NCBI GenBank assembly: GCA_903813345.2
Contig: CAIIXF020000002.1
Location: 32,506,109 to 32,570,108, forward strand
Reading direction: 5' to 3'
DNA from: Owenia fusiformis
Taxonomy: Eukaryota > Annelida > Polychaeta > Sabellida > Oweniidae
DNA: 64,000 nt
The position numbers were made by a program, and so were the translations under genes. Position 1 is the stretch's first letter, and the number at the start of each line of letters is the position of its first letter. This document shows, one piece after another, positions 1-64,000 of the stretch. Under the pieces are notes generated by a model. It was not told where the DNA came from. It saw only the letters and a program-made list of their open reading frames with translations, and searched no databases.

Positions 1-159
1 TACTCACCCAACCATGACAAAATATCGATGAATGATATATCATTGTAAAGAAGAGACACATGGCGTTATGGTGCATTGAATGAAATCGATGCCGTTATCA
101 CTGGTTTTGTGCTTTTCCAAGATAACAATCCGTTGCGTTTTTTTGATACGCACTGTAGT

Positions 160-640
160 ATTCACATACCAAATATGAAAAAAAAATCGCTCCACTACTT
201 TTCAAGTTACAGCAACAATCATAAAATAGCGTGTAAAGGCCGCCATTTTTCAAGACGGCTGCAATGTGCTTCTTCGATATCTACATTTCTACCTTTATTA
301 ATATCCTATATATTTTTTAAAATCTAAAACATACTGCTATTACAGTTTTACATGTTGAACCTAAATTACTGTAAAATCGGCATTAAAATGGCCGCCATTT
401 TAAATTAGCGGCCATTTTCAAAATTGGCTTTCGAGCAGAATTTCTACCCCCATAGGGTTTATGTGTACAAAATGCCAACAAAATTGGACCAACGGTATTT
501 GAGTTATTGCACTTTAGATGTACGGTGTCACTATTAACTGATTTGAAGCAAAACCTGATGGACGGAAGGATGGATGGAATGATGGATGAAAGGACGGAGG
601 CGTTCCCTATATCCCTCCGAACTTCGATTGGACAATAAAA
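160..640 (+). repeat. dispersed repeat family F1, degraded copy
   Basis: This stretch parallels 44060-44545: same CATACCAAATATGAA opening, paired GGCCGCCATTTT blocks, GAGCAGAATTTCTAC, then GTATTTGAGTTATTGC. A gacgga/gatgga tract follows, and the tip reads CCCTCCGAACTTCGATTGGA, a damaged form of the family's hairpin end. About 50 bases after GAGTTATTGC have no counterpart in the other copies. The left end is not recognisable. Confidence 0.6.
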
Positions 641-1499
641 TTATTGCATTGTTTAATTTACATCTCATGAATTTCAATTACACGGACACCGTACAGTGGA
701 ATTGACAACGAACATTTCAGATTTTTTTAATATAACCAATACATAATATTTATGAAGTCCTCGACCATCCTAAATTGTGTAGTTTTATGTTTATGCTTCT
801 TTATTTCCACCTTTTAGATGAGTACATCAATTATTTTAGATTTTAGAAATTGTAGTTTTGCTTCAAATCAGTTAATAGTGACATCGTACATCTAAAGTGC
901 ACGACGGTATATTTTGTCACTATACGTTATCAATGTTGTTGCGTGAATGTCAAAGCTTAAAATAAGTCCGAGCTTTCCAAAATAAAATTAAATGAAAAAA
1001 TATATAAAAAAGAAATAGGAAGCCAAGGGGAGTCGAACAAGGGATCTACTTCTTACTAGATTACTACCAAGCGATCTACTTAGTGAGCTATCATGGATGG
1101 CTGGTCAAGTACGTTTTTCTTTGTATATTTATGTACAGACTAATTAAATAATCAATATTGAGTTTCATGGACCTAAATTCCTGTCACTGCTGTAGCAGGA
1201 ATCCAAGTCAGTCAGGAAAATACGTCCGTAGTAGTTTTTCCATATATATTATAGGTTGGAATATATGTCCGACTAAGACACCTAGGAACGTATAGGTCCT
1301 AGGAACGTAGGTCCGTGGAAATCCACGTCCTACGGACTTATTTTCCACGGGGACTTCTACTCCGGTTACACCGGCGAACAACAACCGCCGAACACAGTCC
1401 ACAAAAAATTGACTATCATTATTTCACGACTTGTGGTGTCGACATAAAGAACAAGAGAGGAATAGTTCGTCAGCTAAGTTAGTAAGATAGCTCTAGTTC
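641..1499. other. no gene seen; possible tRNA-like SINE inside
   Basis: AT-rich sequence without a supportable gene. 1270-1360 has short overlapping repeats and inverted repeats built on CCTAGGAACGTA and TCCGTGGAAATCCACG. A tRNA-like piece lies at 1018-1105 and is listed separately. Confidence 0.4.
1018..1105 (-). repeat. tRNA-like sequence, probably a SINE head
   Basis: Read on the minus strand it has a box A-like GATAGCTCACTAAGTAGATC followed at tRNA spacing by a box B-like TTGTTCGACTCCCC. The arms do not pair well enough for a working tRNA, so a tRNA-derived SINE head or tRNA relic is more likely. Confidence 0.35.
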
Positions 1500-1640
1500 T
1501 TACCTCTCCCCCAACAATACCAGTCCCAGCAGCAAGGTCCAGGACTGGTGCACTCTTGTCTTCAATGTATTCTGCCAACTCTCTTGCAGCAATAAGTGGT
1601 GTTGCGCTGTTATAACTATTGGGAAGAAGATTACAATTCT
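1500..1640 (-). pseudogene. duplicated, unspliceable exon 2 of METTL27-like copy A
   Basis: This is a tandem copy of the exon-2 segment at 1641-1780. It still reads as the LAEYIEDKSAPVLDLAAGTG core and keeps the 3' donor (GGAGAG then GTAAG). At the other end the acceptor has changed from CAG to TGTAA, so it probably cannot be spliced as a 5' exon border. The same duplication, further decayed, is seen in copy B (11935-12000) but not in copy C. Confidence 0.65.
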
Positions 1641-1643
1641 TAC

Positions 1644-3340
1644 CTCTCCTCCAACAATACCAGTCCCAGCAGCAAGGTCCAGGACTGGTGCACTCTTGTC
1701 TTCAATATATTCTGCCAACACTCTTGCAGCAGCCAATGGTGTTGTGCTGTTATACCCGTTGAGAAGAAGATCCTGAATTGAGAAAAAATGTAATATGTAT
1801 TTTTCTACTTTACCTTGAACATGTCAAACTTGGGAATCAACAGGATGCTTAAAAGTACAGACTTGAGGAAATTCAGGATTTATGTAACTATATTCATAAA
1901 TGGATGGTAAGCATTGTGGATAAATAACTAATTAAAACTGATTGATTCGCAAGATTAAAACCATAACCATTGCATTGATGTCATATTAAATACATTAATT
2001 TATTAGAATAAACGGATCGATACATGGAACTCCGAACATTTTTATACACTGAACGCTCATAGGCGTAACCAGGGGATGCGATGTGTGCGAACGCACCCCA
2101 TCTCGCATAACTTATAAAAATAGAACGCGTAGTACGGGTTCTATTAGATAGAACTTTAAAATGCTTTATATTTGAAGCTTCTAGCTAAATGTTTAAACCC
2201 CCCGCACTAACTGAAAGCCGGCTACGCTCTAGTTCAACGTCGTTAAACTCAATAACGGCGTTCTTTATTATTAGGAATTTTCTTGGGGCCATTATTGAGT
2301 TTAACCTCCTTACTATTCTTTCCTTTGATGCAAGTTCTGAATCCATCGAAACCATTTTTCCGCGATAACGTGCAACTGATACTTGACAATAATATAAAAA
2401 CACATAACATCAAGCGATTTAACACAATATTATTGTGTTAAATGTTCATTTATACGAGTAAAATGAGGCTACACTTACCAATCTTTAAAGTGACACTTCC
2501 GCATGTCCGTCATTGTGTCTGTTCGTCTGAGTGTCCCGGATCGTAAAATTAAACTACCAGCGAAACGAAATTGTTGTCAAATAGATTGATAATTATTATC
2601 GCGATTACTCGGGATAAAAAGATCAATTTTGAGGATAACAGGTGTCTTTGATTAATTTATATAGCGCGTATATACACGCAAAATAGTTATTAATTGCAAA
2701 CCAACTGTTCGTTAATGCAGTGCCGTGATGACGGTTAATTCCTGAAACGATTTGCAATTTCGATGTTACCGAAACTGACCGACATTTTCGTCATATTCCA
2801 AACCTGTCTCCAATATTTTCGTAATTATGCATCAATAGGGTCTAAGGGGGATACGGGACGGGGTGTATGTGTTTATAAGGTATGTATGCATGCTTGAATC
2901 ACATTCTTTGTGTAATATTGCCATGTTTTCAGGGTTCAATTAGTTCCGCTTGTCGAAACCTGCTGAACGATTAAATTAACGCATCCAAGGCAAAATGGTC
3001 ATGGAGGTTAGACCTAGCCGGGCCATAACACATGTCAGATAAGAAACGAGGCCCGGGCTAGGTCTAATGTTGTTGGACTAGCTACGCTCCTGTTGTCATA
3101 CTTTTATTATTCACAAAGAATATTTGTTATACAGGAATAAAAACTGTTGAAACTTTATACATGCACATGTACCTTGTCATAAGTTGTTGCCCAATCTTTA
3201 TATATATCATCAACGTCTGTTTGTGTGAGGTTTGGCCGTGACACTTCTGTAAACAGCGCATGCGCATCATCTGCGGTCTTTGCCCCAGCACCAAACACAA
3301 CTTCAGCAGATCTTGAAGGAGTCTTAGATTCTGGAGGCAT
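1644..3340 (-). CDS. METTL27-like: METTL27-like methyltransferase, copy A (5' part only)
   Basis: Predicted SAM-dependent methyltransferase of the METTL27/WBSCR27 type; the substrate is not known to me. Coding exon 1 is 3173-3340 (56 codons, ending in TYDK, donor GT at 3172-3171). Exon 2 is 1644-1772 (43 codons) and carries SAM-binding motif I, LDLAAGTGIVGGE; both exons are phase 0. The ATG chosen (3340) matches the MSE start of copies B and C. An open frame continues upstream to 3397, but an AG splice acceptor just above it suggests that part is leader. Exon 1 has a seven-codon insertion (PPESKTPSRSAE against SETDE). Exons 3 to 5 are not found down to base 1, so the gene leaves the window or is truncated. 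A second, damaged exon 2 follows at 1504-1640. Confidence 0.75.
1773..3172. other. intron 1 of METTL27-like copy A
   Basis: No coding signal. 2060-2240 holds a block resembling the GGCGTAACCAGGGG-type repeats also seen near 54.6 and 55.3 kb, here without the long C tract. The rest is unremarkable. Confidence 0.5.
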
Positions 3341-3519
3341 GTCGATTACTTCAGGAGCAGCTATATATTCTACAGAAGGCACTCTACACAATGGCAACCT
3401 AGAAAAGGATATCTGAGTTTATTCATGTACAACTATACTGCACAACAGCTGATAATACCATTAAGCCAAATGGTAACTTCACTTTGACCTTTGAATCTCC
3501 TTACACTAAGGTCTCAGGG

Positions 3520-6500
3520 TAGTTGAAGAAAGTGACAAAAGAGTAAGACGTAAAAAGATTTTGGATTTTTTTATTTGAACGAAGATCACAGTTCTGTTTT
3601 GACATTCAGTCAGTTTCACTAGTTCCACATATTTACATCACCAGGGTCACATTGGGCATGGACAGACCATAAACATGACGAAATTGCGTTTTCACTCCTC
3701 TGAAAATCTGAGTGAAAAATAGTGTGTATGGAATTTTTATGCAATCCTCATTGGAGTGTCAGGTTATTTTCAAATATAAATTCCTCCTTCCCCATATTCT
3801 CTTCAACTTTCAATTTCTCACAATGAGTGTACTTCTACACTACATAATACATAGAAAGGTGTGAAGAATATTTTCTTATAGAACGTATGAAAAATGACAA
3901 AATACAGTGACCTACATTTTGTACTAATAAAACGTACACGGTAGGTCACTGAATTCTTTCGTTTCTTCTCCATTTTATAAAAAAATGCAAAGCACCTTTC
4001 ATTTTGAGCAATTTATTGACATACACTGTATATTCTGTTCAGTTAACGTTTAAGGTACATCTGGAAAATAACATTTTGGTAAAAAAATTGCTATACAGTT
4101 GGGGACAAAAATAAATGACAGGTCGATTTTCGATCACCATTTCCTAATTATGGTGGTCTGAAAGCCCATAATTTCCAATATTGTCTAGATATATATCCCT
4201 TAAAATTTGTATATTTTACATTTTGTATAATCTCATCCACTGATGTATGGCCTCTTGTAAATTCTCTTATTTTTAACATGGGAAATCCTCACTTCAGCAA
4301 ATCCACCTGTCATTTATTTATGTCCCCAACTGTACCTGCACATGTTATTTTTTGGTACAAAATAAAGCATGAAGGCATGTGTCAATTTCCTTGTTTTTTC
4401 AGGAAAGTATCATTACATTGTCTTCTTTTCGTATATCTGGAAGGAGTTCAATGAGAACTCCAGGAAATTCTGATATTTCACACTTTCTATTTTTCCAAAT
4501 TTTCTTTCAAAGTTTCCAGACAACACAGGAGCTACATGTACCATTGACATGCTTTCAGGTTTACTAAAAGTAGAGTGTAATAACATGTGCATGACAGGTA
4601 TTCCATTTTTACCAAAATGTTACTTTCCAGCTGAACCAAACAGGAAATTAAAAAAACATGTGGACTTTAGAATTTTTTGAAATAAGATAACCGAGTTTTT
4701 CAGTCACAATTTCATTGTGCTGAAAAATCTATTTCATAATCATAATGTTTAGGGTCAACTGGTTACTTTTGAAGCGGTGTAACAGACTGTACACAGATCT
4801 TCTTTTAGTAAAATTGCTAAGAGGTCAATGGTAACTACCAAGAGTTGCTAATATTACAAATAAAAACATGCAAAATGGCCGCCTTTTCAATTTTCCAAAT
4901 GTCTTGTCCAGTTTCTCAACAACACTCGATTGCATACAAGAATTCATTTCTAATCCACGAAACCCTAGATAACAAGGATGCTTTCCAGACAAATGCAAAG
5001 ACGTACACCCATGTCTCAATACTTTATTTTTACCAGAAAATAATATGTGCAGGAATAGCAATTTTTCAAAAATGTTTTCTTGAACATGTGCCTAAATGTT
5101 GGAAAATCGAAAAGGCGACAGTTTACTTTTGAATGTATTTTTTGAAATAGAATTTCCTGCAGTTGGCATTTAATTACTTCTTACCAGATTTACTAAAAGA
5201 AGACGGTACAATATTATTTTTCTTGATAAAGTAAAATATGATTTCATATTTCACTTGGACCAGAAAAATAACGCACAAATAAACCTACCTCGTGAAGTTC
5301 CGGAATATCGTCTGCCAATAAAACTGTTGGTGGTGTATTCTTTGGTTCGTGAGTGATCATGAGTCAACATGATTCCATAATCCGGCTACAGATACTGTTT
5401 TACGACATCCTATTGGTTCGCTATATTTTGGGGCTGAAATCGCGTTCGAATTGAGCGTTGTCAAAATCAATAAACTCTTTTGCGTTCGAATTGTGACTTC
5501 TCTTCCCAAGATCAGTAAAACTGCCTATCTCAGGCCTCCTAGACTTCCAACAACGCGAACATCAGTTCTGATACCACGAACTACGTTCTTTGCACTCGAA
5601 CCACGAATCTCATATCGCGAACGTGAAATCTTATGTCGCGCACCACCATTTCCTTGTTTCCGAACATATTTCTTATACCACGCACAGAGATCCGTAACCG
5701 CGAACAATTTGTACATAATACATCCGGGTGTTTGGGATTCCAGGTTACATGTATATACCAATGCAACGGAGTGAAACAAGGAAACGAAATTCAGTTTCAC
5801 CTCCGCTTTCGCCGGACTTTCGTTCCTTTGAAAAGCATGCAAGATTAACAACACGCCTCGAGTTGGCAGGGCTTTAAATGATGTGTCAAAGGACAGCACA
5901 GCACAACGACCCATTCTGATACTCAGACCATCTCTGTTATGCACAAGAATGGTGTAGAAGGAAACTGAGAGAAGGTTGTGATATCTCACGATGACAATGA
6001 CCAGTCCATGGTCAGAATGACCATAGACATGATGAAATTACTTTTTCAGGCCTCTGAAATTTGTGACTGAAAAATAGATAAAAGTAGGAGCTTAGGAAAG
6101 GTCACTGAACAGAATCTCTTGCATTTTTCAGAAAATGTGCCTAATATATTGCTCTCAGTGATACAATCTTGGGAAATTTGATATCATTCGTTGAAAAAGA
6201 AAAAAAATGAAAAAACTGAATTGAAAAGCGATCGTTTTTCCTTTCAATGACCGCCATTTCTCAGACAAGTTTCTAAAATTTTAGATTGTATCATTTAGAG
6301 CAATATATTGGGCACATTTTCTGAAAAATTCAAGAGATTCTGTTCATTGAGCTTTCCTATGCTCCTACTTAAAGCTATTTACAGTGACCTTTTCAGAGGC
6401 CTGAAAAAGTTATTTCATCATGTCTAGGGTCATTCTGACCATGGTCAGTGTGATCCTGGTCATGTAAATGGGATGTGGAATTAGTTAAACTGACTGGAGG

Positions 6501-6540
6501 TCAAAACAGAACTCTGATATCTTGGTTCAAAAAATGTTTG
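3520..6540. repeat. foldback-type repeat with three inverted-repeat segments
   Basis: The segment 3590-3720 (TTCTGTTTTGACATTCAGTC onward, through the CATAAACATGACGAAAT block) reappears inverted at 6400-6520. The inner block also occurs as an inverted pair at 5996-6180 and 6283-6465, sharing GACATGATGAAAT and TTTTTCAGAAAATGTGC. A shorter hairpin, CAGTGACCTAC against GTAGGTCACTG, is at 3905-3953. This looks like a degraded foldback element or several merged copies. No coding frame was found. Confidence 0.55.
4097..4332. mobile_element. Tc1/mariner-type MITE, TA target site
   Basis: A 236-bp element with nearly perfect ~28-bp terminal inverted repeats starting CAGTTGGGGACA, flanked by TA on both sides (4095-4096 and 4333-4334). 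The size, TA duplication and lack of an ORF fit a Tc1/mariner-derived MITE. Confidence 0.75.
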
Positions 6541-7897
6541 AAATTAAGCATGGTTTTGTTACTTCCTGTTTTGTCATTTCCTGTTTAGCATCATGCGACC
6601 TTAAATTACAAGGTTTACTTTTATACAGTACACCTACATTGTAGTAATCAGTTATGGCTGTATTCTGTTTAGATGCACTGGCCCGCCCCCTCCCTCTGAG
6701 ATGGGCCCAGAAAAAATGGGTCCGACATTTTAGCGCTCCACACGTCTTGGGTCAGATATTGTCCTGGTTGCTGGAGTCAGGAATTTTTCGGGAACATGGG
6801 GCAAAACGACCCTCATAATAATTTGATCCGTGCAGAGGTTTTTCTAATCTGTCAATCATCGCGAACTTTGATGTTCCATCTTATGAAGGGATTATATTTC
6901 ACATTTTCTGTGATTTTTCAGAGTGCTCGAAAATAATGTTGAGAGTAGGGCAAAATGGCCCATGGATGGGGCAGAACAGCCCACAATGAAAGCTTCGTTT
7001 TGAAAACCAAGATTAATTAACTACAGGACTCGTCAACACACATTTATGTCAGACGGTCAAAGATTAGACGGATAAAGTATTCTTAGCCCTTACCCTAAAA
7101 TTACGATTTAGTAGTCATTTGATATGTTTTGAAACAAAAACCAAGTGTTAACATCTTTATTAGGATGATAGTTTGTTATTTTCCCGCTGTATGTAAACAG
7201 TTAATCCCACAAGCCGTAATGGGGGGGGGGGGCAACATTTAAGTTAAGTTTTCATCTAAAACGTTTTACAGGCAAAGGGTAGCATCTTCAAATTATCAGT
7301 AGCTGGAGCTACAGATATAGCACATCAAGTATTCTATGAAATTAGGAATATTGTACATACTGTAGGGTAACTCATTTCTTTATTATGATACAATCATCGG
7401 CTCAAATGGACAAAATTGGAAAAAGCTGTTCTTTAATTTGGCCATACGTGTTGTTACTCAAAAGTCAGGTTTTTGTTTTTGTTGTTATTACCCAGCCCTT
7501 TCACTGAAAATGTCAATGCGCGTGATTGCAAGGTAGTCCCAATATTTTGTGTTTCCTAGAGCTTGAAAATACCGTTATCGTCAATGAGTGGATATTCATT
7601 CACATGCATGCAAAACTTGGAAAATATTTCTACCGAATTCCATATGAAAACATCTCGTTGGAATTTTACTTCTGCGTAATAATACGAACAAAATAACGGA
7701 CTTTTTTTCGATCAGATGCGTGGTTCGCGATAACGGATCTCTGTGCGCGGTATAAGAAATATGTTCGGAAACAAGGAAATGGTGGTGCGCGACATAAGAT
7801 TTCACGTTCGCGATATGAGATTCGTGGTTCGAGTGCAAGGAACGTAGTTCGCGGTATCAGAACTGATGTTCGCGTTGTTGGAAGTCTAGGAGGCCTG
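5531..7897. repeat. 175-bp inverted repeat with CGCGAAC motifs
   Basis: The arms 5531-5706 and 7723-7897 are close reverse complements. Each contains many spaced CGCGAAC/GTTCGCG words, between which are short unlike spacers. About 2 kb lies between the arms, including the right part of the preceding foldback repeat. The arms give open frames on both strands only because they are palindromically related and CG-rich; I do not regard these as genes. Confidence 0.6.
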
Positions 7898-9425
7898 TAT
7901 CTGGTTGGTTGGGATATATGAGGTTTGTTTTTCTATATATATGACTGGTTTACACTTAGATTTTGCTCTTTCTTGCCAGGTCCAATTATAAATTCTACTC
8001 ATTTCTGTTTGACACTTTTGCTTAGATTAGGTAGATATTTAAGAATTACATTCCACTCCAAAAAATTGGTAACCTTAGCTCCCCCATTCACACGCGGTAC
8101 TAGCTCACGCAAAACCGTAAATTTGAATTTCAAATCTACCCTTTCTTTGGAAAATCAATGATTGTGAGTCTCACACTACGCCGTTTTTTTTCAAACTTGT
8201 TGCGTTAAAACCTTCACAGAAACACCTTTCAGTCAAGACATTGCTTTTGTTTACAAAGTCCCTCGTTTAAAGCGGCGTTTTGGTCCCCAGATGTGAGAAG
8301 TTGCAAATCCTCAGAAAATTCAACCACAATTTTGATATCTCGCCAGTTCTTCTATCACTCTCCCCCATATTCTGCGCAAGGACTCCCATTACAACCCTCC
8401 ATCGCTGCATCAACATATTTATAACATGAAACGCAGCAATTTTGAAATGCCCCGTTGTCTTCCAAAGCGCCCCGCAGAGTCTATGACTTTTGATAAGGTG
8501 TATAGATCCAACGGATCTATACATTTGATATTATTATCGCAGCCATCATTTTCGTTTGACCACGATCAACAAACCATGCATTCGGTTGGAATACATAAGT
8601 ATAAGTTGAACCAACGATATAAGAATTGAAAATTCGAACACATATTTATAGTTTGTGATTATGGGTGTATTTAGAATTTGACGATTTGTACTTCCCGCCA
8701 GATTACACTTTTAAACTTGCGGGCTACTTTGCGTTTCTATTGTTTTGCGTTTGCTTTGCGTCTGCGATTGCGCTCAACTGATAATATCACGCAACTCAAG
8801 CATTACGTTCAGTGCAGACGAAACGCAAAAATTGTGCGACCAACTAATAATGAGGCCTCGGGTTAATCTGCCTATTGAGCAGCAAGAACGAATGACCTAC
8901 GATCTGTTCGCTAATTCAACCGAGCGGCTTTATCATAATTGATCGTTCCAGTGAAATACAAATCATGCAATCTCTTATCTCTTTCTCTTATCTCTGTTCG
9001 TCGAGATGTGTTTGAATAAAACCCATTGAAACGAATTACAACGAATGATACACGAAACTTTTATTCGGCGCTAATTTTTAAACATGTTCAAAATTTTCCG
9101 ACGAATAAGACTCATTCCAACGGATGTAAACGCTAAAAAAGAGTGCTCATGTGAGTGCTCATAACAGGAAAATTGGTTCAAACCATTCCCGGCAAATGAT
9201 TAGCAAAGAAGGTGCGAAACAAGGTTTTCCATTAAAAAGTGGGCGTCGCACTCAATGTAATCCAATTGGACGGAAAGGATGGCCGACGGACCAGTTTGAA
9301 CGTTTTCCTATTTTGCTGTAACATCGTGTTTAAAGGAACGTTGTGATCTGAAACACTCTAGTAGTTCAGTACTTCCATTTCTATTATTTTTATATTTTAT
9401 TAATTATCTATTCGAACCCTATTAA
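7898..9425. other. intergenic, nothing recognised
   Basis: No gene or complete repeat was identified. 8501-8521 contains a perfect short palindrome (TATAGATCC, three-base loop, GGATCTATA). Sequence left of 9421 resembles 14840-14885 downstream of METTL27-like copy C, so it is duplicated gene flank. Confidence 0.4.
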
Positions 9426-10432
9426 GGTGACATTTAAGTTAATCAAAAGTACAAAAACATGGGAGCCATATTTTTTTGATAAAGTCAGAAGATTTTGTAT
9501 ACTGTTTTCCTTGTATGTGAATGCATTTCCTGACTAAAGAGACACATAAAAGAAAACCTCACATTTAAACGCATTTTTTCATAACTATGAATTGGAGGTG
9601 TATGGCTCCCAAAAGCTAGCATGAAGAGTGCGAAGTGAGGCTATTTTTGAAAGTTTCAAGGAGTAGCCTTGCAACAGACACACATTTGCAAGAATTCAAA
9701 ATTTCCAGATATAGTCTTACCTTACCAAGGAACAACGAAGGAGCACGAAAATGTGTACTTCTTGCATTGTTAGAGTATAATAAAGCTCAAACCATTGTGA
9801 ATTCTAAATATTTCATGTCCACCATTTTGTTTCCTGGAACTATTTTTTAGTCCAGAGTTATCTTCATTCATGTTTCCATTGTTTATCATTCATAAAACCT
9901 CTATCATGTATCTATCATGATAATAACACTGTAATAGATAAAACATACAAGTGATAATCCATGCCACTTGGTGTAGTCACAAAACTTGCATGAGGATTAA
10001 TCAGGAAGTCTAGAAGTAGTTCCGGCAAACAAAATGTGGACATGAAATATTTAGAATTTACAATGGTTTGAGCTTTATTATACTCTAACAATGCAAGAAG
10101 TGCACATTTTCATGCTCCTCCGTTGTTCCTGGGAAAGGTAAGATGATTTGTGGAAATTTTAGACTCTTGCAAATGTGTGACTGTTGCAAGGCTACTCCTT
10201 GAAACTTTCAAAAATTAGCCTCACTTCGCACTCTTCATGCTAGCTTTGGGGATCCATGCACCTCCAATTCATAGTTTGGAAAAATGCGTTTATGTGTGAT
10301 GTTAACTTTGACATGTTTCATTAGTCAAGATACACAACTCATATACAAGGTAAACAGATTTTAAAAACATGTGTCTTTATCAAAAAAATATGGCAGTCAT
10401 TTTTTGTACTTTTTATATAATATAGCGTCGCC
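9426..10432. mobile_element. foldback/MITE element with TTAA target duplication
   Basis: Two arms of about 420 bp (9426-9850 and 10015-10432) are inverted copies around a ~160-bp spacer. The tips are GGTGAC and GTCGCC, and TTAA flanks both sides (9422-9425, 10433-10436). The homologous flank of copy C at 14880-14910 lacks the insert, giving an empty-site comparison. No ORF. Confidence 0.75.
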
Positions 10433-10566
10433 TTAAATCGGATTTGTCTTCCTTAGCTTTACGGACAGTTATTGTTTCAATATACTTGCAAGTTGCAACG
10501 TTTTATATTTGTGGCAAAATTGAATTTATCCTTTCAAAAGCCACAGAGATGACAGAATATGCTCAT

Positions 10567-12918
10567 CTAATCAATTTTATAAACGTATCTCAAACCATCA
10601 TCGTTTCCAATTATATTTGGAACAAATTCTTTTTTCAACAATGTCCATAATTTGTTGTCCTCGTGAGCTTTTAATGTGTCCTCAAATCCAGCCAAATATG
10701 GCTTAGACAGAGCAGTCTTGTTCAGATGGAAAACCAGTACACCAGCTTAAAATGATAATATACATTTGTTAGCTATGGATTTTGAAATTTTAAACAATAA
10801 TATTTCCAGTGGTGTATAAAAATGGTGGTTAATGACCGTGTAATTGATCTGCTATATTGCAGAGGACCAAGAATCTTTTATGTGGCTGGTCAATTACGTA
10901 GGTTAATACGTCATGATGTCACATTTAATATTACATTACCTGGTTTAACAACTCTTATGATTTCTAAGAAGCAATCCTGTTTTGCGTGACCTTCTAGAAA
11001 GCAACCATTTGCCACAGCACCCTCATACGTATCTGGAAATATGAAAACATAATACCTGAATACTGGAGACATGGAATGACCGAGACTGTATAAACCGAGA
11101 TATACTCCACCCTATGCAGACGGAGCCTGAGAGCAATATTGGGTGCGGCATGAATGAGCGGATGGTGCGGATTTAACGGTCATTTCTCAATTTAATAAAT
11201 ATGTGATATTTCTGAAACTAAGCCATTAGGGGTCTTCAAATATATCTATAAATGTGTAGTTACCACTAAGATAGCGTCCACATCATTCATATAAAAGATG
11301 TTGTTCAAGATTCACTATCCACAATAATTATTATTGCATTTTGGAAACCAGTTTCTGTTGAGCCCCCTCTATACATTTGGTGCGGAAAAGCAAAGAACTT
11401 TATCCTTTATTGATGATATGATAGTTTCTGTTGTGAGAGTACTTGGACCACGTCAACTGCTTCACCAAACTTCTAACATATACTAGGAAATATATTTTCA
11501 TGTTTGTGCCACAAAACACTAAACTGATGACGTGGAACGTACTGAAAAGGCTATCAGGTTATCGCAAAGTTTGTATGTTTATTGAGCTTTTCCATGTGCA
11601 AAATCAAATTAATTTAATACTTATATTTTTCTTTCTACCGACAACTAACACATGGAAAATATGTTTAAAGTACTCGTGTTCGAAAATCTGTTATTTTATT
11701 ACACATACTGTCTTTAATATCCAATCTGTTTGGTCCCATGTAGTCACATATAAGCCTTTTGTAGACATTTTTCTCTGTGGCCTTGTCGAGCATTGCTTGG
11801 CTGGCATCTAAGGCGTCTATGTGAGTGAAGCCCAATCTCTTCAACTGTAAAAACACAATATATCAATATATGAATTAGATTGAAAACCAAGGCAGGGTTA
11901 ACCGATCAGCAAACTGTGTTCTAGTTCTTACCTCTTCTCCAACACCATTGCAGCAACCAGTGGTGTAATGCTGTTATAACCATTGAGAAGATTACAATTC
12001 TTACCTCTCCTCCAACAATACCAGTCCCAGCAGCAAGATCGAGGATTGGTGCACTCTTGTCTTCAATATATTCTGCCAACTCTCTTGCGGCAGCCAGTGG
12101 GGTTGTGCTGTTGTAACCATTGAGAAGGAGATCCTGTATTGAGAAAAAATGCAAAATTTACCATCCCTAGAATATTGAACAGTCGCGATATTTCGCATTA
12201 ATGAGCCCTTTTGGAACCAGTCGATTGACTTGGACTCTGTTTCTCGAAAACATCGTCAATAACGATCGCGGATTGACGATTTTAGTTTTTTGAATGTTGA
12301 CCACGATTTTGCCAATTTTTATAAAATCACACAGAAACTATATGAATTTCAAAATGCAAAAATAATTTTATCAGGTCATCTTGATCTCCAATACTGAACG
12401 AAGGATGTAAATGTCCAAATCATGTCTACTTTGAAGGAAGAATGTTGCCTCGGGAACATGTCAGTGGACAGGATATTCTCTCGGGAAAAATATTTTGCAC
12501 TATTTCCCTCAATGGTAGTCACTGTTTGTATAATAATTGAGTGCCCAACATGCCTTAGTTCATGAAATAGTCCCCACCGCGCGCACATCGCTCCGTCAGT
12601 ATAGCACAGCTTGCATTGAGTGGTGTACAGGGAAAATTACGAGCCTTCAGTTCTGATTTGTTAGCTGAATGTTAACTGGACCTAATTTGGTTTGGCCAGC
12701 AGATATTTCATATTCAAGAGTGGAGATATATATTTTATATAAGCCAAATCAAACCGCATTGATAAGCAAACCTTGTCATAAGTTGCTGCCCATTGCTTAT
12801 AAACGTCTCCGACTTCTGCTCGTGTGATGTTTTCCCGTGTTGATCTTCTGGACAAAGTATACGCTTCGTCTGCTGTCTTTGCCCCAGCACCAAACACAAC
12901 TTCATCAGTTTCAGACAT
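10567..12918 (-). CDS. METTL27-like: METTL27-like methyltransferase, copy B (complete, 5 exons)
   Basis: Complete class I methyltransferase gene. Exons in order are 12772-12918, 12005-12133, 11709-11844, 10940-11032 and 10567-10745, with phases 0, 0, 1 and 1. They total 684 nt, or 227 residues plus TAG. Exon 1 holds the family's entry motif YKQWAATYDK, exon 2 motif I (LDLAAGTGIVGGE), exon 3 the acidic motif II region (HIDALDASQAMLDKA) and exon 4 the segment ending IIRVVKP. All borders are AG/GT. Human METTL27 has the same motif order and similar length (known of the family). Start: ATG at 12918, shared in position with copy C. No lesion was seen. A decayed second exon 2 lies in intron 2, and a foldback element (9426-10432) sits just past the stop. 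Confidence 0.85.
11935..12000 (-). pseudogene. decayed duplicate of exon 2 in intron 2 of copy B
   Basis: A shortened copy of the exon-2 sequence: the GYNS-TPL-AA portion is still readable on the minus strand, but the middle, including motif I, is deleted. It meets intact exon 2 through the same ACAATTCTTACCTCTCC junction found between the two exon-2 copies of gene A, so both derive from one duplication event. Confidence 0.6.
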
Positions 12919-15003
12919 ATCGATTACTTCAGGAGCAGTAATGTGTTTTACACAAGGCACTCTATACAATGATAACCTACATAACCTACCAAATGCTATC
13001 GGAGTTTTTACATGTATATTGTATAATAGTACAGTACATTGTTCAACTGTTCAACAAGCAAAAAGTAACTTCATCTCGACATTGGAATGTGTACTTCATG
13101 AGATAAACTACAGCTTTGTGGACCAACGCTTTTACTTCAGACGGGTCTTTTTAAAATAGGTGTAAGTTTTCCAAAAACGTGTTATCATTGTCAATTAATT
13201 GCAAGTATATAACTTGTATTTCGAGCCTCCGTTTACACATTGTAAGACGATGATGGGTTTAATATTTTATGTTTAAGGTACAGGAACTGTGATCATTTAC
13301 ATTACATGCTCCCAATGGGCGCAATTGAGCCCAAGGCTGAACTGGATTCACATGGCAAGATACCCTTACATATTCAGCTCTTGTAATGGCATTACATTAG
13401 CAGTGATTGGCTTCTTTAGGTCAGCAATTGTCTGAGAATTGTTTTGGTATACAATTTGTCTTTCAAAAAATCCACAAAAAGAAATCGGGTGGATTTCTTC
13501 CAGTAAACCTTATTAAAGAATATTTCACCTGTGTCACGGGTCATTAGATAATTAGTATTATGACGAAGTCAGAGAAGTCAGTACTATTATTTGGCTTCGC
13601 AAATGTATCTTGATTCAATGTCATTTTGATCTTTCCCACTGATGATGTTTATGATTATTGTGTTCTCCATATCCTATGTTGTTATGAAATCATGGTAGTT
13701 AATATTTGTATTACATCAGTTGTTTTAGTGATATTTGAACTTAGTGTGAAATTTCTCAATATCAACAGTTTAAAGGCAGAATCATATCTATAGGGGGTGA
13801 CAAAATTACGAGCAACATGTACAAATCACCCACCAATCTATTGCTTACAATCTCAAATTCAATATCTCCCAAAAGATTCACGATATGTTATAGATTGGTG
13901 AAGTTTTTAAAGATTCAAAGTGCAAAAATGTGTGAAAAACGTTTAAATTCTCCCAAACAATAAGAATGGTAACCATTCTTATAGAAAAATAATACTTTAT
14001 TGTAAAAATCTTTAGTTTTCCTGAAAACAAGTGTGCACTTTAAGGATTTTTTAGAAAATAGACATGAAAAGGAATGACATGAGCCAGAAATATTCTAAAA
14101 TTGAAACAATTATTTTTTGTTTACCTGCCCGCTAGATCTGATTCTCTCTTTAATTTCCTATGTTTTATCATCATATTAGAGCAGTTTTTAGGCATGAAAT
14201 AATGTTATCAAATAAAAGTGCTAGGTTCTTGAACCAATCAAATGAAAGAATTATTCTTCAGATTTAAGTGACAGACAGTGATATATGAAGTCAGCTGATG
14301 TAACACTATGTAATGCTTAGTTAGGATGTTTATATGTTTCGGTAATTTTTGGCATCATATAGAAGACTGCAAATTTCTGGTAAACAAAGTAAAAACCAAT
14401 TAACTTTAAAGACTTTGAGTACAACTGACCAAAACATAGATGTTGCTGCATATGCTTTTCTAATGTTTTTACCTTTATAATCTACATGATATATTTTATG
14501 AATCATTGTATACTTTTTAACGGGAAAATGTACTTATAAATATACGTTTTGGACGTTAATAAGGTAATGAGTTAAATGGGGTCATTAAATTGTACATCCA
14601 GAGTTCACGAGACAAAGCGCGGAGGTTTTGTCTAGTCTAGACATTCATCTCCCACCAAAATCTTCCAAATTCTCAGACTTTAGGTAAACATTCAAGCTTT
14701 GCGGGCAGAAAATCATCACTATTTTTTATTGACTTTTTATAAAATTAAACATTTATTTTTAGGCCAATTTTTGTTAATGGAATTTCCTAATATTTTATTG
14801 GATAAGACCTCTTATTTCGGATCTACCCACCTCAAAATTAAGATTTTATTTTTGTATTTCATATTTATTGCTTATCTATTCGAACCCTTTTTGATCAGTT
14901 CTGTCTTCATTAGTTTTATGGACAGCTTTTGTTTTCATACACTTGCAACGTTTTATATTTGTGGCAAAAATGAATTCATCCATTTAAAGGTGAATATGCT
15001 CAT
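12919..15003. other. spacer between METTL27-like copies B and C
   Basis: Contains the upstream leader of copy B, with a candidate splice acceptor AG before GTTATCATTG near 12970, and the downstream flank of copy C. 14890-15003 aligns with 10440-10566 beyond copy B's stop, so the gene duplication unit extends past the coding end. Nothing else was recognised. Confidence 0.5.
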
Positions 15004-18000
15004 CTAATTTATTCTATATACGTATCTTAAACCGTCCTCGTTTCCAAGTAGCTTTGGAACAAATTCTTTTTTGACTAATGTCCATAATTTGTCATCTTCA
15101 TGAGCTTTTAAGGTGTCCTCAAACCCAGCTAAATATGATTTGGACAGACCAGTTTTGTTTAGTTGGAATACCAGCACGCCGCCTTAAAAGGACAAAACAA
15201 AATTGTTAGTTCTGGATTTTGAAATTCTGAGCAACAATATCGCCAGAATCAACATTATTTTAAATATTTATAATCAAAATATACAGGGTGTTTTATTATG
15301 ACAGACTATCCAATCCACAACCAATCCTAGATCACATGCCATCTTCTACATTTTCTATAATCATAACAACGCGTATTATCAATTCTTGACTTGTGTGCTC
15401 ATATAAATATCGATATGATCATATTGATAGCTGAGAACATGATTTGATCTGCTAACTTTGTTAACATTTGTTAACATTTGATCGGATTTGTTAACATTAT
15501 CAATATTTGTAAACATTTGATCTGACCTGTTAACATTATTAACATTTAATCTGATCTGTTAAGGTTATTAACATTTGTTAACATTTGATCTGATCTGTTA
15601 AGATTATTAATATTTGTTAACATTTGATCTGATATGTTAACATTAGTTAACATTTGATTTGATATGCTAACATTATTTATATATGTTAACATTTGATCTA
15701 ATCTGTTAATATTATTAATATTTGTTAACATTTGATCTGATACGTTAACATTATTAACATTAGTTAACATTTGATTTGATATGTTAACATTATTAATATT
15801 TGTTAACATTTAATCTGATATGTTACCATTATTAATATTTGTTAACATTTGATCTGATATTTAACATTATTAACATTTTTAACATTTGATTTGATACGTT
15901 ACATTATTAATATATGTTAACATTTGATCTGATATGTTAACATTATTAACATTTGATCTGATCTGTTAACATTATTAACATTTGTTAACATTTGATCTGA
16001 TCTGTTAACACTATTAATATTTGATCTAATCTGTTAAGGTCATTAACATTTGTTAACATTTGATCTGATCTGTTAACATTATTAACATTTGTTGACATTT
16101 GATCTGATCTGCTAAGATTATTAACATTTTTTAACATTATTAATATTTGTTAACATTTGATCTGATATGTTACCATTATTAATATTTGTTGACATTTGAT
16201 CTGATCTATTAACATTATTAATATTTCTTAACATTTGATATGATATGTTAACATTATTAACATTAGTTGACATTTGATCTGATATCTTAACATTATTAAC
16301 ATCCAGATTGATTTTAACGATTTTCTTTGCTTGTAGAGTTGTATTTGTATTAAAGACACATGTAAAGTGTCGATATGCCATCAGTGTCTTATAAGGCACG
16401 GCTCTCTGTTTGTTATGTTACTTTATTTTCATTGTTCTTTGTTGTTGAAAATCAGACGTTGACATTTAAATACCTCATCTTCAGGCGGAAACCGAAAATC
16501 TTTTCAGCCAATACACACTATGCTCCCATCTGAACCTTCATACCAAATCCACAATTCACCTTAATTTATAATAACACACTTCACTTTTCTAATTCAGTTA
16601 AATACGTCCCAAAATGAATAACTTAAGTATCATCTCCTATAATGTAAGAGGTATTAGAGATTATTCAAAAAGACAACGTATCTTCCATCACCTTTCAAAT
16701 ATGACGCCAGCGATTGTGATGCTTCAAGAAACTCATTCAAATGAAAATGATTTGAATATATGGAAAAATAATTGGGGTAATGATATAGTTTTCTCGCACG
16801 GTACAAATGATAGCAGAGGCGTTGCAATACTCCTAGATAAGTCTCTAAACTATAAAATACACGATAAAATGCAAGATAAAAACGGAAGATACATTATTTT
16901 GGACATTTCTCTTGATGAACAAAGAGTATTACTAATTAATTTATACGCTCCAACACAAAATCATGAAAAGCAGCAAAAACTGTTAATTGATGAAATTGAG
17001 AAACACATTTTGAATATGAATGCCGAAAATATCATTTTAGGTGGCGACTTTAATGTAATACTTAATCCACGCTTAGATAAAATGGGAGGGGGGAATGATA
17101 AGTTAACTTCATATGCCAAGAGAATTGAAACTTTTATGGATACATTTGACTTAACTGACACGTTTCGAACAGCATACCCCGATATAAAACGTTACACTTG
17201 GAGGCAAAAACATCCCTTTAGGCAATCGAGACTCGATTATTTTCTTATTTCGACTCACTTGCTCAACCAATTTGATGATATTAAGATCTTACCTGGACTC
17301 TCATCAGATCATAGCATTTTAAAATTACAACTAGGCGAAGTTAATAAAAAACGAGGAAAGGGTCTGTGGAAATTTAATAACAACTTGCTAAATGAATCTG
17401 AATTCGCAGCTAAAATTCGAGATTGTATAGCAGAATCCAAATTAAAGCATGGTTACCTGGATAATAAAGGCTTACTTTGGGAAATGGTTAAATTAGATAT
17501 ACGTTCGAGCACAATTTCACATTCTATTTACAAATCGAAAATGCGTAAAAAACTAATACTGAATTGAAATCAAAATTATCCATTCTAGAAACCAAGATAA
17601 ATCAAGATGATGTAACGGAAGCACTACAAAATGAATATTTCAATACAAAATTGGAAATCGAGAACCTAAACAAAAATGAAACCTTAGCCTCCATAGTCCG
17701 ATCAAAAACTAAATGGTATGAAAACGGCGAAAAGAACAGCAAATTTTTCCTTACTTTAGAACACCGCAACTACATCAATAAAACCATTCAAAAACTACAA
17801 AATGGTACAATCATAAACGACCCTAAAGAAATCTTAAATGAACAAAAAAGATATTACGAAAATTTGTACACCGAAAGGTTAAATAATGAAGTCCTACCGC
17901 CAAACATAGATATTTTTGTTGAACAATTGAATATTCCAAAGTTAACTGAAGATGAAAAGGTGTCTTGCGAGGGCTTGTTAACGATTGGAGAATGTGCTCA

Positions 18001-21000
18001 ATCTCTCAAAAATATGTCTCCTGGTACTGATGGTTTCACAACTAACTTCTACAAGTTTTTCTGGATTAATATTAAAGATCTAGTTGTCGATAGTTTGAAT
18101 TATGGCTTTGAGTCTGGAGAACTCTCTATCTCACAAAAACAAGGAGTCGTTACCTTAATTCCAAAAAAAGATAAAATTAGATTATTCCTCAAAATTGGAG
18201 ACCAATTACCCTTTTAAACACCGACTATAAAATAGGCACCAAATCAATTGCTAACAGAATACGGAAAACCTTAACATCCATAATAAATACCGACCAATCC
18301 GCATATGTAACAGATCGATACATAGGGGAAAACATTAGAATTATAGAAGATATTTTAAAATACACAGACCAAGGTAACATCCCCGGGTTACTCCTACAAA
18401 TCGATTTTGAGAAAGCCTTCGATTCTGTCAACTGGAATTTCATCGAGAAAGCTCTTAATTTATTCAATTTTGGTAATACATTGATCAAATGGGTAAAAAC
18501 TTTTTACAAAAATGCTCAAACGTGTATATCCAACAACGGATACCAATCGACTATGTTTTCACCTTCTAGGGGAGTTCGACAAGGATGCCCCCTATCGGCA
18601 TACCTTTTCATAATAGTGGCGGAAATACTAGCTTTATCTATTAGACAAAATATAAATATTCAAGGCATTATTTTGAATAATACTGAGATTAAACTTTCAA
18701 TGTTTGCAGACGATACAACTTTTTTCCTCGATTCAATTGCATCAACTGAAAATGCCCTTCAGACTCTAAAAAGATTCTCTGAAATTTCTGGCCTCAAGCC
18801 CAACCTTCAGAAAACAGAAGGAAGATGGTTAGGTCTCTTTAAAACATCACCCCCACAAATTGCATCAAAAAGTCTTGTCTCAAAAATTAAAATCAATAAT
18901 GAAAATTTTTACACCATCGGAGTATGGTTTAGTCAAAATATAAACGAACGGAATGACCTTAACTTCTCTCCTAAGATTAAATCTATAGAAAACTTATTTA
19001 AAATATGGGAATGGAGGAACTTTAGCTTAATAGGAAAAAACGTGTTGATCAAAGCTCTAGGGATTTCAAAACTAACATATCTAGCATCAACCATACTTGT
19101 ACCAAAACACATCATTAATAATGTTCAAAATCTCATTAATAACTTTTTATGGAACAGAAAACCTCCATTAATAAGTAACTTAACAACCATAGGAAAAATT
19201 GAAAAAGGGGGAATCAAGAGCTTACATTTTGAAACGCAAATAAAAGCTTTACAAATACAATGGGTAAAAAGATTATACCAGAAAAAGCCCAGCAAATGGA
19301 AGCAATATTTCTACGGCTTTTTTCCTAATCTAGACTCGGAGACAATATTTCATTCAAAATTTCCCGATGACAAGTTAGCCAGGTTACCCCCTTTCTACTA
19401 TAATATCATGGAAACCTGGAAATTATTACATAATTAAGAGCCCTATAATAAAGAACTTGCTTTAAAAGAGTATATCTGGTGAAGGCCGGTACAGATGGCG
19501 ACACGACAAAGTCCTACAGAAAATTGCTGAATGGGTTGACAGAGCTAGAACACACAACAAGCAACTGGTCCCCACAAAGCCCATATTCACAGCATTTCAA
19601 CTGGAGGGAAAACAACGAACTCCAAGGACTAAGAATACAGACCCGTCAATTCCTCTCTCATCACTGTCTAAGGCCTCTGATTGGAAATTGCATGTTGACC
19701 TGGATAAGAAATTAGTCTTCCCTCAGAACATAGTAGCAACAACACTACGTCCCGACATGCTACTTCTCTCAGAAAGTTCTAAAACCATACTAGTGATAGA
19801 ACTTACAGTACCATGGGAGGAAAGAATAGACATATCTCACCAACTCAAGTACAACAAATACCAAGACCTAATCCATGAAGCCCAGAGCAAAGGATGGCAA
19901 GCAAGACTATACCCTGTAGAAGTAGGGTGCAGGGGCTTCCCAGCTTTGTCTCTACGCTCATTGTTCAAAGACATTGGGGTACATTCTAGTTCTAGCCAAC
20001 TTAGACGAGCAATGAGAGAAATTGGAGCAGTTTCAGAATCGTGCTCCAGGTGGCTCTGGATACGAAGACGTGACAAATGGACCCACCAATAAAACGAAGA
20101 AGTTTCCATCATTCTTCAACCACCAAATGAAATGTCCCAAAGCTTCAGTCTCTGGAATGGGAGTGTTGGTACCATCAAAGATCTTAAACCACCCAAAGGT
20201 CAGTCACAAGCCTGACGACAGAGACAGCCAAGCTTATACTACCCAAAGCTCCATCCCACTTCATCAGCTCACGAACAGTCCTATAGATGTAGCAAAGCAC
20301 TTGATGTTTATACACAATGAACTCTGCAACTGCAGTGACAATGGGGAAAGGCCCATTGACTACCAGGAAAGACTGGTTGATTCTGGATAATTCCAGACAC
20401 GCTGAATCTCAGCACACTTGGCACAAGGGCCAGCTACCCTGTACCATAGTTAACCTATTGTTACGAGTATTATAGAAGTCCTTAATAGGCCTCGAAACAG
20501 ACAGAACAAGACGGATTTGAACCCAAGCACACGTGACACGGACGAGAGTAGGACCGCGAATACAGATGATGATACTGAGACCAGACGTCGATGCGACAGC
20601 TGTGGTGGTATTTTCAAGAACGAAAAGGGCGTTAAGATACATTTAGGTAAAACGAAGCTGAATTGCAAAGAGAAGCTAAAACAGCGTATAGCAGCAAGTA
20701 CTACAAAGAGAGCTGCTAGTGAACCGGAGGAAGACAGAGGCCAGGAGGCAAACCATAGTGCCACTGACTTCCAAGTTGAAGCTAATCTAAGCCAAGTAGC
20801 TAGCCAAGTTAAAGGAAAAGAAACACCAGTCCCAGAGAGAAAACCACGGCTGAAGTATCCACCAGGAAATGACGCCAAGTGGAAGGAGCTAGACGACAGC
20901 CTGGACACCATTCTAGAGAGTACTCTTAAAGGAAGTGCTCCCAGTAAAATCACCACAATGACGAGAATAGTTTTTGAAGAGGCAGAGGAGCTCTTCGGTG

Positions 21001-24000
21001 TAACTGAGATGTCTCACAAAGGCGAACGACATGCTGGCCCAAGCAGAAGACAAAGAAAGATCACCTCCTTACGTAGAGAGATGCGACAACTTAGAACGCA
21101 GTTCAGGAAAGCAGGACCAGAAGCCAAACAAGGCCTCAAGCAGCTGTTGACAGAACTACACAAAGACATTCTCAGATTACGTCAAGCAGAGAACCTCCGC
21201 AAGAAAGCACGAGAGAAAAGCAGGGCAAGGAAAGCATTTTTTGGAAATCCTTTTAGATTTGTTTCAAACCTACTGGGAAAGCCTAAGAATGGTCAACTTC
21301 AATGTTCCAAAGAGGAAGCAGAAGAAAGCATTAAAGCAGCTCACAGTGATCCTCGACAGAATACCCCGTTGGGAGAGTGTCCATATCCCTTACCTTGTCC
21401 AGAACCAACGATCCCCTACAAACTATCTGACATCACATTTCAAGAGATCCAAGACATAGTCAAACATGCAAGGGCAGCATCTGCCCCTGGTCCCTCAGGT
21501 GTAACATACAGGATATACAAGAACTGTCCAAAGCTCCTCAAAAGACTTTGGAAACTTATCCACGCCATCTGGAAGAAGAAAGAGCTACCCACCTCTTGGA
21601 CCTATGCTGAAGGTTGCTTTGTTCCCAAAGAAGACAAGTTTAGTTCTCTTGACCAGTTCAGGGAGATTTCTTTATTAGATGTTGAGGGGAAAATCTTTTG
21701 GTCAGTTGTAGCAAAGAGAATGACCAGTTTTTTGATCAGCAACAACTACATCGATCCAAGTGTACAGAAAGGTGGCATATCTGGTTATTCCGGATGTCAA
21801 GAACATACTGCAGCCATCAGTCAGCTAATCAAAGAAGCCAAGCAACAGAAGTCTACTTTAGCAGTTGTGTGGCTAGACCTGGCCAAAGCTTATCCAAATG
21901 TTCCCCATCAACTTATACAGACAGCACTTTCTCATTACAACATCCCAGAGGAAGTAATTAACCTTACAACAAACCACCTTAGCAACATGAAGATGCGTTT
22001 CACCACAAGGAACTTCACCACCTCATGGCAGCCACTAGAGAAAGGCATCATGGCCGGATGTACTATCTCAGTAATACTCTTCATAGCTGCAATGAACATG
22101 CTTCTGAAGGTTGGAGAAGCACAATGCAAAGGACCAAAAGCAAAGGATGGCACTAGACACCCATGCTGCAGGGCATTCATGGATGACATCACAGTCATGA
22201 CGCAGTCTATCCCTGGCATGCGGTGGATTCTTACAAGTCTCGAGGAAATGGCTACATGGTCCCGTATGCAGTTTAAGCCTAAGAAATCACGCAGCATGAC
22301 CATCGTCAAGGGACAACCAACCCAAAGACACACTTTCAACATCCAAGGAGCAGCTATCCCATCCATCCAAGATGAACGCATAAAGTGTTTAGGGAAAGTT
22401 TATGACGAGACTTTAAAGGATAGCAACACCACTAAGGAAGTCTTCAAGGAACTAGAAAGATGGATGGAAACTATTAACAAGAGTCACCTTCTAGGTAAAT
22501 TCAAGGTATGGTGTTTCCAGTTTGGAGTAATCCCCCGATTACAATGGCCTTTTTCCTTGTATGAATTCCCTCTATCCCTTGTCAATTCCATGGAAAGGTT
22601 GTGCAACAGATTTTTGAGAAAATGGTTAGGAGTACCTCCAAGCTTCAGCTCCTGTAACCTCTACAGCACATCTTCAAAGCTGTCCCTCCCAATTTCTTCA
22701 CTGGTGGAGGAATTCAAGGTGGCCAAAGTCAGGGCCATTACAACCCTTCGAACGTCCAAAGATCCTAAGGTCCTTTCCTCGGGAGAATCAATATCAACTG
22801 GAAGGAAATGGAAACCCCAGCAAGCAATAGCAGAAGCTGAAGAACGGGAGCGACATGAGCAGATAGTTGGAGTTGTTTGTCAAGGTCGATTAGGCTTAGG
22901 CAATTATGGTTCCAAGCTATTAGAAAAGACTCCAAAGGCAAAGAAAGACCGCCTGGTAAAGCAAACACGTAAAGTGCAGGAAGAAGAACGCCTTGTAAAA
23001 GCAGTGGGACTTTCCAAGCAGGGAAACTGGACCCAATGGGAATCAATCATGGAAAGGTCTCCTACATGGAAAGATCTTTGGACAGTTGACCAAGCAAGCC
23101 TCAGTTTTATATTGCGCGCTTTTACTGACCTTTTACCAACCCCAACGAACCTAAGCACGTGGGGTCTTGAAAATGACAACACATGCCCTCTATGCAAAAG
23201 TCCCAGATGTACCCTAACCCACATCCTGAGCAGCTGCAAGACAGCACTGAGTGAAGGCCGGTACAGATGGCGACACGACAAAGTCCTACAGAAAATTGCT
23301 GAATGGGTTGACAGAGCTAGAACACACAACAAGCAACTGGTCCCCACAAAGCCCATATTCACAGCATTTCAACTGGAGGGAAAACAACGAACTCCAAGGA
23401 CTAAGAATACAGACCCGTCAATTCCTCTCTCATCACTGTCTAAGGCCTCTGATTGGAAATTGCATGTTGACCTGGATAAGAAATTAGTCTTCCCTCAGAA
23501 CATAGTAGCAACAACACTACGTCCCGACATGCTACTTCTCTCAGAAAGTTCTAAAACCATACTAGTGATAGAACTTACAGTACCTTGGGGGGAAAGAATA
23601 GACATATCTCACCAACTCAAGTACAACAAATACCAAGACCTAATCCATGAAGCCCAGAGCAAAGGATGGCAAGCAAGACTATACCCTGTAGAAGTAGGGT
23701 GCAGGGGCTTCCCAGCTTTGTCTCTACGCTCATTGTTCAAAGACATTGGGGTACATTCTAGCCAACTTAGACGAGCAATGAGAGAAATTGGAGCAGTTTC
23801 AGAATCGTGCTCCAGGTGGCTCTGGATACGAAGACGTGACAAATGGACCAACCAATAAAACGAAGAAGTTTCCATCATTCTTCAACCACCAAATGAAATG
23901 TCCCAAAGCTTCAGTCTCTGGAATGGGAGTGTTGGTACCATCAAAGATCTTAAACCAGCCAAAGGTCAGTCACAAGCCTGACGACAGAGACAGCCAAGCT

Positions 24001-27000
24001 TATACTACCCAAAGCTCTTCATCAGCTCACGAACAGTCCTATAGATGTAGCAAAGCACTTGATGTTTATACACAAAGGAATAATGAGTTCATAAAAATTA
24101 ATGACAAAACCCTAAATTATGCAAGCTGGATAAGTAAAGGAATCCTTCAAATAAAAGATCTCGTTAACAATAATGAATTCTTAGGTTTCGAAGATTTCTC
24201 TTTAAAATATAATATTAATACACCTTTCGTTACTTTCTATGGCTTAATTCATGCAATTCCACACTCCTGGAAACAACATATTAAAAACAATCGAAGCAAC
24301 AAGGCACTTAAAGCCCCCGATAAATCGGGCTACGTATACCGCCGTGTTTACATTAGGGGATTAGAAGAGTTTATTTTTTACTTAGGTATGCAAGCAATAT
24401 CAATATTAGGCCTTCACATGCATGTACTCGTGTGTACAATTAGCATGCCCTTCAATATTATATACGCCAGGCTATTCAAGTACAACATAATGTACACTAT
24501 TTATGTGTGTACTATATGGGAATACAATTCCCTGGGAAACGAAACACAAATACTTTTTATATGTTCAAAATGAGCCATTTGATTGATGCATACACTTAAT
24601 ACCTCCATATATAAACATCTACAAAGTATATTTAATAGTTATTTTCAATTCCAATGTTGAAACTTGCCTGGTTACGATTATACGGGAAATCAACACGGGA
24701 CGATAGTTATACACCTTCCTGGCTTACCTCTGAGCCTGTACCCTGTAATCTCTTTATATAGGTTAGCGAGAGCGCTGCGCCTGCGCAGTTTTAAATTTTG
24801 GCGCACACTTTAAAGACGAAGAACTCCAAATCAAAAACACGACAATAAACGTCAAATCTATAAAAACTAAAACCATATATTGGATTCTCGTAGATAATTT
24901 ATTTAAAGAACCCAACGGGAAAAAATATCTAAATTCAAAATTCAACTTTACAGAAGAAGATTGGAAACACATTTTTACATTACCTTTTAAAGTGTGTGCC
25001 AAAGTTTAAAACTGCGCAGGCGCACCGCTCTCGCTAAACTATATAAAGAGATTACCGGGTACACGATTCAGAGGTAAGCCAGGAAGGCGAACGAACTTCG
25101 TCTCGTGATGATTTCCCATATAATAGTAATCAGGGAAGTTTCACCATTGAAATTGAAAATTACTATTAGATATACTTTGTAGATGTTATTTATGAAGCTA
25201 TTTAGTGTTTGCATCAATCAAATGGCTCATTTTGAACATATAAAAAGTATTTGTGTTTTGTTTCCCAGGGAATTGTATTGTATGTAGTACACACATAAAT
25301 AGTGTACATTATACAGTACTTGAATAGCCTGGTTTACATAATATTGAAGGGCATGCTGATTACATGCACACGAGTACATGAATGAAGGCCTAATATTGAT
25401 ATACGTAGCTTGCATACCTAAATAAAAAATAAACTCTTCTAATCCCCTAATGTAAACACGGCGGTATACGTAGCCCGATTTATCGGGGACTTTAAGACGG
25501 TTCGAGAACCGAGAATACAATGCCTTCAATACAAACTTGTTTTAAACGTTACACCAAATAACCAATTTTTAACTCGAAAGAAAATAAAAAATTCAAATTT
25601 ATGCGACTTTTGTAAAAACGATAAAATAGATGATACGATACACTTCTTCATAGAGTGCCCAAACTCTTCCAAGATTGGGATGACTTTAAAATTTTTTTCA
25701 ATATTGATCTTACAATTGAAGACATAATTGTCGGGAAATTAGATCAAGAACGCGACCACACTTCAAAAGCAATTAATTTTTGCATATTGTATATAAAAAG
25801 TTTATTACATAAATCAAGACGCGTTAATACTAAAATAACATTTATGCAAATAAAAGAAATCATAAAATACAAAATCAATGACGAACGAAATATTGCAAAC
25901 TTAAATGGCACACTGGAAAGTTTCGGCGAGACTTGGAGATGGGTTATAGATAGATTAAACCAACAGCATTGAATTTTTTGTTTTACTTTATACCCTTTTA
26001 TGTTAAAATATTGTCAGCACAATACGATTGAAAGATAATCGTATTGCATGTATTGTATTTTCAAATGGTACCCTTTTAAATTAAGTTAAATTAAATACTC
26101 TGAATGGAGATGGTCTGAAAAGCTTAAAAACATATAACTGTTAAATATAAATATGTAATAATATTATTGAATATTCAATGTATATGGATTTGATCTGTAT
26201 GTATATTATGTATAATGTTTTGTGTAAGAAAGATGCAATAAAAAATAAATAAAAAAAAAAAATAAAAAAAACATTATTAACATCTGTTAACATTTGATCT
26301 GATATCTTCACATTATTAACATTTATCAACATTTGATCTGATATGTTAATATTATTTCTTTTAACGTTAGGCCAGGATAGTATTGCGTCTATTTTTCTTA
26401 TAACAGGATTACATTCAGACATTTGGTCCTAGATAAAGACTTGACGCATTACATTTGATGTACGTAGGTTAATAAGTAAAGATGTCATATTTATATTATC
26501 ACCTGGCTTAACAACTCTTATGATTTCTAAGAAACAGTCCTGTTTTGCATGACCCTCTAGAAAGCAACCAGTTGCTACAGCACCCCCATAAGTATCTAGA
26601 AATAGAGAAGTTAACTAGCACTTGCATCATATTCATATCACTAAAAAAATTATCATCATATCTTTTAGACATAAAGAATTTGTTCATCCTGTAAACAGAA
26701 GTAATGCAAAAAATTGCATTAATTTTTCAAAAATGCAATTTTCTTTCTACCGACAACTAACACATGGAAAATATATTGGGTATTCGTTTTCGAAAATCTG
26801 TTCTTTTATAATACATACTGTCCTCAATATCCAATCTGTTTGGTCCCATATAGTCACATATAAGCCTTTTATAGACATTTTTCTCTTTGGCTTGGTCGAG
26901 CATTGCTTGGCTGGCATCTAAGGCGTCTATGTGAGTGAAGCCCAGTCTCTTCAACTGTAAAAAGCACAATGTATCATAATGTAATATATTGAAAACCAAG

Positions 27001-28468
27001 GCAAGGTTAGCCGATCAGCAAAATGTGTACTACTACTAGATATTCCTACCTCTCCTCCAACAATACCAGTCCCAGCAGCAAGGTCCAAGACTGGTGCACT
27101 CTTGTCGTCAATGTATTCTGCCAACTCTCTTGCAGCAACAATTGGGGTTGAGCTGTTATAACCATTGAGAAGGAGATCCTGCATTGTGAAAAATGCAACA
27201 TGTAAACTTGATATTTAGAAATCTTAAATAATAGCTGCGTTACTTTGCATTGAAAATACAATGTGTATCGGAACATCATTTCGCCCACCAATACTGAATA
27301 ATAGAGTATGAAAGCGGCAAGTTATTTGCAATATGGAGGTTTGATGCTTAATTTGTCGCTATAGAATGAAGTACACTTGTTCGAGTCTCTAGCCAATACT
27401 TGGCTTACTTGGCGAGAGGTAATTTCATTTGGAATACTGTGAACTCCATTTGAAAAAAGCTGGCCGCCGTGTCATAAATTTATTGAATATTTTAAAAATC
27501 GCCAGATAAATAAATCATTCATTAAAACAGAACCGGCTCGGCTCCTTGATGAGATATGACATGATTTCGTCAGAATTTCGCCTAAATTAAAACAAAATGG
27601 CTCCAAGAAAAATGGCGATATTCGAAAGGGTGTCGACTTTTGGCAATCAACCGAAGATACCTCAAGAAAAGCCGGAGATTGCCGAAGATTGCCGAAGCTT
27701 TTCTTTGCAAACGAAGTTGGCCGAGGGAACCACGAATGTGAAGAGGACGTCTCTAATTGGTCAAAAATAGAGGCTCGGCCTTCTCCGTCAGATTGAATCG
27801 GCAAAATTCGGTTGTAAGGCTTACCTTCGGTTGTATGGCTTACCTTCGGCTGCATGGCCCAACCTCGATTGATTGGAAAAGATGCTGTCCCATATTCGAA
27901 AACTGGACGAAATGTCGTTAATGTCTGACATTTAGTAACTGGCTGTAAATTCTAAGTTAGCGATCCAGAAGATGTGAACTAATACACTGATCACTTCATG
28001 TGTGTTTTGGAATTTTTTGTGAAGTAATAAGACCAAAACTCGCAATTCAAATTGTGATGTGGAAAAATGGCGGACATATGATTTCAAATTTTATGATTAC
28101 GACATGACCAGTTATACATGCAGGAATTTATCTTTGGACGAAGGCCACGATACAGTGGCCTTAGAAGAAGGTGTAACTATCGTTAAAATTTCCTAGTGCC
28201 AACAAAAAGTTCTAAAAAGCAAGCCCAATGTCCTGTTTGAGAACCCCTAAATGACACAATTGATTATTGACTTCGGTATCGTAAATATCAAATATTATTA
28301 AACCAAATTGAAAGGGCATACCTTGTCATAAGTTGCTGCCCATTGCTCATAGAAGTCACCAACTTCTGCTTGTGTGATGTTTTCCTGTCCCACTCGAGTA
28401 GCCAAAGCATACGCTTCGTCTGCTGTCTTTGCACCAGCACCAAACACAAGCTCATCAGATTCAGACAT
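15004..28468 (-). CDS. METTL27-like: METTL27-like methyltransferase, copy C (complete, 11-kb intron 4)
   Basis: Third tandem copy, intact across five exons: 28322-28468, 27050-27178, 26819-26954, 26503-26595 and 15004-15182. Exon sizes (147, 129, 136, 93, 179 nt) equal those of copy B exactly and again give 227 residues ending in YVYRIN and TAG. Motif I (LDLAAGTGIVGGE) is in exon 2 and motif II (HIDALDASQAMLD) in exon 3. Exon 2 is single here, unlike in A and B. Intron 4 spans 15183-26502 because of a minisatellite and a nested LINE, all on the far side of intact splice sites. No stop or frameshift was seen. Whether such a loaded intron is spliced efficiently cannot be judged from DNA. Confidence 0.82.
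15450..16288. repeat. minisatellite of TGTTAACATTTGATCTGATA units
   Basis: A degenerate array with a period of about 36 to 48 bases, built of TTAACATT, TTTGATCTGATA and ATTAACATT words. It gives long minus-strand frames of repeated QMLTNINNVN, which reflect the repeat rather than a protein. The same array resumes at 26270-26365, so it was split by the LINE at 16304-26269. Confidence 0.85.
16614..17567 (+). CDS. LINE apurinic-type endonuclease domain (ORF2 N-terminus)
   Basis: Endonuclease part of the LINE polyprotein, which nicks target DNA to prime reverse transcription. Visible exonuclease/endonuclease/phosphatase motifs: SIISYNVRGIRD (Asn 10), MLQETHS (Glu 39), GGDFNVIL near residue 145, a SRLDYFLIS block and the closing SDHS. 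The frame is open for 317 codons and then breaks near 17550, where the RT linker continues in another frame. It is translated here as a fragment only. Confidence 0.85.
   Translation: MNNLSIISYNVRGIRDYSKRQRIFHHLSNMTPAIVMLQETHSNENDLNIWKNNWGNDIVFSHGTNDSRGVAILLDKSLNYKIHDKMQDKNGRYIILDISLDEQRVLLINLYAPTQNHEKQQKLLIDEIEKHILNMNAENIILGGDFNVILNPRLDKMGGGNDKLTSYAKRIETFMDTFDLTDTFRTAYPDIKRYTWRQKHPFRQSRLDYFLISTHLLNQFDDIKILPGLSSDHSILKLQLGEVNKKRGKGLWKFNNNLLNESEFAAKIRDCIAESKLKHGYLDNKGLLWEMVKLDIRSSTISHSIYKSKMRKKLILN
17564..19478 (+). pseudogene. LINE reverse transcriptase domain, frameshifted
   Basis: Continuation of the LINE polyprotein. Motifs in order: SPGTDGFTTNFYKFFW (about 18020-18065), VTLIPKKDK, then after a frameshift near 18185 the INTDQSAYV and LLLQIDFEKAFDS region in the stretch 18190-18480. 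GVRQGCPLSAYLF follows, and the catalytic MFADDTT is at about 18700. An in-frame TAA stands at 19435-19437, and the frame would otherwise continue to the insertion point at 19478. Lesions: a frameshift near 17550, another near 18185, and the stop. The typical order and the FADD box make the assignment firm. Confidence 0.85.
19479..20317 (+). mobile_element. 5'-truncated copy of R2/Hero-type element
   Basis: The 3' end of the same element as the full copy that follows directly. It starts at a point equivalent to 23251 in that copy, within the cysteine cluster and nuclease region, and runs to the shared 3' end TTTATACACAA. Its reading frame keeps the PD-(D/E)xK nuclease block (RPDMLLLSESS, VIELTVPWEE). 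It differs from the downstream copy by a few substitutions and small indels, for example a 6-base repeat near 19990. Confidence 0.85.
20318..24075 (+). mobile_element. full-length R2/Hero-type non-LTR retrotransposon
   Basis: A 3.76-kb element with a leader of about 135 bases before its frame opens, one long ORF and a 3' UTR of about 215 bases ending TTTATACACAA. Its 5' end abuts the 3' end of the truncated copy without spacer. The target is the LINE ORF; only a GG is shared at the outer junctions, so any target duplication is minimal. A restriction-like nuclease at the C-terminus places it among the R2, R4, Hero and NeSL group; I favour Hero-like because there is a single N-terminal finger and the host site is not rDNA. 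Confidence 0.82.
20517..23858 (+). CDS. R2/Hero-type polyprotein: zinc finger, RT, restriction-like endonuclease
   Basis: 1113 codons without a stop. Order: one C2HC finger (Cys 26, Cys 29, His 42, Cys 50); an RT domain with catalytic Asp 454 in VVWLDLAKAY and an unusual FMDD box (Asp 556 and 557) where FADD or YADD is usual; a CCHC cluster CPLCKSPRCTLTHILSSC from about residue 890; and a PD-(D/E)xK nuclease with Asp 1004 (RPDMLLL) and Glu 1019 (VIELTVPW). The listed first codon is TTG. The frame is open from 20454, after a stop at 20451, and the first ATG lies near residue 146, after the finger. R2-type elements are known to start translation without a normal ATG, so I do not propose a start codon. 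Intact, so possibly recently active. Confidence 0.85.
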   Translation: MNPSTRDTDESRTANTDDDTETRRRCDSCGGIFKNEKGVKIHLGKTKLNCKEKLKQRIAASTTKRAASEPEEDRGQEANHSATDFQVEANLSQVASQVKGKETPVPERKPRLKYPPGNDAKWKELDDSLDTILESTLKGSAPSKITTMTRIVFEEAEELFGVTEMSHKGERHAGPSRRQRKITSLRREMRQLRTQFRKAGPEAKQGLKQLLTELHKDILRLRQAENLRKKAREKSRARKAFFGNPFRFVSNLLGKPKNGQLQCSKEEAEESIKAAHSDPRQNTPLGECPYPLPCPEPTIPYKLSDITFQEIQDIVKHARAASAPGPSGVTYRIYKNCPKLLKRLWKLIHAIWKKKELPTSWTYAEGCFVPKEDKFSSLDQFREISLLDVEGKIFWSVVAKRMTSFLISNNYIDPSVQKGGISGYSGCQEHTAAISQLIKEAKQQKSTLAVVWLDLAKAYPNVPHQLIQTALSHYNIPEEVINLTTNHLSNMKMRFTTRNFTTSWQPLEKGIMAGCTISVILFIAAMNMLLKVGEAQCKGPKAKDGTRHPCCRAFMDDITVMTQSIPGMRWILTSLEEMATWSRMQFKPKKSRSMTIVKGQPTQRHTFNIQGAAIPSIQDERIKCLGKVYDETLKDSNTTKEVFKELERWMETINKSHLLGKFKVWCFQFGVIPRLQWPFSLYEFPLSLVNSMERLCNRFLRKWLGVPPSFSSCNLYSTSSKLSLPISSLVEEFKVAKVRAITTLRTSKDPKVLSSGESISTGRKWKPQQAIAEAEERERHEQIVGVVCQGRLGLGNYGSKLLEKTPKAKKDRLVKQTRKVQEEERLVKAVGLSKQGNWTQWESIMERSPTWKDLWTVDQASLSFILRAFTDLLPTPTNLSTWGLENDNTCPLCKSPRCTLTHILSSCKTALSEGRYRWRHDKVLQKIAEWVDRARTHNKQLVPTKPIFTAFQLEGKQRTPRTKNTDPSIPLSSLSKASDWKLHVDLDKKLVFPQNIVATTLRPDMLLLSESSKTILVIELTVPWGERIDISHQLKYNKYQDLIHEAQSKGWQARLYPVEVGCRGFPALSLRSLFKDIGVHSSQLRRAMREIGAVSESCSRWLWIRRRDKWTNQ
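24312..24809 (+). mobile_element. TTAA-flanked non-autonomous element, copy 1
   Basis: A 498-bp insert in the LINE, flanked by TTAA (24308-24311 and 24810-24813). The left tip AGCCCCCGATAAATCGGGC is itself a small hairpin; the right tip ends GGCGCACACT. Leaving the element and one TTAA out restores the LINE frame (NKAL then KDEELQIK). TTAA duplication is the piggyBac-type signature. No transposase frame. Internal GTAAGCCAGGAA-like words are shared with copies 2 and 3. Confidence 0.82.
24991..25491 (-). mobile_element. TTAA-flanked non-autonomous element, copy 2 (inverted)
   Basis: 501 bp, nearly the reverse complement of copy 1, with TTAA at 24987-24990 and 25492-25495. Omitting it and one TTAA rejoins the LINE frame at LPFK then TVREPRI. 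It is separated from copy 1 by 173 bp of LINE coding sequence plus the two TTAA sites, so the pair forms a 1.2-kb inverted repeat. Confidence 0.82.
26270..26365. repeat. right remnant of the split minisatellite
   Basis: Two to three units of the array described at 15450-16288. It begins with the LINE's target duplication AACATTATTAACATC (26270-26284). Confidence 0.85.
26596..26818. other. intron 3 of METTL27-like copy C
   Basis: Ordinary AT-rich intron; nothing else recognised. The introns of 27179-28321 and 26955-27049 are likewise without features, except for a CG-richer patch at 27580-27860 with repeated GCCGAAGATT words. Confidence 0.5.
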
Positions 28469-29785
28469 ATCGAGAACCAGCTCTGGAGCAGCAATGTGTT
28501 CTACACACTTAACACTACACGATGATAACCTGCCAAATGATATCAGAGTTTCTTCATTGTATACTACATCGCTTAACTGTTAAACATGTTAAAAGATTGG
28601 CAAGCAAATAAGCACAGCCAATAGAATCTGTGCTTTATGAGATACACAGCAACCTGAACCGTATTTTGAGGGGTCTATTCAACAAAGTAACATCACATGG
28701 TTCAATGGTGAATTAATTGAAGTTTTGCATTTAGAACTCTTGCATTTCGAGCGACAATTTACAAAGTGTACTATACGAACTGAAACCTTTTTTCATAACA
28801 CTAAGTCACGATGGGGGAGCGGTCATTTGGACCCCCCCCCCCCCCGCGATAGTTCATCAATAATGTTGGTATTGCTGTTAATCTCATTCAATTAATTCTT
28901 CAGAAAAGTAAATTGCATTATTTGAAGAATAGGTCAACAAAGGTCAAATCGAGGTGAACGTGACCTAGACTATAAAATGTCAATTTTCTTTCAAAACATG
29001 TTTTGTGCCAAAAATGCGAGATAATCTCAAAGAAAATCCGTTTTATGTTAAGAAGTGCTTTCTGTATCTGGACCTATAGACTTTCAGATAGCAGGTATCG
29101 CGAAATCCCAATGTAACGCGAAATTGAACAAACAATTTCAAGTTCAACTTGTTTTGTCTTTAGCATTCATTTCAACGCAGAAATAGATAAATGCTTGACT
29201 TTGTATTACTTCAATATAATTTCGGTCCGTGCTTTTGCCTAGCAACCACCTAGCAACCACCTAGCAACGGCATAAACATCAAATTAGTGAAATTGAAAAA
29301 ATGGTGGTTTGGGAGGATAAAAAATCTAAAGTTTGTAATAACGTATCATCTTAATTCTATTCCCACAGTGTGTATAAACATTCAGAAATATGCAATATTC
29401 ACGGGTGAGCATCAAGTAATTTTTGAAAGGTTTTCTCTCAATTTTTTTGGAGAGAAAATCAAAACGATTCGAAAATGCTTGGCGATTACTCGTAACTGTT
29501 TTTAATACCTTTAAAAATTCATAACATAGTCAATGGTGGCTCGGTTTTGATATAAAGCACATAAGAAAGACAATTCAATACGTCTCTGAATATGCTAAAT
29601 GCATTTTTAGACATTAGAAACAAGGTACATGTAGCAATCAATGTTATATGAATTTTATTGGCATCTACTATTATAACTTTGCCGAAAAAATGCAAAAAGT
29701 ACTGTTGAAAAAATCTAGACCCAACACACCCCCCCCCCCCCGAGACATGAGGGTTAATGTTTTATATTTAAAGTAGTTGTTTACA
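28469..29785. other. upstream of METTL27-like copy C; no gene seen
   Basis: Likely contains the leader and promoter of copy C: an acceptor-like CAG before GTTATCATCG lies near 28530. Two C homopolymer tracts (about 28835-28851 and 29728-29742) and a tandem CTAGCAACCAC at about 29240-29265 are the only marked features. No TATA box or other promoter element could be assigned. Confidence 0.4.
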
Positions 29786-29881
29786 TAGTCCTACATAGTC
29801 GGGGTTGTGTGCAAAGGCCGCTTGGGTCTATGACACTATGGTCCTCAGGCAATCACCCCAAAGGAGAAAAGGAGTCAGATT

Positions 29882-30654
29882 GTGCAGGGAGTAAGACGTT
29901 CAGTAGAAGAAGAAAGGCACGTCAAAGCAGTAGGCCAGGCTAAACGAGGAAGATGGACCAACTGGGAAGCAGTTCTAGAGAGACCTTTGACCCGGAAGGA
30001 GCTTTGGACTCAGGACCAGGGACGCCTTAGCTTTCTTCTTCGAGCATTTTCCGACCTCTTGCCGAAACCAGCCAATCTGAAAGTCTGGGGAAAGGAAGAT
30101 TCTGATAAGTGTCCACTTTGCTTAGGAGACTGCTGCAATCTGCAACACATCCTTAGCTCTTGCTCCCAGTCCTTGAGCCAAGGCAGAAACACATGGAGAC
30201 ACAACAATGGTCTTCAAGAAATCGCCAAATACGTCGACCAGCAGAGAGGTTTTTAGCAACAATACTGCAACAAGAACAGAAGATAGACTTTATCAAGGAA
30301 GGGAAACCCCAGAGCTGCAAACATACCCAGAAACTACTCTTTCCTCAGGATGTGGCTATAACAACCTTGCGCCCAGACATGGTTATGACTTCCAGTTCGA
30401 CTAAGACCATTCTTATCATCGAACTAACAGCTGTTCCATGGGAAGAAAGACTGGAGGTTTCACACGAGATCAAAGCAGCGAAATATCGAGACCTCGCAGA
30501 TGAAGCGAAGACAAGAGGCTGGCACGCATCCATCTTCCCAATAGAAGTTGGCTGCAGGGGGTTCCCAGCAATATCAGTTAGAACCCTATTGTCCAAGCTA
30601 GGACTACAACCCAAGGAACTTAAGAAGGCCCTTAAAGTGCCCGATAAACTATAA
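29882..30654 (+). pseudogene. R2/Hero-type polyprotein C-terminal fragment
   Basis: The first frame runs through GRWTNWEAVLERP, the CCHC cluster and EIAKYVDQQRGF, then stops. The nuclease continues in the next frame from ERFLATILQQ to LGLQPKELKKAL. There the TTAA insertion adds a few foreign residues before a stop. Compared with the intact ORF the order is the same with one frameshift near 30240 and one extra residue in the nuclease (LTAVPWEE against LTVPWGE). Confidence 0.75.
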
Positions 30655-31628
30655 AATGCGCATGCGTCCAGGTGTTGATAAACTATAAATAGCGAAAATC
30701 CAGGGTTTGTCACCACAAGGTAAGCCAGGACGTGTTGAGAGAACAGCTAGTGTTGATGTTGAATTTACATGTAGCCAGATAAGTTTCCTTATTGAAATTA
30801 CATATGGTTATTAGCAATACTTTGTAGGTGCTAAATAATAAAATATTTAGAGTATATATGAGAGAAATTGGTCATTTCGAACCTGTTGAAAAGTTTGTGG
30901 CTCTCGGCTACACCGGGGAATTTACTTCCATGAGTACACACATAAATGTGGGGTTCCCCAAGAGGTACGCGACAAGGTGACCTGGCATCAAATGTGCGAC
31001 TAAATGCTACTATCGAGAAGATAAAATAACGAATACGACAATAAGTTATTGCATGTGACAATTCCGAGCCTTCATCTCACTGAAGTATTTTGAAGTAAAA
31101 ATAAAAAATTTTGTTTTGATACATGGATTCAGATGAACGTAACTTTATTCTGACAACTAATCAAAACTGAACAAAATTGATTGTACGTAACAGACAATTT
31201 ATTGTTTTACAATGTTTTGATTGGCTAAACGAATGAAACCAACAAATTATGACATGTAAAATGACAATTTTGAAATGTAAAATTTAAAAGTGACAAACAC
31301 AACCTCCCTATCCACTCTTTGGGAGCCCTAGTAAATTAGTAATATGTACATGCAGCAGTGGTAGTGTACAGCTTATTATCACACTACGCTTTGTATTCTA
31401 AAGCCTGTTGTTTGTAATAACACTGTTCACTCAACGTATGTTTTGTGTGTGGGCAGTCAACGATAATCATTGTTTTATCCCGGTTATATGACCTCGGCAA
31501 TTATAACAGAACCGTACTAAACGAAAAAACGCAAATAAGAGTAAGCTTTCACACACATATAAAAAATGAACTAGTCTAATCCGCCAGTATAAACTCTGTG
31601 CTATACGTAGCCGGGTCAGGCGCACACT
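30636..31628 (-). mobile_element. TTAA-flanked element, copy 3 (longer)
   Basis: 993 bp between TTAA sites 30632-30635 and 31629-31632. The tips AGTGCCCGATAAAC and GGCGCACACT match copies 1 and 2, and its reverse complement carries the same CCGGCTACGTATA subterminal block. Omitting it rejoins the host retrotransposon frame (KKAL then KSISSVAED). It has the same orientation as copy 2. No transposase frame was seen. Confidence 0.78.
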
Positions 31629-32056
31629 TTAAGTCCATCAGCTCAGTAGCCGAGGACAGTTCCAGATGGCTTTGGATCAGAAGGAAAGAAAAGTGGAACC
31701 CAAAAGCCACCAAGTCCACCTAAGTTCCACTAGAACAAGTGTTTATGTGGTCTACCACCAGACCACAAGGTGTTCCATATGCTTGCATACGGGTGGATGT
31801 AGGAGTTGCGTACACGACCGTACCCAACCTCACACCGATATTCAAGCATGTTCTAGTTTCCCCTTTGGCCTACCATTCCCATCCCATCCCTAGTCCAGCA
31901 TAACATGCATAAGTCTTAGCAAAGCATCACGGATGTTTAATGAATGAGTTAACTGGCAATAGGTGGCTCAATGTTATAGCCCTATGATTTGACGAGTGGT
32001 GAGCTTTAATACATTTCGTGATATCACACTTTTGAACAAGGCATTAACATGACAAA

Positions 32057-33748
32057 ATGTCACCACCTAAAACAATTTGGTCAATTCAAAGCAAGTTGGA
32101 AAATACCTTTTGACCTTAAGAAGGTTTGATTTGAACTTCTTAGAACATGTAGATGATTTTGAAAAAAAAATTCGTCAATTTGAAGCAAGTTGAAAAAATA
32201 TCTCTTTGACTTTTTTTGACATTGAGAAGGTCATTGAAGGTCAAATGTCAAATTTAAGTCAGATTTGAACTTCTGAGAACATGTAGATGATTTTGAAAAA
32301 AAAATTAAGTAAATTTGAAGCAAGTTGAAAAAAGACCTTTTTGACCTTTTCAAGGTCATTGAAGGTCAAATGTCAAATCTAAAGTCAGATTTGAACTTCT
32401 GAGAACATGTAGATGATTTTGAAAAAAAATTAGTCAATTTGAAGCAAGTTGAAAAAGACCTTTTTGACCTTGAGAAGGTCATTGAAGGTCAAAGGTCAAA
32501 TTTAAAGTCAGATTTGAACTTCTGAGAACTTGTTAAGTCAAATTTGAACTTCTGAAAAGATGAAGATGATTTTGAAAAAAAAAATTGGTCAATTTGAAGC
32601 AAGTTGAAAACAGACCTTTTTGACCTTTTTTGACCTTGAGAAGGTCATTAAAGGTCAAATGTCAAATCTAAATTCAGATTTGAATTATTGAGAACATGTA
32701 GATGATTTTGAAAAAAAATTAGTCAATTTGAAGCAAGTTGAAAAAAGACCTTTTTGACCTTTTTTGACCTTGAGAAGGTCACTGAATGTCAAATGTCAAA
32801 TCTAAAGTCAAATCTAAAGTCATATTTGAATTTCTGAGAACATGTAGATGATTTTGAATAAAAAATTTAGTCAATTTGAAGCAAGATGAAAAAATACTAT
32901 TTTGACCTTTTTTGACATTGAGAAGGTCATTGAAGGTCAAATGTCAAATCTAAAGTCAAATTTGAATTTCTGAGAACATGTAGATGATTTTGAAAAAAAA
33001 ATTTAGTCAATTTGAAGCAAGTTGAAAAAAGACCTTTTTGACCTTTTTTGACTTTGAGAAGGTCATTGAAGGTCAAATGTCAAATCTTAAGCCAAATCTA
33101 AAGTCAGATTTGAATTTCTGAGAATACATAGATGATTTTGAAATTTTTTTTTAGTCAATTTGAAGCAAGTTGAAAACAGACCTTTTTGACCTTTTTTGAC
33201 CTTGAGAAGGTCATTGAAGGTCAAATGTCAAATCTTATGTCAAATCTTAAGTCAGATTTGAATTTCTGAGAACACGTAGATGATTTTGAAAAAAAAATTT
33301 AGTCAATTTGAAGCAAGTTGAAAACAGACCTTTTTGACCTTTTATGACCTTGAGAAGGTCATTGAAGGTCAAATGTCAAATCTTAAGTCAGATTTGAAGG
33401 TCAAATGTCAAATCTAAAGTCAGATTTGAATTTCTGAGAACATGTAGATGATTTTGAAAAAAAATTTAGTCAATGTGAAGCAAGTTGAAAAAAGACCTTT
33501 TTGACCTTGAGAAGCTCATTGAAGGTCAAATGTCAAATCTAAAGTCAGATTTGAACTTCTGAGAACATGTAGATGATTTAGAAAAAAATTGAAGTCAGTC
33601 TAAACAGCATTTGTTAAGTTATAGGAAGTTGTAAGAAATTGTTACAGACGCCGGACGCCGGACGCCAGACGCCGGACGCCAACCACCAACCGCCGTCGCA
33701 AAAAAATGGAGACCATAACAATATGTCACCACTTTTGGTGGTGACATA
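32057..33748. mobile_element. tandem-core element with hairpin tip, family F2
   Basis: The left tip ATGTCACCACC is repeated as the arm of a terminal hairpin at the right end (ATGTCACCAC, 5-base loop, GTGGTGACAT at 33723-33747). Between them are about eleven units of roughly 125-175 bp around GTAGATGATTTTGAAAA, GAAGCAAGTTGAAAA and GAAGGTCATTGAAGGTCAAA. A GC-rich minisatellite (CGGACGC units, 33645-33690) sits just before the hairpin. No ORF. It resembles pearl/HINE-type elements from memory. A second copy enters at 63821. Confidence 0.72.
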
Positions 33749-34020
33749 AAAATGAGTGAAAATGATAAAGTTGGGGTTGTAACAACGAGGTTTTGTAACA
33801 TAAAGTTGACTTACTTGTATCTGGCTGAGCAGCTCTTGGTGGAATGAAAAATTAATTTCACACATCAGGGTTAGTTGGTACAACGTATGAAAATAATGAA
33901 ATTTATATCCTGGCACCAGTTTACTAGTATTACAAAACACAGCTTGAATTTGAGCACAATATTAACCATTATCTCCTCAAGATAATGTACGTACTGCATT
34001 TTTAATAGCTATAGTATACT

Positions 34021-34922
34021 GACGTGTCGCAAAAAGGTGGCGCATTTGTTTTTTAAGGGTATCGCGTGAATGTAACTTTGATTCCCCGGATTATAAGATA
34101 ATATTCTAATAAAGTTATATATCATTTTAAAGCTGTTTCTATGAAGATTTTAGATCAACTACACTCCGTTCACATTTTTTGCGCGTTCGTTTTTTAAAAA
34201 GAGTTTTTTACCAAAACATCTGGCAAATATCCCATGTTGACACGTTACATTTTGAATTATTTTTCGTCTTTAAACGCTCATAACTCAAACAATATATGAC
34301 TATTATACTTATTTTTCGTCTTGATAAAGGTAGATGGAAGTTTTATTTCAAAGGATGAATTTTAGTAAGCGTCCCATATTGTGACGTCATAGAGTCTGAA
34401 AAATAGAATCTAGCTAGTTTTTTGCTCATTTTATGGTACCTTCAACTTTTCAGGTGTACATTAAACAAAAAATACGAGATCAATTTTTAATAAATCATAC
34501 ATGATTATTTTGCTCCTAAACTCTAGTTTATTAATAAATAGTTGATTTTGTTCACAAAAGTATGTGTTTTCTGTTGTATGTGGAAAAGTGGAGGATGAAA
34601 GGTTTTCAAAATTCATTAAAATAGGTCTAATTTACGCCATTCGCCTATTTTCAAGCACAGCAACAAGTATATTTATTTCACCTAAAATATCAATTGATTC
34701 GTGTTTTATGATGCTCCTAGCCCATTAACAATATATATATGATATCAGAGTTATTCGTCCAAAATGTTTTGAGATATAGAGGCAAATATGGAGGACGAAA
34801 GGATTTTCATGTGTGTACATTTTTCTCAAAAACGTCACATTCTATCATGTTAAAAGCGAGGATCCTCTGGATTACGCCACAGAATGTGTAACAATGCGTG
34901 CGCGAGCTTTTTGCGACACGTC
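34021..34922. mobile_element. 0.9-kb TIR element
   Basis: Perfect 16-bp inverted ends GACGTGTCGCAAAAAG, with ACT directly repeated outside both tips, suggesting a 3-bp target duplication. No ORF of note. I cannot name the superfamily. Confidence 0.65.
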
Positions 34923-35700
34923 ACTGTATTTGAATTCAGTGGAAAGTTTTCCAGAATAGTAGCTTTGATTTAAACAGCTATGTTATTAATTTGAATCATT
35001 TTCGACTTTTCTAGAGTGTGGGCCAATTTCTCCATTGACGCAATGTTAAAGGTGCAACAAAAGTGTAGAGGGGCCATTCAACGATCATGGACCAGTGTCA
35101 AAATATATTTAAGTTTGGATATTTCATCAAGGCTTACATCTGTTTTTATTATCTACAAAGAAACCCCCTAGATAAACATTATTTCAGCTGATATTCCTCT
35201 TGAAACATGTAGTCCATGGCATGACTTCCGAATATGAAGGATCCGTAGCACACTATAGCGCAGCAACATTTGAAGCAATAAGGAGGTGCATATATTTTGA
35301 TTCTTGTGAAATACCGTTTGCAAAAAAACTTCAGGCTTTCGGGTCGAAAAATGTCTTTCATCACAAGGGGTCAAAAAAACGTAAATATTTTGATTCGAAC
35401 TTTTATACATTTTATAAGACACAGAGCGTTATTCTAAGCATGGGGACAAAAAATATATTACCATAAAGTAAAAATTTACGATTATTTTAGTGTAAAAATC
35501 GGTGTTTAATTAGTGTAATTACACAAGTATGCTTTTCAGATTTTGTTTGATTTTTCAAATATAAGCCAAGCAGATTCAACAAAATTGTGTGGAATATTTA
35601 GTTAATTCAGAATTGCGAACATTTTAGTTTTCTTACTATTTAAATCATTTTATTACCAGAATTTATCCATATTATCGCAAGGGGTCAAACAACAAATTAT
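34923..35700. other. no gene recognised
   Basis: AT-rich; a short open frame on each strand at 35168-35466 has no recognisable motif and the two overlap each other. Confidence 0.4.
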
Positions 35701-37987
35701 TAGACTCCAGATTGAAAATCTGGAGTCTATTGCTTTTGCCAGTTTTCTTATTATTATTATTCTCTCTTGTCACGTTTTCTCAGTAACTAGAAGACTTGGA
35801 GTAAATCTACTTACATGGTCAGTTAGGGTATGTGACCTAGTTTCTGGGAAATTAGGTCAAATTTTTATCTAGGTCAAAGGTCAAAATCTAGGTCAAATTA
35901 TCATTTTGTCAATTATCTTTGTCATTTTTCGATATTTTTTCACAATTTTTTTTTTAACGTGTAGCCAATAAAAAGATGATTCGACTGTGTGTGATCGGTT
36001 TTTTGATTACGTCTACCGATTTTGAGATATGGCGACCTGAAAGTAGGTCAAACTAAAAAGTTAACCAAATTTAACATATGAGCTATGAAATAAGTGTAAA
36101 ATTTTCTCAGGAATCTGAATCTGCAAACCAAAATCCAATCCGACTTCCGGTTCGAAAGTTAAGGCGTTTTGAAAATTTCGAGAAAAATCGATCTGTTGAT
36201 ATCCTGATAGAAAGTCAAGAGTAGCAAAGAAAATATAGAAAAAATCATCCATCCTTCCTTCCTATCCTGTCTGATCATATCCTTCCTATTTATCCTTCCT
36301 TTCTATCCTTTCCTTCCTATCCTATCCTTCCTTCCTATTCTATATCCTATCCTATCCTAGAACTGGGTCAAATCTTACATTTTCAATATTCTATCAATTA
36401 TCTTCGTCGTTATTTATCGAAACATCTCCATCTTTTGATCATCATGTAGCTTATAAACAGCCCATTTATAAGTGTGCCATCCGTTTTTTGATTACTCTTA
36501 CTGATTTTGAAATATGGCGTCTGGAAAGTAGGTCAAAACAAAAAATCCTCCAAATTCAATGTATGAATTATAAATTAGGAGTAGAACTGTGTCAGGAATC
36601 CGAATCTGCAAACCAATTTTCAATCCGACTCTCGGTTCGGAAGTTATGACGTTTTGAAAGCTCAAAAATCGCTAAATTTGGTGCCCCATATTATGTCTAT
36701 GAGAAAAAAGATTTTTTTGATGTGTAAAATACCAGATATAGACTGAGTACAGCTTAACATTCTAAAAGCCCATGAAAGAATGGGACTTCGAAGGCTATCT
36801 ATCTTTAAAATTTGGACACCAAAATGCCCAGGTCAAAATCTAGGTCAAATTCATAGTTTTTCCTTATTTTTGCGATTCTGACATTACACTTTAAAGATTT
36901 GCTTCAAAATTTTGAATACAGGTAGCAAAGAATGTGCTAATAGTGTTAGCCTTTTGCCGTCAGAAAGTATTTTGACCCACTTCTGAGATATGGTGTCCGA
37001 AAAGTAGGTCAAAATAAAAAAAAATTCAAATTTAACATATGAGCTATGAAATAAGAGTAGAATTTTCTCAGGAATCTGAATCTGCAAACTAAATTTCGAT
37101 CCGACTGCCGGTTCGGAAGTTAAAGCGTTTTGAAATCTCAAAAATCGCTCAATTTGGTGCACCATGTTAAGTCAATGGGAAAAAAGACTTTTTTGAAGTG
37201 TAAAATACAAGATATAGACTGGGTAAAACTCAACATAATGAACTTTTATTAAAGAAGGGGACCTCAAAAGCTACATAGCTTCAAAATTTGGACACCAAAA
37301 TGCCTAGGTCAAAATCTAGGTCAAATTCATAGTTTTTCCTTATTTTTACGATTCTGACACTACACTTTAATAATTTGCTTCAAAATTTTGTATACAGGTA
37401 GCAAAGAGTGTGGTTATAGTGTTAGCCTTTTGCCGTCAGAAAGTATTTTGACCCACTTTTGAGATATGGTGTCCGGAAAGTAGGTCAACACAAAAAGTTC
37501 TCCAAATTCAACGCATGACTTGTGAACTGAGGGTAGAATTTTCTCAGGAATCCGAATCTGCAAACCAAATTTCGATCCGAAGTTATGGCGTTTTGAAATC
37601 TCAAAAATCGCTATTTTGGTATCCCATGTTATGTCAATGGGGCTGAAGAAAATTATGAATTGTAAAAACACGAGATACAGCCTGGAAACAGTCAACTTAG
37701 TGAAAGCAGATCTCAAAACCCCCTTTGCATTAAAATTTGGACACTAAAAGGCCTAGGTCAAAATTTAGGTCAAATCTATAGTTTTCCTTATTTTTACGAT
37801 TCTTACATTACACTTTCATAATATTCTTCGAAATTTGGTATACAGATAGCAAAGAGTATGCTAATAGCGTTAGCCTTTTGCCGTCAGAAAGTATTTTGAC
37901 CCACTTTTGAGATATGGTTTCCCAAAAGTAGGTCAAAATAGAAAATGCTCCAAATTGAACGTATGGGTTATGTTCAAAAATTAGATA
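35701..37987. repeat. tandem array of about 475-bp units with a palindromic start
   Basis: It opens with the palindrome AGACTCCAGATT, 3-base loop, AATCTGGAGTCT (35703-35729). Five units follow, marked by TTTGAGATATGGNGNCCNNAAAGTAGGTCAAA near 36010, 36500, 36985, 37462 and 37908, each with a GAATCTGCAAACCAAATTTC block. The fifth unit is interrupted by the mariner relic and related sequence resumes at 39090-39290. It may be one end of another tandem-core element; the other end was not found. Confidence 0.6.
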
Positions 37988-38667
37988 CAGGGTGACTCCA
38001 GCAATATGCAACCCTCCATTTCTTCAATACTTTTCTTAAATGAAGTTTGATTGCTCATGGGATCCTTTGGCAAAGTTTTAATGAGCATAGTCTTATATTG
38101 ATAGAGTTATGTTCGTTCCAAAATATGCTCCAAATGTCGTCAATTGCCTATGTTTGGTTTTCGGATGAAGCACATTTCCTTCTTTTTGGTCATTCAAACT
38201 CAAGAAATAATGTGTTCTGGGATCACAAATTTCAGATGAAGTGCTTCAAAGTCCCTTCATTCTGTTAAATGCACAGCTTGGGCTGCAATTTCTAAACATG
38301 GAATCATTAGCACCTTTTGGTTTGAGGATGATAATCGATAATGCAACACTGTTAGTGTTAACAAACAACGTTCTCAGAAAGTTCTGGGCAGTTTTAGAGA
38401 GACATAAAGGCCTCAATAGACAAGAACAGTGGTTCTAAAAGGATGGAGATACTCCTCACACCTTTAATGATAGCATAACCTGGCTCACTAGTTATTTCAA
38501 TGAGAAGATGATCTCTCCTAGGATGGAGGCTATGATTTTTAAGAGAAAAAAACTGTCAGAGGATCTCACATTGAATAAAGTCGTTGTGTGGCAAATTTGA
38601 GAGCAATCAGCCTCCATTTAAGAAAACTATTGAAGAAATGGAGAGTTGCATTTTTTGGGTCACCCTG
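37988..38667 (+). mobile_element. Tc1/mariner-superfamily relic with DDE transposase remains
   Basis: Flanked by TA on both sides with ~55-bp imperfect inverted ends beginning CAGGGTGAC. The plus strand keeps pieces of a transposase catalytic domain: VWFSDEAHFLLFGH, then in shifted frames a KDGDTPHTFNDSITWL block and SYFNEKMISPRM. The DNA-binding N-terminus is missing, and there are several stops and frameshifts. The element is an internally deleted pseudogene. Confidence 0.75.
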
Positions 38668-38821
38668 TACCAAAAACCTTTTTCAAATCTACATCTATCA
38701 TTATACTAATTAAAGCTCTTTATAGAGCAACACAATTAGTTTTGGAAGTCATCCAAGCTAAAAATCTAAAATGGCAGTATGTACAATTAAAATACTGTCT
38801 AAAAACAGGTCTCGTGTCATG

Positions 38822-39066
38822 AGCTAACCCTGCATACTAGATACCAGGGCATCACGGAAGGCAGTTCTGTCTTCTATCATCCTGGTTGTGGAAGGGAGGT
38901 TGTTCCAATCTGTTATTGTTCTGGGAAAGAAGCTATTCTTGTAGGTATCAGTTCTGGCAAAGGGAGGGATGAATTGTTGGGCTCTTCTGCCAGTTCTGTT
39001 AGATTTCTCGATGTAGGGGGGAATGGATATTGCTATTTCATTATGAAGGGCTACAATACAATACAA
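38822..39066 (-). pseudogene. CR1/Jockey-like LINE ORF2 C-terminal fragment
   Basis: Minus-strand frame ending DTYKNSFFPRTITDWNNLPS and then a short tail and TAG. The FFPRTIxDWNxLP block is the familiar C-terminal signature of CR1/L2/Jockey-type non-LTR retrotransposons. It is 5' truncated just upstream; no RT domain is present. Confidence 0.75.
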
Positions 39067-39290
39067 ATGTCAACTTTTTTTTCAGAAATTTCCAATACAC
39101 CCTTTAAAGTCATGATAAATTACATTAAGATGGTTCAACAATATCTTCAAACTCTGGCTGAGGCCTTTAAGGTCAATAAAAATTCTCCAAATTCAACCTT
39201 TGAGGTGTCAAAATAATGAGTATCTGAAATCAGAATGGAAATTTCACTTTCAGTTTAGATTCTACGACGTTTTTTAATAATAAAGTCAAT

Positions 39291-40529
39291 ATGATGATAT
39301 CTTTATGTTCTACCTATTTCAAAGTCCGTCTGATCGCATAGAATAGAAATTCTGTTCATTTGGATTTATTACTCTGTGGGTTGCTTTTTCTAGTTTTCTT
39401 TGGATTCTGTTACAACTTTCGGTCCTCTGCATTTGGTACTAGTGCATACATATTTATAAAAATAAAGTAGACAAGAGCATATTATCGTATTATCTCTTTT
39501 ATTTCCTTATAGATTATTCACAAAATTATTATACCATATACAGTATCATGTGAAGCAGTCCACCAACAGGAATGTACATGTGATTTGCATATTAAGTTAT
39601 TATTATATATCTGAATTAAATTATCATTACAGTGGTAGATTTTGTAAACTTTAACCCGTGTGGTTTTATATCTACAATCAACTAAGCCTTGTGGTTTTAT
39701 ATCTACAATCATCTAATTTTCATAACTGGGCACAATTATTTACAGCTAGATACAATTACTATGTTTATTTGAAATAGACTATAGCATGACATTAACTATG
39801 TAATCTTTCGGAGCTTTGGTATTGGAACATTGTCATTGATATTTACAGTACTTCATATCTTTAATTATCAACTTTGAGTGTTTTGTGGATGGTTGCATTT
39901 GTAATTATTCTAACTTCGAATATTACTTCCCCAAGTACAATTCATTTTTTGTTTTTGGAGAATGCCTCTCTAATAGATAGAAAAATAATAACAGCAGTTG
40001 CAGAATGTAGAAAGAGTGATACGCTCCTCAGATCTACGTCAAAATCTATATATGGACCTCTAGAAGGCTTATTTTTGAAGGACTATTTTTTTTACATAAA
40101 CGGATTGGTGGAGTAAGTCCAAAAAACAATCGGACAAAAATAAGATTATTCTTGTGAGCCTTAGAGGACTTCAAACAAGGATATAGAGCTATTGCAACTG
40201 ACAAAATGAAGTTATACATTACAGTGTAACTCCATAATGAATAAATCGTACGAGGCATTTGAATAAAATTTAAATGTAAGATGGGAGTCCATCACCCAAA
40301 TAATGTGCGAATGAAGTGCAATTTGAAAATACAAGTAAGTTGTACAACCATTTACTCCAATAGTAATGAACTTACAAAGCACAATTGTAACGAATAATAT
40401 AAAATAAAATTGAGGTGTAAGTGTAAGATGGGAATTTCAATCATGAAAAATACCCATGACGAACGTAGGAAGTCTATGAACATCTCTATAGCAATCATAT
40501 GTTCACCATTACTATGATGACTCTATCTT
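39291..40529. other. no gene recognised
   Basis: AT-rich. 39630-39715 has a short direct repeat of TGTGGTTTTATATCTACAAT. 40440-40520 resembles the edges of the minisatellite array that follows. Confidence 0.4.
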
Positions 40530-42870
40530 TTATGTTAAAAAGTGACTGACAAATGGTCGGATGTTGATCATATGTAAGGACCAAATATCCAAATCTTATT
40601 AATCAACAAACCATATATAAACTGAAATGAATAAAAACATTGTTGTAAAAAACAAATATCCAACTTTGATCTTCACACAGTACACATACAGTAACTTGAT
40701 TAACAGTATGGCATTTAAAAAATTACAGGGCTAATTATCAGTCAATTTTTATACTTTAGCTTCATTTGAACTAAGTTATCATTTTGTTTCCAAAATATTA
40801 AATTATTAAGCTCAATAGCTAAATGATATTTACTGGGGTAAGTCGCTCCCCTCACACCACCCTCTCTCTGTGTATACATGTATATAATAACACAATTATA
40901 TATACAGATAAAAAGAGACTTACTCCAGTGAGAGATGAGATATATAGTTTGCAAGAGAAAGAGGGAGACTTGTTCCATTTCTTCATTTGACTCCCTTATA
41001 CCATATATGTATCATTATATCACATATATGTGGAATTCAAAACTTTTAAGCAGTCTACCAGATAGTTTAACATCTAGTAGAATGTTCATGCCTCAGGTGT
41101 ACAAAACATGTACTTCTCGAAATTGAGAAATCCTACAGCGACTATAGAAAATCTATGGTCACTTCAAGGTTGCAAAGTACCATATTCCAATGAAGAAAGA
41201 ATCTGTGACGAACGTAGAAAGTCCACGAACGTCTCTATAGCAATCATAGAAATTATGATTGCCTCAGGGTCTACAGCGTGTCTATGAGTTTACTAATAGT
41301 AGTAGATTGCCTGACCGCCATAGCAAATGTGACTATATTGTCACATACCATCACCAATACTATGATGACACTGTACAGCAATCATAGAAATTATGATTGC
41401 CTCAAGGTCTACAGCGTGTCTATGAGTTTACTAATAGTAGTAGATTGCCTGACCGCCGTAGCAAATGTGACTATATTGTCACATACCATCACCAATACTA
41501 TGATGACACTGTACAGCAATCATAGAAATTATGATTGCCTCAAGGTCTAGAGCGTGTCTATGAGTTTACTTATAGTAGTAGATTGCATGACCGCCATAGC
41601 AAATGTGACTATATTGTCACATACCATCACCAATACTATGATGACACTGTACAGCAATCATAGAAATTATGATTGCCTCAGGGTCTACAGCGTGTCTATG
41701 AGTTTACTAATAGTAGTAGATTGCCTGACCGCCCTAGCAAATGTGACTATATTGTCACATACCATCACCAATACTATGATGACACTGTACAGCAATCATA
41801 GAAATTATGATTGCCTCAAGGTCTACAGCGTGTCTATGAGTTTACTAATAGTAGTAGATTGCCTGACCGCCGTAGCAAATGTGACTATATTGTCACATAC
41901 CATCACCAATACTATGATGACACTGTACAGCAATCATAGAAATTATGATTGCCTCAAGGTCTAGAGCGTGTCTATGAGTTTACTTATAGTAGTAGATTGC
42001 ATGACCGCCATAGCAAATGTGACTATATTGTCACATACCATCACCAATACTATGATGACACTGTACAGCAATCATAGAAATTATGATTGCCTCAAGGTCT
42101 AGAGCGTGTCTATGAGTTTACTTATAGTAGTAGATTGCATGACCGCCATAGCAAATGTGACTATATTGTCACATACCATCACCATTACTATGATGACACT
42201 GTCTGTACAGCAATCATAGAAATTATGATTGCCTCAAGGTCTACAGCGTGTCTATGAGTTTACTAATGGTAGTAGATTGCATGACCGCAATAGCAAATGT
42301 GACTATATTGTCACATACCATCACCCATACTATGATGACACTGTACATCAATCATAGAAATTATGATTGCCTCAAGGTCTACAGCGTGTCTATGAGTTTA
42401 CTAATAGTAGTAGATTGCATGACCGCCATAGCAAATGTGACTATATTGTCACATACCATCACCATTACTATGATGACACTGTATTTTATCTTTGAGAATG
42501 AATGTTAAGAAGTGAATGACAGATGGTCGATGTTGATCATAATGTAAGGAAAAAATATCCAAATCTTATCAAGCAACAAACCATTTGTAAATTCACATAA
42601 ACTTAATTGTTGGACCAAATATCCAAGCTTGATCTTACCACAGTACACATACAGTAACTTGGTTAACAGTATGGTACATTTCTTTCCAAAAGATAAAAAT
42701 ATTAAACTTAATAGCTAAATGATGCTAACTTGAGTAAGTTGCTTAATGAGTCTCATACATTAATATAATTCAATATACATATTCCAAAAATATATTATAT
42801 ATATATTGACAGTTTTTGAAATAAAACTGTGCTATCAAAAACTTATAAGCAGTCTACCAGGTACACATAG
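40530..42870. repeat. direct duplication enclosing a minisatellite
   Basis: 40530-40830 and 42505-42740 are direct copies, sharing GTTGATCAT, AAATATCCAAATCTTAT, CAGTACACATACAGTAACTT and TTAATAGCTAAATGAT words. Similarity continues weakly to 41060 and 42860 (CTTATAAGCAGTCTACCAG). The 138-bp array lies between them. Confidence 0.65.
41278..42490. repeat. 138-bp minisatellite, nine units
   Basis: Units start at 41278, 41416, 41554, 41692, 41830, 41968, 42106, 42248 and 42386; one 4-base insertion precedes the eighth. Each holds two perfect hairpins, CAATCATA-gaaat-TATGATTG and TGTGAC-tatatt-GTCACA. As 138 is a multiple of three, units read through as a repeated 46-residue frame (MSMSLLIVVDCLTAIANV), broken where CTACAG has become CTAGAG. 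I treat this as noncoding. Confidence 0.85.
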
Positions 42871-43235
42871 TTCAACTTCTACTTTATGGAACATTTTCTC
42901 TACTGTGACTTAGCAGCAGCAGTAGATATATAAATTGTCAATGACTGTCCATGAATGATGTATCTGTGTATCCATTATTGTGGCTGGAGTACCAAGATAA
43001 AGATCACAAATCTGGAAAAGGTTACAAAAGTGTAAGCATTGGTTACAAAAGTGCTAGGGAAATACTAAAAACTTTTACAAAACAAAGTAAGACAAGGCAT
43101 TACAAGAACACAAATGTGTACTATATGTCCCCAACAATGGGTGATCCAATATAGAGTTTCTTCATCACATGTTTCTATAGAAAACTGATAATGTATATAC
43201 TGGTACTGTAGTAGGGCATATGTATTATAGCTTAC

Positions 43236-43454
43236 CTGGATGATGTATTGCAGTACTCCAGAGGGCCCTAGTCCAACCCTCATCCCCTCTATGGTAGACA
43301 TAAAAGCTTGAATCTCATGGGGGGACAACTCAAAAACATCGGGCCAAACATGGCAAAGTAAATGTATAAGGACATCTTCAAAGCCAAAGCCAAATATCCC
43401 CAGAGCAATGTCACCAAAAGCTGAAATACTCAGGTTTGTCCGTGAACCAGGTCC
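43236..43454 (-). CDS. SF3B1-like exon, diverged
   Basis: A 73-codon exon with AG acceptor (43456-43455) and GTAAGC donor (43235-43230), phase 0 at both ends. It reads GIFGFGFEDVLIHLLCHVWP, then DVFELSPHEIQAFMSTIEGM, and ends in GPSGVLQYIIQ. This follows the C-terminal HEAT region of splicing factor 3B subunit 1 (YGFGCEDSLNHLL, NVFETSPHVIQA and GPCRMLQY in human, from memory). Identity is only about half, although SF3B1 is normally nearly invariant among animals. No preceding or following SF3B1 exon was found nearby. It is therefore a fast-evolving paralogue or an isolated gene fragment. Confidence 0.65.
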
Positions 43455-43797
43455 CTAGAATATATAAAAACAGGTACAATAATAATTTGGTGTCATGACT
43501 CAATTCCAAATTCTAATTACTACGCAAGTAGCCCACCTTTAGTTTTGATAATACCACTATTTCATGATTATTCAGTTGGGCAATTACTGCAAAAGTGCAT
43601 TTATCATGATCAGGCTTATTACACCTAATAGCCAAATCATGTGGCAAAAATCATATTCACTACATCAAAAAGACTGAATGAATGAATTCTATATTTCATT
43701 TTTGGCAATATGTCTAACAATATGTCACCACTTTTGGTTTGGTTGTGTCAATGTGTCATATAAAAACCAGAACAACGGCAACGCCAAAGCGTAGCGA

Positions 43798-44547
43798 ATC
43801 CCATCGAACAGAAATGGCTGGCATTTTTACAAACAAAATACCAGGTTGTTCAATAAGTTCACGGAAAAATGCTCTCATTTCAAAGATTTTTGATATTTTC
43901 TCATGAAATTTTCACATAATGTATAGAAAATACTTTCTGATTGATTCTTAAAATATCAGTGTCTCTTATTTGAATTGTCAAAAATAAGGGTTATTATGGT
44001 AACTTGACTTTTGGGTAGGCGGGGCACTTTTTACGTCTACAAAAAGTGTCTTTAGACAGTGTGCAATGTTTATAGTATTCACATACCAAATATGAACAAA
44101 ATCGCTCCACTACTTTTCGAGTTACAGCAAAAATCGTAAAATAACGAGTAAAGGCCGCCATTTTTCAAGATGGCTGCCATGTGCTTTTTTAATATCTACA
44201 TTTGTAGCTTTATTAATGTCCTTTATAATTTTTTTACACTAAAAACATATTGCTATTACAGTTTTACATATTGCACCTAAATTACTGTAAAATCGGCACT
44301 AAAATGGCCGCCATTTTGAAATGAGCGGCCATTTTGAAAATCGGCTTTCGAGCAGAACTTCTACTCCCATAGAGTATATGTGTACAAAATATGAACAAAA
44401 TCGGGCCAACAGTATTTGAGTTATTGCCCGGACGGACGGATGGACGGACGGACGTACGGATGGACGGACGGACGGACGGACGGACGTACGGACGGACAAA
44501 CGGACGGAGGCGTTCCCTATATCCCTCAGAACTTCGTTCGATGGGAT
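43798..44547. mobile_element. hairpin-ended repeat family F1, copy with ATCCCATCGAAC ends
   Basis: Left tip ATCCCATCGAAC (43798-43809) is matched exactly by the right tip GTTCGATGGGAT (44536-44547). Just inside the right tip is a near-copy of the left tip, forming a hairpin with TTC loop, preceded by a long GACG/GACGGACG tract (44428-44508). The body has AAAATGGCCGCCATTTT and GAGTTATTGCC blocks also seen at 160-640 and 59.9-63.5 kb. No ORF. Confidence 0.72.
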
Positions 44548-45173
44548 AATAATTCTAAAACAGGATGAATTTAAATGCACTGTTATCAAGTTTATGTTTC
44601 ACTCACTCATGTCGATGCTGATATCAACTTACTAATAATAAAATGATAATATTAAATTGTACTATAATAGACTACATGTACTTGTGTTAATTTTTATCAT
44701 TACCTGCAACAACCTCTTCAGGTACACAGTAGAAACCAGCAGGGCATTCAAGACATACAGATGCCTGAGTGAGATTTCTATAGGTGCCTGGGTCACATGG
44801 CACTGGGCTGGGGCTCCCTGTGGACAATGAAGCCCAATAACACAGGGAGTATCTACAGGGGTCACCACTGAATTCCAACCAGGGCAATAAAATCCAGCGT
44901 CACTCTCCAGTTGGTGCCGACATTCTTGAAATTTATCAAATAACCATTGAAAAATATTTTTTCATTCACTAATTGACTCCATTTTGACAAAAGAAGTCTC
45001 TCATATACATCTCATTTATATATATCTATATATTTCTCTGCTTTAGAAATTACTGTTTAAGTAATTTAGGATGGCATATCATTTTGACAAAAAGGGTCTT
45101 TCTTATATATAAACTGATATATATAAGTAATATAGGATGGCATGTAATGAATGGCGTCAATTTGAGATATTAA

Positions 45174-45815
45174 CCCTAGAAGCCCTAAGGTAAAAATAGT
45201 CACACGAACACCTAAGGGGGGGTCAAAAGGGCACCCCCCTTGTAAAAATTTTATTAGTAGAGCTAGGATGTTCAAACTTTTTCCACATATACTTCATTCA
45301 TTTATCTACAACTTGGTATAAAAGTTTTAACAACTACGATGATGTGAGATTATGTAATTTTATTCTGAAGACAACACGTATGGTAGAATTAGTGCTAGCT
45401 TTTTTCTGATTTTGTCTATTGGAGCTGATGATTACATCATACTAAATAAATAACAAATTAGCAAAGCTAGGATGTTCAAACTTTTACCAAAATATACTTC
45501 ATTCAATTATCTACAACTTGGTGTAATAACTTTAACAACTTTGATGATGGAAAATTGTGTAATCTTATTCGAAAGATAACACGTATGGTAGAAATGGTGC
45601 TAGCTTTTTCCGATTTTGTCTGTTGCAGCTGATGATTACATCATAATAAATCAGTAACTCTATGTACAATTCTGCTGATTTTTTCAGAAAACATGTCTTA
45701 TATCTGTAGCTTCAGCTACTGAAAATTTGAAGACCCTACCATATGCCAATAAAAAGTTATGGGGAAAAAACTTAACAGGGGGGGTCATTTTGACCCCCCC
45801 TTAGGGCTTCTAGGG
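45174..45815. mobile_element. piggyBac-like MITE
   Basis: 642 bp flanked by TTAA (45170-45173, 45816-45819) with inverted ends CCCTAGAAGCCCTAAGG. The CCCTAGA start plus TTAA duplication is the piggyBac signature. The interior is two direct copies of about 200 bp (GCTAGGATGTTCAAACTTTT to GATGATTACATCATA), with G/C runs beside each tip. It lies in an intron of the cysteine-rich gene. Confidence 0.82.
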
Positions 45816-46239
45816 TTAAGAATTCATTCTAACCTGTTTCATTGCAGTACATTCCTGCATCACAAGGTCTATACATAGCTGCATTGGGGTTGCCTACATT
45901 GTTACTATAGGTTCCTGCAGGGCATGGCTCGGGTTCTCTGGATCCTTCCTCACAATAGTGCCCCACCAGGCACATAATGGAGATCTGGTGCTATCTCACA
46001 GTAGTACCTACAATTAATACATATGGCATTTTATAACAAACAGTATTTGATGGGTATTTAGGATGGTTTACAATCTTTGAACATGAATAATAAAAAAAAG
46101 GAACAAAATGCAAAACCATCAACATTTACTGAATATTAACATCATAAATTGAAAACTAATAGGACTTAACCCTTAAACGGTTAGGCTATAGAGAATTACA
46201 CCAACGGTTAGGGGGGGGGCAGATCTATTTTATTTAAAC

Positions 46240-46330
46240 ACAGAATTAAAACCTGCGCTAAGGGCTGATGAGAAAAAGTCAGTCCACCCTAGTTGGGATT
46301 GAACCCATGACACCTCGTTTTCCGGGCATC
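46240..46330 (-). repeat. tRNA-derived SINE-like fragment
   Basis: On the minus strand GTCATGGGTTCAATCCCAAC is a box B-like word, followed by ACTGACTTTTTCTCATCAGCCCTTA. The same order (GTGGGTTCACTGA, CTGACTTTCACAGGAGCCCTC) is found at 57900-58010, so the two belong to one family. Confidence 0.45.
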
Positions 46331-49300
46331 AACAAAAAACTCCATCTTAAAATCAGTGCTAATGCATACCTTGGTTTGATGAGGCAGTCTTAGCTAGGGT
46401 CTTACAGAAGTAACCTGCAGCATGTAGTTGTACTGGGGTGACCATACCAAGTGTAGGGCAGTAAAAGCCACCTGAACAGGGACTACATTGGCTGCTATCA
46501 GATAGTACTACAAATCAAAAGTAATAAATAGGATCTAAAATCTGGGAAATACAAAATAAATATTAGAAATATCAGAATGTCCCATTATCATAAATTGAAT
46601 GAATGGCCTGGCTAAGTATTTCCAAGCGCAGCATACATAGTTATGTAATACAATTACTAGAGACAAAATACTCAATAGAAACCTTGTGTGACAAGCTAAA
46701 CTGGAAGATCATTAAAATACTAGAAATATTTTGAGTTATTCAAAACACTTACCTGTACGGTTGTTGAATGTTCCAATAGGGCAAGGGAATTCATTGTTAA
46801 ACCTAGTGCCTTCAGGGCAGTAGTATCCCATGGGGCATAAAGTGGTACAGTTATCCAGCACAACAATTCTCATAGTGCTGTCACAGAAATAGCCACTACT
46901 GGGGATGTCTTGCATGTGAGTTGGGTCTCCTGATCCTGGTAAGTCCCGTTCTCACAACATATTGGGGTGTCAGTGCCTGAGGGATAGTAGTGGTGAATTG
47001 GGCATCTGGAACAACAGCTATGTATTGTATTTTACCACCCATATTTAAATTAAGATTCACATTATTTTACAAGACAAAGAACAGAAGTAGAATTGAAAGT
47101 ACTGTACATACATGCAGGATTAAAATCCAAAATCAAGTATGTATAACAAAGCACATGACTAAAATTAGTGTTAAATTGTGCTTGGAAGTTAAATAACAAC
47201 AGTTTGTTTTCAGGGGTCAATTTCAAGAGAAAATCAGTTACAGACACTATGTCATACTTTGTGCCTCTTTATATATGGAACAGTATATGTCGGTGGATAT
47301 TTTGTGAAAAAAGGGTCTAAATCAAGGATATTTCTTCACTCACCTGAGCTCATATGCAGCAGAATTATTCTTGCCCCCTTGACAATAGTAACCATTGTCA
47401 CAATTTGCAACAGGTGTCTCATCCCCCATTCCAGTAGAATACATGCATCCAGGGCATAGTTTACAATTGCTTGGTTCATCTTGTTGAGTTGGATCAAGGA
47501 AGTACTAGTAGTCTGGGGGACAGGGAGTGGGACTTGAGGATCCCTCAGGACAGTAATGCCCCAGGGGAATTCTACAACTGTTGTGTTGTCAGTGGGTGTA
47601 GCTGTTGATGATTCCAGTACACAGTAAAAGCCTGGAGAAATAACATTCAGTAATGAGACATCTTCCACAATTACTAAACATACACATCGGATCAATTTTG
47701 CACCAATTTCTGACTCAAAATGTGTTGTCCAATTATCCATTTATCTTTAATATCCTCCCATATTTACAAAGAGGTTGATGAAGCTCTGATGATGGCTCCT
47801 ACTTAAAAACAGATTGCTTTTCAGGCAAAAAGCTGTTTTATGACTATAATACTGAAAATACCTGGTATGTAGAAGAAACTGAAGAATACTTAGACCAAAT
47901 GCACATGGAGAAGATATAAGTTTCAATTAGTCTTCTTGATAAAAAATTGGAACAATGATATTATTCTATGCTTGATTTAAATCATTCAAAAAGGGCAAAA
48001 CTGAATTTTTATTGTTTTAAATCCATATGTTAAAGGCTAAATAGAGGTAAAGGATCACTTACCAGGGTTACATGGCCCTGTAGGCTTAGGCAGCCCATGT
48101 GTCTCACAATACATTCCTACTGTACATGGCTGACAGAACTGTGTACCATATGCATGTGTTTGGTTGTTGAATGTCCCCACAGGACATGGATTCTCTGCTG
48201 CAAATGTTGTGTTCACTTCACAGTAGCTGCCTATCAAATAAAAGGTGGACCTTCATTCTTCTAATTTATAGTGATTTGTAAAGGATTATATATAATTTTT
48301 CATTTCATAAAATATATAGAGGTTATTTACCCTGTTAAAAATGTTCAACCTTGAATTTGGGACATTCAACCCCATGATTATTTCATTGAAAAATTGAAAA
48401 ACAATGGATGAAAAAAACAAACCGTTGAAAAAAAATACAATGTTTTTTTTTCAAGACATTGAAAAATTCAGTTGTAGTATTCAATACATTGAAAAAAATT
48501 CAATCATATATTTTGCTTATACAGTAAAACTCCTCTGATAGAAGTAGAAAAAATATTATAGGTTATCTTGGTATTTATAGTTAATGTGAATGCTTAAAAC
48601 AACATTTAGTGTTTGTGAAAGATTTTAAGGTATTTTGTCAGGAGATAATGATTGATGATGTTTAAAAGTTTCATTGTCATTGGTATGCTAGATGATCTGT
48701 TTAGAATTTTCTATGAGTCAAATCATGAGCTCAACTAAATTATTTTTTATTTTAATTCAAAATTACATTATCTGTTTATAATTTCCCTTGATTAGGTCCT
48801 TGAAAATACAAATGAATAGGAATGTTATTAGACCTTGTTAAAGTATTGTTTGGATGGGTTTAATAATCAAAGAATACAATGTCAAATTAACCAATAAATT
48901 AATGATTTTATGTTCAAACTTTATGTTGCCTCTTTAAGTTGATACTAACTTTGGGTGCTATTATAAAATAAGTGATCTAATGTTCTATATGTCTATGGTA
49001 AAGATGATTGTTAACAAGCTGTTTATTTTTTTATATAGAACCACATCCTTCCATACATTGTATAATATAAAGTATATATCAAACCAATTATTTCATTCAA
49101 AATTAATGCATTACATTAATTTATGAAATTATAGTAAGATTTCACTTTTAAGTATGATAATTTAGATCGTATTTTCCCCATACAAATTGAATATAGGCCC
49201 CAGTACTCAGGGTGTGCGATAAAAAGAACATGCGATTTTTCATAAAAACACTAGAACAAAATTAAAGTTAAACTCATAAATTTTGTTATACATAAAGAAT

Positions 49301-49688
49301 TACCTACTACATGCAATAGGTATATCTATCATATGCGGGTAACCTTCACTTCTGTTTGAAGTCCAATAAAGCTATGAGTAAAACAGTGACAGAGTATAAT
49401 ACTCTAAAATGTACCACTTCTTTTTCAAATTTTTAATGGCAAGATATAGTGACATTTATAGAATATTTACATATGCTTTTAGTAAAACTTTGAAGGTATT
49501 AATGAGATCTAGATGTATTGGGTCTTTTTCTTTTTTTCATGAAATTAATGTTAATTTTTGTCCACCATAGGGGAGCATTTTCAAATATGAAATGCATTAA
49601 ACCAAACCCCTATCCCAATTAATGACCATTAAATCAATTTAAGAAATGATAAAAAGATTTCACTGTTTAGTATGATATTTAGATTTTA

Positions 49689-50325
49689 TTATGCACCTCA
49701 TTAAAATACTCAAATCTGATTGGTTCTTAGCTGCTTGTAATTTGGCAATACTCTGCTCTTTTCTGAAAACTGCCGGATATTTTTTTAATATCTGACCCTT
49801 TCGAGAAAAAGGGTCGGATATTTTTTTCAATGTTTTTGCAACATTCCCACTTCAGAGTTTTATTTCTTAATAACTAGAGTATTACTTAAAACTTACATCT
49901 GAAACTGGCGGGAAATAGAAGAAAAAAATGCACTTAATCAATCACGATTACCCTTATCATTCAAAAGTTACATATAATTCTGCAAGAACGTCTCGAATAA
50001 ATAAAAATTAAATTCCCGGGGCAAATATTTTCGTCCATTGTAGCGAATAAACTGGCCGGAAGTAGTCTGAGTTTTGAAAGAAAAAATAAATAAATGTCAA
50101 AATAATGTCAACTAAACGACAGTTTAAGCCTGTACTCAAGTAAGTACTCCACTTAACTTTGATTGGGAGGTGCATAATAAAACAAATACTGGATGATCAG
50201 GAGCTGGATATGGCCAGAATACCTATCCTCGAAAAAATATTGGGCTGGGCTGCCGCCTCGCCCAATATTTTTTCTCGAATAGGTATTCTGCCATATCCGG
50301 CTCCTGATCATCCAGTATTTGTTTA
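49689..50325. mobile_element. inverted-repeat insertion inside the 9-kb element
   Basis: Contains inverted ends TATGCACCTC (49690 region) and GAGGTGCATA (50167-50176), then a tight hairpin with ~65-bp arms (50183-50246 against 50261-50325) around a GC-rich loop. Sequence left and right of it lines up with uninterrupted sequence at 49100-49210 (AAGATTTCAC, AGTATGATA, AATTGAATATAGGCCCCAGT), which acts as an empty site. Confidence 0.6.
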
Positions 50326-51446
50326 ATATTTCCCCATATTCACAAATTGAATACAGGCCCCAGTAAACAACCCCCCCCCCCTTTCCCCCATTTTACTATG
50401 GGGAATCACAATTGCTCTAATATTATGTATTTACATTGTATGATCAGAGACACTATGAACCTACTGTGATGTGGTCCATGAGGACATTATACTCCCAGGC
50501 ATATACTGTTCATTCATATGGCATACCTGAACTAATAAGTTACCAAGTTTTTAACTTATTGTTTAAAGTTAATGCTAACTTTAGATTCAAATACAGATGT
50601 AAATTGCTTAAAGAATTAATCATGTTTGATTCAAAGTTTCATGTTTACAAAATTCAAGCAATAGAAAATTATGCAAATAATCATAGAAAATTATGCAAAT
50701 GAGTCATGTGATCATTGAAAAATTTATGTCAAACTCACTTCCACCAGCTAATAACTTAAGACAGTTCTTATGACCAGTTTATATTAGAGTATATTAGGAT
50801 TGCTGGATGCCTTATTTTAATCACTAGATATCACCTCCAATTAATTCAATGATATTGATATATTTTAGATATAATGATATCATTTTTCTTCCACAGAACC
50901 TAACCCTAATTTGTTAAAAACATCTTTTTCCTACTATATTCTATTATTATTCTAAATGGATGCTTATTTACCATTGGATGAAATTCAATCATAAGACTGA
51001 TTATATAGGAACAGGATGTGCCTGTGAGTTAAAAATAAACAAATGCATATGATCAAAATATAATAAGTTAATTTAATGTGGATGTTGTAATAAAGTCCAG
51101 ACATGTTTTATTTCTTTGACATCAAAGACTATTAATTCATGAGAAAATTATGCCTTTTCATACATTTGGATTAGTGTTATTTCAATAATACGATTATAAA
51201 TGTAATCATTCTCAGTTCTGATGAGTTAAAAAGAAATCAATATCCTAGATGCGAGTAGAAATAATCTTGATTTACCTCATTACAAAAACTCACAATTCAG
51301 TCAAACTGGTATCATATTTGGAATCTACATGTAAAATTACATCTAAAAATGTGGTTTTGAAAAGAGTTTATCAACTTTGAAAATTCAATTTTCTTTGAAA
51401 ATGTGACTTCTAGGTCGGGGAGATTTCCCATAGAGCCCATGCTTTA

Positions 51447-51588
51447 ATGCCTTGGTCACATTTGCTCCGATTTTCACTACGGCGCCCGGCCGATTGAGTA
51501 TTTTGTTCAAAATTGAATACAATATTGAGCAAAACACTCAATCGGGCGGGCGCTGGCCGATGGATCGGAGCATATGTGACCCAGGCAT
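51447..51588. mobile_element. 142-bp MITE with ~60-bp TIRs
   Basis: Nearly a full palindrome: ATGCCTTGGTCACATTTGCT at the left pairs with GTGACCCAGGCAT at the right, with GGCCGATTGAGT and ACTCAATCGGGC toward the centre. The related segment at 56030-56070 runs through the insertion point without it. Confidence 0.7.
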
Positions 51589-52978
51589 AAAACCACAAAA
51601 AGTGAAATATCTTTTCTTGTGTTGGACAGATAATATTTTCTTTTACTGGACATATTTTAATTTGTATAACTATCACATACATAAGGGTAATATGAAAAGT
51701 GAACCACTAAAACTGATGAATATTCAAGTTTAAGGGAATTTTGTAATACCCTGCCATGTTATTTCCCCCAAATCAGCCACCTGGTGGCGAAACTGGTAAC
51801 TACCTACTAGCATTTGAGTAATTGAATCATTCCACCTTTTTAACATCCTATGAGACATATTACTTTATCAATGTAGTAATAGAAATAATACGAAATATAA
51901 TTAAATATAACTTTTATCAATTTTTAATCTTAAGAATATTAAATCTTTTGTTCAATTGAGCATGATCTCATCATGCAAGGGTTATCGCTGTGTTTTTCTA
52001 TTGGCATCATCAACTAAGTTTGTATTTTAATAGTGTTTTATAAATATAACTTAATGTTCAAATTTTTGACAAATAATTTATGTTCCTATTTCTGACTGAG
52101 TTACATTATGCCATTTTGAAATCTGTGTAATGGAAATATTGTAGCATAGCCAGATAGTAAGGCCCAAATATTATTTCAAACATACATGTATTTAGGGCCT
52201 TTTTGAAATGCCATGCTCTTATTTTACAGTAAGTAGGCTACATATAAATGGCCTCTACTCCCCCTCCCAAGAATGAAAGTGCTTTTATTCTACTTCTTCA
52301 TCTAGTTTGATCTTGCAGGGATATTTCTTGTATCAATGCAAAAACTTTAAAATTATGAACAAAACTACAAAAAATATGTAGATATTAGCAGTCAAACATG
52401 TATAAGAATAATTTCATTTTGACCATTCTAACAACAAAGAGAAAGCTGTTAAAATCAATCTTTAATGGTCTTCCTGGTCACAACAGGTTGTTATGAAAAC
52501 AAAAGCATTGATTGCACTTATGATTATGTAGCTATTATCCAAACATTTGTAGTCTTCTGAATTCATTGAACGATTTAAATTTGAAACGTATAACAGATCC
52601 TCTAAACCTAATTTGTAAACCTTATTAAAAACATAACCTTATATAATATGATATTTCTAATGATCCATTGAAAAAAGTAGCAAAGTTATTACTTTTACTA
52701 TTTCATAAGATCTTATTATCACACTTTTGTTCAAGGGTCACATGACTCATTTGCATAATATACAATGTTCATTTGCATAATATTCAATGTCTTGAATTTA
52801 GCCAAAAGTGTTCTGCTATCCAAGTATTACAACTGTTATACCACAACACTACAACTGAAATGATAAAATATCAAAAATTACTTACTTACATTATATATTG
52901 AGTTAAACCAAAAATATAAAACATATCAAAAACAAGTCAAATTCTTTACTTCAGAGAATATATTTTTTTTAATTTATT

Positions 52979-53012
52979 GAGACTTTCGACTAATATCCCT
53001 TAGTCTTTTTCA
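52979..53012 (-). ncRNA. hammerhead-like core near the Penelope 3' end (degenerate)
   Basis: On the minus strand TTGAAAAA is followed by a six-base-pair stem (GACTAA, loop GGGATA, TTAGTC) and then GAAAGTC. Penelope-like elements are known to carry hammerhead ribozyme motifs, whose core is CTGANGA, stem II, GAAA. Here the first box is changed at two positions, so activity is doubtful. Confidence 0.3.
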
Positions 53013-53233
53013 AAATATAACAGCATGTATACATTTATGTGACGTCATAAACAGACAATGGAAAATTTAATTATGTAACAAATGACCTAGTAACCTAAAA
53101 AATAACAACAACAAAAAACATAGATGTGAAAAAACGAATGACCTAATAATAACCTTAAGATAAATATATCATCGTTATGGTAACAATTAAACTCAAATAT
53201 TACTATTGCATACTTTGCTATACCATTCTTAAT

Positions 53234-53757
53234 TTACAATATTTTATGATACAAATTGTCCAACTGATACCCATTATCTCTGTTCATTTTAGGTTGCATT
53301 GTTTTAATATGAATTGCTTCCTTAACCCTACGTTTAAGATCATGACTCTCATTATCAATGATTTTTACATTGTTCCAGTTTATATTATGATCATATTCCA
53401 TGGAATGTTCAATAACCGCAGAAGCAAGACCTCCAGTCGACAGTAATGTGGGTCTACGATGTTCTCTGATTCTAGTAACTAGTTCCCGTTTTGTTTCACC
53501 TACATAAGTGGCAATACAGTCTTTACAATCAATTTTGTAAATTACACCGGACTTCTTTTGATCATTAGTTTTGTCCTTTAAATGCACCAACTGTTTCTTG
53601 ATAGTATTCTGCGATGAGAAACATACTCGGACACGATGCCTTTTAAAAATACGCCGTAACTGGTTGGAAATACTAGGGATATACGGAAGAACTGCAGTAC
53701 ACCTTATATCGTCATCATTTCTTGTTCTGTTTACATTATTTGTAAACAGAACAAGAA
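53234..53757 (-). pseudogene. Penelope-like element, GIY-YIG C-terminal fragment
   Basis: The minus-strand frame reads TAVLPYIPSISNQLRRIFKR, then VCFSSQNTIKKQLVHLKDK, then the GIY-YIG nuclease GVIYKIDCKDC...TYVGETKRELVTRIREHRR, with a final NRDNGYQLDNLY. This is the usual end of Penelope-like retroelement proteins. No RT remains. At the upstream end the frame runs into a 16-bp-arm hairpin (53719-53757). The 3' UTR continues to about 52940. The preserved frame suggests a fairly young insertion. Confidence 0.85.
53719..53757. repeat. 16-bp hairpin at the 5' truncation of the Penelope fragment
   Basis: Perfect arms TTCTTGTTCTGTTTAC (53719-53734) and its complement (53742-53757), 7-base loop. 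One arm codes for part of the element (NRTRND); the other is an inverted copy of it at the truncation point. Confidence 0.7.
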
Positions 53758-54624
53758 CAGAATAAAACATATCATTCTCTTGATATTCACTAGCAGATAT
53801 TGTTGTTCGTATGATTGAAAATTAATGTTTTAAACATTTAACCAATCTGTTGATTTGATTTTGGTTCTCATATTTTTTCCAAACCCTATAGTGTTACATG
53901 TACATGTAAGTGTGGTGTAGAACAAACATTTTAAATTTTGATTTTTCCATTGAAATTAAAATTATAGGTTGGTGTTCATGTAGGATTAATATGAGCCCAG
54001 ACCTAATTCATTGATCTGTTTATGTTTGAATGTGTGTTGATTTCATTGTTTTATTTTCTTATCTATTTACAAGAGTTGCCTGGAATTCCCAATATACTTG
54101 TTTGTATTTTAAAAAGGCAATAAGTACTTGGCTGTTCTTTCCTGTCACATTCATTTTAATTAATGAGTTAAACTATATGAAAGGTGAAGTGAGTGTCAAA
54201 ACACTAATTTCATGCCAAATAGATTTTATCTTGCACCATTCAATATCTTGATATGTTGAGAATTTAGTGACAACTCCATGGAAACAACATGGGCTACTAA
54301 CTGGGCATCATATGTAACACCCTCACCCCCCCCTCCCACTAAACCCAGTCATGTTTATGTCTTTCCAGTGATATTCCTTCCCTGTTGCATCAGTTAATAA
54401 ACTTCAAATTGGAATGAGAAATCACCTTTTCCAATTCCAGATTGAACTAAAAAAAGATTAGTGAACAGTCAAAAGTATTAATTTGATAATTGATGTGTAA
54501 TATCTTTATATTATTATTTTACATGTGTTGCTTAAAACTATACTGAATGATAAATGTTCTTGTAGATTAGGAATAGTATGATTTGTAGAATTGCTTCTCC
54601 TTCATAATGCTGTATAGAGCAACT

Positions 54625-54755
54625 GTGGGCGTAGCCAGGGGAGATTGTTGAAAAATTTCTGTGGATCCCTTACCCCCTTTTCGGATCTCGCTTCGCTCAC
54701 AGAAATGCACACCCCCCCCCCCCCCCTTTGATGCCTGCTGGCTATACCCCTGGAT
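54625..54755. mobile_element. short C-tract MITE with GGGCGTAGCCAGGGG ends
   Basis: Left GGGCGTAGCCAGGGGA pairs with right GGCTATACCCCTGGATA; a C tract (54711-54727) lies inside the right arm. A related copy is at 55277-55496. Noncoding. Confidence 0.55.
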
Positions 54756-55276
54756 ACAATGATTTATTACATGCACCTATAATAACAATTGGAGACTAAA
54801 CTCTAGTTACTGTACAAGGGTTGTTAAACCAACAAATTAGTATTAAATGATAACAAAGGGCTAATTTCTTAATCTGTCCATTTCCTTGTTTTATTACTGT
54901 CTGATCAGAACAACCTTGATTACTTTTTATGTCTAGCAATTATTTTAGATTTGATGAACTATAATCTTTACTTCATTGTTTTAGAATATGCTTTTATAAT
55001 AAGCTTAGTTCATTTATGTACCCATGTACATTATGGGCCTTACTAGAAGATTAAGGACTACTGTATTAAGAAAGAGATTATTAGGTTATTAGGTCACTAT
55101 AGTGGTAATATATAATAGTTCCTTTGAATCTATACCTTGACCATTAATGTTAGCAGTTATATAAATGTAAGGATTGGGATATGAGAATGAAAATTCTCTT
55201 GATCAGTGATTTATGAAATCAAACAACAAATAGGAAGTGGTTATATCAATACATATATTGATATTCCAGAGACTGA

Positions 55277-55496
55277 CATGGGCATAGCCTGGGGAGTGCC
55301 CCCTCCCCTCACCCCCACAAAAAAGCAATTTTGTAAAATTTGTTGCAAAAACATTTTAAAATTACATTTTGAAATGCTTAGATTGCACTATAGACAATAT
55401 AGATTTTTTTAAATTTCCAGGGTTCTTAGTGATGCAGATCCAAAGAATCGCACCCCCCCCCCCCAAACACTTACAAGTGCTGGCTACTCCCCTGGA
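55277..55496. mobile_element. short C-tract MITE, second copy
   Basis: Left TGGGCATAGCCTGGGGAGTG and right TGGCTACTCCCCTGGATTG are imperfect inverted ends. The C tract is again beside the right end (55450-55464). The interior differs in length from the copy at 54625-54755. Confidence 0.55.
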
Positions 55497-56689
55497 TTGA
55501 TGCACTCTTTTAAATGAACTTTTTGATCACAACAGATTGTATAATTATAAAAACAAAAATGTTGATTGCTTTGGTAATTATTTTCCAGCCATTTGCTGTT
55601 TATTGTAATTCTTAAATCACTTTTAAGTTTGGAAATGGATGTTAAAACTATTTTTCGAATTTCTCTTTTATAAAAAAAAATTTAATATTAAATGTTCTAA
55701 ATGAACAATTTCATTAAGAAAAGTTTTAGAAACATATTTCCAAAAGAACATTTCAACAACTTCAAGGGTCACATGATTCATTTACATAATATTCTATGCT
55801 CATTTGCATAATATTCAATGTCTTGAATTCAGCAAAATTAAAACTTCTCAACTAATATGTGACTTTGGGCTTTCTTGAAAGCCCATGTTGTGACTAATAT
55901 GTCATTGTTCTGGAATAAAGAGTCAATAAAATATATATTGTATTATATACAGGTCCATCCCAAGAGATTGTGGTTTTTAACAACTTTTGAAATATTATCT
56001 TCTTTGAAAATGTGGCTTCTAGGTCAGCAAGATTCCCCATAGACCCCATGTTACAAAAGTGAAATATCATTTCTTGTGTTGAGCAATGTGCAGATAATAT
56101 TTTCTTTTACTGGACATATTTTCGTTTGTATAATTATCAGACACATAAGGTTTATATGAAAATTTATCAACTTAAACTTAAATATATATACCTGCCATGT
56201 TAATTTACCCACCCGAATCAGCCACCTAGTGGTGAAACTAGTAACTACCTACTAACATCTGGGTAATAAGGATTTGATTGTATCCTGCCTCCAATGTGAT
56301 ATTTGGTCTGCATTAGCTTAATTTCAGAACTTGTTCAAGATAAACACTGTAGCTTCTTTAATACCAATACATCCTTTTCTTCAATTTCTATTATTTCAAT
56401 CTGATGACATATATGAACTCCCCCCAGAGTCATAAATTCTTTCAAAAACAGCATCCTTCTTCAAAGGACTTAATTTATTTATGCTTAAATTATGGAAAGA
56501 AGTGAAAATCCTTGAACCAAGGATGAGGAAAAGCAACTCTACAGAGTAAAAATCCCAGCAAACAAAGTTTTTCAAAATACCAACCATCATGAAAATTCTT
56601 GAACAGAGCTTCTTTGTCTCCAGGTATCAGCATATATAAGATTAGAACCAAATCCATCATCTGATATTTGAGTTATCAAATATTATGCT

Positions 56690-56900
56690 TTTGCTTTTTT
56701 ACTTCTTTTTTCCACTTGTATACAACCTATCCACTGGTATTTGTTTTATACATTTTTTTATGAAAAAATGGCGGCATTTTTGAAATTCAGCTTTCATATT
56801 GGCAATTTTTTCTCCAGAAGAGCTCCTTTGTCCCTAGGTATCAATAAAATAAAACCGACAGATAGCTTTTCTAAATCCCCCTGGAACTTCGTTCGATGAC
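56690..56900. repeat. family F1 fragment
   Basis: Keeps the GGCGGCATTTTTGAAATTC and CCAGAAGAGCTCCTTTGTCC-like body and the right tip CTGGAACTTCGTTCGATG, but has lost the GACGGA tract and the final GGGAT. Confidence 0.5.
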
Positions 56901-57889
56901 ATGATCATGCAGTATTCATCATCTTTAGCACTTTCAAAGTGAATTAGAGCCAAAATGGTAATATCTGAACACCCACCTTTTTTAAAGAATGAACCACCTT
57001 TGGAAAAAAGACCTGTCTGAATGAAACAGTTTCAGCAAGAATTTAACATATTCTTTACTGTTTCATATATGCTGGTTTTACTGTACCTTGAAATCATCAT
57101 TGTTTTTCATTTTCAATGGGTTGCAGGTGAAATTCAAGGTGTTGAATAATGTTTTCAAGGCATTGTTTTAAAAATTCAAGGGATTTTAACTAACCAATGA
57201 AAAATTCATGGCTTTTTTCATCTGTTGAAAAAAACAACCTTGGAAAATCCATTGAACAACCATTGTACAATCATTGATGTCCCAAATTCAAGGTTGAACA
57301 TTTTTAACAGGGTAATGGGAGGGATGGAATATGAATTTTATTCCGAGGGAAAATATGATATTGGCCAATCATATTGAAAATATCATATTGACCGAGGGCG
57401 ATATTGGCCTAATCATATTCCATCACGACTATCAATAACCTATTTATTCCATAATATTTTTCCTGAAACTTATTCATTTTCAAGTTTGATTTGTCATCAC
57501 CCAATGATGGTGACATAAAATGATACAATTTGATTTATGATATAACATTTTTCAACTTTTATTAACAAGTTCTCAAATAGAACGAAACATGTAAAAATAA
57601 AGTGAAATCCCCGGGAATATTTCTGATAGGGGATCTGATACAGGATTTTGGCTGATACGTGATAAAATACGGGATCTGATACAGGATTTTTTGAATATCA
57701 ATTCTATTCCATGTTTATTGCCCAGGGAAAACATGTTATTATGGAATAATATATTTAATGAGATGAAAGGAACAAAAATATATACATTCTAATTATGCAA
57801 TGGTTTGCTTTTGCTCATGTCCTATCAATGACTGAATCAGTGGACAACAAGGATGCCACCCAACCACAATCATAATCACTGCATGTTCT

Positions 57890-58030
57890 TACTGATGATA
57901 ATATTTGGTTGATGAAAACACAAAATCAAATTCTGTGCTGAGGGCTCCTGTGAAAGTCAGGCAGTCAGTGAACCCACAACCTTTCCCAGCCAATGCTTCA
58001 CCACTAGTGTGACAAGAGGAAAATAAAATG
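57890..58030 (-). repeat. tRNA-derived SINE-like fragment
   Basis: Minus strand: GTGGTGAAGCATTGGCTGGG (box A position), then TTGTGGGTTCACTG (box B-like), then CTGACTTTCACAGGAGCCCT. It shares its downstream part with the fragment at 46240-46330. Confidence 0.45.
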
Positions 58031-58401
58031 TGACAGTTAAGAAATATTTGTTGTATAACTAACTCACCCATGGGACAATATGAAGTATTGTAGAGTATGA
58101 TTGGTGCCATTGTATTATCACATTAGAAACCCTGTGTACAATCCTTGCAGTATGCCATGCCCAGTTCGTCCTGGTATGGGCCAGAGGGACATTGTATAGG
58201 AGTGTCACTTCCAGTGGGGCAATAGTGGCCTAAACATAACATGAGTTAATATATGAACAGCGTTGCAAGTGGAACAACATTGACCTAATACAAATAACAA
58301 GTCAAAATACTTGTGCAGCAATCAGAGTTTTTAAGCAAATAGGCCCTGTGGCCTATGGCCAGGAACAAAGTAAGAATTTAAAAATACACACGGTGAACAA
58401 T

Positions 58402-58649
58402 ATCGCACCCTTGAACAGAAATGGCCGTCTTAACATTTATCAAGAATGTCGAAAAACTAATCAGTTCTAAACATTCATAGGAAGAAACATCCCTGAGAGA
58501 AACATCACTGAGAATTTCAAATGAATCCCTCAAACGGTTTGGCTGGAAACCTGTAGCCAAGATTATTTGGGACGCCCGCCCACCCGCACAACAGCCCGCC
58601 CGCCCAACCCCGGCAAACTGATTACAATATAGCACCTTAGGGTGCGATA
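58402..58649. mobile_element. hairpin-ended tandem-core element F3, one core unit
   Basis: Left tip ATCGCACCC (58402-58410); right tip GGGTGCGAT (58640-58648). Near the right end a GC-rich CCCGCCCGCC tract (58571-58615) precedes the hairpin AGCACC-ttag-GGTGCG. A single copy of the ~162-bp core (AAAACTAATCAGTTCT, TTTGGCTGGAAACCTGTAG) is inside. Confidence 0.7.
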
Positions 58650-58748
58650 AAAACTTGCTTGCTTCTAGTTGAAAATCCCTTTGAAATCAGTTGAGAAATT
58701 GGATCATCAAAGTTTACAAAACTAGAACAAGGCACAGACGTGAACAAT

Positions 58749-59829
58749 ATCGTACCTAAAACACAGCAGTGTGACAGTGAAGAATTTAGGACAGAAAATC
58801 CAAAATGGCCACCTTAAAATTTACCCAGAATGCCCAAAAACTAATCAGTTCTTAACTTTGATACATAGAAACATCCCTGAAAATTTCAGATGAATCCATC
58901 AAATGGTTTAGCTGGAAACCTGTAGACAAGTCTTGAAAGTGAAGGACGGAAGGACGTTTAGGACGGAAAATCCAAAATGGCCACCTTAAAATTAACCCAG
59001 AATGCCCAAAAACTAATCAGTTGTTAACTTTGATATGTAGAAACATCCCTGTAAATTTCAAATGAATCCGTCAAATGGTTTGGCTGGAAACCTGTAGACA
59101 ATTCTTGAAAGTGAAGATTTTAGGACGGAAAATCCAAAATGGCCACCTTAAATTTTACCCAGAATGCCAAAAAACTAATCAGTTCTTAACTTTGATACGT
59201 AGAAACATCCCTGAAAATTTCAGATGAATCCGTCAAATGGTTTGGCTGGAAACCTGTAGACAAGTCTTGAAAGTGAAGATTTTAGGACGGAAAGTCCAAA
59301 ATGGCCACCTTAAAATTTACCCAGAATGCCCAAAAACTAATCAGTTGTTAACTTTGATATGTAGAAACATCCCTGTAAATTTCAAATGAATCCGTCAAAT
59401 GGTTTGGCTGAAAACCTGTAGACAAGTCTTGAAAGTGAAGATTTTAGGACGGAAAATCCAAAATGGCCACCTTAAATTTTACCCAGAATGCCAAAAAACT
59501 AATCAGTTCTTAACTTTGATACGTAGAAACATCCCTGAAAATTTCAAATGAATCCGTCAAATGGTTTGGCTGAAAACCTGTAGACAAGTCTTGAAAGTGA
59601 AGATTTTAGGACGGAAAATCCAAAATGGCCACCTTAAATTTTACCCAGAATGCCCAAAAACTAATCAGTTCTTAACTTTGATAGGTAGAAACATTCCTGA
59701 AAATTTCAGATGAATCTGTCAAATGGTTTGGCTGGAAACCTGTAGACAAGCTGAAAAGTGAGACGCCGCCCGCCGCCCGCCCGCCGCCCGTCAAGCTGAC
59801 GACAATATCGTACCTTTATTAGGTACGAT
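58749..59829. mobile_element. hairpin-ended tandem-core element F3, six core units
   Basis: Left tip ATCGTACCT (58749-58757). The right end is the hairpin ATCGTACCT-ttatt-AGGTACGAT (59807-59829), preceded by a GCCGCCC tract (59763-59790). Six units of about 162 bp begin near 58790, 58965, 59122, 59285, 59446 and 59608 (GGACGGAAAATCCAAAATGG). Same family as 58402-58649, but with other tip bases and more units. Confidence 0.75.
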
Positions 59830-59856
59830 AAAAACACCAACTCCACGGAGTAGCAA

Positions 59857-60212
59857 ATCCCACTGAACAAAACAAATTTTGATTGTAAGTGGCAATCTTG
59901 AAAATTCCTTCTTGAGCAGAGCTTGTTTGTCCCTAGACATATAAAATGTGAGCCATATCAGTCAATTAGCATTTGAGTTATCAAAGATTATGTTCTTTTA
60001 TGAAAAAAGGCAGCCATTTTGAATTGAGCAGCCATATTGAAAATTCCTTCTCGAGCAGAGGTAGTACATCCATTAAGGCATAAGCCTATAAAATTTGAAT
60101 CAAATCCGTCAGACAGTATTTGAGTTATCGCCTGGACAAACGAACAGACGGACGAATGGACAGACGAATGGATGGCTTTCCTATATCCCCCTCGAACTTC
60201 GTTCGGTGGGAT
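59857..60212. mobile_element. hairpin-ended repeat family F1, copy with ATCCCACTGAAC ends
   Basis: Left tip ATCCCACTGAAC, right tip GTTCGGTGGGAT, one mismatch between them. It is preceded by the hairpin CTCCACGGAG found beside other F1 left ends. The GACG/GAATGGAC tract (60140-60172) and inner arm TATCCCCCTCGAAC lie at the right. Confidence 0.65.
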
Positions 60213-60213
60213 A

Positions 60214-60976
60214 AAAAGATACAGTATTTGCAATCTACTCCAGATTGCCTTTCATTTGAGTATAATAAAGCTATACTTCTGAAAGATCTCAAAATGAATG
60301 CAAATTTCCATTTTCCTAACCCATCATACACTGCTAGGCAGCCATTTTGAATTTTCCGAGGCACAAATCAAAAAATTACTCTAAAATTCCTTCAATTTGA
60401 GTATAATATAGAACAGCGGATTATATAGAAATGGACTGTAACAAATACCCAGATGTGTTGGTTTTTAAAAAAATGTTGTTTTAGATATCACTTTTTATGC
60501 CCAACATAAAAAATGATGTCCCATTTTATGCTGAGCATAAAAAGTGATGTCTCATTTTATGCTGAGCATAATAAAAAGTGATATCCCATTTTAAGCTGGG
60601 CATAAAAGGTGATGAGGAAAAATGATACTATAGTTGCAATTTACTTTAAACTGCCTTTCATTTGAGTATAAAAAAGCTATACTTCAAGAACATCTCAAAA
60701 TTAACACAAATTCCTGTTTTCCCGACCCCCCATACACAGCCCCTAGGGGTCAGGGTGAAAAACACGGAATATAAGTGAAATAAATAGATTTTGTAAATAC
60801 ACTATCAAAATTTCAAACAACAATATTTCTTTGGCTTAAAATGAAAAAACTTAAATTTTTGGAAAAATTCCAGCCATTTTTTAAGCACTGGCAATCTTGA
60901 AAAAAAAATCCGTGAACTAGTATTTGAGTTATCTTCAGAACTGACTATAATCCTACAGAACTTCGTTCGTTGGGAT
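60214..60976. repeat. family F1-related sequence, right tip GTTCGTTGGGAT
   Basis: Matches 63060-63535 in its body (TTGCAATCTACTCC, CATTTGAGTATAATAAAGCT, CCCCATACACGGCCCC) and ends CAGAACTTCGTTCGTTGGGAT. A local run of TTTATGCTGAGCATAAAAAG palindromic units (60495-60610) is inserted. The left end is not defined. Confidence 0.55.
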
Positions 60977-61607
60977 AACAAAGTGTAGGATTTCCATATA
61001 AACACTTACCAGCTGATGGCTGAATATTAGGTATATAAGCTGTGCTGCTAATGGGTATAGATTGCAATTGCTATAGCTGTGCCTGATACTGCTGCACCTG
61101 TAACTGCTGTTGAACCTGCATCTGCTGCACAAAGTTTGGGTCCTGGATGTTTGGAAAAAAGTACCACTTGACACGGCCATTTGGTTTACGTAGTTGAGAT
61201 CCTGGGGTTGTACAGCGCTCGTTAGGCCATGCATTGGCACACAGGGAAGCTGAAAATAAGGTGACATTATATGAATCAAAATCTATTAAACTCTCAAAAA
61301 TTAACTTTATCTGAAAAGTTTTACCCCAGATGAAAGATAATACATTTGAAACATTTGAGCTGAGTTAAAATGTTTTCAGCATTATTTGCAGGTCAAGTAT
61401 CAAAGCATCATAGGCTATTTTTTCAAATATTTGCCATTTTAAAGATAACATAAGGCTGTTACCTCAATGGTGCTTGAATCTGGTTCTGCAACCTGTGCTG
61501 AATTCTTGTCCATTGCTGTTGCTTACATTGTTGGGGTAATCTAACAGCAGGTTGACAACATTATTGTGACCCCCTTTAGCAGCCTCAATCAGCATTGTAG
61601 AGCCATC

Positions 61608-62189
61608 CTAAATACATGTACAACAAGGAATATATTTTGGGGAATTTAGAGGTTTTCACTTATTTGGACTCAATTACTCATTATTTAGTCATATGGTATT
61701 ACCTATTTAAGGTATATTTTCAAGTCTTTTCAAAATTTAGAATAAACTGCAATAATTGTGATACACTGCTAATACATTTTTTACCATCTTTTATGCATCA
61801 AGTTTTATAAAGAGCCTGTAAACTCATGCAAATGATTTTACATTCCATGTACATAGTGAAATTATAAAAGTAGTCTAGCATTTAGTTAATAGTGTAGTAT
61901 TGTCTTGAGTCAAGACAGTTTTGTTTGTACATAGACTAATGTGTCATGTTTTGATACAATTGTCAATAAAAGAAATATATATATATATTTTGAACAGTTG
62001 AAATGTTTAACATTGTGCCAATGTTATGCCTCTTTAGTTTACTTTATCTGCAACTTCATGTTTATGAATTATAGTGGCTTGTGTGCAGCTGAACACTATT
62101 TTGACCTTAAAAGTGATTAATTTACCCTGCTTTTCTTTAGAGAATAATAATGCCTGTGAGAATGGACACAATTTATCAAATTTTTTTAC
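61608..62189. other. intron of the Mask-like fragment
   Basis: AT-rich with no recognised feature. 61250-61462 and 62387-62594 are likewise plain introns; 61340-61440 and 62490-62570 share a diverged CAGGTCAAGTGTCAAAGCATCA block, a local duplication. Confidence 0.5.
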
Positions 62190-62803
62190 CTTTAACTTGT
62201 GACGAGGATCAGCACAACAACAGCAAGGTGTCTCCCAAAACAAGCAAGAGACAGCACAGTGTGGTCATTGGTGGAAGTTTGCCTGTTAACATCTTCCCCC
62301 TTACTGATCAGGAACTGCACAGTACACAGGTGCCCTGCTCTGGCTGCTTTCATCAGAGGAGTACGACCACCTTCTGACTCATGTTCCTGGAGATTTCAAC
62401 AACATTAATTCATTATGACATACACATATGTATCATAATCATGGACTAATCTTTATGATCTATCACCATGAAATCGTTGTCAAATTCTGAAATGAGCTCT
62501 GTAAAATATGGTTTCAGCATTATAAATGCAGGTCAAGTGTCAAAGCATCATGGCTCATTAAAGTTTATAATATTTAAGTTACTGTAATACATACCAGGCC
62601 AGCTCCATGCATGAGAAGGACATCAGCAACATCAGTGTGCCCATTCTCACAAGCATAAGTCAGTGCAGTGTCACCAGTTCCAGTGTGAGCATGAACATTA
62701 CTCCCTTTAGAAAATAAAGAACATTATTTTCAAACAAATTTTACTGGTGTACAAATCACTGAAACATGTTAAACTAGATAATGGCAACTCCGCGGAGTAG
62801 CAA

Positions 62804-63535
62804 ATCCCAACGAACAAAATATCAATTACCGAATTCCAATTAATTATACTCATTACTTTGGTTAAAATTGAAAAATTTAGATTTTAGAATTGCGAATTCC
62901 TGCAAAGCAGCCATTTTCTGAGGTACAAATCTGAAAAATAATACCATAATTGTGATCTACTCCAAAATTCCTTCAATTTGAGTATAATATAGCCATACTT
63001 TGAAGGGATCGAAAAATTATTGCGAAATCCTACATTAGACGGCCATTTTGAATTTTACGAGGCTCGAATCAGAAAAAAGATACAATATTTGCAATCTACT
63101 CCTAATTGCCTTTCATTTGAGTATAATAAAGCTATACTTCAGAAAGATCTAAAAATTAGCGAAAATTTCTGTTTTCCTGAACCCCCATACACGGCCCCTG
63201 GGGGTCAGGATGAAAAACAAGGAATATATGTGAAAAAGATAGATGTTGCGAATATACTACCTATATTTCAAACAATAATATTAATTACTTTGGCTTAGAA
63301 TGAAAAATTTATGATTTTTGCGAAAATGTCCCATCATTTTTAAAGCGGCGGCGATCTTGAAAAAAATTATTCACCAATATACATCTTTCCACTAAATATG
63401 AAGAAAATCCGTCTACTAGTATTTGAGTTATCTTCCGGACGGACGGAAGGACGGACGGACTGACTGACGGACAGACTGACTGATGGACGGACGGAGGGCT
63501 TCACTATATCCCTACCGAACTTCGTTCGTTGGGAT
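62804..63535. mobile_element. hairpin-ended repeat family F1, copy with ATCCCAACGAAC ends
   Basis: Left tip ATCCCAACGAAC (62804-62815), exact complement of right tip GTTCGTTGGGAT (63524-63535). A GACG/GACTGACG tract (63436-63495) precedes the inner arm TATCCCTACCGAAC and TTC loop. CTCCGCGGAG stands just outside the left tip. It lies in an intron of the Mask-like gene. Confidence 0.72.
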
Positions 63536-63820
63536 AATAATTCATGAGCCTCACTGAGCCTCAGTAAAATATTTTTAGCATACAAGTTAGCAGCTTCTTA
63601 AGTTTTGTCAAGAAAACCTCTGTATTTACTTCAAATCTATTTCATAGTGTAACAAAAAACTAAAACCTACCAGATTTTAGAAGGTACTTGACAAGCTCAA
63701 GGTGTCCTTCCTGTGCTGCCTCCATAAGCAGTCTCCCGAGTCTCCTCAGTCTGTGCATTGATGTCAGCCCCTGGTAAGACAATGACAAACAAATTACTAA
63801 CAAGGCATTAACATGACAAA

Positions 63821-64000
63821 ATGTCACCACCTAGTTGCTCACAATATTATGAGTTCAAACTTAAGTCAGATTTGAATTTCTGATAACTTGTTAAGTCAAA
63901 TTTGAACTTCTGAAAAGATGAAGATGATTTTGAAAAAAAATTTGGTCAATTTGAAGCAAGTTGAAAACAGACCTTTTTGACCTTTTTTTACCTTGAGAAG
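63821..64000. mobile_element. tandem-core element family F2, second copy (runs off the edge)
   Basis: Starts with the same ~30-bp left flank and tip as at 32040-32067 (GGCATTAACATGACAAAATG, then TCACCACCTA), then the same core units (TTAAGTCAGATTTGAATTTC; GAAGCAAGTTGAAAACAGAC). Cut by the window end. Confidence 0.75.

What the first reader, a model, noticed from the sequence alone, without database searches (positions are those of the whole stretch)
32057..33748. Three unrelated repeat families share one design: tip, tandem core, GC-rich tract, terminal hairpin
F1, F2 and F3 each have a short left tip X, a body (tandem units in F2 and F3), a GC-rich short tandem tract (GACG, CGGACGC or GCCGCCC) and a right end X-loop-X'. 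The right tip is followed by AT then A-rich sequence. This recalls, from memory, pearl elements of bivalves and HINE/Helentron ends, which would imply rolling-circle-type movement by a shared enzyme that reads structure more than sequence.
Basis: partly seen in the sequence, partly recalled or inferred. Interest (0 to 1): 0.78.

Follow-up and report, generated by a model that had tools for sequence, protein, structure and literature searches.

The report
Helentron-derived repeats and their autonomous parent
The three repeat families are short, protein-less offspring of rolling-circle jumping genes called Helentrons, and for the one at these coordinates the protein-coding parent, with the same ends and the same tandem-repeat core, is present elsewhere in the same genome.

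Summary
F2 is a 1.7-kb minus-strand element (window 32035-33747). The true 3' terminus (...GCCTTGTT) lies 22 bp beyond 32057. F1 and F3 have the same plan. The ends are abundant: 3,200 F2 3' ends, 477 F3 3' ends, 2,554 F1 5' ends, 0 for each reversed control.

A 12.1-kb Helentron (G000:C6:5172599-5184716; 2,508-aa open frame with Rep, PIF1 helicase and a C-terminal endonuclease) carries F2's ends and tandem core; copies on C10 and C11 share them. F2 is an internal-deletion derivative (HINE).

Paralogous empty sites for all three families show insertion at TT with nothing duplicated beyond the Ts. This is a new member of a known kind, Helentron/HINE. F1 and F3 parents were not found. Beyond the textbook: the satellite-like array sits inside the coding parent; an F3-like core lies under a different 5' hairpin; the 5' hairpin is tandemly multiplied in 9 of 87 listed F2 loci.

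The parts
32035..33747 (-). F2 element (HINE), 1,713 bp, 5' end at 33747, 3' end at 32035
   Evidence: both ends matched to genomic copies and to the coding element
33723..33747 (-). F2 5' end: subTIR plus its inverted copy = hairpin ATGTCACCAC-CAAAA-GTGGTGACAT
   Evidence: 1,012 exact 43-nt copies of this end in G000
33647..33695 (-). F2 GC-rich short tandem tract (GGCGTCC-like)
   Evidence: TRF rows; similar tract in the coding element
32128..33588 (-). F2 satellite-like tandem core (TRF periods 123, 148 and multiples)
   Evidence: 86.8% over 1,679 aligned positions to the coding element's 5' region
32057..32067 (-). F2 3' subTIR GGTGGTGACAT
32035..32056 (-).
   Evidence: 20 fetched copies (selected for an exact match to it) diverge after it, apart from L010 and L019, which share one flank
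63799..64000 (-). second F2 copy, 3' part only; its 5' hairpin is at G000:C2:32572452-32572476, outside the window
58726..59829 (-). F3 element (HINE): 5' hairpin ATCGTACCTAATAAAGGTACGAT at the high end, 162-bp tandem units, 3' end ...GTGCCTTGTT at 58726
43765..44547 (-). F1 element (HINE): 5' hairpin at the high end, CGGA/GTCC tract 44429-44508, 3' end at 43765
63436..63535 (-). another F1 5' end with its GTCC tract; 3' end not located
60182..60212 (-). another F1 5' hairpin; 3' end not located

Best explanation
F1, F2 and F3 are three HINE families: non-autonomous Helentrons, rolling-circle transposons of the Helitron superfamily. F2 is an internal-deletion derivative of a coding Helentron in the same genome. 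It keeps that element's 5' hairpin, GC tract and satellite-like array and its last ~150 bp, and lacks the ORF. Shown: shared ends and core, coding capacity of the parent, TT target without further duplication, a nested insertion, recent parental movement (two parental copies 99.94% identical over 3,340 bp). Inferred from established Helitron biology: the Rep HUH nuclease nicks at the TT|AT 5' end marked by the hairpin, PIF1 helicase peels off one strand, the 3' subTIR plus the short TGCCTTGTT terminus marks where transfer stops, and the strand is joined into a TT. The endonuclease may open the target. F1 and F3 probably moved by the same chemistry under other Helentrons, since lost or not located.
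For: Identical F2 ends at both termini of a Rep-helicase-endonuclease element; its C-terminal piece is homologous (29%, E 6e-17) to the endonuclease of another lineage, which passes Pfam's cut-off. Three parental copies, C6, C10 and C11, with both ends and the array in the parts fetched. C6 and C11 99.94% identical over 3,340 bp. Empty sites: F1 in L036 (three alignments to neighbouring array stretches) and in L031 (85% repeat beside it); F2 in L011 against 4 fetched of 40 listed copies; F3 in L053 against 4 fetched copies: TT becomes TT-element-TT. The C11 Helentron sits in an F1 copy, the 4 best of 20 F1 loci shown; there TTTT became TTTTT-element-T, the same number of added Ts placed differently.
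Against: No coding element with F1 or F3 ends was found at the Rep loci with a flank read (15 of 58 Rep matches, 10 of them on both sides, in stretches that may stop short of the ends). The 3' hairpin expected of HINEs is weak: F2 24, F3 55 and F1 20 of 200 shuffles fold at least as well. Pfam's endonuclease hits in the F2 parent are below its cut-offs (18.7 against 24.5 bits; 20.1 against 27.4) and that piece matches no solved structure at E <= 1. The 3' ends of the C10 and C11 parents end in GCCTTGT, one T short. Transposition itself was not observed.
Confidence: 0.95

Rival explanations
1. MITE-like elements moved by a DDE cut-and-paste transposase, the two tips being ordinary terminal inverted repeats.
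For: Both ends carry an 11-12 bp inverted repeat, and pearl was first described as a MITE (PMC7492417, passages).
Against: Empty sites show no target duplication beyond Ts. The inverted repeats are asymmetric: at the very 5' end, but 22-33 nt inside the 3' end. The F2 parent encodes Rep-helicase; its Pfam hits include no DDE domain.
Confidence: 0.02
2. Helitron2 (ATIR elements without endonuclease) rather than Helentron.
For: The terminal plan, a 5' hairpin made from the inverted repeat and a subterminal 3' copy, is the published Helitron2 plan as well (PMC3627910, passages).
Against: Lineage A has an endonuclease over Pfam's cut-off; the F2 parent has its homologue. TT targeting also fits Helentrons.
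Confidence: 0.05
3. Independent satellite DNA that only happens to be bounded by hairpins, spread by recombination or extrachromosomal circles.
For: F2 and F3 are mostly tandem repeats, and element lengths vary between copies.
Against: Fixed ends in hundreds to thousands of places, precise empty sites, and the same array inside a coding element with the same ends.
Confidence: 0.01
4. F1, F2 and F3 are all moved in trans by the one F2-type Helentron, which tolerates different subTIRs.
For: Same TT|AT start and layout; F2 and F3 share the terminal TGCCTTGTT, F1 has a one-base variant inside its end; no F1 or F3 parent found among the loci examined.
Against: Published families are defined by at least 11 bp of identical subTIR (PMC4067079, passages); other Helentron lineages exist here whose ends I mostly could not place, one probably with yet another hairpin.
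Confidence: 0.2

Closest known systems
HINE / DINE-1 (non-autonomous Helentrons), PMC4067079 (passages and one section read)
   Same: subTIRs of 11 bp or more, 5' hairpin, microsatellite, tandem repeats in some families, T-rich/TT target, no target modification, Rep-helicase-endonuclease partners with the same ends (shown there for mites, Culex and drosophilids)
   Different: 3' subTIR lies 22-33 nt from the end here (38-60 bp in the mite); 3' palindrome weak here; the coding parent itself carries a ~2.2-kb array
Cg_HINE elements of Crassostrea gigas, PMC7492417 (passages read)
   Same: subTIR + IR, GTCY-type microsatellite, satellite-like array, TT sites without duplication, several unrelated families in one genome, cores and flanks combined in different ways
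   Different: There the authors could not relate 10 autonomous elements to the Cg_HINEs; here the parent of F2 is identified and contains the array
Pearl elements of bivalves (as described in PMC7492417; original paper not seen)
   Same: Short arrays of ~160-bp repeats between fixed ends; re-classed there as non-autonomous Helentron
   Different: No sequence comparison made here; host of this window unknown
Helitron2 / ATIR elements, PMC3627910 and PMC5148889 (passages read)
   Same: Inverted repeat at the 5' end forming a hairpin, inverted copy subterminal at the 3' end
   Different: No endonuclease domain; target TTTT|T/C or TNAT|T in the cases given

Membership tests
HINE / Helentron | Subterminal inverted repeats of at least 11 bp | tested here: met
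   F1 12 bp, F2 11 bp, F3 11 bp, read from the sequences
HINE / Helentron | 5' subTIR pairs with a nearby inverted copy (hairpin) | tested here: met
   z -5.0 (F2), -6.5 (F3), -3.6 (F1)
HINE / Helentron | Palindrome/stem-loop near the 3' end | tested here: inconclusive
   a 4-bp plus 2-bp stem in F1 (20 of 200 shuffles as good); F2 24 of 200, F3 55 of 200
HINE / Helentron | Insertion at TT / T-rich site without target duplication | tested here: met
   TT before the start in 14 of 14 F2 and 9 of 10 F3 sites (one T was in the F3 search pattern; F1's 18 of 18 is not independent because TT was in its pattern)
HINE / Helentron | Autonomous partner with the same ends coding Rep and helicase | tested here: met
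   F2 only. Not found for F1 and F3 at the loci examined
HINE / Helentron | Endonuclease domain C-terminal to the helicase | tested here: met
   lineage A over cut-off; F2 parent homologous to it, E 6e-17, but under Pfam's own cut-offs and without a PDB match
HINE / Helentron | Placement in the Helentron clade of a Rep-helicase tree | not tested
   no tree built
Canonical Helitron (Helitron1) | 5'-TC and 3'-CTRR ends, insertion between A and T | tested here: not met
   ends are AT... and ...GTT, target TT
Helitron2 | ATIR ends, Rep-helicase without endonuclease | tested here: not met
   ends fit, but an endonuclease is present
DDE transposon / MITE | Target-site duplication and symmetrical terminal inverted repeats | tested here: not met

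The most novel reading that the evidence does not exclude
The satellite-like array is a standing part of the coding Helentron, between the 5' hairpin/GC tract and the ORF, not cargo gained after the ORF was lost. Arrays are exchanged between Helentron lineages that keep different ends, and the enzyme, or T-tract slippage, multiplies the 48-bp 5' hairpin unit. Helentrons would then be makers, not only carriers, of dispersed satellite DNA here.
Probability: 0.4. Interest if true: 0.55.

Novelty: new member of a known kind. Interest (0 to 1): 0.42.

Why it matters
It ties a high-copy, satellite-carrying HINE family to a recently moved coding parent in the same genome. Such pairs are known from mites and insects (PMC4067079); the oyster study of satellite-carrying HINEs looked for them and could not make the link (PMC7492417). 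Because the parent already carries the array, it speaks to that study's open question of whether HINE arrays are captured 'filler' or grow from the element itself. It also provides defined ends, empty sites and an open frame from which a Helentron transposition assay could be built.

Tried and rejected
Rfam scan of the window: no family at gathering score. A 4-kb DNA search downstream of the nearest Helentron (C2:32578011-32587089) was swamped by a ~1-kb repeat at query 2620-3620 and did not give the element's ends. Matching 10-12-mers across that element's flanks gave no convincing pair of ends. 3' regions of three further lineages (C6:27.1 Mb, C12:19.5 Mb, C5:30.8 Mb) carry none of the F1, F2 or F3 3' ends within 8 mismatches; the 2 kb fetched at C1:4671300 showed no F2 3' end. 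I suspected the C5:30.8-Mb lineage was an F1 parent with a reversed ORF, because an F1 5' end and F1-like body lie antisense downstream of it; no F1 3' end was found in the 10 kb fetched on its other side, so this is unresolved. The C-lineage Helentron (C1:21.1 Mb, C500) looked like an F3 parent because an F3-like array lies upstream of its Rep, but the hairpin before that array is a fourth type (ATGTCCCCAC...) and no matching 3' end was found in the stretches fetched. The L033 empty site was only approximate and is not counted. In the empty-site searches only 1 of 11 F2 sites and 1 of 9 F3 sites gave usable empty sites; each search scored only its 40 best candidates, so the rest are untested. 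Two slips in my notes: says 9 of 20 F2 loci have the 5' hairpin by strict match, one search shows 8; one search gives the parent's last base as 5184717, it is 5184716.

Full report
What is there. The window is G000:C2:32506109-32570108 of a 498-Mb assembly. The stretch 32057-33748 is almost exactly one element, F2, on the minus strand. Read 5' to 3' it runs: hairpin ATGTCACCAC-CAAAA-GTGGTGACAT (33747 down to 33723); ATTGTTATGGTCTCC and a T run; a GC-rich tract of GGCGTCC-like units; about ten tandem units of roughly 140 bp; then GGTGGTGACAT (the 3' subTIR, window 32067-32057) and TTTGTCATGTTAATGCCTTGTT, ending at 32035. A second F2 copy starts at 63799 and runs out of the window to C2:32572476.

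Other families. F3 occupies 58726-59829 and F1 43765-44547, both on the minus strand. F3: 5' ATCGTACCTAATAAAGGTACGAT, 3' ...TTAGGTACGATATTGTTCACGTCTGTGCCTTGTT. F1: 5' ATCCCATCGAACGAAGTTCGGAGGGAT and a GTCC tract, 3' ...GTTCGATGGGATTCGCTACGCTTTGGCGTTGCCGTTGTTCTGGTT, found by aligning 20 genomic copies to one another. Genome counts: F2 3' end 3,200 (<=3 mismatches), F3 3' end 477 (<=3), F1 5' end 2,554 (<=2), F2 5' end 1,012 (exact); the reversed controls give 0 each. With relaxed matching both ends were present in 13 of 20 F2, 9 of 12 F3 and 17 of 20 F1 loci fetched. The F2 and F3 loci were chosen for an exact 3' end, the F1 loci for an exact 5' end; all lie on contig C1.

The coding parent of F2. 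PF14214 (Helitron_like_N) matches 58 places in G000, many in open frames of about 1,500-3,400 aa, and 0 of 14 control genomes. At C6:5179499 the element around the Rep domain runs from C6:5172599 to 5184716. Its 5' end is ATGTCACCACCAAAAGTGGTGACATATTGTTATGGTCTCCGTTTTTTT followed by a GGCGTCC tract; its 3' end is AGGTGGTGACATTTTGTCATGTTAATGCCTTGTT. F2 of the window aligns to it at 86.8% over 1,679 positions from the 5' hairpin through the array, and at 80% over 167 positions at the 3' end. Its 2,508-aa frame (stop to stop, no stop inside) has DUF6570, Rep and PIF1 helicase over Pfam's cut-offs and, at the C-terminus, Exo_endo_phos-type hits under the cut-offs. That C-terminal piece is 29% identical (E 6e-17) to the endonuclease of the C2 lineage, which is over the cut-off at 48.7 bits; it has no PDB match at E <= 1. 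The Rep has PHIH, an HUH-type motif, and YISSY further on (motif names recalled). Copies on C11 and C10 have the same two ends, their 3' ends one T shorter, and the array in the parts fetched. C6 and C11 are 99.94% identical over 3,340 bp, so movement was recent.

Insertion sites. F1 in L036 lies in a tandem array whose neighbouring stretches are the empty site...ATCTTA-TT-ACACAATG becomes ...ATCTTA-TT-ATCCC...CTGG-TT-ACACAATG; L031 shows the same beside an 85% repeat. F2 in L011 lies in a repeat with 40 listed uninterrupted copies (88-92% identical); the four fetched join exactly after the 5' TT. F3 in L053 likewise against four fetched copies. The C11 Helentron lies inside an F1 element, and uninterrupted F1 copies give its site: TTTT became TTTTT-element-T. 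So nothing is duplicated beyond one or two Ts, and whether those Ts are target or element cannot be told, as in the published cases (PMC4067079, section read). Of 11 F2 and 9 F3 joined sites searched, one of each gave usable empty sites; each search scored only its 40 best candidates, so the others are untested, not negative.

How it most likely works. Established for Helitrons, inferred here: nick at the hairpin-marked 5' end by Rep, strand peeling by PIF1, termination at the 3' subTIR and terminus, joining into TT. Shown here: the parts, the parent and the sites. Short sequence is conserved alongside structure: TT|AT starts in all three; ATATTGT follows the 5' hairpin in F2 and F3, not F1; TGCCTTGTT ends F2 and F3, with a one-base variant inside F1's end. 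The 3' stem-loop is not supported by folding: F2 24, F3 55 and F1 20 of 200 shuffles fold at least as well.

Beyond the textbook. First, the satellite-like array is inside the coding element in all three F2-parent copies. Thomas et al. report tandem repeats in some HINEs (PMC4067079, passages); the oyster study left open whether arrays are captured or intrinsic and could not connect its HINEs to autonomous elements (PMC7492417, passages). Second, F3's unit is about 73-77% identical in its best stretches (E down to 3e-151) to an array upstream of the Rep domain of a different Helentron lineage (C1:21.1 Mb and C500). In both copies that array follows a fourth hairpin type, ATGTCCCCACCACATAGTGTGGGGCCAT, and a GTCY tract. 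This is probably that Helentron's own 5' end, but its 3' end was not found and a nested HINE is not excluded. Either way core and ends combine independently. An F1 element is nested in the array in both copies. Third, in the first 100 of 1,012 exact F2 5' ends listed, which fall into 87 loci, 9 loci carry 2 to 4 hairpin units 46-50 bp apart (counted by eye); the C11 parent carries two. In the five junctions whose letters I read (L012, L022, L088) a T run is followed by ATGTCACC, as at a flank-element junction; T-tract slippage or re-use of the internal T run as a boundary are both possible. My searches of the paper library were (titles and abstract starts seen; one search failed), and passages of four papers were read; none of those passages mentions hairpin multiplication, but this is not a full literature check.

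Limits. 15 of 58 Rep loci had a flank read, 10 on both sides, and the stretches may stop short of the ends. No F1 or F3 parent was found among them. The species is unknown. No Rep tree was built. Mobility is inferred from sequence.

Noticed in passing
L012:675-770, L022:89-280, L088:1832-1930; listing: The 48-bp 5'-terminal unit of F2 (hairpin + ATTGTTATGGTCTCCG + T run) is tandemly multiplied 2-4 times in 9 of 87 loci in the listed part, and twice in a coding copy on C11, where a truncated third recurrence of the 5' region follows at L088:2200.
   Followed up: partly
L092:2235-2310, L094:1391-1466, L034:1398-1478: A fourth hairpin-ended family (ATGTCCCCACCACATAGTGTGGGGCCAT + GTCY tract), upstream of the C-lineage Rep in two copies and next to an F1 copy in L034.
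   Followed up: partly
L060, L061, L062: The C-lineage Helentron has a further array of ~150-bp units, more than 3 kb long, starting about 1.2 kb into the fetched 3' region.
   Followed up: no
G000 contigs C13, C505, C515 and others: Many Helentron Rep copies sit in small contigs, several per contig tens of kb apart, many with open frames of ~3,000 aa; the lineage A copy near the window also has an OTU-type protease domain.
   Followed up: no
window 43715-43738: A 24-bp exact piece of F2's 5' hairpin region lies just beyond the 3' end of the F1 element at 43765.
   Followed up: no
L056, just after its F3 3' end: Another HINE-like 5' end (AGCTCACATGGTGAGCT, then GTCY units) directly follows an F3 element.
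   Followed up: no
window 41239-42483 and 36505-37972: Two further tandem arrays (138 bp x 9 at 96%; 476 bp x 3). A generic 5'-end scan of the window found only the F2 and F3 ends, but it also missed F1, so it is not sensitive.
   Followed up: no
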